From NCBI GenBank assembly GCA_029260215.1, contig JAJDDQ010000070.1:1-64000 (forward strand): a stretch of 64,000 nt of DNA, written 5' to 3'. Both the position numbers and the translations under genes were made by a program. Source of the DNA: Phycisphaerae bacterium. Its GTDB lineage: Bacteria > Planctomycetota > Phycisphaerae > UBA1845. Below the pieces are notes generated by a model. That model was not told where the DNA came from. It saw nothing but the letters and a program-made list of their open reading frames with translations, and made no database searches. Positions 1 to 64,000 of this stretch are shown here, piece after piece; within the stretch, counting starts at the first letter, position 1, and every line of letters starts with the position of its first letter.

Positions 1-883
1 CTTCATCACGTCTCCCGCTTTATCAACATGCTCTTGTCCCCTCCACGTTTCCGCTTCAGGTAAGCTGATTCATTTCGGAGCATCATCCTGAACTCCGGCT
101 GACTATGTCAGCAATTCCTACAACGCATTTCACGGCGCACCCTCTCGATGCATCCGGCTCTACGGGTCAGCAGCTTTGACGGTTGGTTAACTCCGTCCCC
201 TTTCAGTGGTTGGTGGCCACATTCCGGGTGCCGCTGCCCATTTCGATAACGTCAGACACGCGTTGTACGTTTCTGACAGCAGCGAAACAGTGTTTCGCCA
301 CCTTTATGGATATCACATTTCGGAATGCAAATCACGTTCTATCCGAGGTCCGGTAGGCACGGAATCGAGCCGCACACAGCGTTCCTGGAACGGCAATACG
401 TCGTTTGACTTTGGCCGAGCGAGTGTGCTACGGTCGAATTGGTCAAGGAGACTCGCAGGCAAGCGTCCACCCGGTCCTCGCTGTCGCGCAGGTAGCGACC
501 GTTTAGGCACATACGTTAGGTGGCCATCAACGACCTAGCGGTGGACGCAATCGCTTGAGCCCATGCCATGTGAAATGCCGGCGCTACGTCAGCATCTCAT
601 GTTCCGCGTTGCCCGTTCGATCGATTTCAGGCCCGCGTGGAGCCGCTTTGATGAGCCCTGGCGCCCATTTCCCAGCCAAACCGGGGGAAAAACCCCATTC
701 CCGAACCTTCCAGGGCCAGGCGTTGCACTGCCAGACACAATACGCTAGCATGGCTGTAAGCATGCGGTTGGGCTGCATGCTGAATCGTGGCCTCCTTTTC
801 CTCTGCTGGTTGGCGTAGAGCTTTCCATGGCCGCCGTGGTTCGGGTCGGGCTCTCAAGGTGCATTCTGTCGGAGGTCTTCGCT
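1..883. other. No recognisable gene
   Basis: Open frames here are short, arginine-rich or lack a ribosome-binding site, and none resembles a known family. They behave like shadows of each other. I see no RNA gene, transposase or CRISPR. The stretch ends just before a good GGAGG site (871-875) that serves the first lipoprotein ORF. It may be intergenic or decayed accessory DNA. Confidence 0.5.
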
Positions 884-1181
884 ATGCGACGTGCATCTTT
901 CCTGTGCTCCGTTCTTGGCATCACTATCTCTACGCAGTTCAGTTGTTCCATGCCCCTTCCCTGCGGATCAGGTTCAGAGCCTGCTGCAACGCAGTGGCGT
1001 GAGGAGCGAGGGACCGTCCCTCGCAGAAAGTCTCATGGCCGCTGGCTTCACGTCCGTCGGACCAATCGAACAAAACGGTGGAGTAACCACCAGAATACTC
1101 CTGACCGCAGATGGGACTCGTGGCGCGATTATCGTCTCCGAGGGAGGCAGCAGCGTCGTATGCGACACTACGACTCTGTAA
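884..1181 (+). pseudogene. Small lipoprotein-like ORF, apparent frameshift
   Basis: An ATG at 884 follows GGAGG by 8 nt and opens a signal-peptide-like N-terminus (hydrophobic run, then FSCS, a poor lipobox). Downstream in that frame the protein turns arginine-rich and shadow-like. The protein-like sequence (SLLQRSGVRSEG, LTADGTRGAIIVSEGG) lies one frame over and ends at TAA 1179-1181. A single frame change between about 945 and 1000 would join the two parts. A GTG at 891 could instead open the second frame, but it sits 15 nt from the Shine-Dalgarno. The next lipoprotein starts 13 nt after the stop with its own GGAG, so the two look co-transcribed. Function unknown. This could be a genuine pseudogene, programmed frameshifting or an assembly error. 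Confidence 0.4.
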
Positions 1182-1194
1182 TTGGAGATTCGTA

Positions 1195-3213
1195 ATGAAC
1201 GCCGTCGGAAAACCGAGACTCGACCCCAATGTTGCAAGTTCTTTGATCCGTCGAGGCCGGCGTAGAGGCTTTCTCCTGTCAGCGTCTGTCCTGCTCTGTC
1301 TGATGGGCTTACTCAACGGAGGATGCCCGAACATTGACAACGAAACCGATAGAACCACGCCCAGGATTACTAGCGCAATAACCCGTGACGGGGAAACGGC
1401 AATAATCGCGTCCCCGGCTAACGATTTCGTGGCTCTTGTTCGCTCAGAGTCTGTTGTCATGCTAGGTGACGATGGAGTGCGAATGTACTTTAGCGACGGA
1501 ACGACACTTCAGATTCGGCAAGTTGTCACCGGCTGCGACGACTATGATTTCCGCGACGACGTCGAAGGGGCCATTGAGGGTTTGCGTATCTGCACAACGC
1601 CGCTGCTGAAGACGCGCAAGGTAAACCCTGTTGATAATAAGCAAACCTATGCTATCCGTGTGGAGCCATCGCTTCCAACGAGGACCGCCTCGGATGAGTT
1701 CGGGATGCGGTCTATGCGCAATGATCGAAGTCACCCAGGTCTAGCTAGTGCCCCTCCAAAACTAGCTGGCATGTTGAAGGAAATTGAAGATTGCGTTCTC
1801 GACTTCTCTGACTTGGAGCCATACTTCGACTGCGTTGCCCAATCCTACCGGGACATGGCCGCCGGCCATCTCGAACGTTTGGCGAATGGCTTGGACGAGG
1901 CTGCGGACGATTTCGGAGGTGCTCTTGGTGATGTGCGGCAACGTGGCATAGATCTTGCGACGAACTGGACGCAGAACGTTGCTGATTTTCTCAGCGATGG
2001 GGAGATCGATCCAGTGAATCTCTTTGACCGTGCCTTGGGCAACGAAACCGTAACAGACCTCGTAGACGTCTATAGGCAGGGTGTCAACAGTTCGCCCTAC
2101 GAGTTTCAACCAGGCTCCACGTCCGGCACGCTCCGGGACTCCTCGTTACGGCAGGCAATCGAGGCCAACTTACGCCGGACCAACGACTCGACCATAACGA
2201 ATCCGACCAATGTGACCATCGATGATGTGTTCTGCAATCCGGGTACTGTCTTCGATCTGCCCAGCGGGACATGTAGATCACCGTTCGAATGCGTTCCAAT
2301 CTCGTGCAACCCAGGTTCTTCCTTCGATCTTGCCGCGTGCGATTGCGTTCCAGATCCCCGTAACTCCTGCCCGCCCGGGACAACGCTTAATGAAATCACC
2401 GGCGACTGCCGTACGCCAGATGGATGCGCCGCCGGAAGCGTGCTGGTCGAGAATCCCTTTGATCCGGGTGATGGTTTGGGATGTTGCCCACCTGGGCATA
2501 TCGCTGCTGGATTCGATGGAAACACGCTCTGCTGTCCGTCCGGCGAACCCTTCCGCCAACCCGATGGGCGCTGTACCGCAACGCCCGATGGCTGCCCACA
2601 AGGATTCACTCTGGGAAGCGACGGTGACTGCCGCAACGCGGAGGGATGCCCACCGGGGTTTCCGTTTCTTCTCAACGGGTTTTGCTTCTTGACTCCCAAC
2701 CCGTGTCCACCCGGCACCTCCGTATCTTCCACGGACGGATCATGTCAAACGCCGGAGGGGTGCCCCGGCAACCTCCCGTTTCTCGTCAACGGGTTTTGCT
2801 TCCCGACTCCCAACCCTTGCGTGTCCGGCACGTCTGTGTCTTCCGTGGACGGCTCATGTCGCACGCTGGACGGATGCCTAGCCACGTCCCCGTTTCTCTG
2901 GACCGACGGGCTTTGTCACGATTCCCCCCAATCGGGCAACGGTGGATCATGTGGTGACGGAGTCTGTGACACTTCGGCGGGAGAGCTGGACAGTTGCCCC
3001 GGCGATTGCCCAGCCGACTGTGGAGACGGCATCTGTAACGCCAGTGCGGGGGAGCAGCAATCCTGCCCGCAGGATTGTCCCCAAGTTCAGTGCTGTGTCG
3101 ATACAAATGGTTGTCCGTCCGAAGAACTCTTCTCGTGCCCAGGAGACTGCTGTTGTTGCTCCTCGGGGGCTCGATGCATTCGCCCACAGGGAGTTTGGAT
3201 ATGTGGGTTCTGA
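1195..3213 (+). CDS. Large cysteine-rich lipoprotein
   Basis: The protein is 672 residues with ATG at 1195, GGAG 8 nt upstream. The N-terminus has an arginine cluster, a hydrophobic segment (LLSASVLLCLMGLL) and a lipobox-like NGGC, so a secreted lipoprotein is predicted. Residues of about 50-350 are ordinary soluble sequence with no family I recognise. From about residue 340 there are imperfect cysteine repeats built on CPPGTSxSSxDGSC and GCPxxxPFLxNGFCF. The last 86 residues hold two CGDGxC...GE...CPxDC units followed by a CC...GDCCCC...WICG block, 18 cysteines in all. The same module ends the next gene. The CGDGxC repeat resembles metal-binding or disulfide-knotted surface repeats, but function is unknown. 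The following gene starts 75 nt later. Confidence 0.75.
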   Translation: MNAVGKPRLDPNVASSLIRRGRRRGFLLSASVLLCLMGLLNGGCPNIDNETDRTTPRITSAITRDGETAIIASPANDFVALVRSESVVMLGDDGVRMYFSDGTTLQIRQVVTGCDDYDFRDDVEGAIEGLRICTTPLLKTRKVNPVDNKQTYAIRVEPSLPTRTASDEFGMRSMRNDRSHPGLASAPPKLAGMLKEIEDCVLDFSDLEPYFDCVAQSYRDMAAGHLERLANGLDEAADDFGGALGDVRQRGIDLATNWTQNVADFLSDGEIDPVNLFDRALGNETVTDLVDVYRQGVNSSPYEFQPGSTSGTLRDSSLRQAIEANLRRTNDSTITNPTNVTIDDVFCNPGTVFDLPSGTCRSPFECVPISCNPGSSFDLAACDCVPDPRNSCPPGTTLNEITGDCRTPDGCAAGSVLVENPFDPGDGLGCCPPGHIAAGFDGNTLCCPSGEPFRQPDGRCTATPDGCPQGFTLGSDGDCRNAEGCPPGFPFLLNGFCFLTPNPCPPGTSVSSTDGSCQTPEGCPGNLPFLVNGFCFPTPNPCVSGTSVSSVDGSCRTLDGCLATSPFLWTDGLCHDSPQSGNGGSCGDGVCDTSAGELDSCPGDCPADCGDGICNASAGEQQSCPQDCPQVQCCVDTNGCPSEELFSCPGDCCCCSSGARCIRPQGVWICGF

Positions 3214-3288
3214 GTTCGCTGGAGAACGAACCAGCCGGGATCTAACCATCAACGGAGTAGCGTTAATGTTTTCAAAAGGAGCAGAAAT

Positions 3289-3912
3289 ATGAGTTGCAGC
3301 GTGGGAAACATAAGAACACAGCGCATTGTCTTTGCGGGGCTAGGCCTGTTCATAGTCGGCGGATGCTCCGATTTGGGGGCGGGATCCGGTTCAGGGACTG
3401 GCAGTCCGGCTGACCGGAATCCTGATGGGAGCTGCCCGGCAGGGCGAATACCGGCCATCAATGACCCCACTGTCTGCTGCCCGCCAAGCGCACCGCTGCA
3501 CCAAGGTTTCGGTTTTTGTAGCTTCACGGACCTCAACCCCGACAACTGCCCGCCTAATTCTACGTCGGATGGTTTCGGCACTTGCTTTTGCAACTCTGGC
3601 TTCGTCGTAAGTGGTTCACAATGCGTACGGGATGGCGGGAGTAGCAACTGTGGAGACGGCGTTTGCGATGGGTCATCTGGTGAACTAACGAACTGCCCAC
3701 AAGATTGTCCGGCTAACTGTGGTGATGGAGTCTGTAATGTGAGCGCAGGTGAACAGCGATCCTGTCCTCAGGACTGCCCCGAGGAGCAGTGTTGCGTTGA
3801 GACTAACGGCTGCCCGTCCGAAGAACTCTTCACTTGTCCTGGTGATTGTTGCTGCTGCGATAACGGAGCACGTTGTGTGCGACCGCAGGGTATTTGGGTT
3901 TGCGGGATATGA
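3289..3912 (+). CDS. Cysteine-rich lipoprotein, shares C-terminal module with upstream gene
   Basis: The protein is 207 residues. The start at 3289 follows AAGGAG. A hydrophobic stretch ends in a lipobox-like IVGGC, so an envelope lipoprotein is likely. The middle carries CPAGRIPAINDPTVCCPPSAP-type cysteine repeats. The last 86 residues match the upstream 672-residue lipoprotein with every one of 18 cysteines in register: two CGDGVC...GE...CPQDC units, then a CC..NGCPSEELF.CPGDCCCC block. Cysteine spacing is kept while the residues between drift, which points to disulfide or metal constraints. It is probably a shorter paralogue in the same transcription unit. Function unknown. Confidence 0.75.
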   Translation: MSCSVGNIRTQRIVFAGLGLFIVGGCSDLGAGSGSGTGSPADRNPDGSCPAGRIPAINDPTVCCPPSAPLHQGFGFCSFTDLNPDNCPPNSTSDGFGTCFCNSGFVVSGSQCVRDGGSSNCGDGVCDGSSGELTNCPQDCPANCGDGVCNVSAGEQRSCPQDCPEEQCCVETNGCPSEELFTCPGDCCCCDNGARCVRPQGIWVCGI

Positions 3913-3993
3913 AGCGGCCTTTCCCATGGTGAACGATCTGACCCGCGTGGCGAACGCAAGAATTACATCCGTTCTTCAGAGAGGACAATTGTA

Positions 3994-4305
3994 ATGCGAC
4001 GTGTATTGGGCTTGTTGTTGGTTTGCTGTTTGATTATCTCTTCAGCTTTCGGTTGTACTTCGCTGACCTCCCTCCCCGCATCATGCGATGGGCTAGCCTC
4101 ACTGTCTGCCGAGAATAGCGCTCGCGATTGTGACATCTTCGAAGATTCACAAGAGGGCTTGGATTGTGCCGAAGATGTGCTGTGCAGATTTCTTGAGCTA
4201 ACCGTGCAACAAATTGATGCGGGATGTGCTCCCGGAGAAGACACAGACGAACTACGTCAGACCGCGATAGACCGATTTGCCGAGCATGGTTGCAGCACGA
4301 GATGA
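3994..4305 (+). CDS. Small lipoprotein
   Basis: The protein is 103 residues with ATG at 3994 preceded by AGAGGA. The N-terminus is a classic lipoprotein signal: positively charged MRRVLG, a hydrophobic core, then AFGC as lipobox. The mature part is acidic with six further cysteines (SCDG, RDCD, LDCA, VLCR, GCAP, GCST), suited to disulfide pairing in the periplasm or at the surface. It is the last gene of the lipoprotein run. The next gene is on the other strand and ends in a terminator facing this one. Function unknown. Confidence 0.65.
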   Translation: MRRVLGLLLVCCLIISSAFGCTSLTSLPASCDGLASLSAENSARDCDIFEDSQEGLDCAEDVLCRFLELTVQQIDAGCAPGEDTDELRQTAIDRFAEHGCSTR

Positions 4306-4395
4306 TGTCAGTTCGCCTAATGTTGACCTTTGTCATGGGTCGACCAGGTTCTGAAGAATCGAAGCACCGGTTGAACCTGAGATGAAAACGAAAAG

Positions 4396-4420
4396 AGAGG
4401 CCCGGTGGTGCGTGGCCTCT
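4396..4420 (-). terminator. Rho-independent terminator of the DUF932-like gene
   Basis: A 7-bp stem (AGAGGCC / GGCCTCT) with an 11-nt loop lies 13 nt past the stop of the minus-strand DUF932-like gene. Read on the minus strand it is followed by CTTTTCGTTTTC. Confidence 0.55.
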
Positions 4421-4432
4421 GAACCTTGAGAA

Positions 4433-5083
4433 CTACTTGGCCAGCGACAGGAGTGCCGAGGCCTTCTGGTCCACTTCGCTTCGCTCGCCTGCGTTGGCGA
4501 GCTTTCCGGAGATGCGTGTGAGCGCATCCACGACCGCGAAGATGGTGAACGCCCCGTGGCTGCGTGCGACCTCCAGGGCTTCTTTCGCGAGCATTCGCGT
4601 GATGCCCTGCTTGGCCAGCACTTTGAGCACTTCATCGGAGTTCGACCCGAGCCGCGTTTCCATCGCCTTCTTGACGACTTGGACGAATCCGTCGCGACGT
4701 TCGTCGCGTTTCTCGACCAGCCGTGCGATGATGCCGCGAATGTCGGCCACCGACTCGTACACGTTGGCCGTGTGCTTGCGGCTGAAGTCCACGACCTCGA
4801 CCGCGTCCCAAACGATGTGGTTCACCGTGTCCTTACTGACGCCCGCCAACTTGCACAGTTGGCTAAAGCTCCAGTCCGTCATGCGGAAGCTGGTACCGCC
4901 GTTCAGCCGCAGGTCCAGCCGTCCCTGTTCGGGATGCGGCTTGAGAGCCTCCGGTTGCGGCCAGTGCTCCACCGACCGCTCCTTCTCGTCGTGGCAATGC
5001 TGCCAAAGCTCGACGAGCGATCCGAATCGTTCATCCGGCGAGCGCCGGAACAGCTCATCATGAGCACGTGTGAGTGTTTTCAT
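4433..5083 (-). CDS. DUF932-like protein lacking its middle
   Basis: The protein is 216 residues. The ATG at 5083 has AAAGGA about 10 nt upstream; an in-frame extension to 5149 is less likely. The N-terminus (HDELFRRSPDERFGSL, then DWSFSQLCKLAGVSKDTVN) resembles the start of DUF932 proteins of plasmids and phages. The C-terminus (RHTANV, VEKRDERRDGF, HGAFTIFAVVDALTRI, ADQ-like ALLSLAK) resembles their end. From memory, full members are roughly 150 residues longer in between, so this looks like an internal deletion or a minimal variant. DUF932 proteins are typical of mobile DNA and their role is poorly known. It sits alone on the minus strand at the left side of the recognisable element genes. 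Confidence 0.6.
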   Translation of the reverse strand: MKTLTRAHDELFRRSPDERFGSLVELWQHCHDEKERSVEHWPQPEALKPHPEQGRLDLRLNGGTSFRMTDWSFSQLCKLAGVSKDTVNHIVWDAVEVVDFSRKHTANVYESVADIRGIIARLVEKRDERRDGFVQVVKKAMETRLGSNSDEVLKVLAKQGITRMLAKEALEVARSHGAFTIFAVVDALTRISGKLANAGERSEVDQKASALLSLAK

Positions 5084-5376
5084 CGTTCGTTCCTTTCGTT
5101 TTGAACCGAGTTCAAGAAAAACCACGAGAGACAACCTTGGTTGCACCACCGGCCTCTCGGCCGCCCGCTGGGCACGAGCCCGGCAGGCCGACGAGGAGCC
5201 GCGTCACCGCTCGTCGTGAGCGGGACGGTCGCGATCGGTTGCCTGCAAGGGTTATGGCGTGACGGAGGCGCAGTGACGCATACGCGGTAGCGGGGAGCGC
5301 GTGGCGGGCCTCGGGCTTGCCGAGTGACGATCAAAAGCATATGATTTGCATACGTTAGCCAGGAGGCAAGCCAGCC

Positions 5377-5643
5377 ATGAGTCCACGCAATACCGGCATG
5401 AAAAAGAGCCGTTTCACGTTCTGGCTCCCCGACGAGACGCAGAAGCAGCTCAAGCGGCTGCAACTGGCCACCGGGAAGGAGTCGGTCGCTGACGTAATTC
5501 GTGACGCCATAAGCGTTTACAAGGAACTGCTCAAGGCCCGAGAGAATGATGTCGACCTGTACTTCCAAGACAGGAAGACGGGCGAAAGCGGCCGAATCTG
5601 GATCCTGCCGGGTCCGCCGCCGGTAAGCTCGCGTAGAAAATAG
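5377..5643 (+). CDS. Ribbon-helix-helix-like small protein
   Basis: The protein is 88 residues. The start follows AGGAGG at good spacing. Residues 9-50 (SRFTFWLPDETQKQLKRL, then ESVADVIRDAISVYKELL) fit a ribbon-helix-helix fold: a short beta strand that would enter the DNA groove, then two amphipathic helices. Such proteins are transcription repressors or antitoxins that act as dimers. The tail (DLYFQDRKTGESGRIWILPG) is unassigned. It is followed after 80 nt by a four-helix membrane protein and a small basic protein on the same strand, with a 14-bp palindrome between, so it may control that unit. It could be an antitoxin, but no toxin family is recognised next to it. Confidence 0.6.
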   Translation: MSPRNTGMKKSRFTFWLPDETQKQLKRLQLATGKESVADVIRDAISVYKELLKARENDVDLYFQDRKTGESGRIWILPGPPPVSSRRK

Positions 5644-5677
5644 ACTTTTTCTTTTTTTTTGGGTTGAATGTCACATG

Positions 5678-5691
5678 TAATATGCATATTA
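5678..5691. promoter_or_regulatory. 14-bp perfect palindrome, candidate operator
   Basis: TAATATGCATATTA is a perfect inverted repeat in the 80-nt gap between the RHH gene and the membrane-protein gene, just after a run of nine T. It lies upstream of the preferred membrane-protein start (5724). It is a plausible binding site for the RHH protein. Confidence 0.4.
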
Positions 5692-5723
5692 TCATACGTC
5701 ACGTGGTCCCCCGGGCGGGTGCC

Positions 5724-6284
5724 ATGACGGACGTGTCGGGACGCAACTTCGGCTTGCTCATCGCCTACGTCTTGCCGGGGTTCGTCTCGCTCTGCGGGAT
5801 GGCCGAGCTTTCGCCGGTCGTGAAAAGCTGGCTGGTGACGGGTTCGATGACGAATGACGCGGCCCCGACCGTCGGCGGCTTCTTGTACCTGACGCTGGCG
5901 TCGGTAGTCGCCGGACTGACGGCGAGCACGATTCGCTGGGCGGTGATTGACCGCATGCACCATGCGACCGGAATCGAAAAACCGAAGTGGAATGACTCCG
6001 TGTTGCAGGAGAAGTTGGATGCCTTCGAGGCGTTGGTTGAGAACCATTACCGCTACTACCAGTTCTACGCGAACATGGTCGTGGCACTCGTTCTGCTTCT
6101 TGCGGCACGACTCGCGGTTTCCGGCGGGTGCATCAGCCAGTTCGACTCGCTGGACGGCGGGCTATTGCTGATTGGATTGGTTTACTGGGCCGGTTCGCGT
6201 GATGCCTTGCGGCATTACTACACGCGGGCGGCGTTTCTCTTGGGAACACGTGAAGGAGTTGAGAACGATGACGAACGGACATGA
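5724..6284 (+). CDS. Four-helix membrane protein of unknown function
   Basis: The protein is 186 residues from ATG 5724 (MTDVSGRNFG); the frame stays open to an ATG at 5664, but that would put the palindrome inside the gene. Four hydrophobic segments are visible: GLLIAYVLPGFVSLCGM, FLYLTLASVVAGLTASTI, MVVALVLLLAARLAV and GGLLLIGLVYWAG. Between the second and third lies a charged helix with ENHYRYYQFYANM. No enzymatic motif is seen. The gene overlaps the next small gene by 17 nt, which suggests translational coupling. Together with the upstream RHH gene it could be a regulated membrane effector on the element, but this is inference. No family name can be given. Confidence 0.6.
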   Translation: MTDVSGRNFGLLIAYVLPGFVSLCGMAELSPVVKSWLVTGSMTNDAAPTVGGFLYLTLASVVAGLTASTIRWAVIDRMHHATGIEKPKWNDSVLQEKLDAFEALVENHYRYYQFYANMVVALVLLLAARLAVSGGCISQFDSLDGGLLLIGLVYWAGSRDALRHYYTRAAFLLGTREGVENDDERT

Positions 6285-6435
6285 TTCCGGTGGTGGCAGC
6301 GCTTCCTGCAGCCGCGATGTTCACGAAGACTCCCCGAAGTCGAAGAAGCGTCCGAAGGCTACTCGACCGGTGGTCAGGCGGGACGACAAGAAGGCTGATG
6401 CGGTGACCGCCCGAGCAAGCACGCCCGGCGAGTAG
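6268..6435 (+). CDS. Small basic protein coupled to the membrane protein
   Basis: The protein is 55 residues. The ATG at 6268 lies within the end of the membrane-protein gene and has GAAGGAG upstream. The sequence is hydrophilic and basic (KSKKRPKATRPVVRRDDKK) and probably disordered. It may be a nucleic-acid- or partner-binding peptide. The overlap and Shine-Dalgarno support it being translated. No homologue is known to me. Confidence 0.45.
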   Translation: MTNGHDSGGGSASCSRDVHEDSPKSKKRPKATRPVVRRDDKKADAVTARASTPGE

Positions 6436-6626
6436 TCCGGCGTTGTAACGGCCGCTGATTCGCACGCGAGATTTCGACGGCGACAGCCGTTCTGAAAATG
6501 GACAGGCCGTCCCCGAGGAGTAAACAAGCCAAAGGCTCGCATTCCCGAGAATGTCCCGAGCACGGGTGACGCTTCGCCGCTGAAGGAGATCGCAGTTTGC
6601 CGATTCGCCGCACTTCCCGCTTGAGC

Positions 6627-6776
6627 CTATCGGCTCAGCAAGAAGTGAAGTGCGGTGGCGGCTGCGATCACCAGCAGGAACCAAAGCGCGTACGCCCGCG
6701 CGTAGTACACGACCGGTGAGGAAGTGAGCCTTCGACGGCAGTTGAAGCACAATGATGGGTGACTAAGCCTGTCCAT
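6627..6776 (-). CDS. Small single-pass membrane protein
   Basis: The peptide is 49 residues. It begins with a cysteine pair in LCFNCRRR that could be half of a zinc knuckle, then ends in one transmembrane helix (YALWFLLVIAAATALHFLL). The preferred ATG is at 6776; the frame is open further upstream, but that part looks non-coding. The Shine-Dalgarno is weak. It lies 90 nt past the stop of the parA operon on the same strand and may be its last gene. Function unknown. Confidence 0.4.
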   Translation of the reverse strand: MDRLSHPSLCFNCRRRLTSSPVVYYARAYALWFLLVIAAATALHFLLSR

Positions 6777-6865
6777 GCCGCGAGCATAACACGGTTTTGG
6801 AATCTTACTCAAGTGTAGTTTGAGGCGGCGAGAGCCGTTGAACGTCGCAGGCTCGATCAAAGTGC

Positions 6866-7327
6866 TCAATCCTGTTCAAACGCCGGCAGTGTACGCATTG
6901 CAGCGATGAAGCTCGATGCGAGGGTATTCTCAAATCGCTCTCGCTCGGCCTCTCGACCCTTCGCGTTGCTAGGGAGCTTGAGCGGGCCCAATCGGTCCGC
7001 CTCACGTTCAATCGTTGGCATACCATGGGCGACGCCGCGAAGCACGGCTCGCATTACGTGGCTGTTGCTGAGCCGTGTGCCGGTTGCTTTCCGATAGACT
7101 TGCACCAGACGCGTCAGCGCTTCTTCGGCAGTCGGCGTAAGAACGAATTCCCGTTTGATTACGGCTGGTTGAGGAGGGCGGCTGTCGTGTGCAACAGGTT
7201 GAAGCTCGGTCGCGTCCAGCGCTTTCCTGCACGAATTCGCGGGCGACAGTGCTCGGGCAACGGCCCCCTGATCGAACAATCGGGCCACTGAACTCGTCGG
7301 AGGCTTGTTGTCGAGTGCTTTCGCCAT
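6866..7327 (-). CDS. RHH-type partner of ParA
   Basis: The protein is 153 residues. The start is ATG 7327, or GTG 7333 whose GTGA overlaps the parA stop. Residues 60-105 (REFVLTPTAEEALTRLVQVY, then LSNSHVMRAVLRGV) suggest a ribbon-helix-helix DNA-binding domain, flanked by a disordered N-terminus and an alpha-helical tail. ParA genes of small plasmids are commonly followed by such a centromere-binding RHH protein (ParG or omega type). The direct overlap with parA makes this the likely partition partner. It would bind a parS-like site, perhaps in the parA upstream region. Confidence 0.6.
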   Translation of the reverse strand: MAKALDNKPPTSSVARLFDQGAVARALSPANSCRKALDATELQPVAHDSRPPQPAVIKREFVLTPTAEEALTRLVQVYRKATGTRLSNSHVMRAVLRGVAHGMPTIEREADRLGPLKLPSNAKGREAERERFENTLASSFIAAMRTLPAFEQD

Positions 7328-7329
7328 CG

Positions 7330-8226
7330 TCACCCCATCGCCAAGGCAGCGTCCAGTTCATCGGCCACCACCACGGGAGCGACGGAAAGGCGCGGAAGTT
7401 CTTCCAGCTCGCCAGACAGATAGGCGTCGCGGTTCAGCACGCGATGCTCGACCTCTGCGGCAAGCTGCTTGTACTGCCTGGCAACACGGATGCGATCGTG
7501 TTTGGGCAACTGGAAAAGCGTCTTCCCCTTGCCGGACAGCATCGGAATGATCACTGCTTGAGAAATCACGGTGCTGAAGCGTCTTCCCGGCATGGCCTCG
7601 CTGACCACGGCATCGAGTTCTGCCTTCAAGCGCGTCGCCCGACCATCGACGTTGGTGAACACAATCCCGAGCACTTCCAGCTCTGGATTGCGCCTCGCTC
7701 GCACGTCTGCGATGTCGTTGAACGCCTCTGTCAATCCTCCAAGCGACAACGGATGCGGGAAAGCTGATAGAAGGAACCACTCCGACGACGCGTAGGCTGC
7801 GACCGTTGTAATGGCGGCGGCTGACGGTGGAGTATCAAGAAACACGAAGTCGTAGAGCTGTCTGGCCAGTGCCAGCGGTTGGTCCAGAATGCACGTCCGA
7901 TCGACGAACTTCGAGAGTACGACGTCCAGTTCCGAAAGCTGTGGCCTCGAAGGGACAAGGTGGACTCCCTTGGGCATGCCCTCTGTAATGGCAAGCGTCT
8001 GAACCGTTTCGTCCGTCGTCAGAAGCTCCAGCGATCCCGCGAAGCTGTTTTCCGGAACTCCCAGATGACGGGTTGCCCCGGCAGCCGGGTCCAGGTCAAC
8101 GATGAGGCACCGGTATCCGCGCAGCCCCAGCGCTGCGGCAATATGCACGCTGTTTGTTGTCTTGCCCGTGCCACCTTTCTGATTCCCAACGGCGATGACG
8201 ATTCCAAGTGGCGTGTTCTGTTTCAT
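7330..8226 (-). CDS. parA: ParA-type partition ATPase
   Basis: The protein is 298 residues. The ATG at 8226 is preceded by GGGAGGG. Residues 15-25 form the deviant Walker A motif NQKGGTGKTTN with the signature lysine K17. LIVDLDPAAGAT is the A' motif and DFVFLDTPPSAAAIT the Walker B region. There is no N-terminal DNA-binding extension, as in the short ParA class that pairs with RHH proteins. The ATPase would segregate or stabilise the element, together with the RHH protein encoded by the next, overlapping gene. An alternative is a chromosomal Soj-like role, but the neighbours (Rep-like protein, integrase) favour a mobile-element function. Confidence 0.85.
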   Translation of the reverse strand: MKQNTPLGIVIAVGNQKGGTGKTTNSVHIAAALGLRGYRCLIVDLDPAAGATRHLGVPENSFAGSLELLTTDETVQTLAITEGMPKGVHLVPSRPQLSELDVVLSKFVDRTCILDQPLALARQLYDFVFLDTPPSAAAITTVAAYASSEWFLLSAFPHPLSLGGLTEAFNDIADVRARRNPELEVLGIVFTNVDGRATRLKAELDAVVSEAMPGRRFSTVISQAVIIPMLSGKGKTLFQLPKHDRIRVARQYKQLAAEVEHRVLNRDAYLSGELEELPRLSVAPVVVADELDAALAMG

Positions 8227-8822
8227 GATTCCCTCCCTGATTCCGTTTGCTTCAAACATCGTTCAACAATCTTCCACGCTCGATGCCCACTTGGATGTCC
8301 TGCTTGCCGGCAACCCCGATGGCCTGAAAGCGTGTACCTCTTGCTTACCTCAAGCCCATAGGCTCGCGCAAGACCCTTTTCTGCCTACGAAGCGAAAAAA
8401 TGACAGAGGGTGCAGGACTTCCCGCCTGCGGGATGTCTGGCGTTCCGGATTTCAGTCATGCATGTTTCGGTGATCAGGACTTGTTCGGTTACCAAGAACC
8501 GATCTACGTTGACTGCAACCGGAATCGGAATGCCTTGAGCCGTAAATGCTCGACGTGCATCTGAATCTGAACAAGGACTACTTGGTGAACTGATTTAGGA
8601 GCTGAGCGGCGTAAGCGGCCATTGTAGCCGCCGCTCGCGCCCAGCAGGTAATGATTGTCGATGACCGACGGTGAAGTTGCATTCTCGTCGTAGCGCACTC
8701 CGTCGCGCGTGTCAATGTTTCGTTCGACTCAATCCTGCCAGTCGTATCGTCTCAGCGATCAAGCTCGCCAACGGGTAACGCGGACGCCCGCCGAGTGTTC
8801 GCCTAAAACACTGTGTCGAACA
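8227..8822. other. Gap between divergent parA and rep-like genes, with hairpin
   Basis: No convincing gene is present. At 8604-8636 an 8-bp perfect stem (GAGCGGCG / CGCCGCTC) encloses a second short inverted repeat and has no T-run, so it is not a normal terminator. A gap between divergent partition and replication genes is where a plasmid origin or parS site would be expected. I see no clear iterons. Confidence 0.35.
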
Positions 8823-10007
8823 ATGACTCGAAAGATAAATCCGGAGAACGATCTCCGAGTGACCGCGAAGAAGCCCGCAGGCGGGTTCACTCTCGTGTCC
8901 ACAGGTGTGCTTCTGGCTGCCTGGTGCGCCTACAGAGCCAAGATTCTCACCTTGCTGGACCTCAGAGTCTGGCTGGCCTGTTTGGAGTTGATTTCGAGGC
9001 GCTGTGAGCTTGAAGCGGTGAGGAAGCCGAGATTCCGTATCGCTGAAGTTCGTTCACTCGTCGGTTGCCAAAACGACGTTTCGATCCGTCGCGCCGTGCG
9101 ACGTTTGGCCGGCATGCGTTTGTTGATCAGATCGGGCCAGAAGCTCTCGATTCCCAGGACAACCGCGTGCCTCAGCTTCTCCACAGACCCAAGTGTGATA
9201 AGCCGCGTGGAAGCTGCGCCGAGCACCCGGCGAATCGTTCCTGTTCCGCGTAGGCTATTGCGCTACCTGGCGAAATCCGGGCGGGCGTCAATCATCGCGA
9301 CGACGTTCGGCCACCTCATCCGTTGCCTGTTCTACCGGAATGGCGAATGCGTATCTGGTGGACGGTGCAAGGCTTCGTGGATCGCCGAGGTTTTCGAGGT
9401 CGATTTGCGGACGGTGAAGACGGCACGTAAGGAACTTGTCGATCTGGGATGGCTTGTTGCCAGGAAGGCAACCCAGTGCCAACTCAATCGATGGGGTCTG
9501 CCTGTAGTGATCAACCTCGAATGGGTGCCATCGTGCGACACCCCGGTGTGCGGATCACCACCGCCAACCCGCGGAAACGAGGCCGGATCGCCACCCCCAA
9601 TAAGAAACAATGAACTCTCTTCGAGAGTTAAGAACCATGAACCCGCCAAGCGCGGGCCGGCTGGTGTTTCTAACAAGAGCAACCCGCCGCAGCCGCCAAG
9701 CCTTAGGCGCGTCGAAGCCGAAGATCTCAACGATCCGACCCGCCTAGAAGAACTTTACCGGCAGGCCGTCCGAAATCGCCTGCTTCAGTCCACGCCTTGC
9801 GACCGCCTGCGCTTCTTCGGTGCCGCAGAACGAGCGAAACGGGTTGGTGAGCGCAATCCGTGCGGACTGTTCATCTCTCTTGTTCGCCGGCAGCAATGGG
9901 ATTTCATCACTCAGCGCGATGAGGACCGAGCGGTCCGGGCAGTGAAGCGCGTCGATGATCCGTTGGGGCATCGGCTCTCGCGTGAGAGAATCGCAAATTG
10001 CTGCTGA
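8823..10007 (+). CDS. Putative replication-initiator-like double winged-helix protein
   Basis: The protein is 394 residues from ATG 8823; the frame is open to 8709 but that extension looks non-coding, and neither start has a good Shine-Dalgarno. Two helical DNA-binding-like regions can be seen: residues about 25-110 (SIRRAVRRLAGMRLLIRSGQ) and about 135-240 (KASWIAEVFEVDLRTVKTAR, KELVDLGWL, wing-like QLNRWGLPVVINLEW). The C-terminal third is proline-rich, then helical. Two winged helices in tandem recall plasmid Rep proteins, and the gene is divergent from parA. No catalytic motif is visible. It could instead be an element-borne regulator. Confidence 0.45.
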   Translation: MTRKINPENDLRVTAKKPAGGFTLVSTGVLLAAWCAYRAKILTLLDLRVWLACLELISRRCELEAVRKPRFRIAEVRSLVGCQNDVSIRRAVRRLAGMRLLIRSGQKLSIPRTTACLSFSTDPSVISRVEAAPSTRRIVPVPRRLLRYLAKSGRASIIATTFGHLIRCLFYRNGECVSGGRCKASWIAEVFEVDLRTVKTARKELVDLGWLVARKATQCQLNRWGLPVVINLEWVPSCDTPVCGSPPPTRGNEAGSPPPIRNNELSSRVKNHEPAKRGPAGVSNKSNPPQPPSLRRVEAEDLNDPTRLEELYRQAVRNRLLQSTPCDRLRFFGAAERAKRVGERNPCGLFISLVRRQQWDFITQRDEDRAVRAVKRVDDPLGHRLSRERIANCC

Positions 10008-10135
10008 AGCTCGCGACCGTCGCAGTTGGCCCGCATGGCAACGAGCAAAAGAGGGCGGTTCAGCCTCCGCAGGCCGCCATTGACGGTCGGCGGAGGCCGC
10101 ACGGCGACGAAGTCGCCGGTACCGCACGCGGGAGA

Positions 10136-11374
10136 CTATCCGACTTTGGCCATGATGTCAGCCGCCTTCGCCAGATCCAATTCGGCGTAGACCTCCGTTA
10201 CCGCCGAAGAGGAGTGCCCAAGGACCACGCGGGCGGCCTCGATACCGAATTCCTTGCGTAGGAACGTCGCCGCATTGTGCCTCAGCCGATTCGGCGACCA
10301 GCGATGCTCGATCATCCAACGCATCCGGTCGTCACCTTCGAGTCCTTCCGGTGGTGGAAACGCCCGCGCGCACGCCTTTGCGATCGCCCTCGCGTAGCTG
10401 CCGGGTGTGTATCGATCCCCCGGAGGCCGCTTCGGAAACGCCTTGCGGCGATTGGCCTGGCTTGGCTGCACCCGCGTCTTTCGGTTTCTTCGCATCTCAT
10501 CCCGCATCTCGGATACGACATCGGCGGGGCTGAATGTGTATGAGCCCGGGTCGCGTTTCAGAAACGGCAAGACCACACGTTGGGCCTGCGGTCCCAGGTA
10601 GATGATACGCTTCCGTCCGTGATGCTCGGTCTTGTGCGAACCCGGTTTGTATGCCCAGATCTTCCCGGTCCGGTCCAAGTCGCCAGTCCGCATGGTTACC
10701 ACCTCACCTGGGCGCATGCCCGTAAGGAACTGGAGGCGGATCATCGTCGCAATCTGACGAGGGGCGACCTTCAGAACCTCGTCGATTCGTTCCTGTGGCA
10801 CCGGGCTAACCGGCTCGGTTTCGCGTGCTGCCGATCGGCCACGTTTCAACGGAGCTACGGCCTGAAGCCCGTGTAGCACCGTGGGCGGCACGAGTTCACG
10901 CTCGACACCCCACTTGAACATCCGGCGGATCCGATTGACGCGTGAGTTGATCACACGACGGCACAGGTCGTCATCCATCATCCGTTGCCGCACGGCCCTC
11001 AGCCCGCTCGGACCGAAGTCGGCAACGAGCGTCTTGCTGTACACCGATGAGACGCTCCGCATCGCGTCCCGGATGTTGTCCTGCTCGCGAGTCGGCTGCC
11101 CGTTCTTGACGTAGTAGCTCGACGCGAACTCCAGGTACGCCAGCATCAACTCCGCCACGCTCAGGGCGTGCGGCGACTCGACGAACTCGCGCCGAGCGGC
11201 CAACTGCCGGTTGTTTGCCAGCCACTCGGCGATGACCTGCTGGTAAAGCTGGCGGCTCTCGTCGGTCCCGTGCATGCCGAGGTAGATGTCGCGCCCATTC
11301 AGGCGGACGACGGCGTACTGGGTCGGCTTGTGAAGACGGTACTTGGGGATTCGAGTGGAGTTTCGTTCGGGCAT
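10136..11374 (-). CDS. Tyrosine recombinase (integrase)
   Basis: The protein is 412 residues. ATG 11,374 follows AAGGAG. A phage-type SAM-like N-terminal domain (about 70-190) precedes the catalytic domain. Visible active-site residues are R221 (TGMRPGEVV), K248 region (HKTEHHGRKR), R365 and H366 (NRLRHNAAT), H387 (VLGHSSS) and the nucleophile Y396 (VTEVYAELD). The HxxR histidine is replaced by N362, which is tolerated in some integrases. It would catalyse integration and excision of the element. It lies at the element's right end, pointing inward, 115 bp from the tRNA-Gly fragment that marks the attachment site. A strong palindrome lies 20 nt upstream of the start. Confidence 0.9.
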   Translation of the reverse strand: MPERNSTRIPKYRLHKPTQYAVVRLNGRDIYLGMHGTDESRQLYQQVIAEWLANNRQLAARREFVESPHALSVAELMLAYLEFASSYYVKNGQPTREQDNIRDAMRSVSSVYSKTLVADFGPSGLRAVRQRMMDDDLCRRVINSRVNRIRRMFKWGVERELVPPTVLHGLQAVAPLKRGRSAARETEPVSPVPQERIDEVLKVAPRQIATMIRLQFLTGMRPGEVVTMRTGDLDRTGKIWAYKPGSHKTEHHGRKRIIYLGPQAQRVVLPFLKRDPGSYTFSPADVVSEMRDEMRRNRKTRVQPSQANRRKAFPKRPPGDRYTPGSYARAIAKACARAFPPPEGLEGDDRMRWMIEHRWSPNRLRHNAATFLRKEFGIEAARVVLGHSSSAVTEVYAELDLAKAADIMAKVG

Positions 11375-11393
11375 CGTAGGGCTCCTTTGGCTG

Positions 11394-11415
11394 AAAAGTG
11401 GTAATTACCACTTTT
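11394..11415. promoter_or_regulatory. 22-bp perfect palindrome upstream of the integrase
   Basis: The arms AAAAGTGGTAA / TTACCACTTTT form a perfect inverted repeat, extendable to about 29 bp with one extra T. It is between the integrase start and the tRNA-derived end. It may be an operator for integrase expression or an arm-type or accessory site used in recombination. Confidence 0.45.
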
Positions 11416-11488
11416 TCAGGCCTTCAGAGCCGCTCTGCCCGACGCAGGCAGGTACGCTAAGTAGCGTTCGGCCAAGGGTTTATATCAA

Positions 11489-11530
11489 AGCGGGCGAGCG
11501 GATTCGAACCGCCGACGTCCAGCTTGGGAA
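11489..11530 (-). other. 3' half of tRNA-Gly(CCC): element attachment-site remnant
   Basis: Read on the minus strand this matches positions 32-73 of a tRNA: anticodon loop TTCCCAA (anticodon CCC), 3' anticodon stem GCTGG, 5-nt variable loop ACGTC, T-arm GGCGG-TTCGAAT-CCGCT, acceptor strand CGCCCGC and discriminator T. The layout matches bacterial tRNA-Gly(CCC). The 5' half is missing: the fragment stops at the anticodon loop, where coding sequence of the downstream gene begins. Elements that integrate in tRNA genes carry exactly such a 3' fragment. It is therefore an att core, not a functional tRNA. Conceptual translation of this piece gives a spurious GERIRTADVQ-like peptide. Confidence 0.85.
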
Positions 11531-11531
11531 G

Positions 11532-13397
11532 ATGATCGTCGAGCGTATGCTCAAAGCCGTCGACAAGCTGGACACCTATTCCGACAGCGCCGTGTTCAAG
11601 TTTGAGATGGGTGGGACGTTCAACCAGGGCGAGCAGGCTTCCTCGTTTGCGTACGTTCGCCCCAACAAGTTCCGCATTACATCGTCGATGCATGAGGTCG
11701 TTTGCGACGGCAAGGAACTGACGGTGTACATGAACGGGATGCGGCGCTATACATCCGAAAGAGTCGGCAAGGATATTGAAAAGCAGGTCGCGCGATTCTT
11801 CGGGTTCCGGGGCGTTTCTTTCGGGATTGGACAACTGATCCTCGCGGAGAATCCGCGCGAGACGTTCGCGGAGCAATTCGAGAAAATCGATCTCGCCGGC
11901 CCTGAGAAGATCGAAGGAGACCCGTGTCTCAAGCTTGTCGGCTTCATGCAGTCGTCGGTCTTCGGTATGGCCGACGCGGAAATCCCCGTTTCAATCTGGA
12001 TTCGCGACATCGATCATATGATTCGGCGCGTCGAGCTGGACCTTCTGGAGGCGATGAAGCATCAGACCTCCAATACGACGGACATGGATTTGCCGTTCAA
12101 GGAATACCGCATGATCTACGACGTGCGCGAGTTGGCCTCAAACGAAGAGCTTGAAGAAGAAACGTTTCGCTTCGAGCCGCCCAGTGGGGCGAAGAAGGTC
12201 AAGAAGTTCTACACGACAATGTTCGGAGCCGGCGAGACGGCTGTTCAGTTCGAGTTGTCCGGCAAGCCGGCTCCCGATTTTGAACTCGAGACGGCCGATG
12301 GTGGCTCCGTTTCGCTCGACGATCTGACGGACGGGGCTTTGTTGATGGTCCTGTTGCCACGCTGGTCGGGTTCGAACTACGCGGGGATGGAGGAATTGGG
12401 CGAGATTCAGAAAACCTATGCGTCGAAGGGGGTGACGGTCCTGTTGGTGCATCAGGGCGACTCGGCAAACAAGCTCGTAGACTACCTGAGCGAAAAAGAG
12501 ATCGAATTGAAGGTAGCCGTCGACCCTGGCGGCGAATTGTCGTCCGATTATTCCAAGGAGCGTTTCGGCGGCACGATTGTAGCCATCGCGAAGGGCGGAA
12601 CGGTGCAGGGGCGGTACTCGTCGTTCGTCACCGGAGAATTGGCTGACGTCATCCGAAAGGATTTGGATCGTTTGACGGCCGGCGAAACGCTCGCGTCAGC
12701 CAAGGAGATGACGGACGAGGAGATCGAGGAAGCGTCAGACCAGCGATCCTCGCGTTTTTCGTTTGGCAAGACGGCTGATCCGGTAAACGAAGACGATTTG
12801 CGGGAGTCGTGGGCGGTGCGTGCGGGCAGCTCGCGCAACTTTACGATGCAGGGCGGGCGATCTCCGGGGTCGTCGGACGATCTGTGGATTCGCGATCGCG
12901 ACACGATAAAGCTGGTGTCACCGTCGGGCGAAGTCACGACGGAGATTGAGTTGCCCGACCCAGCCAAGAGCCAGTATTCGCAAGAGCAATTCGTCGTCGG
13001 ACGGTTCGGCAGACAATTGGGCGTGCTCTACATGAAGACGATCCCCGGCGAGGAAACGCAGCAGGGATGGCGACCGCCGAAAGAAGCGATCCTGACGGCT
13101 TCGACGGTGTTCGGCGTGGTCTTGTGGGAAATGAGCTTCGAGCCTGAAAATTATCAGTTGCCGCAGCACATGGCCATGGCAGATTTGGACGGCCGCGGGG
13201 GCGACGAGGCGATCTTCGTGCATCAGGGGGCGATCTGGATCATCGACGGTGCGAGCGGCGAAGTATTGGCGCGCAAACCCGTCGTCGGGTGGGCGCAATG
13301 GCTGACAGCCGACGACCGAGACAACAATCGCGTGGCGGAACTCTATCTGCGGACGCCGGAAAAATTGATTCGGTTCGATTACCGGCCATCGCGGTGA
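11532..13397 (+). pseudogene. 5'-truncated secreted DUF2092-like/thioredoxin-fold protein
   Basis: From MIVERMLKAV onward (about 620 residues) this is a clear paralogue of the intact gene at 13,414, but the signal peptide and first ~35 residues are replaced by the tRNA-Gly fragment of the integrated element. The remaining domains are a DUF2092-like region (RPNKFRI, ELTVYMNGMRRYTS), a thioredoxin-like region (GKPAPDFELETADGG) with WSGSN where a WCxxC centre would be, and a C-terminal FG-GAP-like part (MADLDGRGGDEAIF). ATG 11,532 could restart translation, but there is no signal peptide and no properly spaced Shine-Dalgarno, so export is lost. The frame is otherwise intact, suggesting recent inactivation. 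Confidence 0.7.
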
Positions 13398-13413
13398 ACA
13401 GGAGGCACGTCTT

Positions 13414-15375
13414 ATGTCCAAATGCGTCAGATACACGTTGATCGTTGTCGTTTCATTGGTGTCCGGCACGCGCGCCGGCGACGAACCCGCCGAATTCAAG
13501 GATTACACACCAGCCGGGAAAATGATCGTCGAGCGCATGCTCAAAGCCGTCTCCAAGCTCGAGACTTACTCCGATCGCGCGGAATTCAACAACGTAATGA
13601 GTGAGAAGTTCGGCCGGCGCGCGCAGAAATCGCCCTTCGCCTACGCCCGGCCCAACAAGTTCCGCATTGAGACCGCAAAAGAAGAGGTCGTAAGCGACGG
13701 CAAGAAACTGACCGTGTACATGAAAGCGATGCGGCGGTACACGTCGGACGACGTTCGCAAGGATGCCGGGGAGCAGGTCGAGCGATTCCTCGGGTATCGG
13801 GGTCTTTCTTTCAGTGTCGGCCAACTGATACTTTCCAAAAACCCGCGCAAGATATTCGCGGAAAACTTCGAGAGAATCGACTTGGCCGGCGATGAGAAGA
13901 TCGACGGCGAGCGTTGCCTGAAGCTCGTCGGCTTCACGCAATCAACGGCTTTCGGCATGGGGGACATGGAAGTTCCCGTCTCGATCTGGATTCGCAAAGC
14001 TGATCACATGATCCGGCGGATCGAGGTGGACCTGATGGCCGCTATGAAGAAGCTGTACGGCGACAGGGTGGGCGGGAATATGCCGTTCAAGGAATTCCTG
14101 ATCGTGTACGACGTGCGTGACATGGAAGTGAACGAGGAGTTGGAGGAAAGCCTCTTCCGCTTCGAACCACCGAACGGTGCCAAAAAGGTTAAGAAATTCT
14201 ACACAGCCATGTCCGGGACAGGGGAGACGGCTGCTCAGTTCGAGCTTTCCGGAAAGCCCGCGCCTGGGTTTGATCTTGAAACAGCGGACGGCGGGTCCAT
14301 TTCGCTGGACGATTTGGCCGACAACGTGGTGCTGCTGGTTCTGCTGCCGCGTTGGTCGGGTTCGAACACGCCGGGGTTGGACGAACTGGGCGAGATTCAG
14401 GAAAGCTACGCGTCAAAGGGCGTTACGGTGCTCTTGGTGTTCCCGAAGGATTCAGCGAACGACCTCGCAACGCAAATGAGCGACAAGGAAGTTGACCTGA
14501 CGGTGGCGCTCGACCCTGATGGTAGTGTGTCGTCAGCGTACGCCGACGGGCGTAACCGCAACACGATCGTGGTCATCGGGAAGGGCGGCATTGTGCAGGG
14601 GCTGTATACGGCGCGCATGACGGTTAAGCTGGCCGACGTCATACGCAAGGATTTGGATCGGCTGACCGCCGGCAAATCGCTCGCGTCAGCCAAGATCATG
14701 ACAGCCGAGGAACTCGATGAAGCGTCGGATCAGCGGGCTGCGCGCTACTCGTCTGTCGAGTCGACTGATCCGGTCAACGAGGACGACTTGCGCGAGTCGT
14801 GGGCCGTGCGCGCGGACAACACGCTCGGTGCCATGAAGCAAAGCACCGGGTCTGCGAAGACAGCGGAGGGAATGTGGCTGCGCGACCGCGATGTCATCAA
14901 GCTGGTGTCGCCGTCGGGTGAAATTACCGCCGAGATCGAATCGCCGAATTTGACCACCGGCCGACACGCACCAAGACAATTCGTTGCCGGGCGATTCGGC
15001 CGGCAGTTGGGCGTGCTTTTTGTGAAGAGCGGTACCGGTGAAACAGCCGGGTCGCCGCGCGAGGTGATGTTGACGGCTGCGGATTCTTCAGGAACGGTCT
15101 TGTGGGAGTTGCCTCTCGACGCCAAGAGTTTTCGAGGCGGGGGCAAACTCGTCATGGCCGACCTGGACGGCCGAGGCGGCGACGAGGCGATTCTCATGCA
15201 TCAGGGATCGATTTGGATCATCGACGGTGCAACGGGCGACGTGTTGGCCCGAAAGCCGGTCGATGGCGAGGTGCAGTGGGTATTGGCCGACGATTGCGAC
15301 AACGATCGCGTGGACGAGTTGTACCTGCGAACGCAAAACAAGCTGCGGCGGTTCGATTACCGCCGATCGCGCTGA
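13414..15375 (+). CDS. Secreted DUF2092-like protein with Cys-less thioredoxin fold
   Basis: The protein is 653 residues. The start follows ACAGGAGG. An N-terminal signal peptide is likely (about 1-21, cleavage near GTRAG). Residues about 30-260 resemble DUF2092, a lipoprotein-carrier-like beta barrel (MIVERMLKAVSKLETYSD, ARPNKFRIET). Residues about 274-420 resemble an AhpC/TlpA thioredoxin fold (GKPAPGFDLETADGGSISLD), but the active site reads WSGSN near 313, with no cysteine, so no redox chemistry is expected. The C-terminus has an FG-GAP-like repeat (MADLDGRGGDEAIL, DCDNDRVDELYL). It may bind lipid or a hydrophobic ligand in the periplasm; function unknown. It lies 16 nt after its truncated paralogue, a tandem duplication. 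Confidence 0.7.
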   Translation: MSKCVRYTLIVVVSLVSGTRAGDEPAEFKDYTPAGKMIVERMLKAVSKLETYSDRAEFNNVMSEKFGRRAQKSPFAYARPNKFRIETAKEEVVSDGKKLTVYMKAMRRYTSDDVRKDAGEQVERFLGYRGLSFSVGQLILSKNPRKIFAENFERIDLAGDEKIDGERCLKLVGFTQSTAFGMGDMEVPVSIWIRKADHMIRRIEVDLMAAMKKLYGDRVGGNMPFKEFLIVYDVRDMEVNEELEESLFRFEPPNGAKKVKKFYTAMSGTGETAAQFELSGKPAPGFDLETADGGSISLDDLADNVVLLVLLPRWSGSNTPGLDELGEIQESYASKGVTVLLVFPKDSANDLATQMSDKEVDLTVALDPDGSVSSAYADGRNRNTIVVIGKGGIVQGLYTARMTVKLADVIRKDLDRLTAGKSLASAKIMTAEELDEASDQRAARYSSVESTDPVNEDDLRESWAVRADNTLGAMKQSTGSAKTAEGMWLRDRDVIKLVSPSGEITAEIESPNLTTGRHAPRQFVAGRFGRQLGVLFVKSGTGETAGSPREVMLTAADSSGTVLWELPLDAKSFRGGGKLVMADLDGRGGDEAILMHQGSIWIIDGATGDVLARKPVDGEVQWVLADDCDNDRVDELYLRTQNKLRRFDYRRSR

Positions 15376-15676
15376 CGTCGACCCCCGAATCGCCGAGAAA
15401 TCCGACATATTTCCGGACATCGTCGGGGTCCATGACACTTCCGGCGGGGCGGTTGCAACCCATCAGAACCGCGACAGTAATGGAGCGGCTGGATAATAAA
15501 CGGCGCAAAGCACCACTCTCCTGTTCCGATACGAGACTTGGGATTCCGCCCAAGCTGTCACGTACCCCTTGCCGTGATTAGCGTACGAAACGCTTGCGAT
15601 CGAACCCGGCTGACCGGTATCATGAAGAATTCGGCTGGAACGGTATCGATGTCCAGCAGGCTTCGGAGGTGTAAAG
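15376..15676. other. Gap without gene
   Basis: I see no gene, repeat or clear terminator. It should hold the promoter of the M28 peptidase gene, whose GGAGG lies at about 15,665-15,669. Confidence 0.4.
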
Positions 15677-16918
15677 ATGAATCGTTCAACATATGCGTGT
15701 TTTGGGTTGCCGTTGGTGGTGATGATCTTCGGCGGTTGGCCGCTTGCTTCCGCATCGCCTCCAGCCGACGTGATTGTCGAGGACGTGAACATCGACCAAT
15801 ACACGCACGTGCATCAGGATCTGCTGCACACGTTCATGGGAGACAATCGAGGCTTCGGAGCAGAGCACGACTCGGCCCGCGACGACATCTTCGACGAGTT
15901 GTCCAGCTACACGCAGTTGAACGTCGAGTTGGCCCCGTTCCTTTACGCAGGCAACACTTACCACAACGTCGTCGCCACGCAGACCGGCACGGATTTCCCG
16001 GACGAGATTTACGTCGTCGGAGCACACTTCGATTCGGTCAACAATCCCGGAGCCGACGACAACGCCACCGGCACAGCCCTGGTCATCGAAGCCGCACGAG
16101 TTCTTTCTCGCTACCGCTCCCCGCGAACGATCAAGTTTTGCTGTTTCGATCGCGAGGAACAGGGCTTGCGCGGCAGCAAGGCATTCGTACAGGATCACGC
16201 GGGACAGAACATCGTAATGGCCGTCACCGCCGATATGGTCGGTCACGACAGCGGTGCCTACGGCATGGACTTCTACAGCAAGTCAACATCCGCCACAGTC
16301 GCCAACGGCTTGGGCGACGCGCTTGACGCCTACGGGCAAGGCTTGGCCCGGTTCATGAACGTCGGCAATTTCGGCTTCAGCGACCATTGGCCTTTCGAGC
16401 TGGCTGGGATTCCTGCGGTCGTGGTGATCGAACGCTGCTATTCCTGCAACCCCCACTACCATCAGAACACCGACGCAGTCGACAACCCCGCCTACCCCGA
16501 AGGCGATTACATCGACTACACAATGCCCGCCAACCTGACACGGGCGTTCGTGGGCTATCTGGTCGACACGCTGGGCATCACACTCTGGCACGACGCCGAC
16601 AACGACGCAGACGTGGACATGGCCGACTTCGCAGCCTTCCAGCGATGCTTCAATAAGCCAGCGGACACCGGCTGCACGGTGTTCGATTTCGACCGCGATG
16701 GCGTGGTGAGCATTGTAGACATGGACGCATTCATCGACGGCGTGACAGGCCCCGCAGGACCAGCCGCCGCCGGACAGAACGCGCCCGCCCCAAAATGGAC
16801 CGGCGACCGCGCAGCCGGGGCGACTTCCGGACCACGCGAAACGATCGTTTACGTCGAAAATGGACTGGTCGCCAACCCGCGTTTCACGCACGAATTCTGC
16901 GCATTGCGCGATCACTAA
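15677..16918 (+). CDS. Secreted M28-family metallopeptidase with dockerin-type C-terminus
   Basis: The protein is 413 residues with GGAGG upstream of ATG 15,677. The signal peptide ends near ASASPPA (about 28). The peptidase domain shows the expected two-zinc ligands: H117 (VGAHFDS), D127 (GADDNATG), E160/E161 (REEQGLRGS; general base and ligand), D186 (ADMVGH) and H262 (YHQNTD). These define M28 aminopeptidases. After residue 300 come two dockerin-like EF-hand loops (DADNDADVDMADF, DFDRDGVVSIVDMD). The tail has no PEP-CTERM signal. It probably digests peptides outside the cell or in the periplasm. The dockerin may attach it to a cohesin-like partner or simply bind calcium. Confidence 0.85.
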   Translation: MNRSTYACFGLPLVVMIFGGWPLASASPPADVIVEDVNIDQYTHVHQDLLHTFMGDNRGFGAEHDSARDDIFDELSSYTQLNVELAPFLYAGNTYHNVVATQTGTDFPDEIYVVGAHFDSVNNPGADDNATGTALVIEAARVLSRYRSPRTIKFCCFDREEQGLRGSKAFVQDHAGQNIVMAVTADMVGHDSGAYGMDFYSKSTSATVANGLGDALDAYGQGLARFMNVGNFGFSDHWPFELAGIPAVVVIERCYSCNPHYHQNTDAVDNPAYPEGDYIDYTMPANLTRAFVGYLVDTLGITLWHDADNDADVDMADFAAFQRCFNKPADTGCTVFDFDRDGVVSIVDMDAFIDGVTGPAGPAAAGQNAPAPKWTGDRAAGATSGPRETIVYVENGLVANPRFTHEFCALRDH

Positions 16919-16952
16919 CGTCCGCGTTTCCCACGTCGGGCAAACACCCCGC

Positions 16953-16980
16953 GAGCCGCGGACTTCAGTCCGCGCGGATT
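16953..16980. repeat. Family A palindromic repeat, copy 1
   Basis: GAGCCGCGGACTTCAGTCCG plus CGCGGATT: near-palindromic core. Five related copies occur in this window (19,647; 25,527; 38,899; 40,189; 57,926), all in intergenic DNA. Confidence 0.7.
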
Positions 16981-17075
16981 CTCCGGCATCAAGAACCGAA
17001 AAACGCTACAATCGCGTAGACAACGCACCAACCGGTGCAAAAACAGGCGGCGAGCCGAGATCGTGCTCCGAAACG

Positions 17076-17164
17076 GCAAGAATTGCGGGGTCCGCTCGCT
17101 TTTTCAGAGCAGCGACCGTGAGGGAGCGGTTGGCGAGAGCCCGCAAAATTAAGTGTGGCCACGC
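17076..17164. repeat. Family C dispersed repeat, copy 1
   Basis: An ~85-bp stretch centred on CGACCGTGAGGGAGCGGTT aligns, in inverse orientation, with 55,439-55,523. Shared blocks include GCGGGYTCTCGC, AACCGCTCCCTCACGGTC and GCCACAC (in the copy-2 orientation). It lies just upstream of the choice-of-anchor-B gene. Confidence 0.65.
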
Positions 17165-17183
17165 AATAGGGAAATTCACTGTG

Positions 17184-18971
17184 ATGACATACACGCTGTT
17201 AGCAATTGGTTCGATGGTCCTGGGCGCCGGCGGATTCGGCGAGCCTCAACCGTCGTCCTGCGGATTTGAATCCTCAAACGTGACGCTCCTCGGCTGGGTC
17301 GAACTGGACGAATTCCCCGGCGACCAAACACGCGGCAGCGACATCTGGGGCTACGTTTCTCCGAGCGGTCGCGAATACGCCATCATGGGGCTGCGACACG
17401 GAACCGCCTTCATCGAAGTAACCGAACCCGCGAATCCGCAAGTGGTCGGCTACGTACAGGGGCCTACATCGATCTGGCGGGACATGCGCACATTGGGCCA
17501 CTACTGCTACATTGTGAGCCAGAACGGCGATGGTCTCCAAATTGTCGATTTGCAAAACATCGACAACGGCCTCGTGACTCTGGCAACGACCAGTAATTTG
17601 AACGGTTTTTTCTTCGGAGCGCACAATATTTCACTCAACCCCGCGAGCGGCTACGCCTATCTCGTGTTGGCCGACGTCGAACGAGGGCTGACAGCGCTCG
17701 ATCTGACCGATCCGCTGGACCCGCAGATCGTTGGCATGTGGTCCGAGCATGACCTGCACGACGTACAGGTGGTGACCTACACCGAGGGCGTCTACGCCGG
17801 GCGCGAGATCGCCTACGGTTTCGCCGAGGAGGGGGGCCTGCGCATTATCGACGTAACGGACAAGTCCAATATGTTCACGCTGTCGGAGCTGCTCTACCCG
17901 AATGCCACCTACTGTCACCAGGGGTGGTTCAGTGAAGACCTTCAGTACCTGTACGTGAGCGACGAGCTGGACGAACGAAACAATCCGAACGTCAGCACAA
18001 CCACAACGTACGTCTTCGACATCAGCGACCTCGAGAACCCGACTCTGCAAACGACGTTCACCACAGGATTGCCGTCCGTCGATCACAACCTGATGGTACG
18101 CGGCTCCACACTTTTTGAAGCCAACTACAGCAGCGGGTTGCGCATTTTCGACATCTCCGATGTGGACAACATCGTCGAGACAGCCTGGTTCGACACCTAC
18201 CCCGAAAACGACCAGAACAGCTTCAACGGAGCCTGGGGTGTTCACGCCCAATTGCCCAGCGGCCTCGTGCTGGTATCCGATCGCGAACGCGGGCTGATGG
18301 TGTTCGACACACTCTGCGATCAGCGATTCAGACCCAGAATCGCCCATTTCGAGACCGGCGTGCCGCGCGTCGCAAGCGGGTACATCGATCCGAGGATCGA
18401 AAGCACTGACGGCCTGATGACCAACCAAGGCCTGTTTCAGATTACGTTCGTATTCACCGAGCAGGTGCGTGCCATCGGCGGCGGCGCGTTGTCAACCGAT
18501 GCGTTCGAAGTGCGTCAAACGGGCGAAGGATCGCCGCCGGAGGTTTTGGGCATCATCGAGAACCGCATAACCGACAAGTGCAAACACGTCGTGACGATCC
18601 TGCTGTCACGGTCGATTTCCCCCGGCATGTGGACGACGTTCATCGCCCATGTCGAGGACATGTGCGGGCTGACCATCGAGAGCAACGGCGACCAGGGGCC
18701 TGGTATCGACGAGCCGGATCGCATCGATATCGGTTTCCTGCCCGGCGACGTGAATCGGGACAGCCAGGTCTCCCCCGAAGACGTCCTGCACTTCAGGCAA
18801 TTCACTCTGGGCCTTGTCGAAGACGACGGCGGCGCTCTGAACATTTTCGATCTCAACCGCGATGGGCGCATAGGCCCCTTCGACGTATTGACCATTCGCC
18901 GTATCATCGCCGGTGTCACACCCGCAACACAACCGTGGGCCGGCCTAACACTCGATCAGCCCCGGCCATAG
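17184..18971 (+). CDS. Choice-of-anchor-B type LVIVD-repeat protein with dockerin
   Basis: The protein is 595 residues from ATG 17,184 (GTG 17,181 also possible; AGGGA upstream). The open frame further upstream runs through repeat DNA and is not coding. A signal peptide is followed by a seven-bladed-propeller-like region with the pattern of choice-of-anchor-B proteins: GSDIWGYVSPSGREYAIMGL, TAFIEVTEPANPQVVGYVQG and several LQIVDLQN / LRIIDVTD (LVIVD) blades. Residues about 520-590 form a dockerin type I pair (DVNRDSQVSPEDVL, DLNRDGRIGPFDVL). It is probably surface-exposed. The name reflects varied C-terminal anchors in the family; here the anchor is the dockerin. Partner unknown. Confidence 0.75.
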   Translation: MTYTLLAIGSMVLGAGGFGEPQPSSCGFESSNVTLLGWVELDEFPGDQTRGSDIWGYVSPSGREYAIMGLRHGTAFIEVTEPANPQVVGYVQGPTSIWRDMRTLGHYCYIVSQNGDGLQIVDLQNIDNGLVTLATTSNLNGFFFGAHNISLNPASGYAYLVLADVERGLTALDLTDPLDPQIVGMWSEHDLHDVQVVTYTEGVYAGREIAYGFAEEGGLRIIDVTDKSNMFTLSELLYPNATYCHQGWFSEDLQYLYVSDELDERNNPNVSTTTTYVFDISDLENPTLQTTFTTGLPSVDHNLMVRGSTLFEANYSSGLRIFDISDVDNIVETAWFDTYPENDQNSFNGAWGVHAQLPSGLVLVSDRERGLMVFDTLCDQRFRPRIAHFETGVPRVASGYIDPRIESTDGLMTNQGLFQITFVFTEQVRAIGGGALSTDAFEVRQTGEGSPPEVLGIIENRITDKCKHVVTILLSRSISPGMWTTFIAHVEDMCGLTIESNGDQGPGIDEPDRIDIGFLPGDVNRDSQVSPEDVLHFRQFTLGLVEDDGGALNIFDLNRDGRIGPFDVLTIRRIIAGVTPATQPWAGLTLDQPRP

Positions 18972-19065
18972 TCACGCACAAAGATCAAGACCGCGCGAGT
19001 CCTCCCAACCGCCGGCGGGGCACCTCCGCCGCGTGCGGAGGGAGAAGCCCCGAACCCAATCCCCA

Positions 19066-19494
19066 TCACGAAGCGTGGGCAGCCGCGTGCTCCTTCGCAC
19101 CCTCGAGCATGACCGACGAGACCAGGTCGATCGCCTCATTCCAATCCTCGGTCAATTGCTCCGACCAGGCTTCGCCAGCCATCTCGGTCATGACGCCCAC
19201 CAGCGTATCGCGGACGACCGGATAATGCTCAGCCTGCGTGCCGAACTCCGCATGGATAGCCCCCAGACCTTTGAGCGGCTTCATAAGGCTCTCGGGCTGT
19301 GTGATGTTCTGAATAACGAACGCCAGCGACGCGAGAAGCTTGCGCTTTTGGTCACCCATGTTCTTCGGAAACATGGGCCTGAGCGTCGGATTCTCGGCGA
19401 ACAGGTGTGCATAAAATCGGTCGACAAGCTCCTCGCCGCGCGGCGCGAGCAATTTGAAACTTTTCTGCAGACGGTCTGTGGTTTGCGTATCCAT
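19066..19494 (-). CDS. Single-domain globin
   Basis: The protein is 142 residues; ATG 19,494 has GGGGAG upstream. It matches the haem domain of flavohaemoglobins and vitreoscilla-type globins: Y28 (B10), F42 (CD1), Q49 near E7, and proximal H81 in LGAIHAEFG followed by AEHYPVV. No reductase domain follows, so it is a free single-domain globin. It would bind oxygen or NO and may detoxify NO with a separate reductase. It stands alone, convergent with the gene to its left. Confidence 0.85.
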   Translation of the reverse strand: MDTQTTDRLQKSFKLLAPRGEELVDRFYAHLFAENPTLRPMFPKNMGDQKRKLLASLAFVIQNITQPESLMKPLKGLGAIHAEFGTQAEHYPVVRDTLVGVMTEMAGEAWSEQLTEDWNEAIDLVSSVMLEGAKEHAAAHAS

Positions 19495-19646
19495 CGTAAT
19501 CTCCCCTTTTTTTTTGAAAGCGTAAAGTGCCCGCAGGCAGCCTACGATTTGAACAGGGCAGCATCGATATCCGGCATCACAAAACACCCGTCCGGCGTGT
19601 TCTCGGACGTCAATTTTTCAGCGATCAAACCAGGCCCACGCCCATC

Positions 19647-19674
19647 GAGCCGCGGACTTCAGTCCGCGCGGATT
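19647..19674. repeat. Family A palindromic repeat, copy 2
   Basis: Identical core to copy 1 (GAGCCGCGGACTTCAGTCCG), between the globin gene and lpxB. The downstream flank shares a CCAAAACCGCAA block with the inverse of copy 4, so the true repeat unit is about 50 bp. Confidence 0.7.
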
Positions 19675-19728
19675 TATTTTCGACAAGCACCAAAACCGCA
19701 AAGCGTTGCGCTCGGATCAAGACCGCGA

Positions 19729-20895
19729 TCAATGAGCAGCGCGGATCATCGAAAGAAGAATGTCCGCCGCCCGCGCGCTAGCGCCAGGCCGATTCAACGG
19801 TGCGATAACGTCCGCCAACGCACCACGCATCTGCGACTGACGATCCGCATCGTCCAGCAGTTCGATCGCCGCCCGCGCGATCGGCACGGTGGAATCGTAG
19901 TAAGGCATGAATTCGGGAACGACTTCGCGCTGAGCCAGGATGTTCACCAGCGAAAGATACTTCGTCGTAATAAGCCATCGTCCGATAAGGCGATACATCG
20001 TCTTCGAACCGTTGTACATCACGATCATCGGGCTGCCGCGATAAGCCACCTCCAGCGTCGCCGTACCGGAGGCCACCAGCGTAAGGTCCGCCGCCGACAG
20101 CAATTCCGCGTTCTGCTTTGTGTACAACGCGCACGCCACGCCGCTCCTGCGCGCCGTTTGCTCGATCAACTCCCGCACCGAATCGTCCGCCACGGATATG
20201 CCCACGTGCGCCCGAGGGTGGCGATCGCGAATCGCCGCCGCGACTTCAAGCTGACCGGGGAGGACTTCCCGAATCACATGCCGTCGCGACCCCGGCAACA
20301 CCGCCACGACCGGCTGACCCGTCCCCCGGATTCGATCCCGGACGATCTCGTCCACGGTTTCCCGGTGCAGCGCGTCGAAACGCGGGTGCCCGACAAAATC
20401 CGCGACAAAGCCCTTCGCCCGAAAAAATTCCTCCTCAAACGGCAGCACGACAGCCAGGCGATCCACTCTCGCCCGGATTTTGTAGACCCGCCACGCTCCC
20501 CAGGCCCAAAGTTGGGGCGCGATGTAACAAAGGACGGGTAAATTGTGCAATTTTGCGCGCAACGCGATGGGCAGGTTGAGCATGGGTGAATCGAGCACCA
20601 CGACGGCGTCATAGCGATGGTGCGAGAACTCGTGATCGACCGCGCCAAGCACGCTGACCGCCCGGCGAACGCTCCCCACTACGCCCGTGAGCATGGCTGC
20701 GTGGGCGGTCATGTCCGCGATGGCAACACAGCCCTGTGCCTGCATCTTGGGGCCTGCGACACCCACAAACACTGCATCTGGGTGTTTTGCCCGAATCGCC
20801 CGAATCAGGGAGGCGGCGTGCAGATCCCCGCTCGGCTCAGCCGCACTGAGGAAAATACGGAGAGGCGGGGCGTGTTTTGGGGACGGTGCATTCAT
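19729..20895 (-). CDS. lpxB: Lipid-A-disaccharide synthase
   Basis: The protein is 388 residues; ATG 20,895 (MNAPSPKHAPPLRIFLSAAE), weak Shine-Dalgarno. The hallmark N-terminus LSAAEPSGDLHAASLI, the PQLWAWGAWRVYKIR segment, FFRAKGFVADFVGHPRFD, the LPGSRRHVI motif and VASGTATLEVAYRGSPMIVM define the GT-B family 19 enzyme LpxB. It joins UDP-diacylglucosamine and lipid X to form lipid A disaccharide at the inner membrane. Its presence with lptB supports a lipopolysaccharide-containing outer membrane. It is divergent from rpsB, with about 200 nt of shared upstream DNA. Confidence 0.92.
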   Translation of the reverse strand: MNAPSPKHAPPLRIFLSAAEPSGDLHAASLIRAIRAKHPDAVFVGVAGPKMQAQGCVAIADMTAHAAMLTGVVGSVRRAVSVLGAVDHEFSHHRYDAVVVLDSPMLNLPIALRAKLHNLPVLCYIAPQLWAWGAWRVYKIRARVDRLAVVLPFEEEFFRAKGFVADFVGHPRFDALHRETVDEIVRDRIRGTGQPVVAVLPGSRRHVIREVLPGQLEVAAAIRDRHPRAHVGISVADDSVRELIEQTARRSGVACALYTKQNAELLSAADLTLVASGTATLEVAYRGSPMIVMYNGSKTMYRLIGRWLITTKYLSLVNILAQREVVPEFMPYYDSTVPIARAAIELLDDADRQSQMRGALADVIAPLNRPGASARAADILLSMIRAAH

Positions 20896-21091
20896 GGTCG
20901 ATTCTCGCGTGGACAGGGCGTTCGGGGGAAAATAGCGGCTGTCGCGGAAGATTGACAGCAAGATTCGGCAGGTATTTTTCGTTTGGCGTCTTGATTTCGT
21001 GTCGAAAGCTGGTACTTTCAGTCTCTGCGCAATCGGTCGCAGTTTTGTTCCGGTAGTACCCGTTGGTACGTCTGTTACGAGGAGATTTCGT

Positions 21092-21964
21092 TTGGCTTCG
21101 GAGCTGGTTCGGCAACTCATCGATTCGGGCATTCATTTTGGGCACCGCGTTAGCCGCTGGAATCCCAAGATGCGCCCGTATATTTACGGTAAACGGAATC
21201 TTATCCACATCATCGACATCCGCGAGACGGTGAAGGGCCTGCTTCGCGCCAAGCGATTCATTGCCCAAACGGTCGCGCGGGGCGAGTCCGTGCTCTTCGT
21301 CGGTACCAAGCGGCAAGCCCGCGACGGCGTCAGGGAACAGGCCACGGAAGCGGGGCAGCCCTGGGTCGCGGAGCGGTGGCTTGGCGGCACGCTGACCAAC
21401 TTCCGCACCATTCGCTCCCGCTTGGCCCGCCTGGAAGAGCTGGAAAAGGCCGAATCCGACGGCACAGCGTTGCAGTTCAGCAAGAAGCAGGGTGCGCGTA
21501 ACGCACGCGAGAAAAAGAAGATTGAGCGGAACCTTTCGGGTGTCCGCAACATGAATCGCCTTCCGGGCGCGTTGGTTATCGTCGATGCCCAGCGTGAGAT
21601 GAACGCTCTGCGCGAGGCGCGGGCGTTGCACATTCCGACGATTTGTCTAATCGATACGGATTCCGATCCGGATTACGCGGACATTCCGATTCCCGGCAAC
21701 GACGATGCCATCCGTTCCATCAACGCCGTTCTTCAACATTTGATGGAGGCCGTCGAAGAGGGCAAGCGTGCTCGCGCCAGCGCCCCGCCGGCTGACAAGG
21801 ACAAGCCGGAAGCACCGCAGCGTCGTTCCGAGCAGGCTTCCCCCGCTGCCAAGCAGGGCTCCGGTGGCACGGTGGCTGCCAGCGCAGCAGCGTCGACATC
21901 CGGCGGCTCGCCAGCGGGCGATGTGCCAGCCGGTGCGGTCTCCGAGCCTACGACATCCAGTTAA
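21092..21964 (+). CDS. rpsB: 30S ribosomal protein S2
   Basis: The protein is 290 residues if started at TTG 21,092, which is preceded by GAGGAGA and gives the standard N-terminus (M)ASELVRQLIDSGIHFGHR. The core is typical S2: RPYIYGKRNLIHIIDI, FVGTKRQA, ERWLGGTLTNF, LPGALVIVDAQRE, PGNDDAIRSI. The last ~55 residues are a low-complexity Ala/Ser/Pro extension not needed for the fold. It is the first gene of rpsB-tsf-pyrH-frr, all on the same strand. An upstream ATG exists in frame (20,999) but adds non-S2 sequence. Confidence 0.95.
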   Translation: MASELVRQLIDSGIHFGHRVSRWNPKMRPYIYGKRNLIHIIDIRETVKGLLRAKRFIAQTVARGESVLFVGTKRQARDGVREQATEAGQPWVAERWLGGTLTNFRTIRSRLARLEELEKAESDGTALQFSKKQGARNAREKKKIERNLSGVRNMNRLPGALVIVDAQREMNALREARALHIPTICLIDTDSDPDYADIPIPGNDDAIRSINAVLQHLMEAVEEGKRARASAPPADKDKPEAPQRRSEQASPAAKQGSGGTVAASAAASTSGGSPAGDVPAGAVSEPTTSS

Positions 21965-22099
21965 CCAGTTGATTTGCACCGGCTTGCGCGACAAGAGTGA
22001 TGCCGGTTGATTCCGGGGTTTACCCAAAACTAACGACGACGAACATCCGCGGCACCCTGTTCCGAGGGGTGTCGCTGCGGGAAAAGGAGATTCCGAACC

Positions 22100-22939
22100 A
22101 TGGCAGTCACTGCCGCCCAAGTCAAAGCTCTACGCGAAGAAACAGGCCTGCCGATGATGGAGTGCAAGTCCGCTCTGTCTGAGACGAACGGCGATGCCGT
22201 TGCCGCCAAAGAACTGCTGCAAAAGAAGTTCAAGGGCAAGATGGAAAGTCGGGCGGGCAACGTCACCGGTGAAGGCCGGGTCGCTATTTTCATCGCCAAT
22301 GGCAAAAAAATCGGTGCCATCATCGACCTGCGCTGCGAGACAGCTCCGGTGGCCAAAACCGATCAGTTCATCGCCCTCGCGGAAATGATGGCCAAAGCTG
22401 TTGCGAACTGTGAAGACGAAAATCTGACGGTTGAGTCAGCCTTGGCGCTTGCCAGCCCGGCGACGGCTGGCCGATCGCTTCAGGACGAACTGACCGAGGT
22501 CTTTGGCCTGTTGCGTGAGAACATCCGGCTTGACGGCATTCGGCGCGTGTGTGCCCCGTACCTTTGCGGCTACGTACACCACGACGGCAAAAGCGGTGTG
22601 CTGATCGCGCTCGACGCTGCCCCCAATTCGGACAGCGTCGGAACCGATCTCTGCCACCATGTGGTGTTCAACAACCCGCTGGCCATCACGCGTGACGAGA
22701 TTTCGACGGACGAAATTTCCAAAATCGAGCAGAAGGCCCGCGAGGCAGCGACCAGCGAAGGCAAGCCCGAGCAGATCGTTGACAAGATCGTTAAGGGCAA
22801 GGTCAACGCCTATTGTGCGGACAACGCGCTTATGGAACAGGAGCACGTCAAAGTCTCCAAGACCAGCGTCGGCGACGTACTCAAGCAAGCCGGCGTGACC
22901 GCGATTAAGGAAATTCGCCTTTATAAACTTGGCGGATAA
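22100..22939 (+). CDS. tsf: Elongation factor Ts
   Basis: The protein is 279 residues; ATG 22,100 follows AAAAGGAG. The UBA-like N-terminus (VKALREETGLPMMECKSAL) and the TDFV-like region (TDQFIALAEMMAK) identify EF-Ts, the guanine-nucleotide exchange factor for EF-Tu. The C-terminus (EQEHVKVSKTSVGDVLKQ) is also typical. It follows rpsB by 135 nt, as in most bacteria. A strong terminator follows, so pyrH needs its own promoter or readthrough. Confidence 0.95.
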   Translation: MAVTAAQVKALREETGLPMMECKSALSETNGDAVAAKELLQKKFKGKMESRAGNVTGEGRVAIFIANGKKIGAIIDLRCETAPVAKTDQFIALAEMMAKAVANCEDENLTVESALALASPATAGRSLQDELTEVFGLLRENIRLDGIRRVCAPYLCGYVHHDGKSGVLIALDAAPNSDSVGTDLCHHVVFNNPLAITRDEISTDEISKIEQKAREAATSEGKPEQIVDKIVKGKVNAYCADNALMEQEHVKVSKTSVGDVLKQAGVTAIKEIRLYKLGG

Positions 22940-22955
22940 CGCAGCATGAGCTACA

Positions 22956-22979
22956 AGGAGCCGAAAGGCTCCTTTTTTT
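22956..22979 (+). terminator. Rho-independent terminator after tsf
   Basis: AGGAGCC-GAAA-GGCTCCT stem with a GNRA-type tetraloop, followed by seven T. Confidence 0.9.
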
Positions 22980-23009
22980 GTGTCCCGAATACGGAACGTG
23001 AACCGCCTC

Positions 23010-23726
23010 ATGCCCGAACCCAAGTTCAAACGCATCGTGCTCAAAATCAGCGGCGAAGGACTCTGCCGGCCGAATACGACCGGCATCGACGCGGAGGAGC
23101 TTGATCGCATCGCTCACGAGATCAAAACCGTAGCCGACCTGGGCGTGGAAATCGGCCTGGTGGTCGGCGGCGGAAACATCGTTCGCGGCGGCGAGTTGGC
23201 CAAGCGGATTCGCATTCCCGAAGCCGTCGCGCATTACATGGGCATGCTGGGGACGGTCATCAACGCCGTCGCGGTTCAGGAAATGCTCGAATCCATCGGG
23301 CTGACCACGCGCGTTCTGTCGGCCATTGCGGTCGACCGCATATGCGAGAAGTTCGTCCGCCGGCGTGCGATTCGGCATTTGGAAAAGGGACGCATCGTGG
23401 TGTTCGCCGGAGGCACGGGCAATCCGTTCGTCACCACCGACACCGCAGCCGCCCTGCGTGCGTCGGAGATCGGTGCGGACGCGCTATTGAAAGCCACCAA
23501 AGTAGACGGTATTTACACAGCCGACCCAGCCACAAATCCGGACGCGACGCTGCACAAGCATTTGACGTACAACGACGTGATCGATGCCCGGTTGGCTGTC
23601 ATGGATTTGTCAGCCATCGTGATGTGTCAGGAAAATCGTATCCCCGTGGCCGTATTCAATCTGAGAAGAGCGGGTACCATGCGGGCCGTTGTGGAAGGCG
23701 AAGACGTCGGCACGACGGTAAGCTGA
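23010..23726 (+). CDS. pyrH: Uridylate kinase
   Basis: The protein is 238 residues from ATG 23,010 (MPEPKFKRIVLKISGEGL); a start at 22,980 is in the terminator region and unlikely. The amino-acid-kinase fold motifs are KRIVLKISGEGL, GLVVGGGNIVRGG, MGMLGTVINAVAVQ, FAGGTGNPFVTTDTAAALRA and the C-terminal GTMRAVVEGEDVGTTV. It phosphorylates UMP to UDP in pyrimidine supply. Position between tsf and frr is the conserved order. Confidence 0.95.
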   Translation: MPEPKFKRIVLKISGEGLCRPNTTGIDAEELDRIAHEIKTVADLGVEIGLVVGGGNIVRGGELAKRIRIPEAVAHYMGMLGTVINAVAVQEMLESIGLTTRVLSAIAVDRICEKFVRRRAIRHLEKGRIVVFAGGTGNPFVTTDTAAALRASEIGADALLKATKVDGIYTADPATNPDATLHKHLTYNDVIDARLAVMDLSAIVMCQENRIPVAVFNLRRAGTMRAVVEGEDVGTTVS

Positions 23727-23751
23727 AAAGAGCACGAAAGCAGGTGGAACC

Positions 23752-24318
23752 ATGCCAGCAACCGAAATAGCCAATCAGTGCGAAGCCACCATGAAAAAGT
23801 CGGTGGAGTTTCTCACCAACGAACTTCGAGGCATCCGCACAGGCCAAGCCACGCCGGGCCTGGTCGATCACATTCGCATCGAGGTCGCCTCCTACGGCAG
23901 CACCATGCCGCTGCGTGACATCGCCACCATAAGCGTGCCCGATCCGCAGACCATCATGGTCAAGCCCTTCGATCCCTCCACGATCAAGGACATCGAACGC
24001 GGTCTGCAATCCTCCGATCTGGGTATCACGCCGATGAGCGACGGAAAGGTCGTGCGTCTTCCTATCCCGCCGCTCTCGGGCGAGCGTCGCGAGCAACTCG
24101 TCACGCAGGTGCGCAAGCTCGGCGAAACGCAGAAGATCGCGGTCCGCAACGTCCGCCGCGACATGAACAAAAAGGCCGACGGCCTCAAAAAGGACGCATC
24201 GGTCGGCGAAGATCAGATCGAGGACATCAAGGAAGCGGTCCAAAAATCGACCAAGCGACACGAAGACGAGATCGATCGCCTCATCGCCGACAAAACGAAG
24301 GAAGTCCTCGGCTCGTAG
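23752..24318 (+). CDS. frr: Ribosome recycling factor
   Basis: The protein is 188 residues with AGGTGG upstream of ATG 23,752. Typical features are LRGIRTGQATPGLVDHI, IRIEVASYGSTMPLRDIATI, RLPIPPLSGERREQLV and the basic helix VRRDMNKKADGLKKD. RRF with EF-G splits post-termination ribosomes. It closes the rpsB-tsf-pyrH-frr cluster, 25 nt after pyrH. Confidence 0.95.
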   Translation: MPATEIANQCEATMKKSVEFLTNELRGIRTGQATPGLVDHIRIEVASYGSTMPLRDIATISVPDPQTIMVKPFDPSTIKDIERGLQSSDLGITPMSDGKVVRLPIPPLSGERREQLVTQVRKLGETQKIAVRNVRRDMNKKADGLKKDASVGEDQIEDIKEAVQKSTKRHEDEIDRLIADKTKEVLGS

Positions 24319-24464
24319 GCAGCATTTTTTTCGCGGTAGACTGTGGCGGGCGGTTACGTTACTTGATCGTGCGTCCTCCGAAACGGCGATCGCACCTGAT
24401 TGCCCCGAGTCGTCTGTGTGTTCACCGTTCGATCTTCGACAACTGTGAGATTGTGAGGCAGTAA

Positions 24465-24659
24465 ATTAAGCAGAAACGTGCCGTCCTGGTGGTCATTTTT
24501 GTCTGCATTCTGACGCCGGCATTCGTTCGTGTTACGGGCACACCCGGGTGGGATGCGATGCGCGCCGTTGACATTGTCACGCTCCTGGCTGTTGGTTTCG
24601 GCGCGGGAGCGATTTTCGGCAGTTTTTTCCGCAAAGCGAGTTGTTCCGAAGACGCATGA
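24465..24659 (+). CDS. Small two-helix membrane protein, possible ATT start
   Basis: An open frame between an in-frame TAA (24,462-24,464) and TGA (24,657-24,659) encodes up to 64 residues. It reads KQKRAVLVVIFVCIL with a second hydrophobic stretch VTLLAVGFGAGAIFGSFF and a charged tail. This is clearly membrane-protein-like. No ATG or GTG precedes the first helix. The only initiator with correct spacing is ATT 24,465, six nt after GAGG; ATT is a rare start known from infC. CTG 24,486 or GTG 24,489 would cut the helix. Function unknown. Confidence 0.45.
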   Translation: MKQKRAVLVVIFVCILTPAFVRVTGTPGWDAMRAVDIVTLLAVGFGAGAIFGSFFRKASCSEDA

Positions 24660-24789
24660 CCACACCAAGTCATTGGGGGTGACAACGTCGTGCCCAATTG
24701 CGCGTGCCGTCGTCCCCACAGGCTGTGCGGGTGTCCCACCGGCTTCTCAATTCGCATCACCGTTTCGTGCGCGGTACCATCCGTCCATC

Positions 24790-25323
24790 ATGACGTTTCC
24801 CGAACACAACGTCCGCCTCGGACACGAAGTCTACATCGCACCGACCGCCTATGTCGGCGGCAGTGTCGCGCTGGGCGACCAGTGTACGATCATGCACCAT
24901 GTCACCGTACGCGGAGACGTAGCCCGCATCTTCGTCGGCAATCGGGTTAATATTCAGGACGGCAGCGTGGTCCACACCGCCATTGGCGAGGATTTGGTGA
25001 TCGAAGACGATGTCGCCATCGGACATCGAGCCGTCGTACACTGCGCCCGCGTGTGTTCGGGCGCGTTGATCGGCATCGGGGCTATTGTGCTTGATGGCTG
25101 CGTGGTCGGTGAACGCAGCATTGTGGCCGCCGGGGCGGTTCTTGCACCGGGCACGATTGTTCCGCCGGAGACAATGGTTATGGGCGTCCCCGCGAAGCCC
25201 GTCCGCGCCACCACGTCAAAGGAGTGGGCCTACATTCAGGTTGTTATCGATCGTTACATACTCATAGGCAGAGCACACGCCGCCGGTCAATACCCCAACG
25301 AAGCCACAACTCCGCCCGCCTGA
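24790..25323 (+). CDS. Gamma-carbonic-anhydrase family protein
   Basis: The protein is 177 residues from ATG 24,790; the longer frame upstream is not homologous. It is a left-handed beta-helix hexapeptide protein: VGGSVALGDQCTIMHHVTVR, NVQDGS-like NRVNIQDGSVVHT, DVAIGHRAVVHC, LIGIGAIVLDG. The three zinc-binding histidines of the gamma class are present (H62, H79, H84). Members hydrate CO2 or, when the catalytic acids are missing, act as structural or acyl-carrier-like proteins. I cannot tell which from sequence alone. It stands alone after frr. Confidence 0.85.
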   Translation: MTFPEHNVRLGHEVYIAPTAYVGGSVALGDQCTIMHHVTVRGDVARIFVGNRVNIQDGSVVHTAIGEDLVIEDDVAIGHRAVVHCARVCSGALIGIGAIVLDGCVVGERSIVAAGAVLAPGTIVPPETMVMGVPAKPVRATTSKEWAYIQVVIDRYILIGRAHAAGQYPNEATTPPA

Positions 25324-25365
25324 GGGGGGTTTTAAGGGGTCGGGAGTCGTTTTTGCGGGTCGAAT

Positions 25366-25474
25366 GGGTGCCCCACGGCTTCAGCCGTGGGAGAGTCGAA
25401 TCCAGTCGCGGGTACATCGAGTTCGGGCCAGTATCGATTCGACTTCCCCACCTCTGAAGAGATGGGGCACCTGC
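25366..25474. repeat. Inverted pair of hairpin repeats (family D)
   Basis: The left hairpin at 25,366-25,402 (GTGCCCCACGGCTTCAGCCG...) and the right hairpin at 25,435-25,474 (inverse, ...GAAGAGATGGGGCACC) are diverged inverted copies: both read GTGCCCCA-stem-CTTCAG-stem-GTCGAATC when oriented alike. They flank 32 bp. This inverted pairing resembles BIMEs. Confidence 0.6.
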
Positions 25475-25526
25475 CGATTGCGGATGCACATGTATTCAGG
25501 CAATTCAGTCTCAATCCAGGCGCGGC

Positions 25527-25553
25527 GAACCGCGAACTTCAGTTCGCGCAGAC
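25527..25553. repeat. Family A palindromic repeat, copy 3
   Basis: Core CCGCGAACTTCAGTTCGCG, between the family D pair and the SMR-type transporter gene's 3' end. Confidence 0.65.
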
Positions 25554-25581
25554 TCCCGAAGTGCAATCGTTTGATGTGGCA

Positions 25582-25974
25582 TCACTCCGCCGTCTGACTC
25601 GCAACCACCACCACGCCCACCAAAATCATCGCCACGCCGATTTTCTGGACTACGGTGAGCCGTTCGTCCAGCGCGAGGTAGCCCACCGTCGCAATAATCG
25701 CGTAGCCGCCGCCCACCATTATTGGGTAGGCCACGCTGATCTTCAGTGCCCGACTTTGCAACGCGAACATGTAGAAGCCGACGTTCAAACCGAAGCACGT
25801 CAAGCCGACCAGCAGCGCCGGTGATGTCAGGACTGTCTGCACGGCCGCCACCGCGCCGTGCTTGAGCAATCCGCCGCTCGCCTCCACCTTGTTCATGCCC
25901 ATTTTCATCAGGACGTTGGCCGTCGCGTTCAAGACGAGTGCCGTCAAAAGTGCCAAACCGTGTATTCCGAACAT
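25582..25974 (-). CDS. SMR/EamA-type small membrane transporter
   Basis: The protein is 130 residues with four predicted helices: LALLTALVLNATANVLMKMG, ALLVGLTCFGLNVGFYMFAL, ISVAYPIMVGGGYAIIATVG and VQKIGVAMILVGVVVVA. The length, SVAYPIMVGGGYA and the end of helix 4 match small multidrug-resistance-like and ArnE/F-like proteins. The drug-binding Glu of EmrE is not evident in helix 1, so a lipid-sugar or polyamine substrate is as likely as drugs. It is 123 nt downstream of lptB on the same strand. Confidence 0.7.
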   Translation of the reverse strand: MFGIHGLALLTALVLNATANVLMKMGMNKVEASGGLLKHGAVAAVQTVLTSPALLVGLTCFGLNVGFYMFALQSRALKISVAYPIMVGGGYAIIATVGYLALDERLTVVQKIGVAMILVGVVVVASQTAE

Positions 25975-26097
25975 GATATTAAAACTCCTGTACCGCGCCC
26001 GCGGTCGCCAAGCGTGTAGCCGATCGGTTCCTCAAGGGCAAGACGCGCACTGTCCGCAAAACGATCAGAACGCCGCCCGCAAAATCTATCGGAATAA

Positions 26098-26910
26098 TCA
26101 GGCCTGTGGTGTGGGATTGGTCGCATCGACGGAACGCGCTGGCGGGTCGAGCGCAAGAGGCTTGTCGAATTCGTCGCCCCGGAAAGTATTCCCAAGATAT
26201 TCCGAGCGAACAGTCTGATTCTGAATCAGTGTCCTCGGCTTGCCCGACGCAAGGATGCGCCCCTCGACCAGAATGTAGCTGCGATCGGTGACAGCCAGCG
26301 TCTCCCGAACATTGTGGTCGGTCAGCAGCACGGCGATGCCGCGCTCTTCGCGCAAACGTAATATTTCCCGCTGAAGCTCCTGCACCGCGATCGGGTCCAC
26401 CCCGCTGAATGGTTCGTCCAGCAGAATCAGCTTCGGCTTGGTCACCAGTGCGCGGGCGATCTCCAGCTTGCGACGCTCGCCGCCGCTGAGCGTCTTCGCG
26501 ATTTGCCGGGCCTGCTTGCTCAATCCGAATTGATCGATCAACTGCCGGGCAGTCTCAAGCCGCTCCCGCCGCGTCGTGCCCCGAAGACTTTCCAGAATTG
26601 CAAGTAGATTCTGCTCGACCGTCAGTCTTTGGAAAACGCTCGGCTCCTGAGCGAGATACCCCATCCCGACTTGAGCGCGTTTGTACATAGCCAAGCGATG
26701 CACATCCCGCCCGTCGAAGCGTACTTCTCCGCTGTTCGCGTCGATCATGCCGATCACGATGCGGAAGCTGGTGGTCTTTCCGGCTCCGTTTCGCCCGAGC
26801 AGACCGACGATTTCCGCCGGTTCGACCGAAAAGCTCACGTCGTTGACCACAACGCGCCCGTCGAAACTCTTCACAATGTTGCGCACGTCAAGCAGTGGGT
26901 GACTGGGCAT
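26098..26910 (-). CDS. lptB: LPS export ABC transporter ATP-binding protein
   Basis: The protein is 270 residues from ATG 26,910 (MPSHPLLDVRNIVKSFDG). Walker A is GRNGAGKTTSFRIVIG, the Q-loop is YLAQEPSVFQRLTVEQN, the signature is LSGGERRKLEIARAL, Walker B is LILLDEPFSGVDPIA and the switch is TDHNVRE. YLAQEPSVFQRLT and PFSGVDPIAV are hallmarks of LptB, which powers LPS extraction by LptFG. A ~30-residue C-terminal extension follows the core. lptA, lptC and lptFG are not in the window. Confidence 0.9.
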   Translation of the reverse strand: MPSHPLLDVRNIVKSFDGRVVVNDVSFSVEPAEIVGLLGRNGAGKTTSFRIVIGMIDANSGEVRFDGRDVHRLAMYKRAQVGMGYLAQEPSVFQRLTVEQNLLAILESLRGTTRRERLETARQLIDQFGLSKQARQIAKTLSGGERRKLEIARALVTKPKLILLDEPFSGVDPIAVQELQREILRLREERGIAVLLTDHNVRETLAVTDRSYILVEGRILASGKPRTLIQNQTVRSEYLGNTFRGDEFDKPLALDPPARSVDATNPTPQA

Positions 26911-27527
26911 TGGGAAACCGAGGCTTACAGGAAAGCCAATCGTCGTGGATTCTTTGTTAATAACTTGGACATCAGCACCTTGACACACCCTGCGCAAACA
27001 GGGTTCCAGCACCAAGGGCTGGTTTCAAGCACGACTTTGGTGCTCGGGGCAGGGGCTTAACGAATCGTAACGTCATCATAAAAAACAAGTTACCTGTTTT
27101 TTGGGCAATATTCCAGCCTTCTGATTCGCGCCGTTTTGGAGCGACATGCCGACATTGTTGATTTTTCCATCCAGACACAACCGGCGACGCCGAATCGAAG
27201 CCAACGGTGTGGATAAGTTGTCACCAAAATCAATACGCCAGCCAGAAATTCACAGCCTCAACAAACGGCACCTTCCGGGCAAGCGTACGCGACACGCCCC
27301 GCGGCTGAGCGTTACGAATTAACACACCCGGTCGCAAATGTCCATCCGCCGGTCTGAGTCGGCTGCGACTTCCGGCCCGGGACGCGAACGTGTCGGCGAA
27401 AGACTGAACGGTACGCGTCGCGCGGTGCCCACGTATCGCTTTGCGGAAAAAACAGAGTCAAACACATGATTGCGACAGACGGTTTCCCGGATAAAATGAG
27501 GCCACTCCGAATCTATGAAAAACAACC
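26911..27527. other. Divergent lptB/gyrA gap
   Basis: No gene is seen. It contains one perfect DnaA-box match (TGTGGATAA, 27,208-27,216), an inverted repeat AAAAAACA / TGTTTTTT near 27,080-27,105, and the gyrA promoter. A single box is not enough to call a replication origin. Confidence 0.4.
27470..27497 (+). promoter_or_regulatory. Candidate gyrA promoter
   Basis: TTGCGA and TAAAAT are separated by 16 nt, ending 30 nt before the gyrA start. Confidence 0.45.
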
Positions 27528-30167
27528 ATGTATGGAGCATCCGGGATGGCTGACACGCCGCAACCCACTGAGGATAGGTGGGAACCACTTTCGATCGTCA
27601 ACGAGATGCAGGACTCGTACCTGACCTACGCGATGAGCGTGATTACCTCACGCGCCCTGCCCGATGCGCGCGATGGGCTGAAACCGTCGCAGCGTCGTAT
27701 CCTCGTCGCGATGAACGATCTCAACCTTGGTCCCCGTTCTCAGCATCGCAAGTGTGCGAAGGTCGCGGGCGATACGTCGGGAAATTACCACCCGCACGGT
27801 GAGCAGGTTATTTATCCCACGCTCGTCCGTTTGGCTCAGCATTGGAACATGCGCTACAAGCTCGTCGACGGGCAGGGAAACTTCGGCTCCGTCGATGGCG
27901 ACCCACCGGCAGCCATGCGTTACACCGAAGTGCGCATGGACGCGCATTCCACCGAGCTGCTCGGCGACCTTGAATTCGACACCGTGGATTTCGTACCCAA
28001 CTACGACACCACGCGCACCGAGCCGACCGTGCTCCCCGGCAAGTTTCCAAACCTTTTGGTCAACGGCTGCTCGGGCATCGCAGTGGGGATGGCCACCAAC
28101 ATGCCGCCGCACAATCTCTCGGAGATTTGCGACGCGATCGTGCTGGTTATCGATGAACCCGATTGCACGCTCGAACAACTCCTTCAGAAAGTGCCAGGCC
28201 CGGACTTTCCCACCTCCGGCGAAATCTGCGGCCGGCGTGGTATTGTCGATGCATACAAGACCGGTCGCGGCTCGCTCACCATGCGCGGCAAGTACAATAT
28301 CGAGGAGGGGCGAGGCGGGCGCAAGACCATCGTCATCACCGAGATTCCGTATCAGGTCATGCGCTGCACCGTTACCGAGCGCATTGCGGCAGCCGTCAAG
28401 AACGGAACGATTCAGGACGTTGCCAACGTCAACGACGCGTCGGACCGCAAGTATCCCATCCGTATCGAAGTCGATCTGAAACGAGACGCCAACGAAGACG
28501 TTGTCATCAACCAGCTCTATCGCTACACGCCGCTGCAGACGAATTACTCGATCAGCAACACCGCGCTGGTCGATGGCCAACCCGTCCTGCTCCCGCTCAA
28601 GGGTTTGCTCGAAATCTACATTCTGCACCGCCGAGAGGTGATTCGCAGACGAACCGACTTCCTGCTCAAACGTGCCCGTCAGAAGGCCCACATTCTCGAA
28701 GCGCTCATCCTCGCCGTCGGCGATATCGACGCCATCATCGAGCTGATCAAAACCTCGGATTCGCCCGACCACGCTCGTACACGACTGATGGCGCGCGACC
28801 TCAAGCTCATCGAAGCGGCTACCCTGCACAATCTTCTGCCCGAACGTTTCGTCAACCGTTTCGCGAACAAGCCGCATCGCCTGACCGTCGTGCAGGCCAA
28901 CGCCATCCTCGCCATGCAGCTCCAGCGACTGACTGGGCTGGAGATTGAAAAACTGGCACGCGACTACGCGAAGCTGATCGAGGAAATCGAGGGCTACGAA
29001 TTCATCCTTTCCGATGAACGTCACATACTCGACATCATTCGCGAAGACGTGCTCGAGCTGAAGCAGAAGTACGGCGATCGCCGCCGCACGCTTTTCAACG
29101 AAGAAGTCGGCGACTTCTCCATCGAAGAATTGATCCCCGACGAACAAACCGTCGTCACCATGTCGCACGCCGGCTACATCAAACGCACCGACATCGACAG
29201 CTACCGCAAGCAAGGCCGAGGCGGGCGAGGCATCCGCGGCAGCGACGCGCGCGAGGGCGACTTTCTCGAACACCTGTTCGTGGCCAACACGCACGACTAC
29301 CTGCTCGTCTTCACCGATCGCGGGCGCGTTTACTGGCTTCGTGTGTTCGACCTGCCGTCCATGGCCCGGACAGCCAAGGGACGTGCGGTCGCCAATCTCA
29401 TCCAGATGCAGCCGAACGAACGGCACTGTGCTATTCTGCCGGTGCGCCAGTTCGAGGAGTTGTTCATTATTTTCGCGACGGCCAAGGGCATCGTCAAAAA
29501 GACGCCGATGGCCGCCTATAGTCGTCCGCGCTCGAACGGCATTATCGCCATCTCGCTGGACGAAGATGACAAACTGATCGACGTTGGCGTGACGGACGGG
29601 GAATGCGAAGTTGTGCTCGGCACCAGGCTGGGAATGGCCGCCCGTTTTATTGAGACCGATGTCCGCGCCATGGGCAGAACCGCACGCGGCGTCAAAGGGA
29701 TTTCCCTGAGCGGGGAGGATCGCGTCGTCAACATGGTGGCTGTCCGCCCCGATCAGAGCATTCTGACCATCTGCGAAAACGGATTCGGCAAACGCACGCC
29801 GATCGACGAATACCGTTTGATCCGCCGTGGCGGAAAGGGCGTCATAAACATCAAGGTCACCGACCGCAACGGCCAGGTTGTGGCCGTCCAGGCCGTCCAC
29901 GATGACGACGAGTTGATGATCATCACCAGCGGCGGCATTATGCTGCGTACGGACCTGTCCGCCGTCCGCGCCATAGGTAGAAATACTCAGGGCGTGCGGC
30001 TCATTCGCGTTGACGATGGCGATACGGTTGTGGCCGTCGCCAAAATTATTACCGAGGAATCCGACTCCGGAAACGGTGAAAACGGCTCTGACGACGATGC
30101 GGGCACGCCGCCAGCAGCGCCGGACGCACCGAGCCAAGGTTCTGCGGATTCTGAAGATTCCAGGTGA
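27528..30167 (+). CDS. gyrA: DNA gyrase subunit A
   Basis: The protein is 879 residues (ATG 27,528; MADTPQP at 27,546 also possible). The N-terminal breakage domain shows [37 protein letters not shown] and catalytic Y132 in [10 protein letters not shown]. The C-terminal DNA-wrapping domain starts after ~530 and has a gyrase-type GyrA box, QGRGGRG, so it is gyrase rather than topoisomerase IV. The quinolone-determining region is atypical: the residues aligned with E. coli Ser83 and Asp87 are Q93 and P97. It ends in an acidic tail ([12 protein letters not shown]). It introduces negative supercoils with GyrB, which is not in the window. Confidence 0.93.
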
Positions 30168-30251
30168 CAGGTCATTCGGTGCAGGCGATACTGCAACCGG
30201 CGGCGGTGTGCCCGGTTTAATCTGCGGAACCCCAGACGAGAGTGTGAAATC

Positions 30252-31193
30252 ATGCACAAGTTCATGTCGATCGTGCTTGCGTTGATTCTGACCGTGACGT
30301 CCTTCGCGCCGCGCGCCCACGCTCAGTTCGTGGACAACGGAAACACCCCTGCCCAAAATGTGCGTAACCGCGGAGCGCGTTCTCCGGGGCTTCTCGTGCG
30401 TGCCGGCATCGCGAATCGCGCACAGGGGGGGAATATCACTCAGGCTGCTCCGCCCGACCTGAACCTGCGCGTCAATCTGCTTACCGAATTGATTCGCAAC
30501 ATCTTTGCCACGCTCGCGGGCTTGGTTCCGTTTCTGCCGACGCTTTTTGACAATCCGACCGATCCCGTCGGTGGTGGCAATACCGGCGGCGGCGGTGGCG
30601 TTGCTGGCGGCGACACCGGCCTCGGGGGCGGCGTGGGACTCGACGATGTGGTCATCACCGAGGTCGCCCACAACGGCAATGTTGTTCTAGTCGAACTGCT
30701 CAATCGTGGACCGATCCAGCAGCGCATCGACGGATGGCGCTTTCACGACGGCATCAACGTCAGCCCGCCTTTGCCGGTTATCGAGTTGGACCGGCTTGCG
30801 ACAATTGTGGTGCAGCTTGGCGGGGAGACGCCGGTAGTCGGAGCGGATGCGTTCCTGCCTTATCGCGTGCAGTCCATCGCATCCGGCGAACTCGCACTCT
30901 ACAATTTCTCGCCCGACGAAGACGTCTTGCCCATCGAGGATTCCAGTCGCCTTATCGATTACATTCAGTGGAATGACACCACACTGGAACGCGACCCGCC
31001 GCTCGAAAACGTGGCTGTTTCCGCGAACTTGTGGGGCGAAATCGACTTCATTCCGTCGTCGTTGGCCAACATGACGTTTCAGTTGGACGGTGCCGCCGAG
31101 CCACGCATGACAACGTCGTCTCAGGATATCACCATCGCCCCGTTCAGCGAAAACACGCTCGGCACAGCCGGGAGTGCTTTGGCTGGTCCGTAA
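30252..31193 (+). CDS. Secreted protein, lamin-tail-like domain
   Basis: The protein is 313 residues. A signal peptide (MHKFMSIVLALILTVTSF...AHA) is cleaved near residue 25. Residues about 60-100 are helical and hydrophobic, followed by a Gly-rich linker (GGGNTGGGGGVAGGDTGL). The C-terminal half (VVITEVAHNGNVVLVELLNR, GWRFHDG, DYIQWND) has the look of a lamin-tail-like immunoglobulin fold found in many secreted bacterial proteins. Function unknown. It starts 84 nt after gyrA but is probably not functionally linked. Confidence 0.55.
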   Translation: MHKFMSIVLALILTVTSFAPRAHAQFVDNGNTPAQNVRNRGARSPGLLVRAGIANRAQGGNITQAAPPDLNLRVNLLTELIRNIFATLAGLVPFLPTLFDNPTDPVGGGNTGGGGGVAGGDTGLGGGVGLDDVVITEVAHNGNVVLVELLNRGPIQQRIDGWRFHDGINVSPPLPVIELDRLATIVVQLGGETPVVGADAFLPYRVQSIASGELALYNFSPDEDVLPIEDSSRLIDYIQWNDTTLERDPPLENVAVSANLWGEIDFIPSSLANMTFQLDGAAEPRMTTSSQDITIAPFSENTLGTAGSALAGP

Positions 31194-31290
31194 AGGACCG
31201 CCCGCCGCGCCTTCGGCGGACGAGGATGGTTCTTGCACTGAATGTGCGGCTTTTGTGCATTAACGACACCCACGCTTCCGTGATCGCTTC

Positions 31291-31950
31291 GTGATGGACG
31301 GCGAGCTCAAAACACACACGTCGATCCGCCCAACCATCCTCTGCCCGCGTGAGCGGCCGGTTGCTCTGTTCACCGCAATCTACATGGCCGTCTTTTCAGT
31401 AGTGGCCATGTCTCGGGCCAATTACGAATTCGCTCTGTATGCCGGTGTGATCATCGTCCTTTACACGCTCTTGCTGATCAATCAACGCCGTCTGCGTTTT
31501 GACGGAACCATCCTCTGGGGACTGTCGCTGTGGGGGCTTTTGCACATGGCCGGCGGGAACATTCGCATCGGCGAGGGGGTTCTCTATAGCGTGCAACTGA
31601 TCCCGTCGATGCTGCGATTCGACGAGTTCGTCCATTTCTGCGGCTTTGGCGTGGCGACACTGGCCTGTCATCACCTGCTTTGCACGCACCTGCGGCCAGG
31701 GGCCGGCCGAGGGGCCATGTTCAAGACTCTGGTCGTGCTCATGGGCTGCGGAGTCGGAGCCGTCAACGAAGTGTTGGAGTATGTAGCCGTGTTGGTCGTG
31801 CCTGAGACCGGCGTCGGTGGATACCAGAACACACTATGGGACATGGTCTTCAATCTGTTCGGGGCCGTCGCCGCCGTGACTTACCTCTCCGTCAGCGGAA
31901 GCCTTGGGTTCTCAGGAGAGGCTGAACGGGGCGACTCTCTCTGCGAGTAG
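31291..31950 (+). CDS. DUF2238 (YjdF-like) membrane protein
   Basis: The protein is 219 residues (GTG 31,291 or ATG 31,294, no clear Shine-Dalgarno). At least five hydrophobic helices are seen. The segment SMLRFDEFVHFCGFGVATLA, then GAVNEVLEYVAVLVVPETGVGGYQNTLWDMVFNLFGA, matches the DUF2238 family of inner-membrane proteins with conserved His, Glu and Asp residues within the membrane. Biochemical role is unknown. It has no obvious operon partner. Confidence 0.7.
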   Translation: MMDGELKTHTSIRPTILCPRERPVALFTAIYMAVFSVVAMSRANYEFALYAGVIIVLYTLLLINQRRLRFDGTILWGLSLWGLLHMAGGNIRIGEGVLYSVQLIPSMLRFDEFVHFCGFGVATLACHHLLCTHLRPGAGRGAMFKTLVVLMGCGVGAVNEVLEYVAVLVVPETGVGGYQNTLWDMVFNLFGAVAAVTYLSVSGSLGFSGEAERGDSLCE

Positions 31951-31981
31951 CGCGGCTCGTTTTGTGCAAACTGAAACCGTT

Positions 31982-34432
31982 CTAGGATCGATCGGGGTTG
32001 GACTTGGTCGCTTTCGCTCCGCGCGCCAGACGCTGGGACGTGTTCTTGCTCTGGTGCAGTTCGAGCGATTTGCGCAGGCAATCCATCGCCTCATCTTTCT
32101 TGGCGTTCATCTCGAACGCGCGGGCCTTCTGCTCCCAGGCAGCCGCCTCAACGTGCCGGTTCCCGTGCCGCCGAGCCAGATCGATGCGTTTGTCCACGTA
32201 ATCGAACGCCGCGTCCGCTTGGCTTCGCTTCATGCACAGCTCGGCGTGGTACTCGTACGCAACCGTCATGCCATTCCAGAATTCGGTCGTGCCCAACACT
32301 TCCACGGCATCGTCGAGATGCGACTGGCACAATTCTAACTCGTTCATCTTCAGGTAGCAGCGTCCGAGATTTGCGTGGCAGACGCCGATGTTGACCTGAT
32401 CCTCCAGTTCCTCCGCCCAGGTCAGCGCCTTGCGATAATACTCCAGCGCATCCTGCACCCGGCCTTGGCGCAGGGCGATTTCTCCGCGACCGTTGTAGGG
32501 CGACACCATGGACGCCGTCGCACCCAGCGAAAATCTGATCTCAATCGCTTCCTCGAACGCCGTGTCCGCCTCGCCAAGACGCTCCATCTTCGAAAGCACA
32601 AAACCGAGGTTGTTTAGTTGCTTGGCCAACAGCGGCAGCAGGTTCATGTCGCCCGCAAGATCGACGGCTGACTGAAAGAATTCGAGCGCGTGGTCCAAAT
32701 CGCCTTTGAAATAGTAGGTCACACCGAGGTTGCCGGTGGCTTCGATCAACCGAAAAGGATCGTTGTTCGCACGGGCCAGTTTCGCCGCAAGCCGATGATT
32801 GTAGATGGCCTCATCGCTTCGGTTCTGCCGATTCAGACACACGCCCAGCAGACTCAGCAACTCCACCGATTCCGGATCATCCTCCAATCCCTTTTCCGCC
32901 AAATCAATTGCCTGGGCGTAACGACCCGCCGCGAACGCCCTCTGACCGGCAGCACAAAGCTTCGCGGAACGCGAATTCGTCGGCCTCTCGAACGCCACCT
33001 GTTTCGATCCTCCGAAACCCAGAGCGCAGATTACCTCGTGCGCCACACGCGCCTGAAGATCAATAACGTTGTCAACGGATCCTGTTACGCGAACCAGAAG
33101 TTTGCCCGCCTCACGAGATGACACCACGCGCGACGCGTTGACCAGTATGCGGTCGTCCGAAGTCTGAAAGCTGCCGCGTATGACCACGCCCGCGCCCACG
33201 CGCCGTGCAGCGGCCAGAAGCTCGGTGTTGGACAACTCCCCAAGCGAACCCAACTGCACACGCCCGATTAGCGCCAGCAACTCCTGGCGATCCACCACCT
33301 GCACGGCTCCGCTTTTGAGCAGCGCGGCATGAACATCCACCGCGATCGCAGTGCCAAGCCAGTCGTCGTCCTCATTGCGGGACAGATTCTCAAACGGCAG
33401 TACCACGTACGCTGTCGGCGTGCCCACCTGCTGCACGCCGAATCTGGACGGCAAACTCATGTCGCCAAGCCAGTCCACAACCTCCGCGGCCATATCCTCG
33501 CACGACGGGAAGCGATCCAGGGCGTCAGGCAACAAGCAACGCTCGACCATCAGCCTCAACCAGTTCGGGATCGCTGGTGTGATATCGGCGGGCCAATCCA
33601 CCGGCGCGCGACTGTTGTCGTTGACCAGATACTGCAACGGGCCACCGCCTCCAGTCGGAGGGTGGCCGACCAGGAGGTGGTACAGCGTCGCGCCCAGAGA
33701 GTAGACGTCGGATTGTGCGGTCAGCTTCCCGCCTTGCATGCGCTGCTCGGGGGCCATGTAATGAGGTGTGCCGTATCCGAATCCTACGCCGCTCGCATCC
33801 GTCGTCGCGCTCAGGAATTGCACCAGCCCGAGATCGGCGATCTTTACCGAACCGTCCTCGCAGAGAATCAAATTGCTGGGTTTGATGTCCCGGTGCAGCA
33901 ACCCCTGCTCATGCACCGCACTCAAACCGTTCGCGGCGTCGATGGCGATGCGGGCAGCCTGCCCCCAGGGCAGTCGGCCCGTGCTGCGCAAAACGGAGCC
34001 GAGGTCGATACCCTCCACGTGCTCCATCACGAAATACCATTCGTCCCCCTTGCGGTCGCAATCCAGCACGCTCGCCACGTTGGCGTGACGAATGCGAAAA
34101 CCCGCCTTCGCCTCCCGCACGAACCGCTCGCGAGCCTCTTCGGAATAGCCGGGGTCCACCCGGCTGAGGATTTTGACCACGCAAGGCTCGTCCAGGACAA
34201 GGTGCCGCGCCAGATACACGCGACCAGGCCCCTTCTGACGGAGCGGGGTTATCAGACGATAACGATCAACCGGGAGTACATCGTGGTCGCGATATCGGTT
34301 GTCGCGAATCTTGCGGGTCTGAGTCGGAAGGACCGAGCCGCATCGCGGACATCGGCGCAGATTCCCGCCGATCGATGACGCAGTCACCTTCTCATCGCAA
34401 TAACGGCAGTGTATTTCAGGTTCCCGACCCAT
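31982..34432 (-). CDS. Soluble Ser/Thr kinase with zinc ribbon, FlgO-like and TPR regions
   Basis: The protein is 816 residues. A zinc ribbon opens it (C9, C12, C28, C31). The kinase domain spans about 57-345: degenerate glycine loop RQKGPGRVYLA, K87 in VVKIL, E107, HRDIKPSN (D182), ADLGL (D200) and APEQ. An alpha/beta region follows (about 350-500; AYVVLPFENLSRNEDDDWLG, VVIRGSFQTSDDRILV), resembling the FlgO/TolB-like domain attached to some signalling proteins. The rest is at least six TPR repeats. No transmembrane helix is seen, unlike most bacterial Pkn kinases. It is 26 nt downstream of an XRE regulator on the same strand, so the two are likely an operon. Substrate unknown. Confidence 0.85.
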   Translation of the reverse strand: MGREPEIHCRYCDEKVTASSIGGNLRRCPRCGSVLPTQTRKIRDNRYRDHDVLPVDRYRLITPLRQKGPGRVYLARHLVLDEPCVVKILSRVDPGYSEEARERFVREAKAGFRIRHANVASVLDCDRKGDEWYFVMEHVEGIDLGSVLRSTGRLPWGQAARIAIDAANGLSAVHEQGLLHRDIKPSNLILCEDGSVKIADLGLVQFLSATTDASGVGFGYGTPHYMAPEQRMQGGKLTAQSDVYSLGATLYHLLVGHPPTGGGGPLQYLVNDNSRAPVDWPADITPAIPNWLRLMVERCLLPDALDRFPSCEDMAAEVVDWLGDMSLPSRFGVQQVGTPTAYVVLPFENLSRNEDDDWLGTAIAVDVHAALLKSGAVQVVDRQELLALIGRVQLGSLGELSNTELLAAARRVGAGVVIRGSFQTSDDRILVNASRVVSSREAGKLLVRVTGSVDNVIDLQARVAHEVICALGFGGSKQVAFERPTNSRSAKLCAAGQRAFAAGRYAQAIDLAEKGLEDDPESVELLSLLGVCLNRQNRSDEAIYNHRLAAKLARANNDPFRLIEATGNLGVTYYFKGDLDHALEFFQSAVDLAGDMNLLPLLAKQLNNLGFVLSKMERLGEADTAFEEAIEIRFSLGATASMVSPYNGRGEIALRQGRVQDALEYYRKALTWAEELEDQVNIGVCHANLGRCYLKMNELELCQSHLDDAVEVLGTTEFWNGMTVAYEYHAELCMKRSQADAAFDYVDKRIDLARRHGNRHVEAAAWEQKARAFEMNAKKDEAMDCLRKSLELHQSKNTSQRLARGAKATKSNPDRS

Positions 34433-34458
34433 GATTCGGTGCGGGCCTCAAGACGAGG

Positions 34459-35298
34459 CTACCGACTCTTCAACTGTTGGGCGATGTCCAGCAACACGCG
34501 TGACCCCGTATCCCGAGGTAGATGATACCAAAAGGTCACCGTCTCGTTTGGATTTTCGAACGTCCGCGTTCTCGCACGCGCAAAAAGCAGCGGCATCACG
34601 TCGCTCCACGACACGTCGTCCGTCTCCACCCACATGAGCGTGCCAGCTCCGCAAATGTCCGGCAGGCACCAGTCAGCCGCATATCCGATCACCCGCTCGC
34701 TGGCGGGGTCCAGGTGCGGCTTCATCGCGTTTGACCAGCGCAAGGCCATTTGAACCTCGTCCGGCACGGCGTCCAGAGTGCCCTGATTCGCCAAGACGTG
34801 CTCGCGCGCGGATTCAGGCAGACGCTCCACCTCGTAAATGTAGCGCAACGAAACGTCCTTGGTCGCCACCAACGCGGCGATTTGCTCAACCAAAGCCACG
34901 TCACGCTCCTCAGGGAACGGCTCCCTGCTGATCATCCATAGTTTCGCATTCCGAATCCAGCCGCTGCGATCCAGATGGTTCAGCAACTGCGTCAGCGTCA
35001 TGATCGTCATGCCCGAAGGCTGCGTGTCGCGGATGCGACGCGGTGTGTGCCCGATCAGGCCGTCGTCTTCCGCAGGAATCTGTGTCAAACGGTCGCGTGA
35101 CACGCCCATCGCCGTCGCGAGACGCTCCAGATCACGCGCCGTGATGCGGGCCTTGCCGTTTTCCACCTCACTCAGAAATTTTCCCGAGCGCGAAATGGCC
35201 CGTGCGAGCTGCACCTGCGTCATGCCCGCGCGAAGCCGGTTCTTGCGGATCGAAACGCCGATCGAGGCTTCCATTTGTTGTGATTGCGATACTGCCAC
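34459..35298 (-). CDS. XRE-family helix-turn-helix regulator with large C-terminal domain
   Basis: The protein is 279 residues; GTG 35,298 follows AGAGGA, with an internal ATG at 35,274. Residues about 15-70 are a Cro/C1-type HTH (RAGMTQVQLARAISRSGKFL SEVENGKARI). The C-terminal 190 residues (LLNHLDRSGWIRNAKLWMIS, FPEERDVALVEQIAALV) form a mixed domain I do not recognise, perhaps an effector or sensor domain. The next gene on the strand is the TPR kinase, so the regulator may control it, or be a target of its phosphorylation. Confidence 0.75.
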   Translation of the reverse strand: MAVSQSQQMEASIGVSIRKNRLRAGMTQVQLARAISRSGKFLSEVENGKARITARDLERLATAMGVSRDRLTQIPAEDDGLIGHTPRRIRDTQPSGMTIMTLTQLLNHLDRSGWIRNAKLWMISREPFPEERDVALVEQIAALVATKDVSLRYIYEVERLPESAREHVLANQGTLDAVPDEVQMALRWSNAMKPHLDPASERVIGYAADWCLPDICGAGTLMWVETDDVSWSDVMPLLFARARTRTFENPNETVTFWYHLPRDTGSRVLLDIAQQLKSR

Positions 35299-35920
35299 GT
35301 GTTTTTCCTCTCGTGCTCCGCGTAAAACAGGCTAAATGGACCAGATAGTCCTATCTTCACTATCTTTCCAATCATACCGCCCGTGACGAATCGAGCCAAG
35401 GGGTAATCGAAAAACGTTTACCGGTCCTGCACAGAATCTGCCCCGAATTTGCTGAGAATATGTTGACCTTTCCGCAACCCTTCCGTAGATTCACAGCCAG
35501 CGAGGCTCCGATAACGTCGGACCTGGAGCTTGGTTGCGTCGTCCGGCACATCGAGGTACGAACAACCGGGTTCTTTCAATCAATCGGGCACAACGGAATG
35601 TGCCGTTTGTTTCGATGGCGCCGTAATCGCAGGATGCATGTCGCGGCGTCGCGCGATTCGGTCCAAAATTCTTGTTGGCTTTTTCAGATTCGCGAGAGAA
35701 CGCGATGCGCTGCCTTTCCCTCATGCAAAATCTGCACCCGCTGGGCACCCGCCTCCGTGCCACACTCCCGCACATCGTAGCATCGGCGGACTTCCCCACC
35801 GATCGCCAGAGAAAGTCGAATCAATCCTCGCCCGTTCACAACATAAGTATGCACAACGGGTTACATCCGTTGGAATTCGCATTTTTTCGTTCGGTACCAA
35901 CCCCATCCAAGGAGATGACC
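35299..35920. other. Gap without recognised gene
   Basis: Frames here are overlapping and shadow-like. It holds the upstream region of the XRE gene and, at its right end, a strong AAGGAG for the following small ORF. No RNA gene or repeat is seen. Confidence 0.4.
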
Positions 35921-36073
35921 ATGTTTGAGACAATCGAAGTTGTAATGCAGTGGATCGCTCGCGTCGCCCTCGAGACCGGAATGGCCGCTGAATTCACCGG
36001 AGCAGCTAATTGGATCGCCGACGAAATTCCGCTCGGAAGCCTCCCCAGCCTCTTTCAGATGATTGTGGGGTAA
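35921..36073 (+). CDS. Small ORF 1, 50 residues
   Basis: ATG 35,921 has an excellent AAGGAG at 9-10 nt. The peptide is amphipathic: FETIEVVMQWIARVALETG, then AANWIADEIPLGSLPSLFQM. It has no cysteine or signal peptide. The next small ORF starts 3 nt after the stop, so they may be coupled. Role unknown; a bacteriocin-like or regulatory peptide is conceivable but unsupported. Confidence 0.45.
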   Translation: MFETIEVVMQWIARVALETGMAAEFTGAANWIADEIPLGSLPSLFQMIVG

Positions 36074-36076
36074 ATC

Positions 36077-36235
36077 ATGTTTAGCGAAGAAATTGACCAT
36101 CTCAGCGATCTCATGATGCAGCAGGGCGATTGGCCGTATGCGAACAATGATTCGTTCAGCCACAAGGATCCGCACGCGGACACCTTAGCGCTCGATACCG
36201 AAGAGTTGCCCAACGCGGTCGCGGCCGCGCGGTAG
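36077..36235 (+). CDS. Small ORF 2, 52 residues
   Basis: ATG 36,077 with GTGGGG upstream. The peptide is acidic and hydrophilic (FSEEIDHLSDLMMQQGDWPY, DTEELPNAVAAAR). Its 3' end overlaps the 3' end of the convergent gene at 36,185 by about 50 nt, which lowers confidence. Pairing with small ORF 1 is the main support. Confidence 0.35.
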   Translation: MFSEEIDHLSDLMMQQGDWPYANNDSFSHKDPHADTLALDTEELPNAVAAAR

Positions 36236-36631
36236 CTTTGTCGCCGCATCATTTTCGTGCCCGTCTGATTCCGTCTGCGCCGGCGCTTCGCGTTCGTGGG
36301 GTGGCCGCACAGATTCGGGGGGCATGGTGGGTGCGTCTGTGGCGGAGTCTACAAAGCGGTACAGGTGCCGGTGCATCTCCGCCGAGGCGGCAGCCAGCTC
36401 AAGGTAGCCGCACAGCGCAAACACGCCGGCCAGTTCCTCCGCCAACGCGTCGGCGCACGCACTCGGAAACGTTGCGATGTCGACAAGTCTGCTTTCCACG
36501 AAGCAGACCTGCGCGCATTTCATCTCGATCCGCGTTTCGAGCCGCCCGCGCTCGTCAGCGCGGACAACCCGCGCGTAGCCGCGTTTGTCCGCCCACCTCA
36601 CAATCAGATTTGTGGCCAAGTCGTATTTCAT
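36185..36631 (-). CDS. Hypothetical protein
   Basis: The protein is 148 residues from ATG 36,631 (MKYDLATNLIVRWADKRGYA), with AAGGATG upstream; ATGs at 36,637 and 36,640 are alternatives. The N-terminal 100 residues look folded (RLETRIEMKCAQVCFVESRL, then a helical AEELAGVFALCGYLELAAAS). The C-terminus is a disordered Pro/Glu-rich tail. No family recognised. Confidence 0.5.
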   Translation of the reverse strand: MKYDLATNLIVRWADKRGYARVVRADERGRLETRIEMKCAQVCFVESRLVDIATFPSACADALAEELAGVFALCGYLELAAASAEMHRHLYRFVDSATDAPTMPPESVRPPHEREAPAQTESDGHENDAATKLPRGRDRVGQLFGIER

Positions 36632-37151
36632 GTTCATCATCCTTATCCGCCTCATGCAGTCATCTGGGATCATTCTCGACGCCCCTTCCATCGACAGCTT
36701 TGACAATCCGAATTGAGCGCGAAAAATCCTGACGGGCGACGGTAAGGCAGTAGGTAAGTAAGCCGTTTTACCTTATGCAGTGGTAGAGGCGCAAAGTACG
36801 TTATTTCAGTCTCAAAACGGCGTATGGCCTCGTCATGAGTGAGTGCCGGGGGTTGGCACTCCCGCCGCATCGCGCCCCAAAAGTATTTGTTTCGGTAAAG
36901 GCTTGCTGAACTCTTATTCGATTACTGTGGGCGTTCGACCCATAAGGCGGTCGATTCGCCTATAATCGGCGGATGTCCGGGCCGATACGCGATGTCCTTA
37001 TCGGACACGCTTTGTCACCATTCGCATACCGAAGGCGATGCGCTTTTGAACCGATGTGGTGGTTGGATCGATTGTGCGGTCCGCCGTGGTTTTCGCGATT
37101 GTTCGCGATACGGCTCTAAGCGAACTGCCAGTTCCGAACGGTGCAACAATC
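36632..37151. other. Divergent promoter gap
   Basis: No gene seen. A perfect -10 TATAAT is at 36,961-36,966, but the best upstream TTCGAC is 21 nt away, too far for a standard promoter. It presumably drives the HTH/receiver gene to the right. Confidence 0.35.
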
Positions 37152-37715
37152 ATGGCCCGTCGCAAAGAAGTGCTGACCACCGGAGATGTCGCGGAGATTT
37201 GCCAGGTAGCGCCGCGAACCGTTTCCAAATGGTTCGACAGCGGTCAACTCAAAGGTTACCGCGTTCCCGGCAGCAAGGACCGCCGCATCCCCGTCGCGGA
37301 TTTGATGAAGTTCATGCGCGAGCATGGCATGCCTTTGCGCGGTCTGGAATCCGGACTTACCAAGGTTCTGGTGGTTTCGCCGGACCGCAGCCTGTGCGAC
37401 TCGGTGGTTGAATCGCTGACACGGCAGAGAACCTACGAATGCAGCCATGCAGAGTCCGCGTTTGCAGCAGGTGTGGCTGCCGCCAAGCTCCAGCCGGTTG
37501 TTGTGCTTGTTGATGTGCAGTCTGAAGTCCTGTGCGATGCGGCTATCTGGTCTTCAGCGGCGGCGGTCGAGGGATTTTCGGCCCCGAAGTCAATCGCGTT
37601 GGCCGGGTCGGCTGTTGAGGCGGATCGCTGTGTGTCTGACGGGTTCCACGCAGGCTTGGTCAAGCCTTTCGAGGTGGGTGCCCTGGTTTCTGCCATCGAC
37701 AAAGCGCTCGGATAA
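37152..37715 (+). CDS. HTH protein fused to a receiver-like domain
   Basis: The protein is 187 residues from ATG 37,152; the longer frame upstream is unsupported. Residues 5-62 are a MerR/excisionase-type winged HTH (VLTTGDVAEICQVAPRTVSK, WFDSGQLKGYRVPGSKDRRI). The C-terminal 120 residues resemble a response-regulator receiver: SPDR acidic corner, VVVLVDVQ with a candidate phospho-Asp, and VKPFEVGALVSAI with the conserved Lys. The DNA-binding domain precedes the receiver, the reverse of normal regulators. It probably regulates transcription, with or without phosphorylation. No histidine kinase is adjacent. Confidence 0.7.
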   Translation: MARRKEVLTTGDVAEICQVAPRTVSKWFDSGQLKGYRVPGSKDRRIPVADLMKFMREHGMPLRGLESGLTKVLVVSPDRSLCDSVVESLTRQRTYECSHAESAFAAGVAAAKLQPVVVLVDVQSEVLCDAAIWSSAAAVEGFSAPKSIALAGSAVEADRCVSDGFHAGLVKPFEVGALVSAIDKALG

Positions 37716-37926
37716 TCCCTACCTGCCAAATCTTCCGTTTTTCCGATAATGGTCGACCGCCATAGAAATTTTCGTTTCGGTCATTTTTTTCTCAGAAAAT
37801 CGACCTGCGGCGGGAAATTGTCAGCGGGCCTGAAAAAACGCCCTGAAGCGGCCCCCACGTCCCCATTTTTCCGTTGTTACTGAACAAAAAACCTTTGATT
37901 TTCTCACGATTTCACCGTTTTTAGAC

Positions 37927-37956
37927 TTGAACTCGGGGATGCAGATCGGTTAGACT
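37927..37956 (+). promoter_or_regulatory. Candidate sigma-70 promoter of the leader RNA
   Basis: TTGAAC and TAGACT with an 18-nt spacer. Transcription from here would run through the structured region into the terminator at 38,072-38,116. Confidence 0.5.
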
Positions 37957-37962
37957 CAGTCG

Positions 37963-38116
37963 GAGTTGAGGGCCTCGCTGTGGCGACTTGCTTGCGGGCG
38001 CTTGACTGGTACGGAAAACCGAACCCTTGCTGCCGTGGGAAGCGGCTTGGGTCCTTAAGAGCTTTGGAGAGAGAGAGCATGGTTCAGCTTTAGGCTGATC
38101 GTGCTCTCTTTTTTTC
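37963..38116 (+). ncRNA. Candidate structured RNA or attenuated leader
   Basis: About 155 nt lie between a promoter-like site and an intrinsic terminator, upstream of the first PEP-CTERM gene. Foldable elements seen by eye: AGGGCC pairing with GGTCCT about 85 nt later to close a domain; a hairpin GGTACGG-AAAA-CCGAACC; CGC-TGTG-GCG; and GCTGCC / AGCGGC. It does not match the c-di-GMP, tmRNA, SRP or RNase P consensus as I know them. It may be a stand-alone small RNA or a riboswitch-like leader of the PEP-CTERM gene. No protein frame explains it. Confidence 0.4.
38072..38116 (+). terminator. Strong intrinsic terminator in the leader
   Basis: Outer stem AGAGAGCA / TGCTCTCT, inner stem TCAGC / GCTGA, then a run of T. 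It ends 63 nt before the PEP-CTERM start, so it could end a small RNA or attenuate the gene. Confidence 0.8.
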
Positions 38117-38178
38117 GTGGACTTGCTCGGGTTCGGTATTTTGCAAGAGTGAACGTTCCTATTTTGGAGGAGGCTAAT

Positions 38179-38742
38179 ATGCTGAAGAAAATGTTGGTAG
38201 CTGCTGTGGCGATGGGTGTGATGGCCACGGCTGGCTTGGCGGATGTTACGCTGAGCTACAGTCCGAGTGAGTTTGATATTGCGGAAGTCGAGAACGGTCC
38301 TTTGGACATCGCGGTTTCGTTGACGTCGAATCCCGGTACGGACGCGCTGATCGCGTCGATCGGTTTCGAATACGACGATGGCAGTGATGGTTGGGCTGGC
38401 TTGAATCCGCAGGGATTCGAGTGGACGTTCGAGGGCAATGACAACCCAAACACTTGGTTTGTGAGCGGTGGCCTGCCGAGTCCGGCGGCTGTTGCATTCG
38501 TGCCCGGCGTTGAGATTGACGTTCCGGACGGAACTACGGTCGAAATCGCAACCTTGGCCGTCAGACCTGAAGCCACTGGCGACTTCGTCCTGAACTCGAA
38601 TGTCGTCAACCTGACGGATGCGAACCTGCTTCCGCTGTCGCTCAAGGGTGGCGATCCCACGACGATTTCGGTTACGCCGGAGCCGGCGAGCCTTGGCCTG
38701 CTGGCCCTTGGCGCGCTCGCGATGATTCGTCGCCGTCGCTAA
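38179..38742 (+). CDS. PEP-CTERM sorted exoprotein 1
   Basis: The protein is 187 residues from ATG 38,179, preceded by GGAGGAGG. The signal peptide is MLKKMLVAAVAMGVMATAGL-ADV. The middle is a beta-rich domain (SNPGTDALIASIGFEYDDGS, WTFEGNDNPNTWFVSGG) resembling cohesin-like or PEP-CTERM-associated folds. The C-terminus TPEPASLGLLALGALAMIRR is a textbook PEP-CTERM signal: PEP, one transmembrane helix, arginine cluster. An exosortase would cut it and attach the protein to the surface or matrix; none is in the window. A paralogue follows. Confidence 0.85.
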   Translation: MLKKMLVAAVAMGVMATAGLADVTLSYSPSEFDIAEVENGPLDIAVSLTSNPGTDALIASIGFEYDDGSDGWAGLNPQGFEWTFEGNDNPNTWFVSGGLPSPAAVAFVPGVEIDVPDGTTVEIATLAVRPEATGDFVLNSNVVNLTDANLLPLSLKGGDPTTISVTPEPASLGLLALGALAMIRRRR

Positions 38743-38784
38743 GTCGACTTTGACGAGATAGAACTATTCAATTTCGCCTCCAGC

Positions 38785-38819
38785 AGGCTGCGTGACGCAA
38801 GTACACGCAGCCTGTTTTT
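38785..38819 (+). terminator. Terminator after PEP-CTERM gene 1
   Basis: Perfect 10-bp stem AGGCTGCGTG / CACGCAGCCT followed by GTTTTTCTTTTT. The same 3' region recurs after gene 2 with one mismatch. Confidence 0.9.
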
Positions 38820-38898
38820 CTTTTTGCGCCGACTGGTTCGGTGGCGGTGGGGCGCGTTGCGTGCATGTTTCGTGGATTGCGGTTTTGGGCGTTGGGAA

Positions 38899-38926
38899 GT
38901 CCGCGCGAACTGAAGTTCGCGGCTCG
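38899..38926. repeat. Family A palindromic repeat, copy 4
   Basis: GTCCGCGCGAACTGAAGTTC plus GCGGCTCG, inverse orientation to copies 1-3. It lies in the 402-bp gap between the two PEP-CTERM genes, which otherwise holds only the terminator and no gene. Confidence 0.7.
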
Positions 38927-39144
38927 TTGTGGGTGGATTGGGGATTGCTCTGGTGATGCGTTACACATGAATCGACGGGTAATTCACGTTGCTACTGATA
39001 GGTGTGGGGCTTTGGCGTAATGTGCGTTTGTCTTGGTCCACCGCTTTCTTACGGGCGCGGCTCTGTTCGTCTATTTACGTCGAGCGATGGCTGACAAGGT
39101 GCTGGCGAGCCAGTGTGAACGTTCCTGTTTTGGAGGAGGCTGAC

Positions 39145-39693
39145 ATGTTGAAGAGAGTTTTGGTGGCTGCTGTGGCGATGGGTTTGATGGCTTCGGCGGG
39201 TTTGGCGGATATTACGCTGAGCTACAGTCCGAACGTGATTTCGCTCGTTGATACGACGGACATTGCGATTTCGTTGACGTCGAATCCAGGTACGTCTGCA
39301 CTGATTGCGTCCATCGGTTTCGAGTACGACACCTCAAGCGATGCTTGGGGTGCCCTGAACCCTCAGGGGTTCGAATGGACCTTTGAGGGCAATGACAATC
39401 CAAACACATGGTTTGTCAGCGGCGACCTGCCGAACCCGTCGGCGGTTGCATTTGTGCCCGGTGTTGAGATTGATGTTCCGGATGGAACGTCGGTCGAAAT
39501 CGCTGTGCTGACGGTCGCGCCCGAGTTCGACGGTGTATGGAGCCTTGCGTCGAATATCGTCAACTTGACGGATGAGAACCTGCTCCCGCTGTCGGTTAAG
39601 GGTGGTGATCCCACGACGATCGCGACGCCGGAGCCGGCGAGCCTCGGCCTGTTGGCCCTTGGCATGCTGGCGATGCTTCGTCGTCGTCGCTAA
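39145..39693 (+). CDS. PEP-CTERM sorted exoprotein 2
   Basis: The protein is 182 residues from ATG 39,145 after GGAGGAGG. It is a tandem paralogue of the preceding protein: same signal peptide pattern (MLKRVLVAAVAMGLMASAGL), same IGFEYD and GNDNPNTWFVSG core and the same PEP-CTERM (ATPEPASLGLLALGMLAMLR). The leaders are also alike around AACGTTCCT...TTTTGGAGGAGGCT. The upstream structured RNA of gene 1 is not repeated here. It is probably a second surface or matrix protein. Confidence 0.85.
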   Translation: MLKRVLVAAVAMGLMASAGLADITLSYSPNVISLVDTTDIAISLTSNPGTSALIASIGFEYDTSSDAWGALNPQGFEWTFEGNDNPNTWFVSGDLPNPSAVAFVPGVEIDVPDGTSVEIAVLTVAPEFDGVWSLASNIVNLTDENLLPLSVKGGDPTTIATPEPASLGLLALGMLAMLRRRR

Positions 39694-39734
39694 GTCGACT
39701 TTGACGAGATTGAACTATTCAATTCGCCTCCAGC

Positions 39735-39769
39735 GGGCCGCGTGACGTAAGTACACGCAGCCTGTTTTT
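39735..39769 (+). terminator. Terminator after PEP-CTERM gene 2
   Basis: GGGCCGCGTG / CACGCAGCCT stem with a C-A mismatch (and a weak terminal G-T pair), then a T-run. It is a diverged duplicate of the terminator after gene 1. Confidence 0.75.
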
Positions 39770-40013
39770 CTCTTTTTACTTTTGGCGTTCCGCTGCAAGA
39801 GTTTCGTACGGGTTATGAGCCGACTTTGGCTTGCTGTTTGGGGCGGGCGATGCTTTCACAGGGAACGCCCTCTGATGTCGCAGCGTCCGCTAAACGGCAA
39901 GCCACGGTCACACGCGCTGACCCTTTCGGGGCTGGCCTGTTACAAGAATGGTCACTGCCAGCCCGTGCTTTTGCCTGCCGAGAGATTGGTGTTAGGCGAG
40001 ATGCCATCGCGCG

Positions 40014-40038
40014 CACCGGTTGAAAACCGGTGCCACAC
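40014..40038. repeat. Family B hairpin repeat, single copy
   Basis: CACCGGTTGAAAACCGGTGC followed by CACAC. The same hairpin occurs at 51,996 and 57,259, each time as the right member of an inverted pair. Confidence 0.7.
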
Positions 40039-40188
40039 CAGGAAATGCGTTTCTCTAAGGAATTTTGGTGTTTTTGGACGTGATTGGCTGATGCCTCCGG
40101 GTGTGTATTGGGGGCGGGGAGTCGTTACAATGTGTGGCGTTCCGGGCGGTTGATTTTTTTTGAAGCGGGCGATTGTTGTGGTTTGGGC

Positions 40189-40216
40189 GTCCGCGCGAAC
40201 TGAAGTTCGCGGCTCG
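40189..40216. repeat. Family A palindromic repeat, copy 5
   Basis: Same orientation and core as copy 4 (GTCCGCGCGAACTGAAGTTC). Confidence 0.7.
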
Positions 40217-40290
40217 TGAGGGGCGAACGGACTTTGATGGGACGAATTTGACGGTGCGACGGGGCGCTGTTTTTGAATTGGAGATATTCG

Positions 40291-43254
40291 GTGGGACGTA
40301 TTACGACGGTGGTGGCGATTTTGGTTTCGGTTCTTGCGGTCGGGGTTGGGGTGTGTCGGGCGGGGGCGAACGCGTTCGTCAATTGGGAGAACGCCCACGT
40401 TCATCCGCTGGACATGACGCCCGACGGGACACGTCTGCTGGCGGTCAATACGGCTGACGCGCGACTTGAGGTTTTCGATATTTCTTCGGGGTCGCCGGTG
40501 CATCTCGTGTCGATCCCCGTGGGGGTTGATCCGGTTTCGGTGCGCGCGTTCAGCGATACCGAAGTCTGGGTGGCGAATCATATTTCGGACAGTGTGAGCA
40601 TCGTCGATCTGACCTCGATGAACGTTCGCGCGACGATTACGACGAAGGATGAGCCGGCGGATATCGTGTTCGCGGGGAATCCGCTGCGCGCGTTCGTCAC
40701 CTGTTCGCAGGAAAACGTTATTCAGGTTTTCGATCCGGGTAACCTGGCGGCTGCCCCGGTCGAAGTCGCGATCCTGGGTGAAGACCCGCGTGCGATGGCG
40801 GTCAGCCCGGACGGTTCGACGGTCTATACGGCTGTTTTTGAATCGGGCAATGGGACGACTTCGCTCGGCGGGGGGGCTGACGTTGGGGTGATCGTTTTTC
40901 CGCCGAACGTTGTGAACGAAGCGCAGGGTCCGTACGGCGGGGTCAATCCTCCGCCGAATGACGGTGCCTCTTTCGATCCTGCGCAAAACGGTGCGAACCC
41001 CGCTCCGCCGCGTGTGGGCATGATCGTGAAGAAAGACGCAGCCGGGGCGTGGATGGATGACAACGGCGGCGACTGGACGAATCTGGTGTCCGGTCCGCAG
41101 GCTGCTTTGTCCGGTCGGCCGGTCGGCTGGGACCTGCCCGATCACGATCTGGCGATTATTGATGCCAATACGCTGGCAGTCGGTTACGCCAATCGCCTGA
41201 TGAATATCTGTATGGCTGTCGGGGTGAATCCGGCGACGGGTAACGTGTCGGTTATTGGAACGGAGGCTACGAACGAGATTCGTTTCGAGCCGGTTATTGC
41301 GGGGCGATTCATTCGCGTCAACCTGGCGATGGTCGATCCGGTTTCGCCGAATCCGTCGGCGATTGTCGATCTGAATGCGCATCTGGACTACACGGTTTCG
41401 ACGGTGCCGCAGGGGCAGCGCGACCAGTCGATTGGCGATCCGCGCGGGATTGTCTGGAACGCTGCCGGTACGCGTGCGTATGTTTCGGGCATGGGTTCGA
41501 ATAATGTCGTTGTCGTTGACGCAGCTGGGTCGCGCGCGGGTTTGTCATCGACGATTGAGGTCGGCGAAGGGCCGACGGGTGTGTCGCTGGACGAATCGCA
41601 ATCGCGACTCTACGTGCTCAACAAATTCGAGGCCTCCATCTCGACGATCGATACGACCATCGAGACGGAGGTTGGCAGGGTGTCGCTGTTCGATCCGTCG
41701 CCGGTCGCGATCAAGGCGGGTCGGAAGCATTTGTACGACACGCACAAGAACTCGGGGCTGGGCCATATCGCGTGCGGGTCGTGTCATATCGACAGCCGCA
41801 TGGATCGGCTGGCGTGGGACTTGGGCGCGCCGGACGGGGACATGAAAGTGTTCAATCAGAATTGCAACCTGGGGATCGGCGCGCTGGGCAACTGTGAGGA
41901 CTGGCACCCGATGAAAGGCCCGATGACCACGCAGACGTTGCAGGATATCATTGGCAAGGAGCCTTTGCATTGGCGTGGCGATCGGGACGGTATCGAGGAG
42001 TTCAACGACGCGTTCATCGGATTGCAAGGCGACGATGAGAATCTGTCGCCGCAGGAGATGCAGGAATTCGAGGATTTTCTGGCGACGATTACGTTTCCGC
42101 CAAACCCGTTCCGCGCATTTGACAATTCGCTGCCGACGAATCTGCCGCTCCCTGGGCATTTCACGACCGGGCGTTTCGGGGCTGCGGCTCAGCCGTTGCC
42201 CAATGGTAATGCGCAGGCGGGCTTGTTGAATTACCGCACGGGTCTGCTGGATTCGGTGGCGGGGCTTGGCTCGATTCAATGCGTGACGTGCCACACGCTT
42301 TCAACCGGTGCGGGCACGAATCGCCGCTTGGTGGGTGCTCAGTTTCAGCCGTTCCCCGGTGGGCCTAACGGCGAAGATCATCTGGCGATCGTTTCTGTAG
42401 ACGGCTCGACGAATGTGAGTATCAAAGTGCCGCACCTGCGCAATCTTTACGAGAAGGTCGGATTCGACACGACGCAGACGATCAATACGGCTGGGTTCGG
42501 GTTTCTGCATGACGGAAGTGTCGATTCGATTGCCCGATTTGTGAACGAGCCGGTTTTCGACCTGGCCAGCGATCAGGAGACGGCTGACATGGTTGCGTTC
42601 ATGCTGGCGTTCTCCGGTTCGGATTTGCCGATTGGCTCGTTCAGCAACGTCTTAGAACTGCGCGGCCCGAACAGCCTCGACACGCGGGCGGCGGTGGGTG
42701 CGCAGGTGACATTCGATGGCACGAACAACGCCGACGCGGGTGATGTTGCGTTGTTGCAGTCGATGATGACGCTGGCCAACTCGGGCGATGTCGGCTTGAT
42801 CGCCAAGGGCGTGCGCGGCGGCGAGCTGCGCGGTTATGAATACGTTGGGCCTAACGCTTTTCAGTCCGATCGTTCGTCGGAGGCGGTCAACGCTTTGGTG
42901 CTGCGTAACGGTTCAGGCCAGGGTGAAGAGATGACCTTTACCGTTGTGCCGAACGGAACGCAGAGGCGCATGGGTATCGACCGGGACACCGACGGGTTTC
43001 TGGATCGCGATGAGCTTGATGCATGTGCGAATCCGGCGGACGCAGCCTCCACGCCGAATAACGTGGTCATCGCCGGTGATTTCGACGTTGATGCCGATGT
43101 GGATATCCACGATTTTTCGGGATTCCTCGATTGTTACGTCGGGCCGGGCGGAGCGGCGAGTTTGACCTGTCGCTGTGCGTTCGATTTCGATCAGGACGGT
43201 GACGTTGACTGGCACGATTTCCTCGGGTTGCAACTTCGCTTTACCGGCGAATGA
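40291..43254 (+). CDS. Beta-propeller / di-haem c-type cytochrome with dockerin
   Basis: The protein is 987 residues from GTG 40,291, eight nt after GGAG; TTG 40,273 is possible. The signal peptide is followed by a YVTN-type propeller (LVSIPVGVDPVSVRAF, DSVSIVDLTSMNVRATI, DPRAMAVSPDGSTVYTA, VSGMGSNNVVVVDAAGS). Two haem-binding motifs follow: CGSCH near residue 495 and CVTCH near 664, in a region resembling MauG/di-haem peroxidases (LHWRGDRDGIEEFNDAFIGL). The end is a dockerin pair (DVDADVDIHDF, DFDQDGDVDWHDF). It is probably a periplasmic or surface redox protein. Whether it is a peroxidase, oxidase or electron conduit cannot be told from sequence alone. Confidence 0.85.
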   Translation: MGRITTVVAILVSVLAVGVGVCRAGANAFVNWENAHVHPLDMTPDGTRLLAVNTADARLEVFDISSGSPVHLVSIPVGVDPVSVRAFSDTEVWVANHISDSVSIVDLTSMNVRATITTKDEPADIVFAGNPLRAFVTCSQENVIQVFDPGNLAAAPVEVAILGEDPRAMAVSPDGSTVYTAVFESGNGTTSLGGGADVGVIVFPPNVVNEAQGPYGGVNPPPNDGASFDPAQNGANPAPPRVGMIVKKDAAGAWMDDNGGDWTNLVSGPQAALSGRPVGWDLPDHDLAIIDANTLAVGYANRLMNICMAVGVNPATGNVSVIGTEATNEIRFEPVIAGRFIRVNLAMVDPVSPNPSAIVDLNAHLDYTVSTVPQGQRDQSIGDPRGIVWNAAGTRAYVSGMGSNNVVVVDAAGSRAGLSSTIEVGEGPTGVSLDESQSRLYVLNKFEASISTIDTTIETEVGRVSLFDPSPVAIKAGRKHLYDTHKNSGLGHIACGSCHIDSRMDRLAWDLGAPDGDMKVFNQNCNLGIGALGNCEDWHPMKGPMTTQTLQDIIGKEPLHWRGDRDGIEEFNDAFIGLQGDDENLSPQEMQEFEDFLATITFPPNPFRAFDNSLPTNLPLPGHFTTGRFGAAAQPLPNGNAQAGLLNYRTGLLDSVAGLGSIQCVTCHTLSTGAGTNRRLVGAQFQPFPGGPNGEDHLAIVSVDGSTNVSIKVPHLRNLYEKVGFDTTQTINTAGFGFLHDGSVDSIARFVNEPVFDLASDQETADMVAFMLAFSGSDLPIGSFSNVLELRGPNSLDTRAAVGAQVTFDGTNNADAGDVALLQSMMTLANSGDVGLIAKGVRGGELRGYEYVGPNAFQSDRSSEAVNALVLRNGSGQGEEMTFTVVPNGTQRRMGIDRDTDGFLDRDELDACANPADAASTPNNVVIAGDFDVDADVDIHDFSGFLDCYVGPGGAASLTCRCAFDFDQDGDVDWHDFLGLQLRFTGE

Positions 43255-43275
43255 TGCGGCGACACTTTGTGCGGC

Positions 43276-43530
43276 TCAGTCGGCGAACAGCGTGTGTGGA
43301 TCAAGCCCTTCGGCTTTGATGAGCAGGGCGAACTCTTCGTGGCATTCCGGGCAGACCTTCAGATGCTGGGCGACCTGCTGGAGGTAGGCGGTGCGTGGAG
43401 CGTGCTCTTTGATTGCGCTTAGATAATCGGCTACGCGATCAAGCACCTCAGCGCAGTCGATCTCGTTGTCGGCTGTGGCGTTTACCAGTCGCGCAAGGTT
43501 GGCCAGTTGTTCTTCCGTCGGTTTCATCAC
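43276..43530 (-). CDS. Putative zinc-binding anti-sigma factor
   Basis: The protein is 84 residues. Its C-terminal half carries HLKVCPECHEEF, the H..CxxC-type zinc motif of ZAS anti-sigma factors. There is no membrane anchor, so it would be cytoplasmic. It begins 9 nt after the sigma-factor gene on the same strand, the usual arrangement. It probably binds and restrains that sigma factor; redox or metal sensing is possible. Confidence 0.65.
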   Translation of the reverse strand: MMKPTEEQLANLARLVNATADNEIDCAEVLDRVADYLSAIKEHAPRTAYLQQVAQHLKVCPECHEEFALLIKAEGLDPHTLFAD

Positions 43531-43539
43531 AGTCTCATT

Positions 43540-44154
43540 CTACATTTCGTTGGCGAGCACTTCTCTGACGGTGTCGGCGTCAAAGCCCGCGCGTGTCAAC
43601 GCGGCTTTTAGTTTCTTTCGGGCGTCGTGGGAGACTTTGTATATCGCTCCGGGGGTTGCGGCCAACCGATCCGCCAGCATGACCTGTGGAACACCCTCGA
43701 GTTCGCCGAGCAGCACCTGTCGCTGACGGGAGGTCAGTTGCCCTTCGATCGCGGATCGGAGAACGGCGAACAACTCCGCACGCGCGCCTGTGGCTTCATT
43801 GTTGGGAGTCGGTGAATCCGGTGGAGCGACCGGGTCTGGAACTTCGTCGAGCGACGCGGCAGTTTGACGCCGCTTGCGGAGCGCGGTCAGGCTCACGCGC
43901 ACGGCGACGGCCATCGCCCATGTTGTAAAGCTGCTGTCGCGACGAAACGTGTCAAGTCGCTCCAGCACGCGCAACACGGCATCTTGCGTGAAGTCCTCCA
44001 GGTCGACTTCGGTGACGTCGGATCGGCCCTTGAACGCGGCCCCAAGCCCCCGCCTGAGACGCGTGCGCAAAGCGGCCGTCACGCCGCCGTGGCCCGCCTT
44101 CAGGCCAGCAATCCAATCGTCGATTTCGATTCCCTCGATCATGACCGATCCCAT
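43540..44154 (-). CDS. ECF-type RNA polymerase sigma factor
   Basis: The protein is 204 residues (ATG 44,154; ATG 44,142 also possible). Region 2 is visible as DLEDFTQDAVLRVLERLDTF, SFTTWAMAVAVRVSLTALRK, and region 4 as LTSRQRQVLLGELEGVPQVM LADRLAATPGAIYKVSHDAR KKLK. It would direct RNA polymerase to a specific regulon. The next gene is its likely anti-sigma factor. The region 4 helix ending in AIYKVSHDARKKL is typical of planctomycete ECF groups. Confidence 0.85.
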   Translation of the reverse strand: MGSVMIEGIEIDDWIAGLKAGHGGVTAALRTRLRRGLGAAFKGRSDVTEVDLEDFTQDAVLRVLERLDTFRRDSSFTTWAMAVAVRVSLTALRKRRQTAASLDEVPDPVAPPDSPTPNNEATGARAELFAVLRSAIEGQLTSRQRQVLLGELEGVPQVMLADRLAATPGAIYKVSHDARKKLKAALTRAGFDADTVREVLANEM

Positions 44155-44361
44155 CAGTATCCGTTGTAGTCAATTCATCCGCGAAATGCGAGCGGATGTG
44201 GTTATCGCCCGCGATAAATAAATCGGGTTTTCGAGGTAAGGATCGCGACGCACGGCGCGTCTGAGGTGGTGGAAGGTCAATGTGCCGTCAGCGGATGCCG
44301 AGCGTTTCGGCATCGGTTCGTGACCGAGTCCGATAGCGGTACAATTTTAGGAGATGATTTG

Positions 44362-44865
44362 ATGAATCGTTCTTATTTGGTGGCTGGTACGTTCGCGGCG
44401 GGGCTTGCCTGGGTTGCAGTGTCTGCCTTTGCCCACAATCCGCAGGTGTCAACGCTCAGCGAGTCTCGTGCCTATTTGCACAGCTTCAACCTGCCGAGCA
44501 GCGGTGTCGCGATTGAGGGTTATTGTCCGGTTGCATACTTCGCCGTGGATAAAGCCGTCCGCGGTAAACCCGAGCACGCGAGCACGCATGCCGGCGTTAC
44601 TTACTGGTTTGTCTCGGCCGACGCCAAGAAAGCGTTTGACGCTGATCCGGAGAAATACCTGCCGTCGTTCGGTGGGTGGTGTGCGTTCGGTATGTCTGTC
44701 GAGGATAAATTCCCGGTCGATCCGACCAGATTCAAGATTGTCGAAGGGCGTTTGATGCTCTTTCTGAACAATGCGAACGTCAATGCTTTCGATCTGTGGG
44801 ACAAGGGCAATGAGAAAGACCTGGTCGCCAAGGCTGAAGCACATTGGAAGAAGGTCAGCCGATAG
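44362..44865 (+). CDS. Secreted YHS-domain protein
   Basis: The protein is 167 residues; ATG 44,362 follows TAGGAGATG. The signal peptide is MNRSYLVAGTFAAGLAWVAV-SAFA. The rest is a YHS domain: GYCPVAYFAVDKAVRGKPEH, VTYWFVSADAKKAFDADPEKYLP, GGWCAFGMS. The two cysteines (YCPV, WCAF) suggest metal binding. YHS proteins often accompany copper or haem handling. It is divergent from the sigma factor gene. Confidence 0.8.
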   Translation: MNRSYLVAGTFAAGLAWVAVSAFAHNPQVSTLSESRAYLHSFNLPSSGVAIEGYCPVAYFAVDKAVRGKPEHASTHAGVTYWFVSADAKKAFDADPEKYLPSFGGWCAFGMSVEDKFPVDPTRFKIVEGRLMLFLNNANVNAFDLWDKGNEKDLVAKAEAHWKKVSR

Positions 44866-44948
44866 CGCACGTTGTGCGCGGGGTGCGCTGTCCCGTGGTT
44901 TCCTGGTTGGAACTGTATTGTCCGGCGTGAATGCGGCAGGAGAGTCTC

Positions 44949-45299
44949 ATGCGTATGGAGATCAAGAGAGTTTATGAGACCGCGTCGGACGCAGACGGAA
45001 TTCGCATCCTGGTTGACCGGCTTTGGCCTCGCGGGTTGTCAAAGAAAGAGGCTCGCGTCGATCTCTGGGTTCGCGAAGTGGCGCCATCAACGGAGCTGCG
45101 ACGCTGGTTCAATCACGATCCCGAAAAGTGGGTCGGATTCAAACGGCGGTACTTGGCAGAGTTGAATGCCAACGAGCTTGCTGTTCAGCCAATTCGAGAA
45201 GCGATGCTGCAGGGCGAGACGACGCTGCTCTTCGCAGCCAAAGACGTGCTCGCCAACAACGCCGTCGTGCTGAAGGACTACCTCATGCGATTGGCCTGA
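44949..45299 (+). CDS. DUF488 family protein
   Basis: The protein is 116 residues from ATG 44,949 after CAGGAGAG. It matches the short DUF488 (YeaO-like) family: IKRVYETASDADGIRILVDRLWPRG, APSTELRRWFNHDPEKW, LLFAAKDVLANNAVVL. Function is unknown. It is often near stress or metal genes; here it sits between a YHS and a DUF417 protein. Confidence 0.85.
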   Translation: MRMEIKRVYETASDADGIRILVDRLWPRGLSKKEARVDLWVREVAPSTELRRWFNHDPEKWVGFKRRYLAELNANELAVQPIREAMLQGETTLLFAAKDVLANNAVVLKDYLMRLA

Positions 45300-45368
45300 T
45301 CGCCTGTGGAAACGGGGTCGAAACGATTCGCATAATTCGCGTGGTTTGATTTTCTGAAGGAGATGTCC

Positions 45369-45929
45369 GTGAATGAAGCTTGTCGCAATTCAGGCGTCGC
45401 GTCCGACAACGTGCCCACCGTATCGTACGGAGCGTGCGATGCCGGCTCTTCCGATCCGGCGAAGTTGCTGGACCGCGCCGGTCGATTCGGGATTCGTTAC
45501 GGTTTGGTGGTTGTGATCGGTTGGATCGGGGCGATGAAGTTTACCGCCTACGAAGCCGATGGCATCTCCGGGCTTGTGATGAACAGCCCTCTGATGGGTT
45601 GGGCGTACAGCCTCTTGAGCCACGGGCAATTCTCATCGTTGCTCGGTGTGGTCGAATCAATCGTCGCGGCGCTTATCGCGGCGAAGCCGTATTGGCCTCG
45701 GGCATCCGCGGTGGGTGCGGCCGGTGCGGTGATGATGTTCCTGACAACGCTGAGCTTCATGGTCACGACGCCCGGCGTGTTCGAGCCGGCTGCCGGAGGT
45801 TTTCCTGCTCTGTCGGCTTTTCCGGGACAGTTTCTCGTGAAGGACATCGCACTTCTCGGAGCCTCCGTGTGGCTGTTCGCGGATTCGTTGTCGGGCGTTC
45901 GTGTGGATGGTGTCGCCCGGAGCGTGTGA
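45369..45929 (+). CDS. DUF417 (YkgB/RclC-like) membrane protein
   Basis: The protein is 186 residues from GTG 45,369, eight nt after AAGGAG; ATG 45,363 is too close to that site. Four helices are visible. The motifs YGLVVVIGWIGAMKFTAYEADGI, SPLMGWAYSLLS, TLSFMVTTPGVFEP and GQFLVKDIALLGAS are typical of DUF417. E. coli RclC of this family contributes to hypochlorous-acid resistance, but many members have no known role. It has no rclA or rclB neighbours here. Confidence 0.85.
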   Translation: MNEACRNSGVASDNVPTVSYGACDAGSSDPAKLLDRAGRFGIRYGLVVVIGWIGAMKFTAYEADGISGLVMNSPLMGWAYSLLSHGQFSSLLGVVESIVAALIAAKPYWPRASAVGAAGAVMMFLTTLSFMVTTPGVFEPAAGGFPALSAFPGQFLVKDIALLGASVWLFADSLSGVRVDGVARSV

Positions 45930-46104
45930 CCGGTAAAACTCGATCAGAGGCATTAGCCTGTCGGAAGGGCTCGCTGTTTTGCAAGAACGTGGGTGATTCC
46001 CTTCGGGAGTTCTTGTAGAATGCCAAGCTGTCGACGCAGGCGAACATTGCATCGCTGGTCCGAATTGACCTGTCTCATCGAATCGAAAACCGGTGGTTGG
46101 AAAC

Positions 46105-47286
46105 ATGAAACTCTCACAGCGCGTTCAATCGGTGGCGGAGTCAGCCACGCTTGCGGTCTCGTCACGGGCTGCTCAGCTTCGGGCCCAGGGCGTTGATGTC
46201 GTCGGTTTCGGCGCGGGCGAACCGGATTTCCCCACGCCGCCGCACATCGTCAAAGCCGCGAACGAGGCGCTGGCGAACGGGCATACCAAGTACTCCAAGC
46301 CGGCCACCGGATTGCCCGTGCTCAAGAAGGCGATTTGCGAAAAGCTTCGCCGTGAAAACAACTTGGAATACGCGGCCAATCAGATCATTTCGACGGTGGG
46401 AGCCAAGGACGCTTGTTACCTGATTATGCAGACGCTGCTGGACCCCGGTGACGAGGTCATCATTCCCGTGCCCTACTGGGTCAGCTATCCCGAAATGGTG
46501 AAGCTCGCGGGCGGCGTGCCCGTGTTTGTGCAGGGTCTTCCCGAGAACAATCTTCGCGTAACGCCCGAGCAAATTCGCGAGGCTGTCACCGATCGCACGC
46601 GGTTGCTGGTGTTCAATTCGCCCAACAATCCTGGCGGCTTCTTTTACACGTCCGATCAAACGCGGGCCGTCGCCGAAGTGCTGCGCGGTACGGACGTGGC
46701 TGTTCTTTCGGATGAAATCTACGATCGCCTCATTTTTTCGGACGATCCGTATCTCAGCTTTGCCGCCTGTGATTCCGACAGCTACGCACGGACGATTACG
46801 GTCAACGGCCCGTCCAAAACGTACAGCATGACCGGTTGGCGACTCGGGTTCGCAGCCGGCCCGTCAGACGTGATAAAGGCTATGGGGAAACTGCTTACCC
46901 AGGATACCAGCGGGGCGGTCACGTTTGCACAGGTCGCCTGTGCGGCGGCGATGAATGGCGACCAATCATGCGTGGAGGAGATGCGTCTTGCTTTCGCCGA
47001 GCGAGGCCGACACATGTGCGACCGATTGGCTGGCATGCCGGGTATCGAATGCCCTCAGACCACCGGCGCGTTTTACGCATTTCCGGACGTTAGCGGGACA
47101 TTTGAGCGTCTCGGGGTGGATTCCAGCGGTTCGTTTGCGACCAAGCTCTTGGACGAGGCCGGTGTTGCAGTTGTTCCAGGCGGCGCATTCGGAATGGACA
47201 CCCATGTTCGCCTATCCTTCGCAATCTCAATGACGCAGATTGACGAAGGCCTCAATCGAATCGCAAATCTGCTTCAGAAGGCATAG
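46105..47286 (+). CDS. aspC: Class I aminotransferase (aspartate aminotransferase-like)
   Basis: The protein is 393 residues from ATG 46,105. It is a fold-type I PLP enzyme of the I-gamma (type 1b) group: FGAGEPDFPTPPHI, NGHTKYSKPATGL, NSPNNPGGFF, D203-EIYDRL, the PLP lysine K238 in NGPSKTYSMTGWRLG, and a C-terminal arginine in HVRLSFAISM. It most likely transfers the amino group between aspartate and 2-oxoglutarate; prephenate or other substrates are possible. No pathway partner is adjacent. Confidence 0.88.
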   Translation: MKLSQRVQSVAESATLAVSSRAAQLRAQGVDVVGFGAGEPDFPTPPHIVKAANEALANGHTKYSKPATGLPVLKKAICEKLRRENNLEYAANQIISTVGAKDACYLIMQTLLDPGDEVIIPVPYWVSYPEMVKLAGGVPVFVQGLPENNLRVTPEQIREAVTDRTRLLVFNSPNNPGGFFYTSDQTRAVAEVLRGTDVAVLSDEIYDRLIFSDDPYLSFAACDSDSYARTITVNGPSKTYSMTGWRLGFAAGPSDVIKAMGKLLTQDTSGAVTFAQVACAAAMNGDQSCVEEMRLAFAERGRHMCDRLAGMPGIECPQTTGAFYAFPDVSGTFERLGVDSSGSFATKLLDEAGVAVVPGGAFGMDTHVRLSFAISMTQIDEGLNRIANLLQKA

Positions 47287-47502
47287 TCGGTAAGATCGCG
47301 ACAATCCCGCCAGCATTATGGGGCGTAACCTATTCTCAGGTATGAGGTTATGAAGAAAAACGGTTGCTTCAGCCGGCAATCACAGGTATAGTGTTTTGTG
47401 TCGCGGGGGTGGTTCTTTCCGACTTGGGGTTGCTTAATTGAGTGGAATCTCGGCACCGGGCTTGAAACAGCCGGGTGTCGTTTTGCTCAGGAGGAGTTGG
47501 AC

Positions 47503-48198
47503 GTGGGGTTTCGAACAAAAAGTATTTTTTCACTTGTTGTGGGGCTGTTGATTCTGCCGGCGGTTACGCGGGCGGATTTGGCCACGGTAACTTTGCAGAA
47601 CAGTTTCGGCACGACCGGTGGCGGTGAATTCCGGGCGACGACTTCAAACTTTCCGGTTGCGCCGGTCGGACTTGGGGAGTTCCCTGGGTTCGAGACGTTT
47701 TGCGTTGAAAAGAATGAGTACATCAGTTTCGGCACGGTGTACCACGTCGAGATAAACACGGCTGCGATCAACGGCGGTGGCCCGGGCGCCGGCGGTCCGG
47801 TTGATCCACTTGATCCGCTTACGGCGTATCTCTACTCGAACTTTGCACAGGGAACGTTGACCGGCTACGACTACGCCAACACGGGCGTTGGTCGGGTGAC
47901 GTCCGCGAATGCGCTTCAGCGTGTAATCTGGTTCCTTGAGGATGAAGAGACCACTGCCCAGGGTGGCTGGAGCATTGGCGATAACTCGCTGATGGATCAG
48001 TTCTATCAGGATGCGTTGGCCAATGCGTCCAATGATATCGGCAGCGTCCGCATTCTGAACATGTGGGGCGACGCAGCCCACACGCAGCAGGCACAGGATC
48101 AGCTCGTGATGTTCACGCCGATTCCGGCGCCGGGTGCGGCTGCACTCGCGGTTTGCGGGTTGAGTGCGATCGGTTGGGTCCGCCGACGTCTCGCGTAG
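47503..48198 (+). CDS. Secreted protein with PEP-CTERM-like C-terminus
   Basis: The protein is 231 residues from GTG 47,503 after GGAGGAG. It has a signal peptide (SLVVGLLILPAVTRA-D), a beta-rich body with ETFCVEKNEYISFGTVYHVE, DPLTAYLYSNFAQGTLTGYD and RVIWFLEDEE, and a C-terminal sorting-type end PIPAPGAAALAVCGLSAIGWVRRR. The last part follows the VPAPG-helix-Arg version of PEP-CTERM. It is probably exported and processed by an exosortase. Function unknown. A terminator follows. Confidence 0.75.
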   Translation: MGFRTKSIFSLVVGLLILPAVTRADLATVTLQNSFGTTGGGEFRATTSNFPVAPVGLGEFPGFETFCVEKNEYISFGTVYHVEINTAAINGGGPGAGGPVDPLDPLTAYLYSNFAQGTLTGYDYANTGVGRVTSANALQRVIWFLEDEETTAQGGWSIGDNSLMDQFYQDALANASNDIGSVRILNMWGDAAHTQQAQDQLVMFTPIPAPGAAALAVCGLSAIGWVRRRLA

Positions 48199-48228
48199 AA
48201 TTCGGACTGCGACAACCAAGCAACTTTG

Positions 48229-48257
48229 AAAGGGTCGTCCTTGCGGGCGACCCTTTT
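48229..48257 (+). terminator. Rho-independent terminator
   Basis: AAAGGGTCG / CGACCCTTT stem with a 10-nt loop, then TCTAAT. Confidence 0.75.
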
Positions 48258-48328
48258 CTAATACGCGCGTCATGCCCTGACGCTGCTAACCGGCAGAAGT
48301 CCGCCGAGGCCATCGCGGATGTCGCTTG

Positions 48329-48397
48329 ACCGCCGTGTACGGAACCGTACGCACGGTGGTGTGGGAAGACGGCAGGGGCAACCCCGCCTCCTACCCG
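48329..48397 (+). mobile_element. Group II intron 3'-end remnant (domains V-VI)
   Basis: 48,329-48,360 folds as a domain-V-like hairpin: outer stem ACCGCCGTG / CACGGTGGT, 2-nt bulge CG, inner stem TACG / CGTA and a GAAC tetraloop. After GTGGGAAGA, a second hairpin (GGCAGGGG...CCCCGCC) and CTCCTACCC recall domain VI and the intron end. This block is familiar from the tail of many bacterial group II introns. No reverse transcriptase or other intron domain is present, so it is a fragment. Confidence 0.5.
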
Positions 48398-48522
48398 GGA
48401 CGCTGCGGCACATCCTGCTGCCCTGCTCGATGCACCCATACACCCTCGCCGACGGTGTTTATATCGACGCTTGAATCATCGTCATGTAGCATGGCTCGCC
48501 CGGTCGAAAACGGGTTTGGAGC

Positions 48523-50289
48523 GTGATTGTGGAGCGTTGGGTTTGTGTCATTCTGGCTGCCGCCGCCTTGGGGCTTGCGGTTCCGGTCTCCACGCGGATG
48601 GGCGTCATGCTCGGTTCGCCCGCCGACACTTCTGACCGCAATTCGTCCGATGATCGAGACACCCGTCCGCACACACCCGAGAATGATTCAGTCAAGCCGA
48701 TCTACGATGATATCGCCGCCGACGCGGGTGTCGAATTCGTTCATCAGCCGGGGGCAATTGGGGAGTTCTGGCTCCCGGAGGTGATGGGGGCTGGCGGGGC
48801 GATCCTGGACTACGACGGCGACGGCGACTACGACATTTACGTGGTACAGGGCGGCGAAATCGTCGGCGACAACGATCGTTTCCGAAACAAGCTTTTCGCC
48901 AACGACGGGCTTGGTCGATTCACGGATGTCAGCGCTGCGTCCGGTGCCGACGTGCCCGGTTACGGCATGGGGGCGTGGGCGGCCGATTACGACAATGACG
49001 GCGATGTTGATCTGTTCATCACGCGACTGGGGCCGAACGTCCTATTGCGAAACAACGGCGACGGAACCTTCACGGATGTGTCCGATGTCGCCGGCGTCGC
49101 GGATGAGCGGTGGGGGACGGGGGCTGCCTTTTTCGACTTTGATCGCGACGGCTTCCTTGATCTGTTCGTGACCAATTACGTCGATTGGAAGCCGCACATC
49201 GAGCCGGCCTGCTACATGCCGACCGGTCAACGCGACTACTGCACGCCTGAAACCGCCGCCGCTTCGCCTGGCGTTCTCTATCACAATCTCGGTGACGGGC
49301 GATTCGAGGACGTTTCAGCTCAAGCCGGCATCAGTCGGACAAGGGGCAACGGGTTGGGCGTGCTGTGTTCGGATTTTGACGGTGACGGATGGGTCGATGT
49401 CTTCGTCGCGAACGATATGACGCCGGGGTTCTTTTGGCACAACAAGGGCGACGGAACGTTCGAAGAATCCGGTGCCCTTCGCGGGTGCGCGTACAACGGA
49501 GACGGGTTGGCCATCGCGGGCATGGGGGTGGCTGCTGAAGATATCGATGCCGACGGTGATTTCGATCTCGTGGTAACCAATATCGGCGCTCAGCCGCACA
49601 TGTGTCTGGACAACGAAGACGGCTATTTCTCGGACGTTAGCCACTCGATGGGGTTCGGCAGATGGGGCGTGCCGTACACCGGTTTTGGTATCGCGTTGTT
49701 CGACCAAAATCACGACGCGCGTCTGGACGGCCTGGTCGTGAACGGCGCGGTCAACGGTCGCTTCACACCGCAGCGCGCAGGCAACCGCTACGCTCAGCGG
49801 AACCAGTTCATACGTCGCGACGAGACGGGGCGATTCATCGATGCGACCGAGGAACTCGGCGTGCCGTCGGACAAGTTCGAGATCAGTCGCGGTGCCTACG
49901 TCGTGGACATCGACAACGACGGCGATCTGGACATGCTGGTGACCAACAATCGCGGGCCGGTGCAGTTGTTGCGTAACGAAAATCAGTCTGGTTTGTCCTG
50001 GGTCATGCTCGATCTGATTCCCGGCAACGGCAACCGTCACGCGATCAACGCCCGCGTGGAACTGGAAGTCGGAGACCGCCGCATTCTGCGCGAAGTCAGG
50101 CCGCACGAAAGTTACCTCGGCACGCGCGATCCGCGTATCCATGTCGGGCTGGCGGACGCGCAGTTGATCGATCGGCTTACTGTGCGATGGTCGGACGGGG
50201 CGGTTGAAGAATGGGTATCGCTTCCGGTGGACCGGCACCTTCGGCTCGTTCAAGGTCACGCGCCCGATTTTGGCACGGAAGAGAAGTAA
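48523..50289 (+). CDS. CRTAC1-type FG-GAP/ASPIC-UnbV secreted protein
   Basis: The protein is 588 residues from GTG 48,523 (GTG 48,529 also possible). A signal-anchor-like N-terminus precedes tandem FG-GAP/VCBS blades with calcium loops: LDYDGDGDYDIYV, ADYDNDGDVDLFI, FDFDRDGFLDLFV, SDFDGDGWVDVFV, EDIDADGDFDLVV and VDIDNDGDLDMLV. The C-terminus (VELEVGDRRILREVRPHESY, VGLADAQLIDRLTVRWSDGA) is the ASPIC/UnbV domain. Such proteins are common in Planctomycetota and are thought to be extracellular calcium-binding propellers. A TPR protein begins 9 nt downstream, a frequent pairing. Confidence 0.88.
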   Translation: MIVERWVCVILAAAALGLAVPVSTRMGVMLGSPADTSDRNSSDDRDTRPHTPENDSVKPIYDDIAADAGVEFVHQPGAIGEFWLPEVMGAGGAILDYDGDGDYDIYVVQGGEIVGDNDRFRNKLFANDGLGRFTDVSAASGADVPGYGMGAWAADYDNDGDVDLFITRLGPNVLLRNNGDGTFTDVSDVAGVADERWGTGAAFFDFDRDGFLDLFVTNYVDWKPHIEPACYMPTGQRDYCTPETAAASPGVLYHNLGDGRFEDVSAQAGISRTRGNGLGVLCSDFDGDGWVDVFVANDMTPGFFWHNKGDGTFEESGALRGCAYNGDGLAIAGMGVAAEDIDADGDFDLVVTNIGAQPHMCLDNEDGYFSDVSHSMGFGRWGVPYTGFGIALFDQNHDARLDGLVVNGAVNGRFTPQRAGNRYAQRNQFIRRDETGRFIDATEELGVPSDKFEISRGAYVVDIDNDGDLDMLVTNNRGPVQLLRNENQSGLSWVMLDLIPGNGNRHAINARVELEVGDRRILREVRPHESYLGTRDPRIHVGLADAQLIDRLTVRWSDGAVEEWVSLPVDRHLRLVQGHAPDFGTEEK

Positions 50290-50297
50290 TTCGTTAC

Positions 50298-51779
50298 ATG
50301 CCCGCGCGAAAGAAGAAACCAACGGTGAGGTTATGGCGAAGGCTTTCTGTAGGTCTGGGTCTGCTGGTGGCAGCCGAGATCGTGTTTCTTGGTGTTACTG
50401 AAACTCCGAGAGAAGTGTCTGAAGTCGCTCTGCCGCTCGCGAAGTTACCGCCGTTGCCTCGGGTATCAATCGAGATCGGGCGAGACGGTGTTGAGATGGC
50501 GCGCGTGGACTACGAATCGCTTGTGCGGTGGTGCAAGGTCGCCCGACTGCCGCAGCCGCCCGAGTTGGGGCTTGTCGAGCCGAGCGTGGCGGAAACGCTG
50601 CTTTCCGCGATGCAGGACGCCGCGCAAGACAGCCACGCCGAGGATTTCGCAAGACTCGGGATGATCTATGAGCATCTCGCCCGCCACGATATCGCGAAGC
50701 ACTATTTCGAACGCGCTGCCGAACGCGATCCCGCGGACTTTCGTTGGCCTTACTATGTTGCCTGCATCGAGCAGGCCGCCGGGCGAAACGAGCAGGCCAT
50801 CGGTGGGTTCGCGAAGGTGTTGAACCTGAACGAATCTTACCCGATGACGCACGGGCGTCTGGGGCAGCTCTATCTTGAAATGAGTCGGTGGGAAGAGGCT
50901 GCCGAACGCTTTCGGCGGTACGTCGAGTTGGCACCGCATGACAGTCTGGGGTACGTCGGCTTGGGGCGTGTCGCATTGGCTCAGCGTAAGTACGAGAATG
51001 CGTTGCGTTTTCTCGGCGACGGTTTGCAACGCGGTGCGAATGATTTTCAATGTCACTACAACCTCGCGCGTGTGTATGCCGCGCTCGGCAGGGATGCGTT
51101 GGCCAACAAGCATTTCGACATCTGTCGCGTTCTGCCCAAAGGCAAGTGGTTCAAGATGCGCGACCCGCTGGAGCAGGCGCTGCACGCTGCCGCCGGGTCG
51201 ATCGAGTCGGTGGCCGCTGAGTTCGATCGACTTAAGCAAACGCGGGATTGGCCTCGTCTTGCGGAGTTGGCGGAACAGGTTCTTAAGCGGCGGCCCGAGG
51301 ATTCCGGTTTGATTAAGAACCTGGCTTTGATCTATTCGCGACTCGGTCGAACGGATGACGCGCGCAGAATGATCGAGCGCGGACTTGCATTGCGGGCCGA
51401 CGACCCAGCCATGCGTCTCGTGCAGGCACAAATCGCTTTGGGGGCGCAGGATTTCGACACGGTCTTGCAGGCCACTGCCGGTCTGCTCGCGCGCACGCCG
51501 GGCGACCCGCAGGCGTCTCACTTTCGCGCCCGCGCCTTCGTCGCGTTGGGGCGACTGGACGACGCAAAGAACGTGCTTCGCGAAACGGTGCAAGCCAACC
51601 CCGAAGTTATCGAAAACATCCTCCTGCTAGGCCGAGTTCTTCGCGACGGCGGCGAGTGGGACGAGTCAGCCAAAGCTTTCGCGGCCGCTCTGCACTTGCA
51701 GCCGCAAAACCCGACGGCGATCGCCGGGCTGGAAGAAGCGAATCGCCATCGGGACGATTCTTCGACCGAAAACCCCTGA
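50298..51779 (+). CDS. Membrane-anchored TPR protein
   Basis: The protein is 493 residues from ATG 50,298, 8 nt after the CRTAC1 gene. An N-terminal basic stretch and a single helix (LSVGLGLLVAAEIVFLGV) anchor it. From about residue 110 on there are eight or more TPR units (EDFARLGMIYEHLARHDIAK, GRLGQLYLEMSRWEEAAERF, LALIYSRLGRTDDARRMIER). It is likely a scaffold on the periplasmic face that works with its upstream neighbour. The upstream open frame is within the CRTAC1 gene and was discarded. Confidence 0.8.
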   Translation: MPARKKKPTVRLWRRLSVGLGLLVAAEIVFLGVTETPREVSEVALPLAKLPPLPRVSIEIGRDGVEMARVDYESLVRWCKVARLPQPPELGLVEPSVAETLLSAMQDAAQDSHAEDFARLGMIYEHLARHDIAKHYFERAAERDPADFRWPYYVACIEQAAGRNEQAIGGFAKVLNLNESYPMTHGRLGQLYLEMSRWEEAAERFRRYVELAPHDSLGYVGLGRVALAQRKYENALRFLGDGLQRGANDFQCHYNLARVYAALGRDALANKHFDICRVLPKGKWFKMRDPLEQALHAAAGSIESVAAEFDRLKQTRDWPRLAELAEQVLKRRPEDSGLIKNLALIYSRLGRTDDARRMIERGLALRADDPAMRLVQAQIALGAQDFDTVLQATAGLLARTPGDPQASHFRARAFVALGRLDDAKNVLRETVQANPEVIENILLLGRVLRDGGEWDESAKAFAAALHLQPQNPTAIAGLEEANRHRDDSSTENP

Positions 51780-51794
51780 CAGCCTGTTGAAAAT

Positions 51795-52020
51795 GTGTGG
51801 CATGGGTTTCCAACCCGTGTATTCACCGGCCAAGAAACCAAAACGACCCGGTGCCATGGTATCTGTCGTTTGATGGGTGACATGCCCGCCTCGAAGGCGG
51901 GCATGTTGCGCCTACAGTGTAATCATGGCTGCGCTGTGTCCACGCACGCCACCCGACGGTCAAGAAGCCGACACAACATGGAACACCAACAGCTGCACCG
52001 GTTGAAAACCGGTGCCACAC
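51795..52020. repeat. Inverted pair of family B hairpins, with a third palindrome inside
   Basis: The left hairpin is 51,795-51,825 (GTGTGGCATGGGTTTCCAAC...), the right is 51,996-52,020 (CACCGGTTGAAAACCGGTGC). The right one, reversed, reads GTGTGGCACCGGTTTTCAAC, so the two are inverted copies flanking ~170 bp. Within the spacer, 51,880-51,906 is another palindrome (ACATGCCCGCC / GGCGGGCATGT). The whole gap of 280 bp between convergent genes is repeats. Confidence 0.65.
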
Positions 52021-52059
52021 CGAAAGTCCATGTTCTTCAAAAGGCTGCTGACGCCTCGA

Positions 52060-54138
52060 TCAAGGTTGAGCTCCGGTGAATTCATCCTGGAAAGCACCGA
52101 AGTCAATGAGGTCGATGTCGCCGTCGTTGTCGGCGTCGAAATCCCCGCAGAAGCCGACGTTCACGGTGACCACATGCTCCGACCGGTGGCGTATCGGGCC
52201 TCCGCATCCGATGATCGCTCGATCAGCTGCAATGATCCTTATCGCGTAGGCGCAGTCGGGCAGACTCGACGTATCCCACGTGCCCAGCACGCCGTCGAGC
52301 ACGTTCGTGCTGCCCGATGCGATCGTTACCCAGCCGGTAGCGTTGCCGCCGGTGTATTGCAGGGTCCAGCTTCCCATGTTCGCGTCGGAGGCTGTGCCAA
52401 TAATCTCAACCAGTCCGTCCGTGTATTCGCAACTCTGGAGACTGCCGACGAACGCGGTGGGCGGCGTGTTGTCCACGGTTACCTGGCGCGTTTCGCTCCG
52501 TGTTTGGCCGCAGTCGTTCTCCGCGCTAATACGCACGTCGTAATTCCCGTCGGGCACCGCGAGTCCGACCGTGTCCCACGAGGCGAACGGGTCAGCCACT
52601 ACGGTGTTGCTGTATGTTGGATGTGCGGGGTCCACCGGCGTGAAGGAATCTGCACCCGAAGGACTGTATTCCACGGTGAAATGCGCACCCGACGAACTCG
52701 GATGCCAGCACCAGCTTTCGAACACCGTGCCCTCCACACAGACACTTCCGGCGACGACGGGCAGCGCGTTTCCTCCCGAGGGCAACGGCGGATAGCGAAC
52801 GGTGACAGTGTCAAAACCCTGATCCAGGAACGTTACGATCGTTTCGGTCGAGGTCTCGCCGCAGACGTTGGTGGCGGTAAGGCGAAGGAGGTAATAGCCT
52901 TGCGCAAGGTTCGACGCGTCCCACTCTCCGAGCACGGCGTTGACGGCGTCCGATGTTCCCGTCGCCGCCGTGAACCATGTATTGTCGCCTGTGGCACGAT
53001 ATTCGAGGACATATTCCCGCACGGGTGTGGATTGTCCGAAGGCGCTTCCAACGATTTGCACCGGGGCGCATGCACACCCGATCCCCAGTTCAGCCGGTGA
53101 CGAAATGCTCACAATGGGGGGATCCGAGGCAGAGCAATCCGTGACGCTAAGCGCAGCGCCGAGGCACAGGTCGCACTGTGCGCTGTTTTCGTTGTAGGAA
53201 CCGACTTGAATCCAGTAATCCTGGCCGGGGTGGCCGTCGAAACGAACTTGCGACCTGCGTGCATTTCCCGTGCATCCCTCGATACAGGCCGGACTTGAAA
53301 AGTCATCGTTGCAGGCGGCGATGGTCACGAAGCCTCCCGTTGTGCATAAGTCGCCGGTGAATACCTGAACGACGGTGTCGTAGCTTGTATTGGGATGGCA
53401 GGTGGAAAATGACATGCTGCTTTCAAACGTCGGTGCCACGTGGAACCAGACGGTGTGCCCGAACAGCCCCGCGCTGGAACAGCCCGGATCCGGCGGCGGT
53501 TCTCCGGGGATCACGATCGCGTCTGCCACATCGATCTGCACCTCGTGCGTGCCGATGTCGCTGGGCAGCTCGCGGGCCGCGTCGCAAGGACCTATGTTGG
53601 TTGGCGGATCGCCGCAAGTCGGCTCGATCGTGACGATAACGCCAAGACACAACGGACACTCCGCACTGTTGTCGCCGATGGCACCGATGACGAAGCGGTA
53701 TTGCACCCCGGCCGTCGCGTCGAACGTAACTGTGGAACCAAAGAACGAGCAGCCGTTGTCGCAGGTGTCGGAGGCCGTATCGTCGTTACAATCCTCAAGC
53801 GACATGAAATCGCACCCCGGATCGCCGCCGCTGTAAACTTCGAGAACGGTGTCGTAGGTCGTGTTGGGGTGGCAGGTGCTGATGGTCATGGGGCCGCTGA
53901 CCGTTGGTGTGACCTCGAACCAGACGCGTTTGCCCGCGAACAGGCCGCACGTGGTTCCGGGTACGGTCGCAGCCGAAGCGTCCATCAGCACGATGTGCTG
54001 CCCGGGCGTGCCGGGGATTTGCCGGGGTGAGGTGCAGGATTCGGTCGGCGGCTCGCCGATTACACAGGATTGCCCCATAGCCAGGGGTGCGGCTGTGGCA
54101 ATTGCCGCAGCCCATGCAAAAATCGTCATGCGGTCCAT
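52060..54138 (-). CDS. Large secreted protein with duplicated pre-peptidase-like domains
   Basis: The protein is 692 residues from ATG 54,138 with GGAGGG upstream. The signal peptide is MTIFAWAAAIATAAPLAMGQ. Two tandem cysteine-bearing domains of about 150 residues follow (VWFEVTPTVSGPMTISTCHP, then VWFHVAPTFESSMSFSTCHP; each with NTxYDTVxxV and ACNDD-like loops), resembling PPC-type beta sandwiches. The second half has two Ig-like domains (IVGSAFGQSTPVREYVLEYR, EIIGTASDANMGSWTLQYTG). It ends with a half dockerin (DADNDGDIDLIDFGAF). It is probably an adhesive or structural surface protein. Confidence 0.75.
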   Translation of the reverse strand: MDRMTIFAWAAAIATAAPLAMGQSCVIGEPPTESCTSPRQIPGTPGQHIVLMDASAATVPGTTCGLFAGKRVWFEVTPTVSGPMTISTCHPNTTYDTVLEVYSGGDPGCDFMSLEDCNDDTASDTCDNGCSFFGSTVTFDATAGVQYRFVIGAIGDNSAECPLCLGVIVTIEPTCGDPPTNIGPCDAARELPSDIGTHEVQIDVADAIVIPGEPPPDPGCSSAGLFGHTVWFHVAPTFESSMSFSTCHPNTSYDTVVQVFTGDLCTTGGFVTIAACNDDFSSPACIEGCTGNARRSQVRFDGHPGQDYWIQVGSYNENSAQCDLCLGAALSVTDCSASDPPIVSISSPAELGIGCACAPVQIVGSAFGQSTPVREYVLEYRATGDNTWFTAATGTSDAVNAVLGEWDASNLAQGYYLLRLTATNVCGETSTETIVTFLDQGFDTVTVRYPPLPSGGNALPVVAGSVCVEGTVFESWCWHPSSSGAHFTVEYSPSGADSFTPVDPAHPTYSNTVVADPFASWDTVGLAVPDGNYDVRISAENDCGQTRSETRQVTVDNTPPTAFVGSLQSCEYTDGLVEIIGTASDANMGSWTLQYTGGNATGWVTIASGSTNVLDGVLGTWDTSSLPDCAYAIRIIAADRAIIGCGGPIRHRSEHVVTVNVGFCGDFDADNDGDIDLIDFGAFQDEFTGAQP

Positions 54139-54543
54139 GAATTGACCCTCCGTACAGGTGTGTCTACGGGGGTATTGCGGGATCGCGGGCGGTGGACGCA
54201 CCGAGCATTCCTGCCCGCGGCCCGACCCCCAAAAAATGCAGGTTTTCGGTGGCGAGGGAGCTGGGGGTTCGCGGAGCTTGGCGCGTAACGACAGCCCTCG
54301 CCTTTGTTGGGAATCGTCGGATTTTGTTGCACGTGTCGTGCCACGCCGGGAGATTGGGCGCGAGATTGGGAAGTCGGCCTGATCGCGAACGGATTTGCGG
54401 CTTGGATTTAAAGTAAAGCTGTAATAATGCTTGAATCGGGCGAATTGTTCGATACTTTACTGATTTGATAACGTTTACCATTGCAATTTCACCGATACGG
54501 TCATATATACCTTAATAGGAAGTGTGCTGGCTCAGGATTCGTT
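54139..54543. other. Divergent promoter gap upstream of the SUF operon
   Basis: No gene seen. It carries the promoter of the Rrf2 gene and the upstream region of the secreted-protein gene. Confidence 0.5.
54481..54519 (+). promoter_or_regulatory. SUF operon promoter with possible Rrf2 operator
   Basis: TTGCAA (54,481-54,486), a 17-nt spacer and TATATA (54,504-54,509) form a near-consensus promoter. CCTTAATAGG at 54,510-54,519, where transcription would begin, has CCT...AGG dyad ends and could be the site at which the encoded Rrf2 protein represses its own operon. Confidence 0.55.
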
Positions 54544-55068
54544 ATGCTTTCGTTGACGCGAAAATCAGACTACGCCATCGTCGCCATGGCTGAATTGGCG
54601 CGATCGACAGGTGGGCGGGCGAGTGCTCGGACGCTGTCGGAATTGACCAGCGTTCCGTTGCCGGTTCTGACCAATATATTGCATATGTTGGTGGGGGCTG
54701 GTCTGGTTCAGTCTTCCCGTGGGGCGCAGGGGGGGTATCGACTTTCGGTGCCGCCGGAACAGATCAGCCTGTTTTCGATCATGGCTGCGGTGGAGGGGGC
54801 GTGTCAATTGACCCTATGCTGTGCGGAGCCGGGTTCGGCTGCGGGGGGATCGGTAAAACATCAATGCGACCTTGAGGATGATTGTCGTATCAAGGCACCG
54901 ATTCGCCGCGTTCAGGAGCGTCTCAAGACGTTTCTCGACGGAGTGGACTTGGCCTACATCGCCTTCGATCAAATGCACGTGCCGCTGGGTTTTCCCGGGG
55001 GTGTGATGAGAACGGATACTGGTGACCATGAGCGGCAGGAGTTGGCCGCTGAAATCAAGGTGGTTTAG
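54544..55068 (+). CDS. Rrf2-family regulator of the SUF operon
   Basis: The protein is 174 residues; ATG 54,544 after AGGA. The winged HTH is MLSLTRKSDYAIVAMAELAR, LPVLTNILHMLVGAGLVQSS, RGAQGGYRLS. Cysteines C87, C92, C93, C108 and C114 lie where IscR- and SufR-like proteins bind an Fe-S cluster. It would sense Fe-S supply and repress or activate the operon it heads. It has the cysteine-rich loop of a cluster sensor, but the exact subfamily (IscR, SufR or RsrR-like) is not clear. Confidence 0.85.
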   Translation: MLSLTRKSDYAIVAMAELARSTGGRASARTLSELTSVPLPVLTNILHMLVGAGLVQSSRGAQGGYRLSVPPEQISLFSIMAAVEGACQLTLCCAEPGSAAGGSVKHQCDLEDDCRIKAPIRRVQERLKTFLDGVDLAYIAFDQMHVPLGFPGGVMRTDTGDHERQELAAEIKVV

Positions 55069-55086
55069 CACAAGGAGTTTGGGTGA

Positions 55087-55437
55087 ATGATCACATTGAC
55101 GGAACTTGCCGCAAAGGAAGTCAAGAACATCGTTGAGCAGCAGCACGAGCAGGCTGAGTCAAGCGGCGAAGAGTCGCGCAGTTTGTATCTCCGCGTCGGG
55201 GTGAAGGGTGGCGGATGCAGCGGCTTCAGCTACTCGCTCGATATCACGGAAAGCAAGACGGACAACGATGAATCGTGGGAGCAGCACGGCGTCGAAGTTA
55301 TTTGCGATTCGAAGAGCGCGTTGTACCTCGGCGGCACGACGATCGACTTCAAGGACGAGGTTATGGGGCGTGGGTTTGTGTTCAGCAATCCGAACGCGAC
55401 AAGCTCGTGCGGCTGCGGCAGCAGTTTTTCGGTTTAG
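55087..55437 (+). CDS. A-type iron-sulfur carrier (IscA/SufA/ErpA-like)
   Basis: The protein is 116 residues from ATG 55,087, 18 nt after the Rrf2 gene; AAGGAG upstream. The three conserved cysteines are C44 (GGCSGF) and C108/C110 (SSCGCGSSFSV). It would carry or receive Fe-S clusters made by SufBCD. It is the second gene of the operon; a 263-nt gap containing a family C repeat separates it from sufB. Confidence 0.9.
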   Translation: MITLTELAAKEVKNIVEQQHEQAESSGEESRSLYLRVGVKGGGCSGFSYSLDITESKTDNDESWEQHGVEVICDSKSALYLGGTTIDFKDEVMGRGFVFSNPNATSSCGCGSSFSV

Positions 55438-55438
55438 T

Positions 55439-55523
55439 GCGTAGCCACACCTGATCGTGCGGGTTCTCGCTAACCGCTCCCTCACGGTCACGGTTCTGAA
55501 AGAGCGGGCGGAACCTGCAAGAA
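55439..55523. repeat. Family C dispersed repeat, copy 2
   Basis: Inverse copy of 17,076-17,164, with core AACCGCTCCCTCACGGTC. It is located inside the SUF operon, between the A-type carrier gene and sufB. Confidence 0.65.
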
Positions 55524-55700
55524 AGAGGTCGGCGACGTACCAGGGTCCAAGCGTCGTCGAAGCGATTCGGGACGTGGGCATTCGCAGGTGTTGCGAGCGC
55601 GGGTTGACCTGCGGCTGCTCCCATGCGGGCGCGGTCTGTATGGAAAAATGATTCAACGCAGTTTTAGGTGCGAACGGAATTGAAGGGAGCAGTGCAGCGC

Positions 55701-57152
55701 ATGTCGAATGCGACAAACGAAACGCTCGATCGTTGGGAGCAGCAGGAATACGAGTACGGCTTCGTGACGGACATCGAGTCGGACAGTGTTCCGCCCGGCT
55801 TGAGTGAAGACGTCGTGCGGATCATCTCCGCCAAGAAGGACGAGCCGGAATTCATGCTTGAGTGGCGTCTCAAGGCGTTTCGCCAATGGAAGAAGATGAA
55901 GGAGCCGCACTGGCACAACCTTCGCTATACGCCGATCGACTACGATGCCATTTCGTATTACTCAGCTCCGAAGCAGAAAACGGATGGGCCTAAGAGTTTG
56001 GACGAGGTCGATCCGAAGCTGCTGGAGACGTACAACAAGCTGGGCATCCCGTTGCAGGAGCAGGCTATGCTCGCGGGGGTGGCTGTCGATGCTGTGTTCG
56101 ACAGTGTTTCGGTAGCGACGACGTTCAAGGCGAAGCTTTCGGAATTGGGCATTATTTTCTGTCCGTTCTCGGAGGCGGTTAAGGACCACCCGGAGCTTGT
56201 TCGCAAGTACCTCGGTTCGGTCGTGCCGTACTCGGATAACTTTTTCGCCACGCTCAACTCGGCTGTCTTTAGCGACGGATCGTTCGTGTACATTCCCAAG
56301 GGCGTACGCTGCCCGATGGAATTGAGCACGTATTTCCGCATCAACGCTCAAAACACCGGGCAGTTTGAACGCACGCTGATCATCGCCGACGAGGGATCGC
56401 ACGTGAGCTACCTTGAGGGCTGCACAGCGCCGATGCGCGACGAGAATCAGCTTCACGCAGCCATCGTCGAGTTGGTGGCCCATGAGAACGCGACCATCAA
56501 GTATTCAACAATTCAGAACTGGTACCCCGGTGACAAGGACGGCAAGGGCGGGATTTACAACTTTGTGACCAAGCGCGGCAAGTGCGCCGGGCGGAATTCG
56601 CGCATCAGTTGGACGCAGGTTGAGACGGGGTCGGCTATTACCTGGAAATACCCGAGTTGCATTCTCCAGGGCGACAATTCCGTCGGTGAGTTTTACTCGG
56701 TGGCGATGACCAACAATCGCCAGCAGGCGGACACGGGTACGAAGATGATCCACATCGGTAAGAACACGCGCAGCACGATCGTGTCGAAGGGGATTTCCGC
56801 CGGCTTAGGGCAGAACACGTATCGCGGCATGGTGAAGATCAACAAGGGTGCGGAAAACGCCCGGAACTTCACGCAGTGCGATTCGATGCTCATCGGCGAT
56901 AAGTGCGGTGCGCACACGTTCCCGTACATCGAAGTGAAAAACAGCACCGCGCACATGGAACACGAAGCCACAACCAGCAAGATCGGCGAGGATCAGATGT
57001 TCTATTGCAACCAGCGCGGCATCAGTATGGAAGACGCCGTGTCGATGATCGTCAACGGTTTCTGCAAGGAGGTCTTTCGCGAGCTGCCTATGGAGTTTGC
57101 GGTGGAAGCGCAGAAGCTGCTTGAGGTGAGTTTGGAAGGCAGCGTTGGATAG
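55701..57152 (+). CDS. sufB: Fe-S cluster assembly scaffold SufB
   Basis: The protein is 483 residues from ATG 55,701; a GTG at 55,668 would add 11 residues. Typical SufB features are [34 protein letters not shown]-like [53 protein letters not shown] and KKRGKCAG-like [20 protein letters not shown]. The C-terminal beta-helix includes [21 protein letters not shown]. It is the scaffold subunit of SufBC2D on which clusters are built from persulfide sulfur and iron. Confidence 0.95.
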
Positions 57153-57187
57153 GCGGATTGGGTGAACCCTTGGCGGGCACTAGAGAA

Positions 57188-57283
57188 GTGTAGCACAGGT
57201 TTTCAACCTGTGTATTCATCAGACAGGGAGCCGCCAATTCACGGAGCGCCATCGTCTGCACCGGTTGAAAACCGGTGCCACAC
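57188..57283. repeat. Inverted pair of family B hairpins in the SUF operon
   Basis: The left hairpin is 57,188-57,218 (GTGTAGCACAGGTTTTCAAC...), the right is 57,259-57,283 (CACCGGTTGAAAACCGGTGC), inverted copies separated by 40 bp. The pair fills the sufB to rhodanese-fusion gap. Confidence 0.65.
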
Positions 57284-57328
57284 GGGAAGCCAGAATTATT
57301 GGACAGACAGTTAGGGAGAAACGACGGA

Positions 57329-57865
57329 ATGCCCACAACTGAAATCAATACGGACAGCATGATGAGCGAGGTGCTGGAAGCCTATCCGGGCGCGCAGCGG
57401 GCGATGATGCGGCGGTACCACATCGGCGGGTGCAGCAATTGCGGCTTCAAACCGGAGGAGACGCTGGGTGCGGTGTTGAAGCGTCACAACGTGATGAATA
57501 CCGACGAGGTCATCGAGCACGTGAAAACCAGTCACGAGCAGGAACAGAAGCTGCTCATCAGCGCACGCGAACTGGCGGACCTGATGAAAAGCGACAATCC
57601 GCCGAAATTGATCGATGTGCGCACGCCGGAAGAGCAGGAAATCGTGATGATCGACGGCGGTCTGCCCGCGTCGCAGGAACTGGTTCAGGAAATGATGAAC
57701 TCCTGGCCTAAGGATTGCTCGATCGTGACGTACTGCCATCACGGGATTCGCAGTCTGGACGGTGCTGCCTACTTCATTGGCCACGGGTTTACGAACGTGC
57801 GCAGTTTGACCGGTGGGATCGACGCTTGGGCTGAGGAAGTTCAGCCGGAGTTGGCGAGATACTAG
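57329..57865 (+). CDS. DUF1858-like / rhodanese fusion in the SUF operon
   Basis: The protein is 178 residues from ATG 57,329. Residues 1-70 form a small helical domain (MMSEVLEAYPGAQRAMMRRY, HIGGCSNCGF with C35 and C38) that resembles DUF1858/ScdA-N-type domains. Residues 75-175 are a rhodanese: LIDVRTPEE, the active-site loop CHHGIRS with C136, and GHGFTNVRSLTGGIDAWAEE. It would carry sulfur as a persulfide. The middle of the rhodanese is shortened, but the active-site cysteine is kept. Its position between sufB and sufC suggests a sulfur-relay or regulatory role in cluster assembly. Confidence 0.75.
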   Translation: MPTTEINTDSMMSEVLEAYPGAQRAMMRRYHIGGCSNCGFKPEETLGAVLKRHNVMNTDEVIEHVKTSHEQEQKLLISARELADLMKSDNPPKLIDVRTPEEQEIVMIDGGLPASQELVQEMMNSWPKDCSIVTYCHHGIRSLDGAAYFIGHGFTNVRSLTGGIDAWAEEVQPELARY

Positions 57866-57925
57866 CAGAAAACAGAAAGTCGAAAGTCGACAGCAGAATA
57901 TCGAAAGCAGACAGTTGGGTTTAGC

Positions 57926-57953
57926 GTCCGCGCGAACTGAAGTTCGCGGCTCG
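57926..57953. repeat. Family A palindromic repeat, copy 6
   Basis: GTCCGCGCGAACTGAAGTTC plus GCGGCTCG, in the gap just upstream of sufC. Confidence 0.7.
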
Positions 57954-57985
57954 TCAGCACGAGAGGAAAATAGGAATTATTCGAC

Positions 57986-58750
57986 ATGCTTGAAATTCGC
58001 AATCTTCACGCCCGGATCGAGGATCATGAAATCCTCAAAGGCATTAACCTGACGGTCAATGCGGGCGAAGTTCATTCCATCATGGGCCCGAACGGATCGG
58101 GCAAGAGCACGCTTGCACAAGTGTTGGCCGGCAATGAAGCCTATGAGGTCACCGAGGGCGAGATTATCTACCAGGGTGAGAACATTCTTGAGCTTGGCCC
58201 GGATGAGCGTGCGTGCCAGGGTATATTCATGGCTTTTCAATACCCGGTGGAAATCCCCGGTGTGACGACGAGCTACTTCCTCAAGGCGGCGGTGAATGCG
58301 ATGCGCAAGTATCGCGGCGAGGAAGAGTTGGACGCGATGGACTTTTTGACCATCGTCAAAGAGAAGGCCAAGTTGGTCGAGCTGGACGATCGTTTGCTCA
58401 ACCGCGCGATCAACGAGGGTTTTTCCGGCGGCGAGAAGAAACGGAACGAGATTTTCCAGATGGCGGTCCTCGAACCGAAGCTGGCGATTCTCGATGAGAC
58501 AGATTCGGGGCTGGACATCGACGCGCTCAGGATCGTTTCCAACGGTGTGAACAAGCTTCGCGCTCCGGATCGTGCCATGATCGTCGTGACGCATTATCAG
58601 CGATTGCTGAATCACATCGTGCCCGATCATGTTCACGTGCTGGTCGATGGCCGAATCGCCAAGTCCGGCGGCAAGGAACTTGCGCTGGAGCTTGAAGAAA
58701 AGGGTTACGTCTGGATCAACGACGAGGCTGGGCAACCGGCTAGCGCGTAG
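57986..58750 (+). CDS. sufC: Fe-S assembly ATPase SufC
   Basis: The protein is 254 residues from ATG 57,986. The ABC ATPase motifs are GPNGSGKSTLAQVLAG (Walker A), FQYPVEIPGVT (Q-loop with the SufC-specific PVEIPGV), FSGGEKKRNEIFQMAVLEP (signature, SufC-type KKRNEI) and AILDETDSGLDIDALRIV (Walker B). It drives SufBCD conformational change. SufC, SufD, SufS and SufU follow with almost no gaps. Confidence 0.95.
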   Translation: MLEIRNLHARIEDHEILKGINLTVNAGEVHSIMGPNGSGKSTLAQVLAGNEAYEVTEGEIIYQGENILELGPDERACQGIFMAFQYPVEIPGVTTSYFLKAAVNAMRKYRGEEELDAMDFLTIVKEKAKLVELDDRLLNRAINEGFSGGEKKRNEIFQMAVLEPKLAILDETDSGLDIDALRIVSNGVNKLRAPDRAMIVVTHYQRLLNHIVPDHVHVLVDGRIAKSGGKELALELEEKGYVWINDEAGQPASA

Positions 58751-58765
58751 GGAGAATGAGCAGCG

Positions 58766-60094
58766 ATGCCCACGACTTGTGAATATACCGACAGTTACGT
58801 CGCTCAGTTCGAGCGATTTGAAGAAGGCCGGATCAATGCCGACTGGTTGGCACCGATCCGCAAGGCGGCCATTGCGCGGTTCGGCGAGATGGGGTTTCCC
58901 ACGACGCGGGACGAAGACTGGGGTTACACCAATGTAGCCGCCATCGCACGGGCGGATTTCGCGCCCGGGACCGGTGCGTCCGTTGTTGGGGAAGATCAAA
59001 TCCTTCCGCTGTTGATCGATGTGGATGGGCCTCGGTTGGTGTTCATCGACGGAAAATGCTCCGTGGAACTCTCCCGGCTCGATGGTTTGAACGGGGTGAC
59101 CGTGTGCGGGTTGGCGGAAGCGATTCGCATGAAGCCCGAACTGGTCGAGCCGCATCTGGGTCGACTGGCCACTCATCATGCAAATGCGTTTGTCGCGCTT
59201 AACACTGCCATGTTTGCGGACGGAGCTTTTGTGCATGTTCCGCAAAACGCGGTGATGGAGCAGCCGGTACAGCTGCTGTTTCTATCGACCGGCCTTTCCG
59301 ATGGGGCGGCCTATCCGCGCAATTTGATCGTGGTCGAGCAAAGCGGTCAGGCCAAGGTGGCTGAGATTTACGCGGGTATTTCCGAAGGAGCGTACCTGAC
59401 GTGCCCGGTGACGGAAATTGTGGCCCGCGACAATGCCATCGTGCGACACTACAAGGTCAACTGCGAGCGTGATACGTGTTACCACATGGCCACCATCAAT
59501 ATTCATCAGACGCGCGACAGCGACGTTTGGACGCAGGGCATGACGTTTGGCGGGCTGATCACGCGCAACGACATCAGCACGGTCATGGATGGCGAGGGTG
59601 GACATTGTCAGATCGACGGCTTGTCCATGCTCGGCGGCGATCAGCACTGTGACAATTTCCTGCGTGTCGATCACGCGAAACCGCACTGTGACAGTCGCGA
59701 ATATTTTAAGGGTGTGCTCGACGACCGATCGCACAGTGTGTTCACGGGGCGCATCATCGTGCGCGAAGACGCTCAGAAGACCGACGGCAAGCAGACAAAT
59801 ATGAACCTGCTTCTATCCAATGAAGCGCTCGCCGACAGCAAGCCGCAGCTTGAGATTCTTGCCGACGATGTGAAATGCACGCACGGGGCGACGATCGGCC
59901 AAATCGACAGTGAAGCATTGTTTTACCTTCGCTCGCGTGGTCTTTCGGAACGGGCAGCCAAGGGATTGATGGTTTACGCATTCGCGGGCGAGGTTGTGGA
60001 TCGTATCGAGTGGTTGCCTTTGCGCGATCGACTCAGGTCCATGCTCGCCGACCGGCTTCCCGAAGGTGCCGTCGTTCAGGGTCTGGAGGTATGA
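58766..60094 (+). CDS. sufD: Fe-S assembly protein SufD
   Basis: The protein is 442 residues from ATG 58,766, 15 nt after sufC, with GGGAGAA upstream. It is a SufB paralogue with the beta-helix core (FVHVPQNAVMEQPVQLLFLS, ARDNAIVRHYKVNCERDTCY) and the SufD/B C-terminus (VKCTHGATIGQIDSEALFYL, RSRGLSERAAKGLMVYAFAG). N-terminal GFPTTRDEDWGYTNV is also characteristic. It partners with SufB and SufC. Its stop overlaps the sufS start (ATGA). Confidence 0.93.
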   Translation: MPTTCEYTDSYVAQFERFEEGRINADWLAPIRKAAIARFGEMGFPTTRDEDWGYTNVAAIARADFAPGTGASVVGEDQILPLLIDVDGPRLVFIDGKCSVELSRLDGLNGVTVCGLAEAIRMKPELVEPHLGRLATHHANAFVALNTAMFADGAFVHVPQNAVMEQPVQLLFLSTGLSDGAAYPRNLIVVEQSGQAKVAEIYAGISEGAYLTCPVTEIVARDNAIVRHYKVNCERDTCYHMATINIHQTRDSDVWTQGMTFGGLITRNDISTVMDGEGGHCQIDGLSMLGGDQHCDNFLRVDHAKPHCDSREYFKGVLDDRSHSVFTGRIIVREDAQKTDGKQTNMNLLLSNEALADSKPQLEILADDVKCTHGATIGQIDSEALFYLRSRGLSERAAKGLMVYAFAGEVVDRIEWLPLRDRLRSMLADRLPEGAVVQGLEV

Positions 60095-61353
60095 CCACGA
60101 CGTCGCAACCAACGATTACGGGTCAGGCGACGAATGCATTCGATGTGGAGCGCATTCGCCGGGATTTTCCGATTCTCTCGCGCGAGGTTCACGGTAAGCC
60201 GCTGGTCTATCTGGACAACGCCGCCACCACGCAGAAGCCTCAGTGTGTGATTGACGCACTGACTACGTATTACTCGGAATACAATGCCAATATTCATCGC
60301 GGTGTGCATGCGCTCAGTGTGGCTGCCACCGAAGCGTATGAAGGTGCGCGTCTTAAGATTCAGCGATTCATCAACGCCGGTCGGCCGGAAGAAATCGTTT
60401 ATGTGCGCAGCGCGACCGAAGCGATCAATCTCGTTGCTCAGACGTGGGGCGTGGAGAACATTGCGGCTGGGGATGAGATCATCATTACCGGCATGGAACA
60501 TCATTCCAACATCGTGCCCTGGCAGATGCTCTGTGCCAAGCAGGGGGCGCGCCTTCGCGTCGTTCCGCTGAACGACAACGGGGAGTTGGAGCTGGATGAA
60601 TACGAGCGCATGTTGTCGCCCAAGGTGAAGCTGGTCGCAGCCGCTCATGTGTCCAACGCGCTGGGTACGGTGAACCCTGTCGAGCGTCTGGTCGAACTGG
60701 CCCACGCGCAGGGGGCTGTGGTGCTGCTTGACGGTGCTCAGGCTGTCCCGCACGCAGCCGTTGACGTTCAGGCGATCGGATGCGATTTCTACGCACTTTC
60801 GAGTCATAAGGTTTTCGGGCCGACGGGTGTTGGAGCGTTGTACGCGAAGTACGATCTGCTCACGAAGATGCCACCCTATCAGGGCGGCGGGGACATGATC
60901 GCGTCTGTCACATTTGAGAATACGATTTACAACGACGTTCCGCATAAGTTTGAAGCCGGCACACCGAACATCGCCGATGCTATCGGTTTTGGGGCTGCGA
61001 TCGATTATGTTACCGCTGTCGGTATGGATGCGATTGCCGCGCATGAGCGTGATTTGCTGGAATACGCGACGGAGGTTTTGTCGTCGATTCCAGAAGTCCG
61101 TTTCATCGGGACTGCCAAGGCGAGGGCGGCGGTTGTGTCGTTTGTGATCGAGGGTGTGCATCCGCACGATGCCGGGACGATTTTGGATTTGCAGGGTGTG
61201 GCTGTCCGCGCCGGGCATCATTGTGCTCAGCCGGTGATGTTGCGTTTCAAAGTGCCGGCCACTGTTCGTGCGTCGATGGCGTTCTACAATACGCGCTCCG
61301 AGATTGACGCGCTGGCGACGGCTGTCCGCTGCGTCGTGGAGAAGTTCAATTGA
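60091..61353 (+). CDS. sufS: Cysteine desulfurase SufS
   Basis: The protein is 420 residues from ATG 60,091, overlapping sufD by 4 nt. Class V PLP enzyme: VYLDNAATTQKP, NIHRGVHALS, MEHHSNIVPWQ, PLP lysine K240 in YALSSHKVFGPTG, and the persulfide cysteine C378 in AVRAGHHCAQP (group II desulfurase). It releases sulfur from cysteine and passes it to SufU. The sufU gene overlaps its stop. Confidence 0.95.
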   Translation: MTTTSQPTITGQATNAFDVERIRRDFPILSREVHGKPLVYLDNAATTQKPQCVIDALTTYYSEYNANIHRGVHALSVAATEAYEGARLKIQRFINAGRPEEIVYVRSATEAINLVAQTWGVENIAAGDEIIITGMEHHSNIVPWQMLCAKQGARLRVVPLNDNGELELDEYERMLSPKVKLVAAAHVSNALGTVNPVERLVELAHAQGAVVLLDGAQAVPHAAVDVQAIGCDFYALSSHKVFGPTGVGALYAKYDLLTKMPPYQGGGDMIASVTFENTIYNDVPHKFEAGTPNIADAIGFGAAIDYVTAVGMDAIAAHERDLLEYATEVLSSIPEVRFIGTAKARAAVVSFVIEGVHPHDAGTILDLQGVAVRAGHHCAQPVMLRFKVPATVRASMAFYNTRSEIDALATAVRCVVEKFN

Positions 61354-61805
61354 CGTCCGAGCTTGATGATCTTTACCAGGAAGTCATCCTGGATCACAAC
61401 AAGCGCCCTCGAAACCGCAAGAAGCTTGAGAACGCGGATCGGCAGGCGGAGGGATACAATCCGCTCTGTGGGGATCATGTGAATGTTTTTCTGAAGATCG
61501 AGGGCGACCGGGTGCGCGAGGTCACGTTCGAGGGTTCGGGCTGCGCTATTTCGACTGCGTCGGCTTCGCTGATGACGGAGGCTGTTCGCGGCAAAACGTT
61601 GTCGGAGGCCAAGGAACTGTTCGGACGCTTTCACGGTTTGATTACCGGCGAGCCGGGTGAAACCTCGGATGGGCCTGGGCTGGGGAAGCTGGAGGTTTTC
61701 TCCGGTGTATGCAAGTATCCGGCCCGCGTGAAATGTGCGACGCTCGCGTGGCACACGGTGAAGGCTGCCCTCGACGATGAGGGCGAAGTAATTTCCACGG
61801 AATAA
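61350..61805 (+). CDS. sufU: Zinc-dependent sulfur-transfer protein SufU
   Basis: The protein is 151 residues from TTG 61,350, overlapping the sufS stop (TTGA), with GGAG upstream. The zinc ligands are C40 and D42 (NPLCGD), C65 (GSGCAIS) and C129 (VKCATLAWH). The insert after GLITG is the SufU-type region that distinguishes it from IscU. It accepts persulfide sulfur from SufS by ligand exchange. This pairing is seen in Gram-positive and several other phyla. Confidence 0.93.
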   Translation: MTSELDDLYQEVILDHNKRPRNRKKLENADRQAEGYNPLCGDHVNVFLKIEGDRVREVTFEGSGCAISTASASLMTEAVRGKTLSEAKELFGRFHGLITGEPGETSDGPGLGKLEVFSGVCKYPARVKCATLAWHTVKAALDDEGEVISTE

Positions 61806-61822
61806 ACGGCGAGGAGAAACGC

Positions 61823-62152
61823 GTGGATCCGATCGAAAACATTCAAACGCAGGCGCTTGAAGCGCAGGTGGTCGAAGTCATCAAGACGGTTTTCGACCCC
61901 GAAGTGCCGGTCAATATCCACGAGATGGGGTTGATCTACGGAGTCGAAATCGAGCCCAAGGGAAACGTTCACATCAAGATGACACTGACGTCGCCGGCGT
62001 GTCCGGTGGCGGGCACTCTGCCGGTCGAGGTGGAGAACAAGGTCAAAGCCATTGACGGCGTTGAAGAGGTCAAGGTGGAGATCGTCTGGGATCCGCCGTG
62101 GACGCCGGACCTCATGTCTGAAGCCGCCAAATTGCAATTGAATATGCTGTAG
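61823..62152 (+). CDS. DUF59/MIP18-type SUF-associated protein
   Basis: The protein is 109 residues from GTG 61,823 after GAGGAG. Motifs: VIKTVFDPEVPVNIHEMGLI, LTSPACPVAGTLP with the conserved Cys, and VWDPPWTPDLMSEAAKLQL. This is the SufT/PaaD-like (DUF59) family that assists Fe-S maturation at the end of SUF operons. I give no symbol because SufT is also used for longer proteins. Confidence 0.9.
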   Translation: MDPIENIQTQALEAQVVEVIKTVFDPEVPVNIHEMGLIYGVEIEPKGNVHIKMTLTSPACPVAGTLPVEVENKVKAIDGVEEVKVEIVWDPPWTPDLMSEAAKLQLNML

Positions 62153-62181
62153 CGTTTCCGGGTGAGATCGTTCTGCCTCGT

Positions 62182-63438
62182 TCAATCCTTGACGAGGTTG
62201 CGGCGGCGAAGCTCTGCGCGGATGCGCCCGACCAGAAAGAACGAGCCGGTGACGATGACGAGCGTGTCGCTGTGTGCGTGATCGGTCATCATGCTGTCGA
62301 CGAGTTGTTCAGCCGATACGGCGCATGTCTCGATCTGTTGGTTTTTCTCTAATTCTTCTGCCAGCGTTTCGACGGAGACGGCGTTGTGGAAATCGTCGAG
62401 CAGGACGATTCGACGCGCGAGGCGGGGGAGTTCTTGGAGATAGCGACGATAGTTCTTGTCTCGGGAAGCGCCGAAGATCAGCACGCGCGGGCGATCGGCG
62501 AATCGACGTGAAACTTCGGTTGCCAGGGCGGTGATGGCTTCGTGGTTGTGCGCGCTGTCCAGCAGCCATGTTGGGTGGTCGGCGACTAGTTCGAATCTGC
62601 CTGCGTGTTGCGGTGAGGTCGGAAGCGACGAAGCGGTTATTGAAGAGGGCGGCAAATCGAGTGATTCGAGAATACGCTTTACGGTGATGGCGTTGTCCGC
62701 CAGGAAATTTGGGCGATCCGAGTTTGCGGTTTCTGAATGTTTCGCCTGAATGACGTGAATCCTGTGATCGCAAACCGTCCGGCGAACGACTTCAACAAGA
62801 CTCTCGCTGAGGGCTGGTCCGAGGACGAGGGTTGAGTTCGGGCTTGCGATCCCTGCCTTTTCCCGTGCGATTTCGTCCAGCGTGTGGCCGAGTTTGGATT
62901 CGTGATCGAAGCCGACCGTGGTGACGGCGGATGCGGGCGCTCGCAGTTCCGCCGTCGCGTCATTCTCGCCGCCGATGCCGGCTTCGATAATCGCCCAATC
63001 GATTCTTGCTTCGACGAAAACGCGCAGGGCAGCCAGCAGGATTACTTCAAAAAACGACGGAACGAAGTCGGGACCGAGGTCGTCGGCAGCGGCACGCAGG
63101 GTGGGGTTGAGTTCGCGAAGTTCGTGTTCAAGGCGGTCGTACGTGATTTCTTTCCCGTCGATGCGGATGCGTTCGGTGACGCGTTCGAGATGCGGCGAGG
63201 TGAAAACACCGGCACGAAATCCCGCTGCCCGCAGGGAGCTTTCAAGCATCGCGCAGACCGTGCCCTTGCCATTGGTGCCTGCGACTTTGATGACGTTCAG
63301 CTTAGTGTGGTCTATCGAGCAGCGGTCGAGCAGGTGCCGGAATCGGCGGCGCGTGGTGGACCGATCAGGGGTGCGCCGGCTGGTCCAATCGAGTAGTTGG
63401 TCAAGCGATGTAGGATGGCTACTGCGTCGGTTCACCAC
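62182..63438 (-). CDS. folC: Folylpolyglutamate / dihydrofolate synthase
   Basis: The protein is 418 residues from GTG 63,438 (or 63,435), nine nt after GGAGG; a longer frame to 63,480 lies within the upstream gene. The Mur-ligase fold is clear: VAGTNGKGTVCAMLES, VFTSPHLERVTERIRIDG, FFEVILLAAL, WAIIEAGIGGENDATAE, VGFDHESKLGHTLDEIAREKAG and LDSAHNHEAITAL. It adds glutamates to folates (FolC); whether it also has dihydrofolate synthase activity is not evident. It overlaps the end of the upstream TPR gene by 20 nt and is convergent with the SUF operon. Confidence 0.92.
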   Translation of the reverse strand: MVNRRSSHPTSLDQLLDWTSRRTPDRSTTRRRFRHLLDRCSIDHTKLNVIKVAGTNGKGTVCAMLESSLRAAGFRAGVFTSPHLERVTERIRIDGKEITYDRLEHELRELNPTLRAAADDLGPDFVPSFFEVILLAALRVFVEARIDWAIIEAGIGGENDATAELRAPASAVTTVGFDHESKLGHTLDEIAREKAGIASPNSTLVLGPALSESLVEVVRRTVCDHRIHVIQAKHSETANSDRPNFLADNAITVKRILESLDLPPSSITASSLPTSPQHAGRFELVADHPTWLLDSAHNHEAITALATEVSRRFADRPRVLIFGASRDKNYRRYLQELPRLARRIVLLDDFHNAVSVETLAEELEKNQQIETCAVSAEQLVDSMMTDHAHSDTLVIVTGSFFLVGRIRAELRRRNLVKD

Positions 63439-64000
63439 CGGGTGCCGCCTCCGACGCTGTGCTGGATCGAAGCTCCGCACCTTGCCGGATCAGTTCGGGA
63501 TATTTTGCGATGGGTGAATCCGCACGCGCATCCCGGGCAGCCTGTTCGAGATTGCGCAGGCCATAGTCTTCGATGCCGATGTGATACTCAATGTAGCCGA
63601 GCAGGAAACGGAAGCGATAGTCCTCCCGCACTTTGAGTTTCTTTTCGAGATCGGCTCTGCGTAGGTCGAGGAGGTCCGCGTCGGTGATGAACTTGTTGAG
63701 GTCGAGTTTGAAGTAGGTGATTTCCGGGAAGTATTCGATGCCTTTTTCGAGCTTGCGCACCGCACCGTAGTATTCGCCTGCACCGATGAGCGCGTGTCCC
63801 TGCCCGAACCAGAGCAGCGGATTCTCCCGGTCGGCCACCAGCGCCACTTCGTAGTGTGAGAGTGCTTTGTAGAACTGTCCGTCTTTCAGAAACGACTCCG
63901 CTTTGCGTGCAAACTGTTCCGCAGGGTTGAAGCCTTCGTCCACCAGCGATGTCAAAGGTTCGTCGGATGTGTCGCGAACCCACGAGATGGCTTGGTCGAA
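63419..64000 (-). CDS. TPR-like protein, 5' end outside the window
   Basis: The gene is cut by the window edge: the frame stays open to position 64,000 without a good start, and only a TTG at 63,955 lies inside. About 190 C-terminal residues are visible, with two TPR-like helical pairs (AEQFARKAESFLKDGQFYKA LSHYEVAL, LWFGQGHALIGAGEYYGAVR KLEKGIEY) and a later helical YIEYHIGIEDYGLRNLEQAA. It ends in a disordered tail overlapping folC by 20 nt, so the two are co-transcribed. Function unknown. Confidence 0.7.
   Translation of the reverse strand, partial: FDQAISWVRDTSDEPLTSLVDEGFNPAEQFARKAESFLKDGQFYKALSHYEVALVADRENPLLWFGQGHALIGAGEYYGAVRKLEKGIEYFPEITYFKLDLNKFITDADLLDLRRADLEKKLKVREDYRFRFLLGYIEYHIGIEDYGLRNLEQAARDARADSPIAKYPELIRQGAELRSSTASEAAPGGEPTQ

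Follow-up and report, generated by a model that had tools for sequence, protein, structure and literature searches.

How does one half of a tRNA gene come to be fused to the interior of a protein gene? This question is raised by a locus of a Phycisphaerae bacterium (assembly GCA_029260215.1; 4.97 Mb in 88 contigs, 97% complete), in which the whole stretch analysed, here called the window, comprises positions 1-64,000 of the forward strand of contig JAJDDQ010000070.1 (C67), that is, 64,000 nt from the start of this contig. At 11519-11538 the window reads CCAGC-TTGGGAA-GATGATCG, and its minus strand from 11530 to 11489 matches the tRNA-Gly(CCC) gene of contig C66 at 42 of 42 nt; the match covers the 3' half of that gene, from base 1 of the anticodon loop (TTCCCAA) through the last base of the acceptor stem, and is far beyond chance. 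The original prediction, which described this junction sequence as a tRNA-Gly(CCC) 3' half severed exactly at the anticodon loop, was thus confirmed. The half tRNA passes directly into codon 38 of a gene without a start, related to DUF2092 and AhpC-TSA/redoxin proteins (PF09865, E=8e-15; PF00578). No complete tRNA was detected within the window, which also lacks any Rfam match at the gathering threshold. The features at the junction and to its right are the following:

11489..11530, minus strand: element-borne 3' half of tRNA-Gly(CCC), 42/42 against the tRNA-Gly(CCC) of C66
11524..11530, minus strand: attL crossover core TTCCCAA (anticodon loop), of which TTCCCA is common to attR at C7:33241-33246
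11525..13397, plus strand: disrupted DUF2092-redoxin gene, codon 38 onward (3' part), with its start and signal peptide on contig C7
13414..15375, plus strand: intact downstream paralogue, 653 aa, whose start region is the same as that of the severed half

A pattern search of the genome located the core and its following stem at three places only, C66, C70 and the window. Of these three Gly(CCC) 3' halves, that of C66 belongs to an intact tRNA, that of C70 lies at an element-end junction and that of the window lies inside a gene; restoration of an intact tRNA, seen in relatives and on C66, is absent at the copy fused to the protein gene. The C66 gene, the sole intact tRNA-Gly(CCC) copy found in the genome, adjoins a related integrase, in agreement with the expectation of an intact copy elsewhere, and a related element occupies it.

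The start of the disrupted gene had been predicted to lie outside the window, beside a second core at the far end of the element, and it was found in the same assembly. A search with the start region of the paralogue recovered C7:33240-33371, and a protein search led to the same place, an orphan N-terminus (residues 1-37, 70% identity). The minus strand of C7 reads an ATG, a signal peptide and a segment ending in KDYTPTGK up to ACCGACTGGGAA, beyond which there is no gene, and this half joins the other end of the element through the 6-nt core TTCCCA; an element end within an intact tRNA-Gly gene was not found on this side.

C7:33237-33353, minus strand: start and signal peptide of the disrupted gene, codons 1-37, beside core TTCCCAG

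When the C7 and window pieces, whose junctions were both read from assembled contigs, are fused at the common TGGGAA, they form a single open frame of 659 aa beginning MSKCVGYTIVGVVLLVSGAHAGDKPAKFKFKDYTPTGKMIVERMLKAVDK, with 413 identities to the paralogue over 659 columns and no break at the join; 28 of the opening 40 columns of the alignment are identities, KFKDYTPTGKMIVERMLKAV across the join among them. Since the halves fuse into one open frame that follows the paralogue, the gene was most likely once intact, and the element would now part codons 1-37 from the remainder. The sequence of the target before insertion, deduced from both halves, would be CCGAC-TGGGAA-GATGATC. Each half of this non-cognate target adjoins one end of the element, and the two junctions have a short core in common.

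The paralogue is complete and reads CCAGC-CGGGAA-AATGATCG, as had been claimed, and it is followed by lpxB, rpsB and tsf. In a relative (G003) a DUF2092 homologue stands about 7 kb before lpxB-rpsB-tsf in like order and orientation, which shows the right flank to be core chromosome. On the left flank, likewise chromosomal, C7 carries etfA and etfB. An etfAB pair adjoining a DUF2092 gene was not found in the relatives examined, and for this reason the empty site is deduced from its two halves. A close relative with an empty site was likewise not found; the homologues available are distant (32-51% identity), uninterrupted and free of the element. The disrupted copy is nearer to the genes of the relatives than the paralogue is (in G015, 51% as compared with 42%), so that the copy struck was probably the ancestral one. 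As the remaining 621 codons are still open, the event was probably recent. The disrupted gene may by now be non-functional or its product mislocalised.

Altogether, this evidence makes it very probable that a tRNA-Gly(CCC) island has integrated at a secondary site in the DUF2092-redoxin gene, a gene coding for a secreted protein, as had been proposed for an integrase element using a secondary site in a gene; the finding of the missing half was decisive here. The island, 45 kb or more in length and equipped with a tyrosine integrase that normally recombines its attP with the tRNA-Gly(CCC) anticodon stem-loop, would have integrated once within this chromosomal gene, with strand exchange inside the 6-nt TTCCCA identity. 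The tRNA 3' half on the integrase side, which in normal integration would restore the tRNA, would thereby have been joined to codon 38, and the signal-peptide half of the gene to the far end of the island on C7. The integrase is presumed to be the agent of this exchange.

The element would span at least 45 kb, with about 33.2 kb on C7 and 11.5 kb in the window. Its left part carries these features:

1..141, minus strand: multi-copy insertion resembling a group II intron (5' end, starting GTGCGCC), at which C67 breaks inside the element
7330..8259, minus strand: ParA-type partition ATPase of the element (PF13614, E=1.8e-33; phrog_164)
8709..10007, plus strand: putative replication initiator of the element (weak match to phrog_270, E=1.8e-4)
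10136..11374, minus strand: tyrosine integrase, 412 aa (PF00589, E=7.6e-11; phrog_1), within the tRNA-Gly(CCC)-using clade of the tree
11375..11488, minus strand: element end between tRNA half and integrase, with a CGAACGCTACTTAGCGT-like motif

The C7 end contains the motif AAGATGCTGnAAnCAAAG / AAGATGCTGTAAACAAAG about 50 nt before core TTCCCAG, and the tRNA halves of C70, L064 and L074, the last two from other planctomycete genomes, are preceded by the same motif at a similar distance; it is thus a right end conserved within this family of elements. The CGAACGCTACTTAGCGT-like motif of 11375-11488 is kept near the tRNA-Gly copies of C66, C70 and C61 and is a probable integrase-arm or regulatory sequence. 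At C61:66047-66140 (L005) a tRNA-Gly(TCC) gene is followed by the motif GAACGCTACTTAGCGTGCCTG as in the islands, with no integrase nearby, and this site is possibly the remnant of an old island end.

Besides the ParA-type ATPase and the putative initiator, to which a protein at another element end (L183) is similar, the cargo includes, on C7, a type I restriction-modification system (HsdM, HsdS, HsdR), a Lamassu-type set (LmuA, LmuB and an ABC-3C middle component), Hsp70/GrpE/VWA genes and a second tyrosine recombinase. The latter, XerC/D-like (PF00589, PF02899) and located beside Hsp70/GrpE/VWA at C7:15231-16214 (L013:2232-3215), possibly marks a nested element. Relaxase or mating-pair genes were absent among the ORFs scanned, which are part of the total of an incompletely assembled interior. 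In the window, two adjoining cysteine-rich proteins without Pfam match (1111-3213 and 3289-3912) have a near-identical tail (CGDGVCD...QCCVxTNGCPSEELFxCPGDCCCC). The group II intron-like sequence occurs in two related islands (window 1-141 and C66:1), where it breaks the contigs, and also at C3:42844-43011 (L202), where a reverse transcriptase gene comes after the GTGCGCC sequence, an arrangement known from group II introns. C7, to judge from its letters, looks as if it terminates near an insertion-sequence end, and the ends of C7 and C67 have no overlap of 19 nt or more. Given these breaks in the element interior, we infer that the two pieces belong to one continuous copy.

The integrase begins 115 nt past the tRNA half, and its best matches are mostly from Phycisphaerae and other planctomycete MAGs. 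Related integrases were gathered from GTDB genomes and from the order of the window, giving 128 non-redundant loci, and a complete tRNA gene stands directly upstream of the integrase at 97 of these, with 27 anticodon types; tRNA-Gly(CCC) is the commonest site (19 of the 97). Among planctomycete relatives, about 120 integrases are found at tRNA genes, and the patterns used detected no relative of the integrase in viral contigs. The sister of the window integrase in the tree (support 100) is one of 74% identity (L042) that adjoins an intact tRNA-Gly(CCC), and in the 13-member clade that includes both the assigned sites are otherwise all tRNA-Gly(CCC). As both the sister and the clade use this tRNA, the gene insertion is a single off-target event at one tip of the tree, not a new habit.

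With respect to the target, the prediction that the gene already had a tRNA-anticodon-like core stood for the 6-nt TTCCCA identity but not for the anticodon stem-loop as a whole: tRNA CCAGC-TTCCCAA-GCTGG and target TCATC-TTCCCAG-TCGGT match at only 11 of 17 positions, with six mismatches, one of them in the loop. A TTCCCA core with six or fewer mismatches was found at 18 sites in 187 kb of the genome, or about 480 when extrapolated to the whole of it, an upper estimate that includes true att copies. The notion of a strikingly tRNA-like target was therefore discarded, and the core explains the position of the crossover, not the choice of site. Also, the CCAGC of the junction, which had been regarded as an arm of the old target, belongs to the tRNA half of the element, the target having read CCGAC, so that the CCAGC of the paralogue is no sign of a tRNA-like arm.

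Half tRNAs, from the anticodon loop on, were detected at about 21 of the 128 loci. Four of these (G109:C132, G100:C7, G026:C1 and G037:C350) lie downstream of a complete-tRNA copy on one contig, in the same orientation and 50-157 kb apart, and hence represent tandem arrays. Since such arrays are common, occupation of the primary site on C66 is no bar to further integration. At other half-tRNA loci the end motif (C70, L064, L074) or element genes come directly before the core, and several were not assigned to tandem arrays, as L104, beside a transporter-like gene. Apart from the window, none of the approximately 21 loci has its half-tRNA junction within a recognisable gene. A general origin of half-tRNA junctions by gene insertion was rejected, the resolvable ones being element-element junctions.

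This survey bears on a different reading of the window, in which the half tRNA would mark a junction of tandem elements, or the attP of an episome, with the DUF2092 genes as cargo of the next element. The majority of the other half-tRNA junctions are of tandem type (the four contigs, and C70, L064 and L074 with the motif), which speaks for it. However, the flank in the window lacks the element-end motif, is coding up to the core and leads to lpxB-rpsB-tsf, conserved in relatives, and the severed gene half adjoins the element end on C7; this reading is already largely refuted and very improbable. Chimeric metagenome assembly, with both joins as artefacts of contig building, might be considered for a genome in 88 contigs, yet it is very improbable, as two independent contigs would have to be misjoined at the same 6-nt core, one for each element end, and the misjoins would have to rejoin as one open frame that matches the paralogue. 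It could also be proposed that the gene pieces stem from different paralogues or loci and were united by recombination of two element copies (inversion or translocation), considering that several related elements are present, that the element interior is unassembled and that the relatives examined do not have etfAB beside DUF2092. Against this, the genome has a single orphan 5' piece and a single orphan 3' piece. The two complement each other exactly at the core, with the reading frame preserved, and each resembles the neighbouring tandem paralogue, making such an origin highly unlikely as well.

Integration of islands at secondary sites is already known, and the present case is a well-documented natural example of it. 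ICEBs1 of Bacillus subtilis uses a 17-bp attB in a tRNA-Leu gene, with 5-bp inverted repeats and a 7-bp spacer, and its secondary sites differ by about 2 to 12 mismatches (PMC3715440). It likewise combines a tRNA-specific tyrosine integrase, a 5-7-5 site, insertions into protein genes at poor matches and a crossover in the spacer; however, its secondary sites were mostly obtained in the laboratory after deletion of the primary site (PMC3715440), whereas the planctomycete case is a natural event in which the primary tRNA is present but occupied. Excision of ICEBs1 was reduced or eliminated at all secondary sites analysed, and mismatched 7-bp spacers cut the circle yield further (PMC3715440). 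By analogy, the present copy is probably poorly mobile, its excision presumably impaired by the imperfect core.

Salmonella genomic island 1 also shows a secondary attachment site and tandem arrays (PMC2297512), and differs in that its primary site is trmE and not a tRNA gene (PMC8409611). tDNA islands of the type collected by Islander have an anticodon-centred attP, a 3' tDNA fragment beside the integrase and tandem arrays as well (PMC4383910). The CDS filter of Islander discards tDNA fragments that overlap conserved parts of protein genes (PMC4383910), and thus an insertion of the present kind could be missed by it.

The case described here is natural and precisely mapped, with its junctions, the deduced pre-insertion sequence and the cognate site all from one genome. 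With 6 of 17 positions mismatched, it illustrates how lax an integrase of the anticodon-loop kind can be in choosing its site, and the survey shows how off-target half-tRNA scars differ from tandem-array junctions. The large integrase family, with at least 27 tRNA anticodon types and at least 47 anticodon changes on the tree, offers material for studies of target switching. A mismatched insertion would leave a hybrid core that the excised element could carry to a new site; that off-target insertions are intermediates of target switching in this planctomycete family is an unlikely proposal.

Other observations concern individual loci. The second related element junction of this genome, C70 (L016), lies on a contig with inverted copies of the same sequence, about 130 nt each, at its two boundaries. 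This sequence is probably an insertion sequence and has also taken the place of the final residues of the C70 integrase, just past the catalytic tyrosine. At L097:3451-3881 (Isosphaeraceae MAG, JAJPJC010000545.1), a family integrase stands beside a tRNA whose anticodon is apparently CAT. A group I intron (RF00028, 42.1 bits, E=3.7e-8, under the gathering threshold) interrupts the anticodon loop of this tRNA, and its assignment as a half tRNA was rejected in favour of an intron-split tRNA. As this intron lies within the attachment core, intron and integrase element share one site. In all three integrases of the genome, box II reads PNRLRHNAAT (alignment A1 positions 361-370; window about 10265-10294, minus strand), with asparagine where most tyrosine recombinases carry the first histidine of HxLRH.
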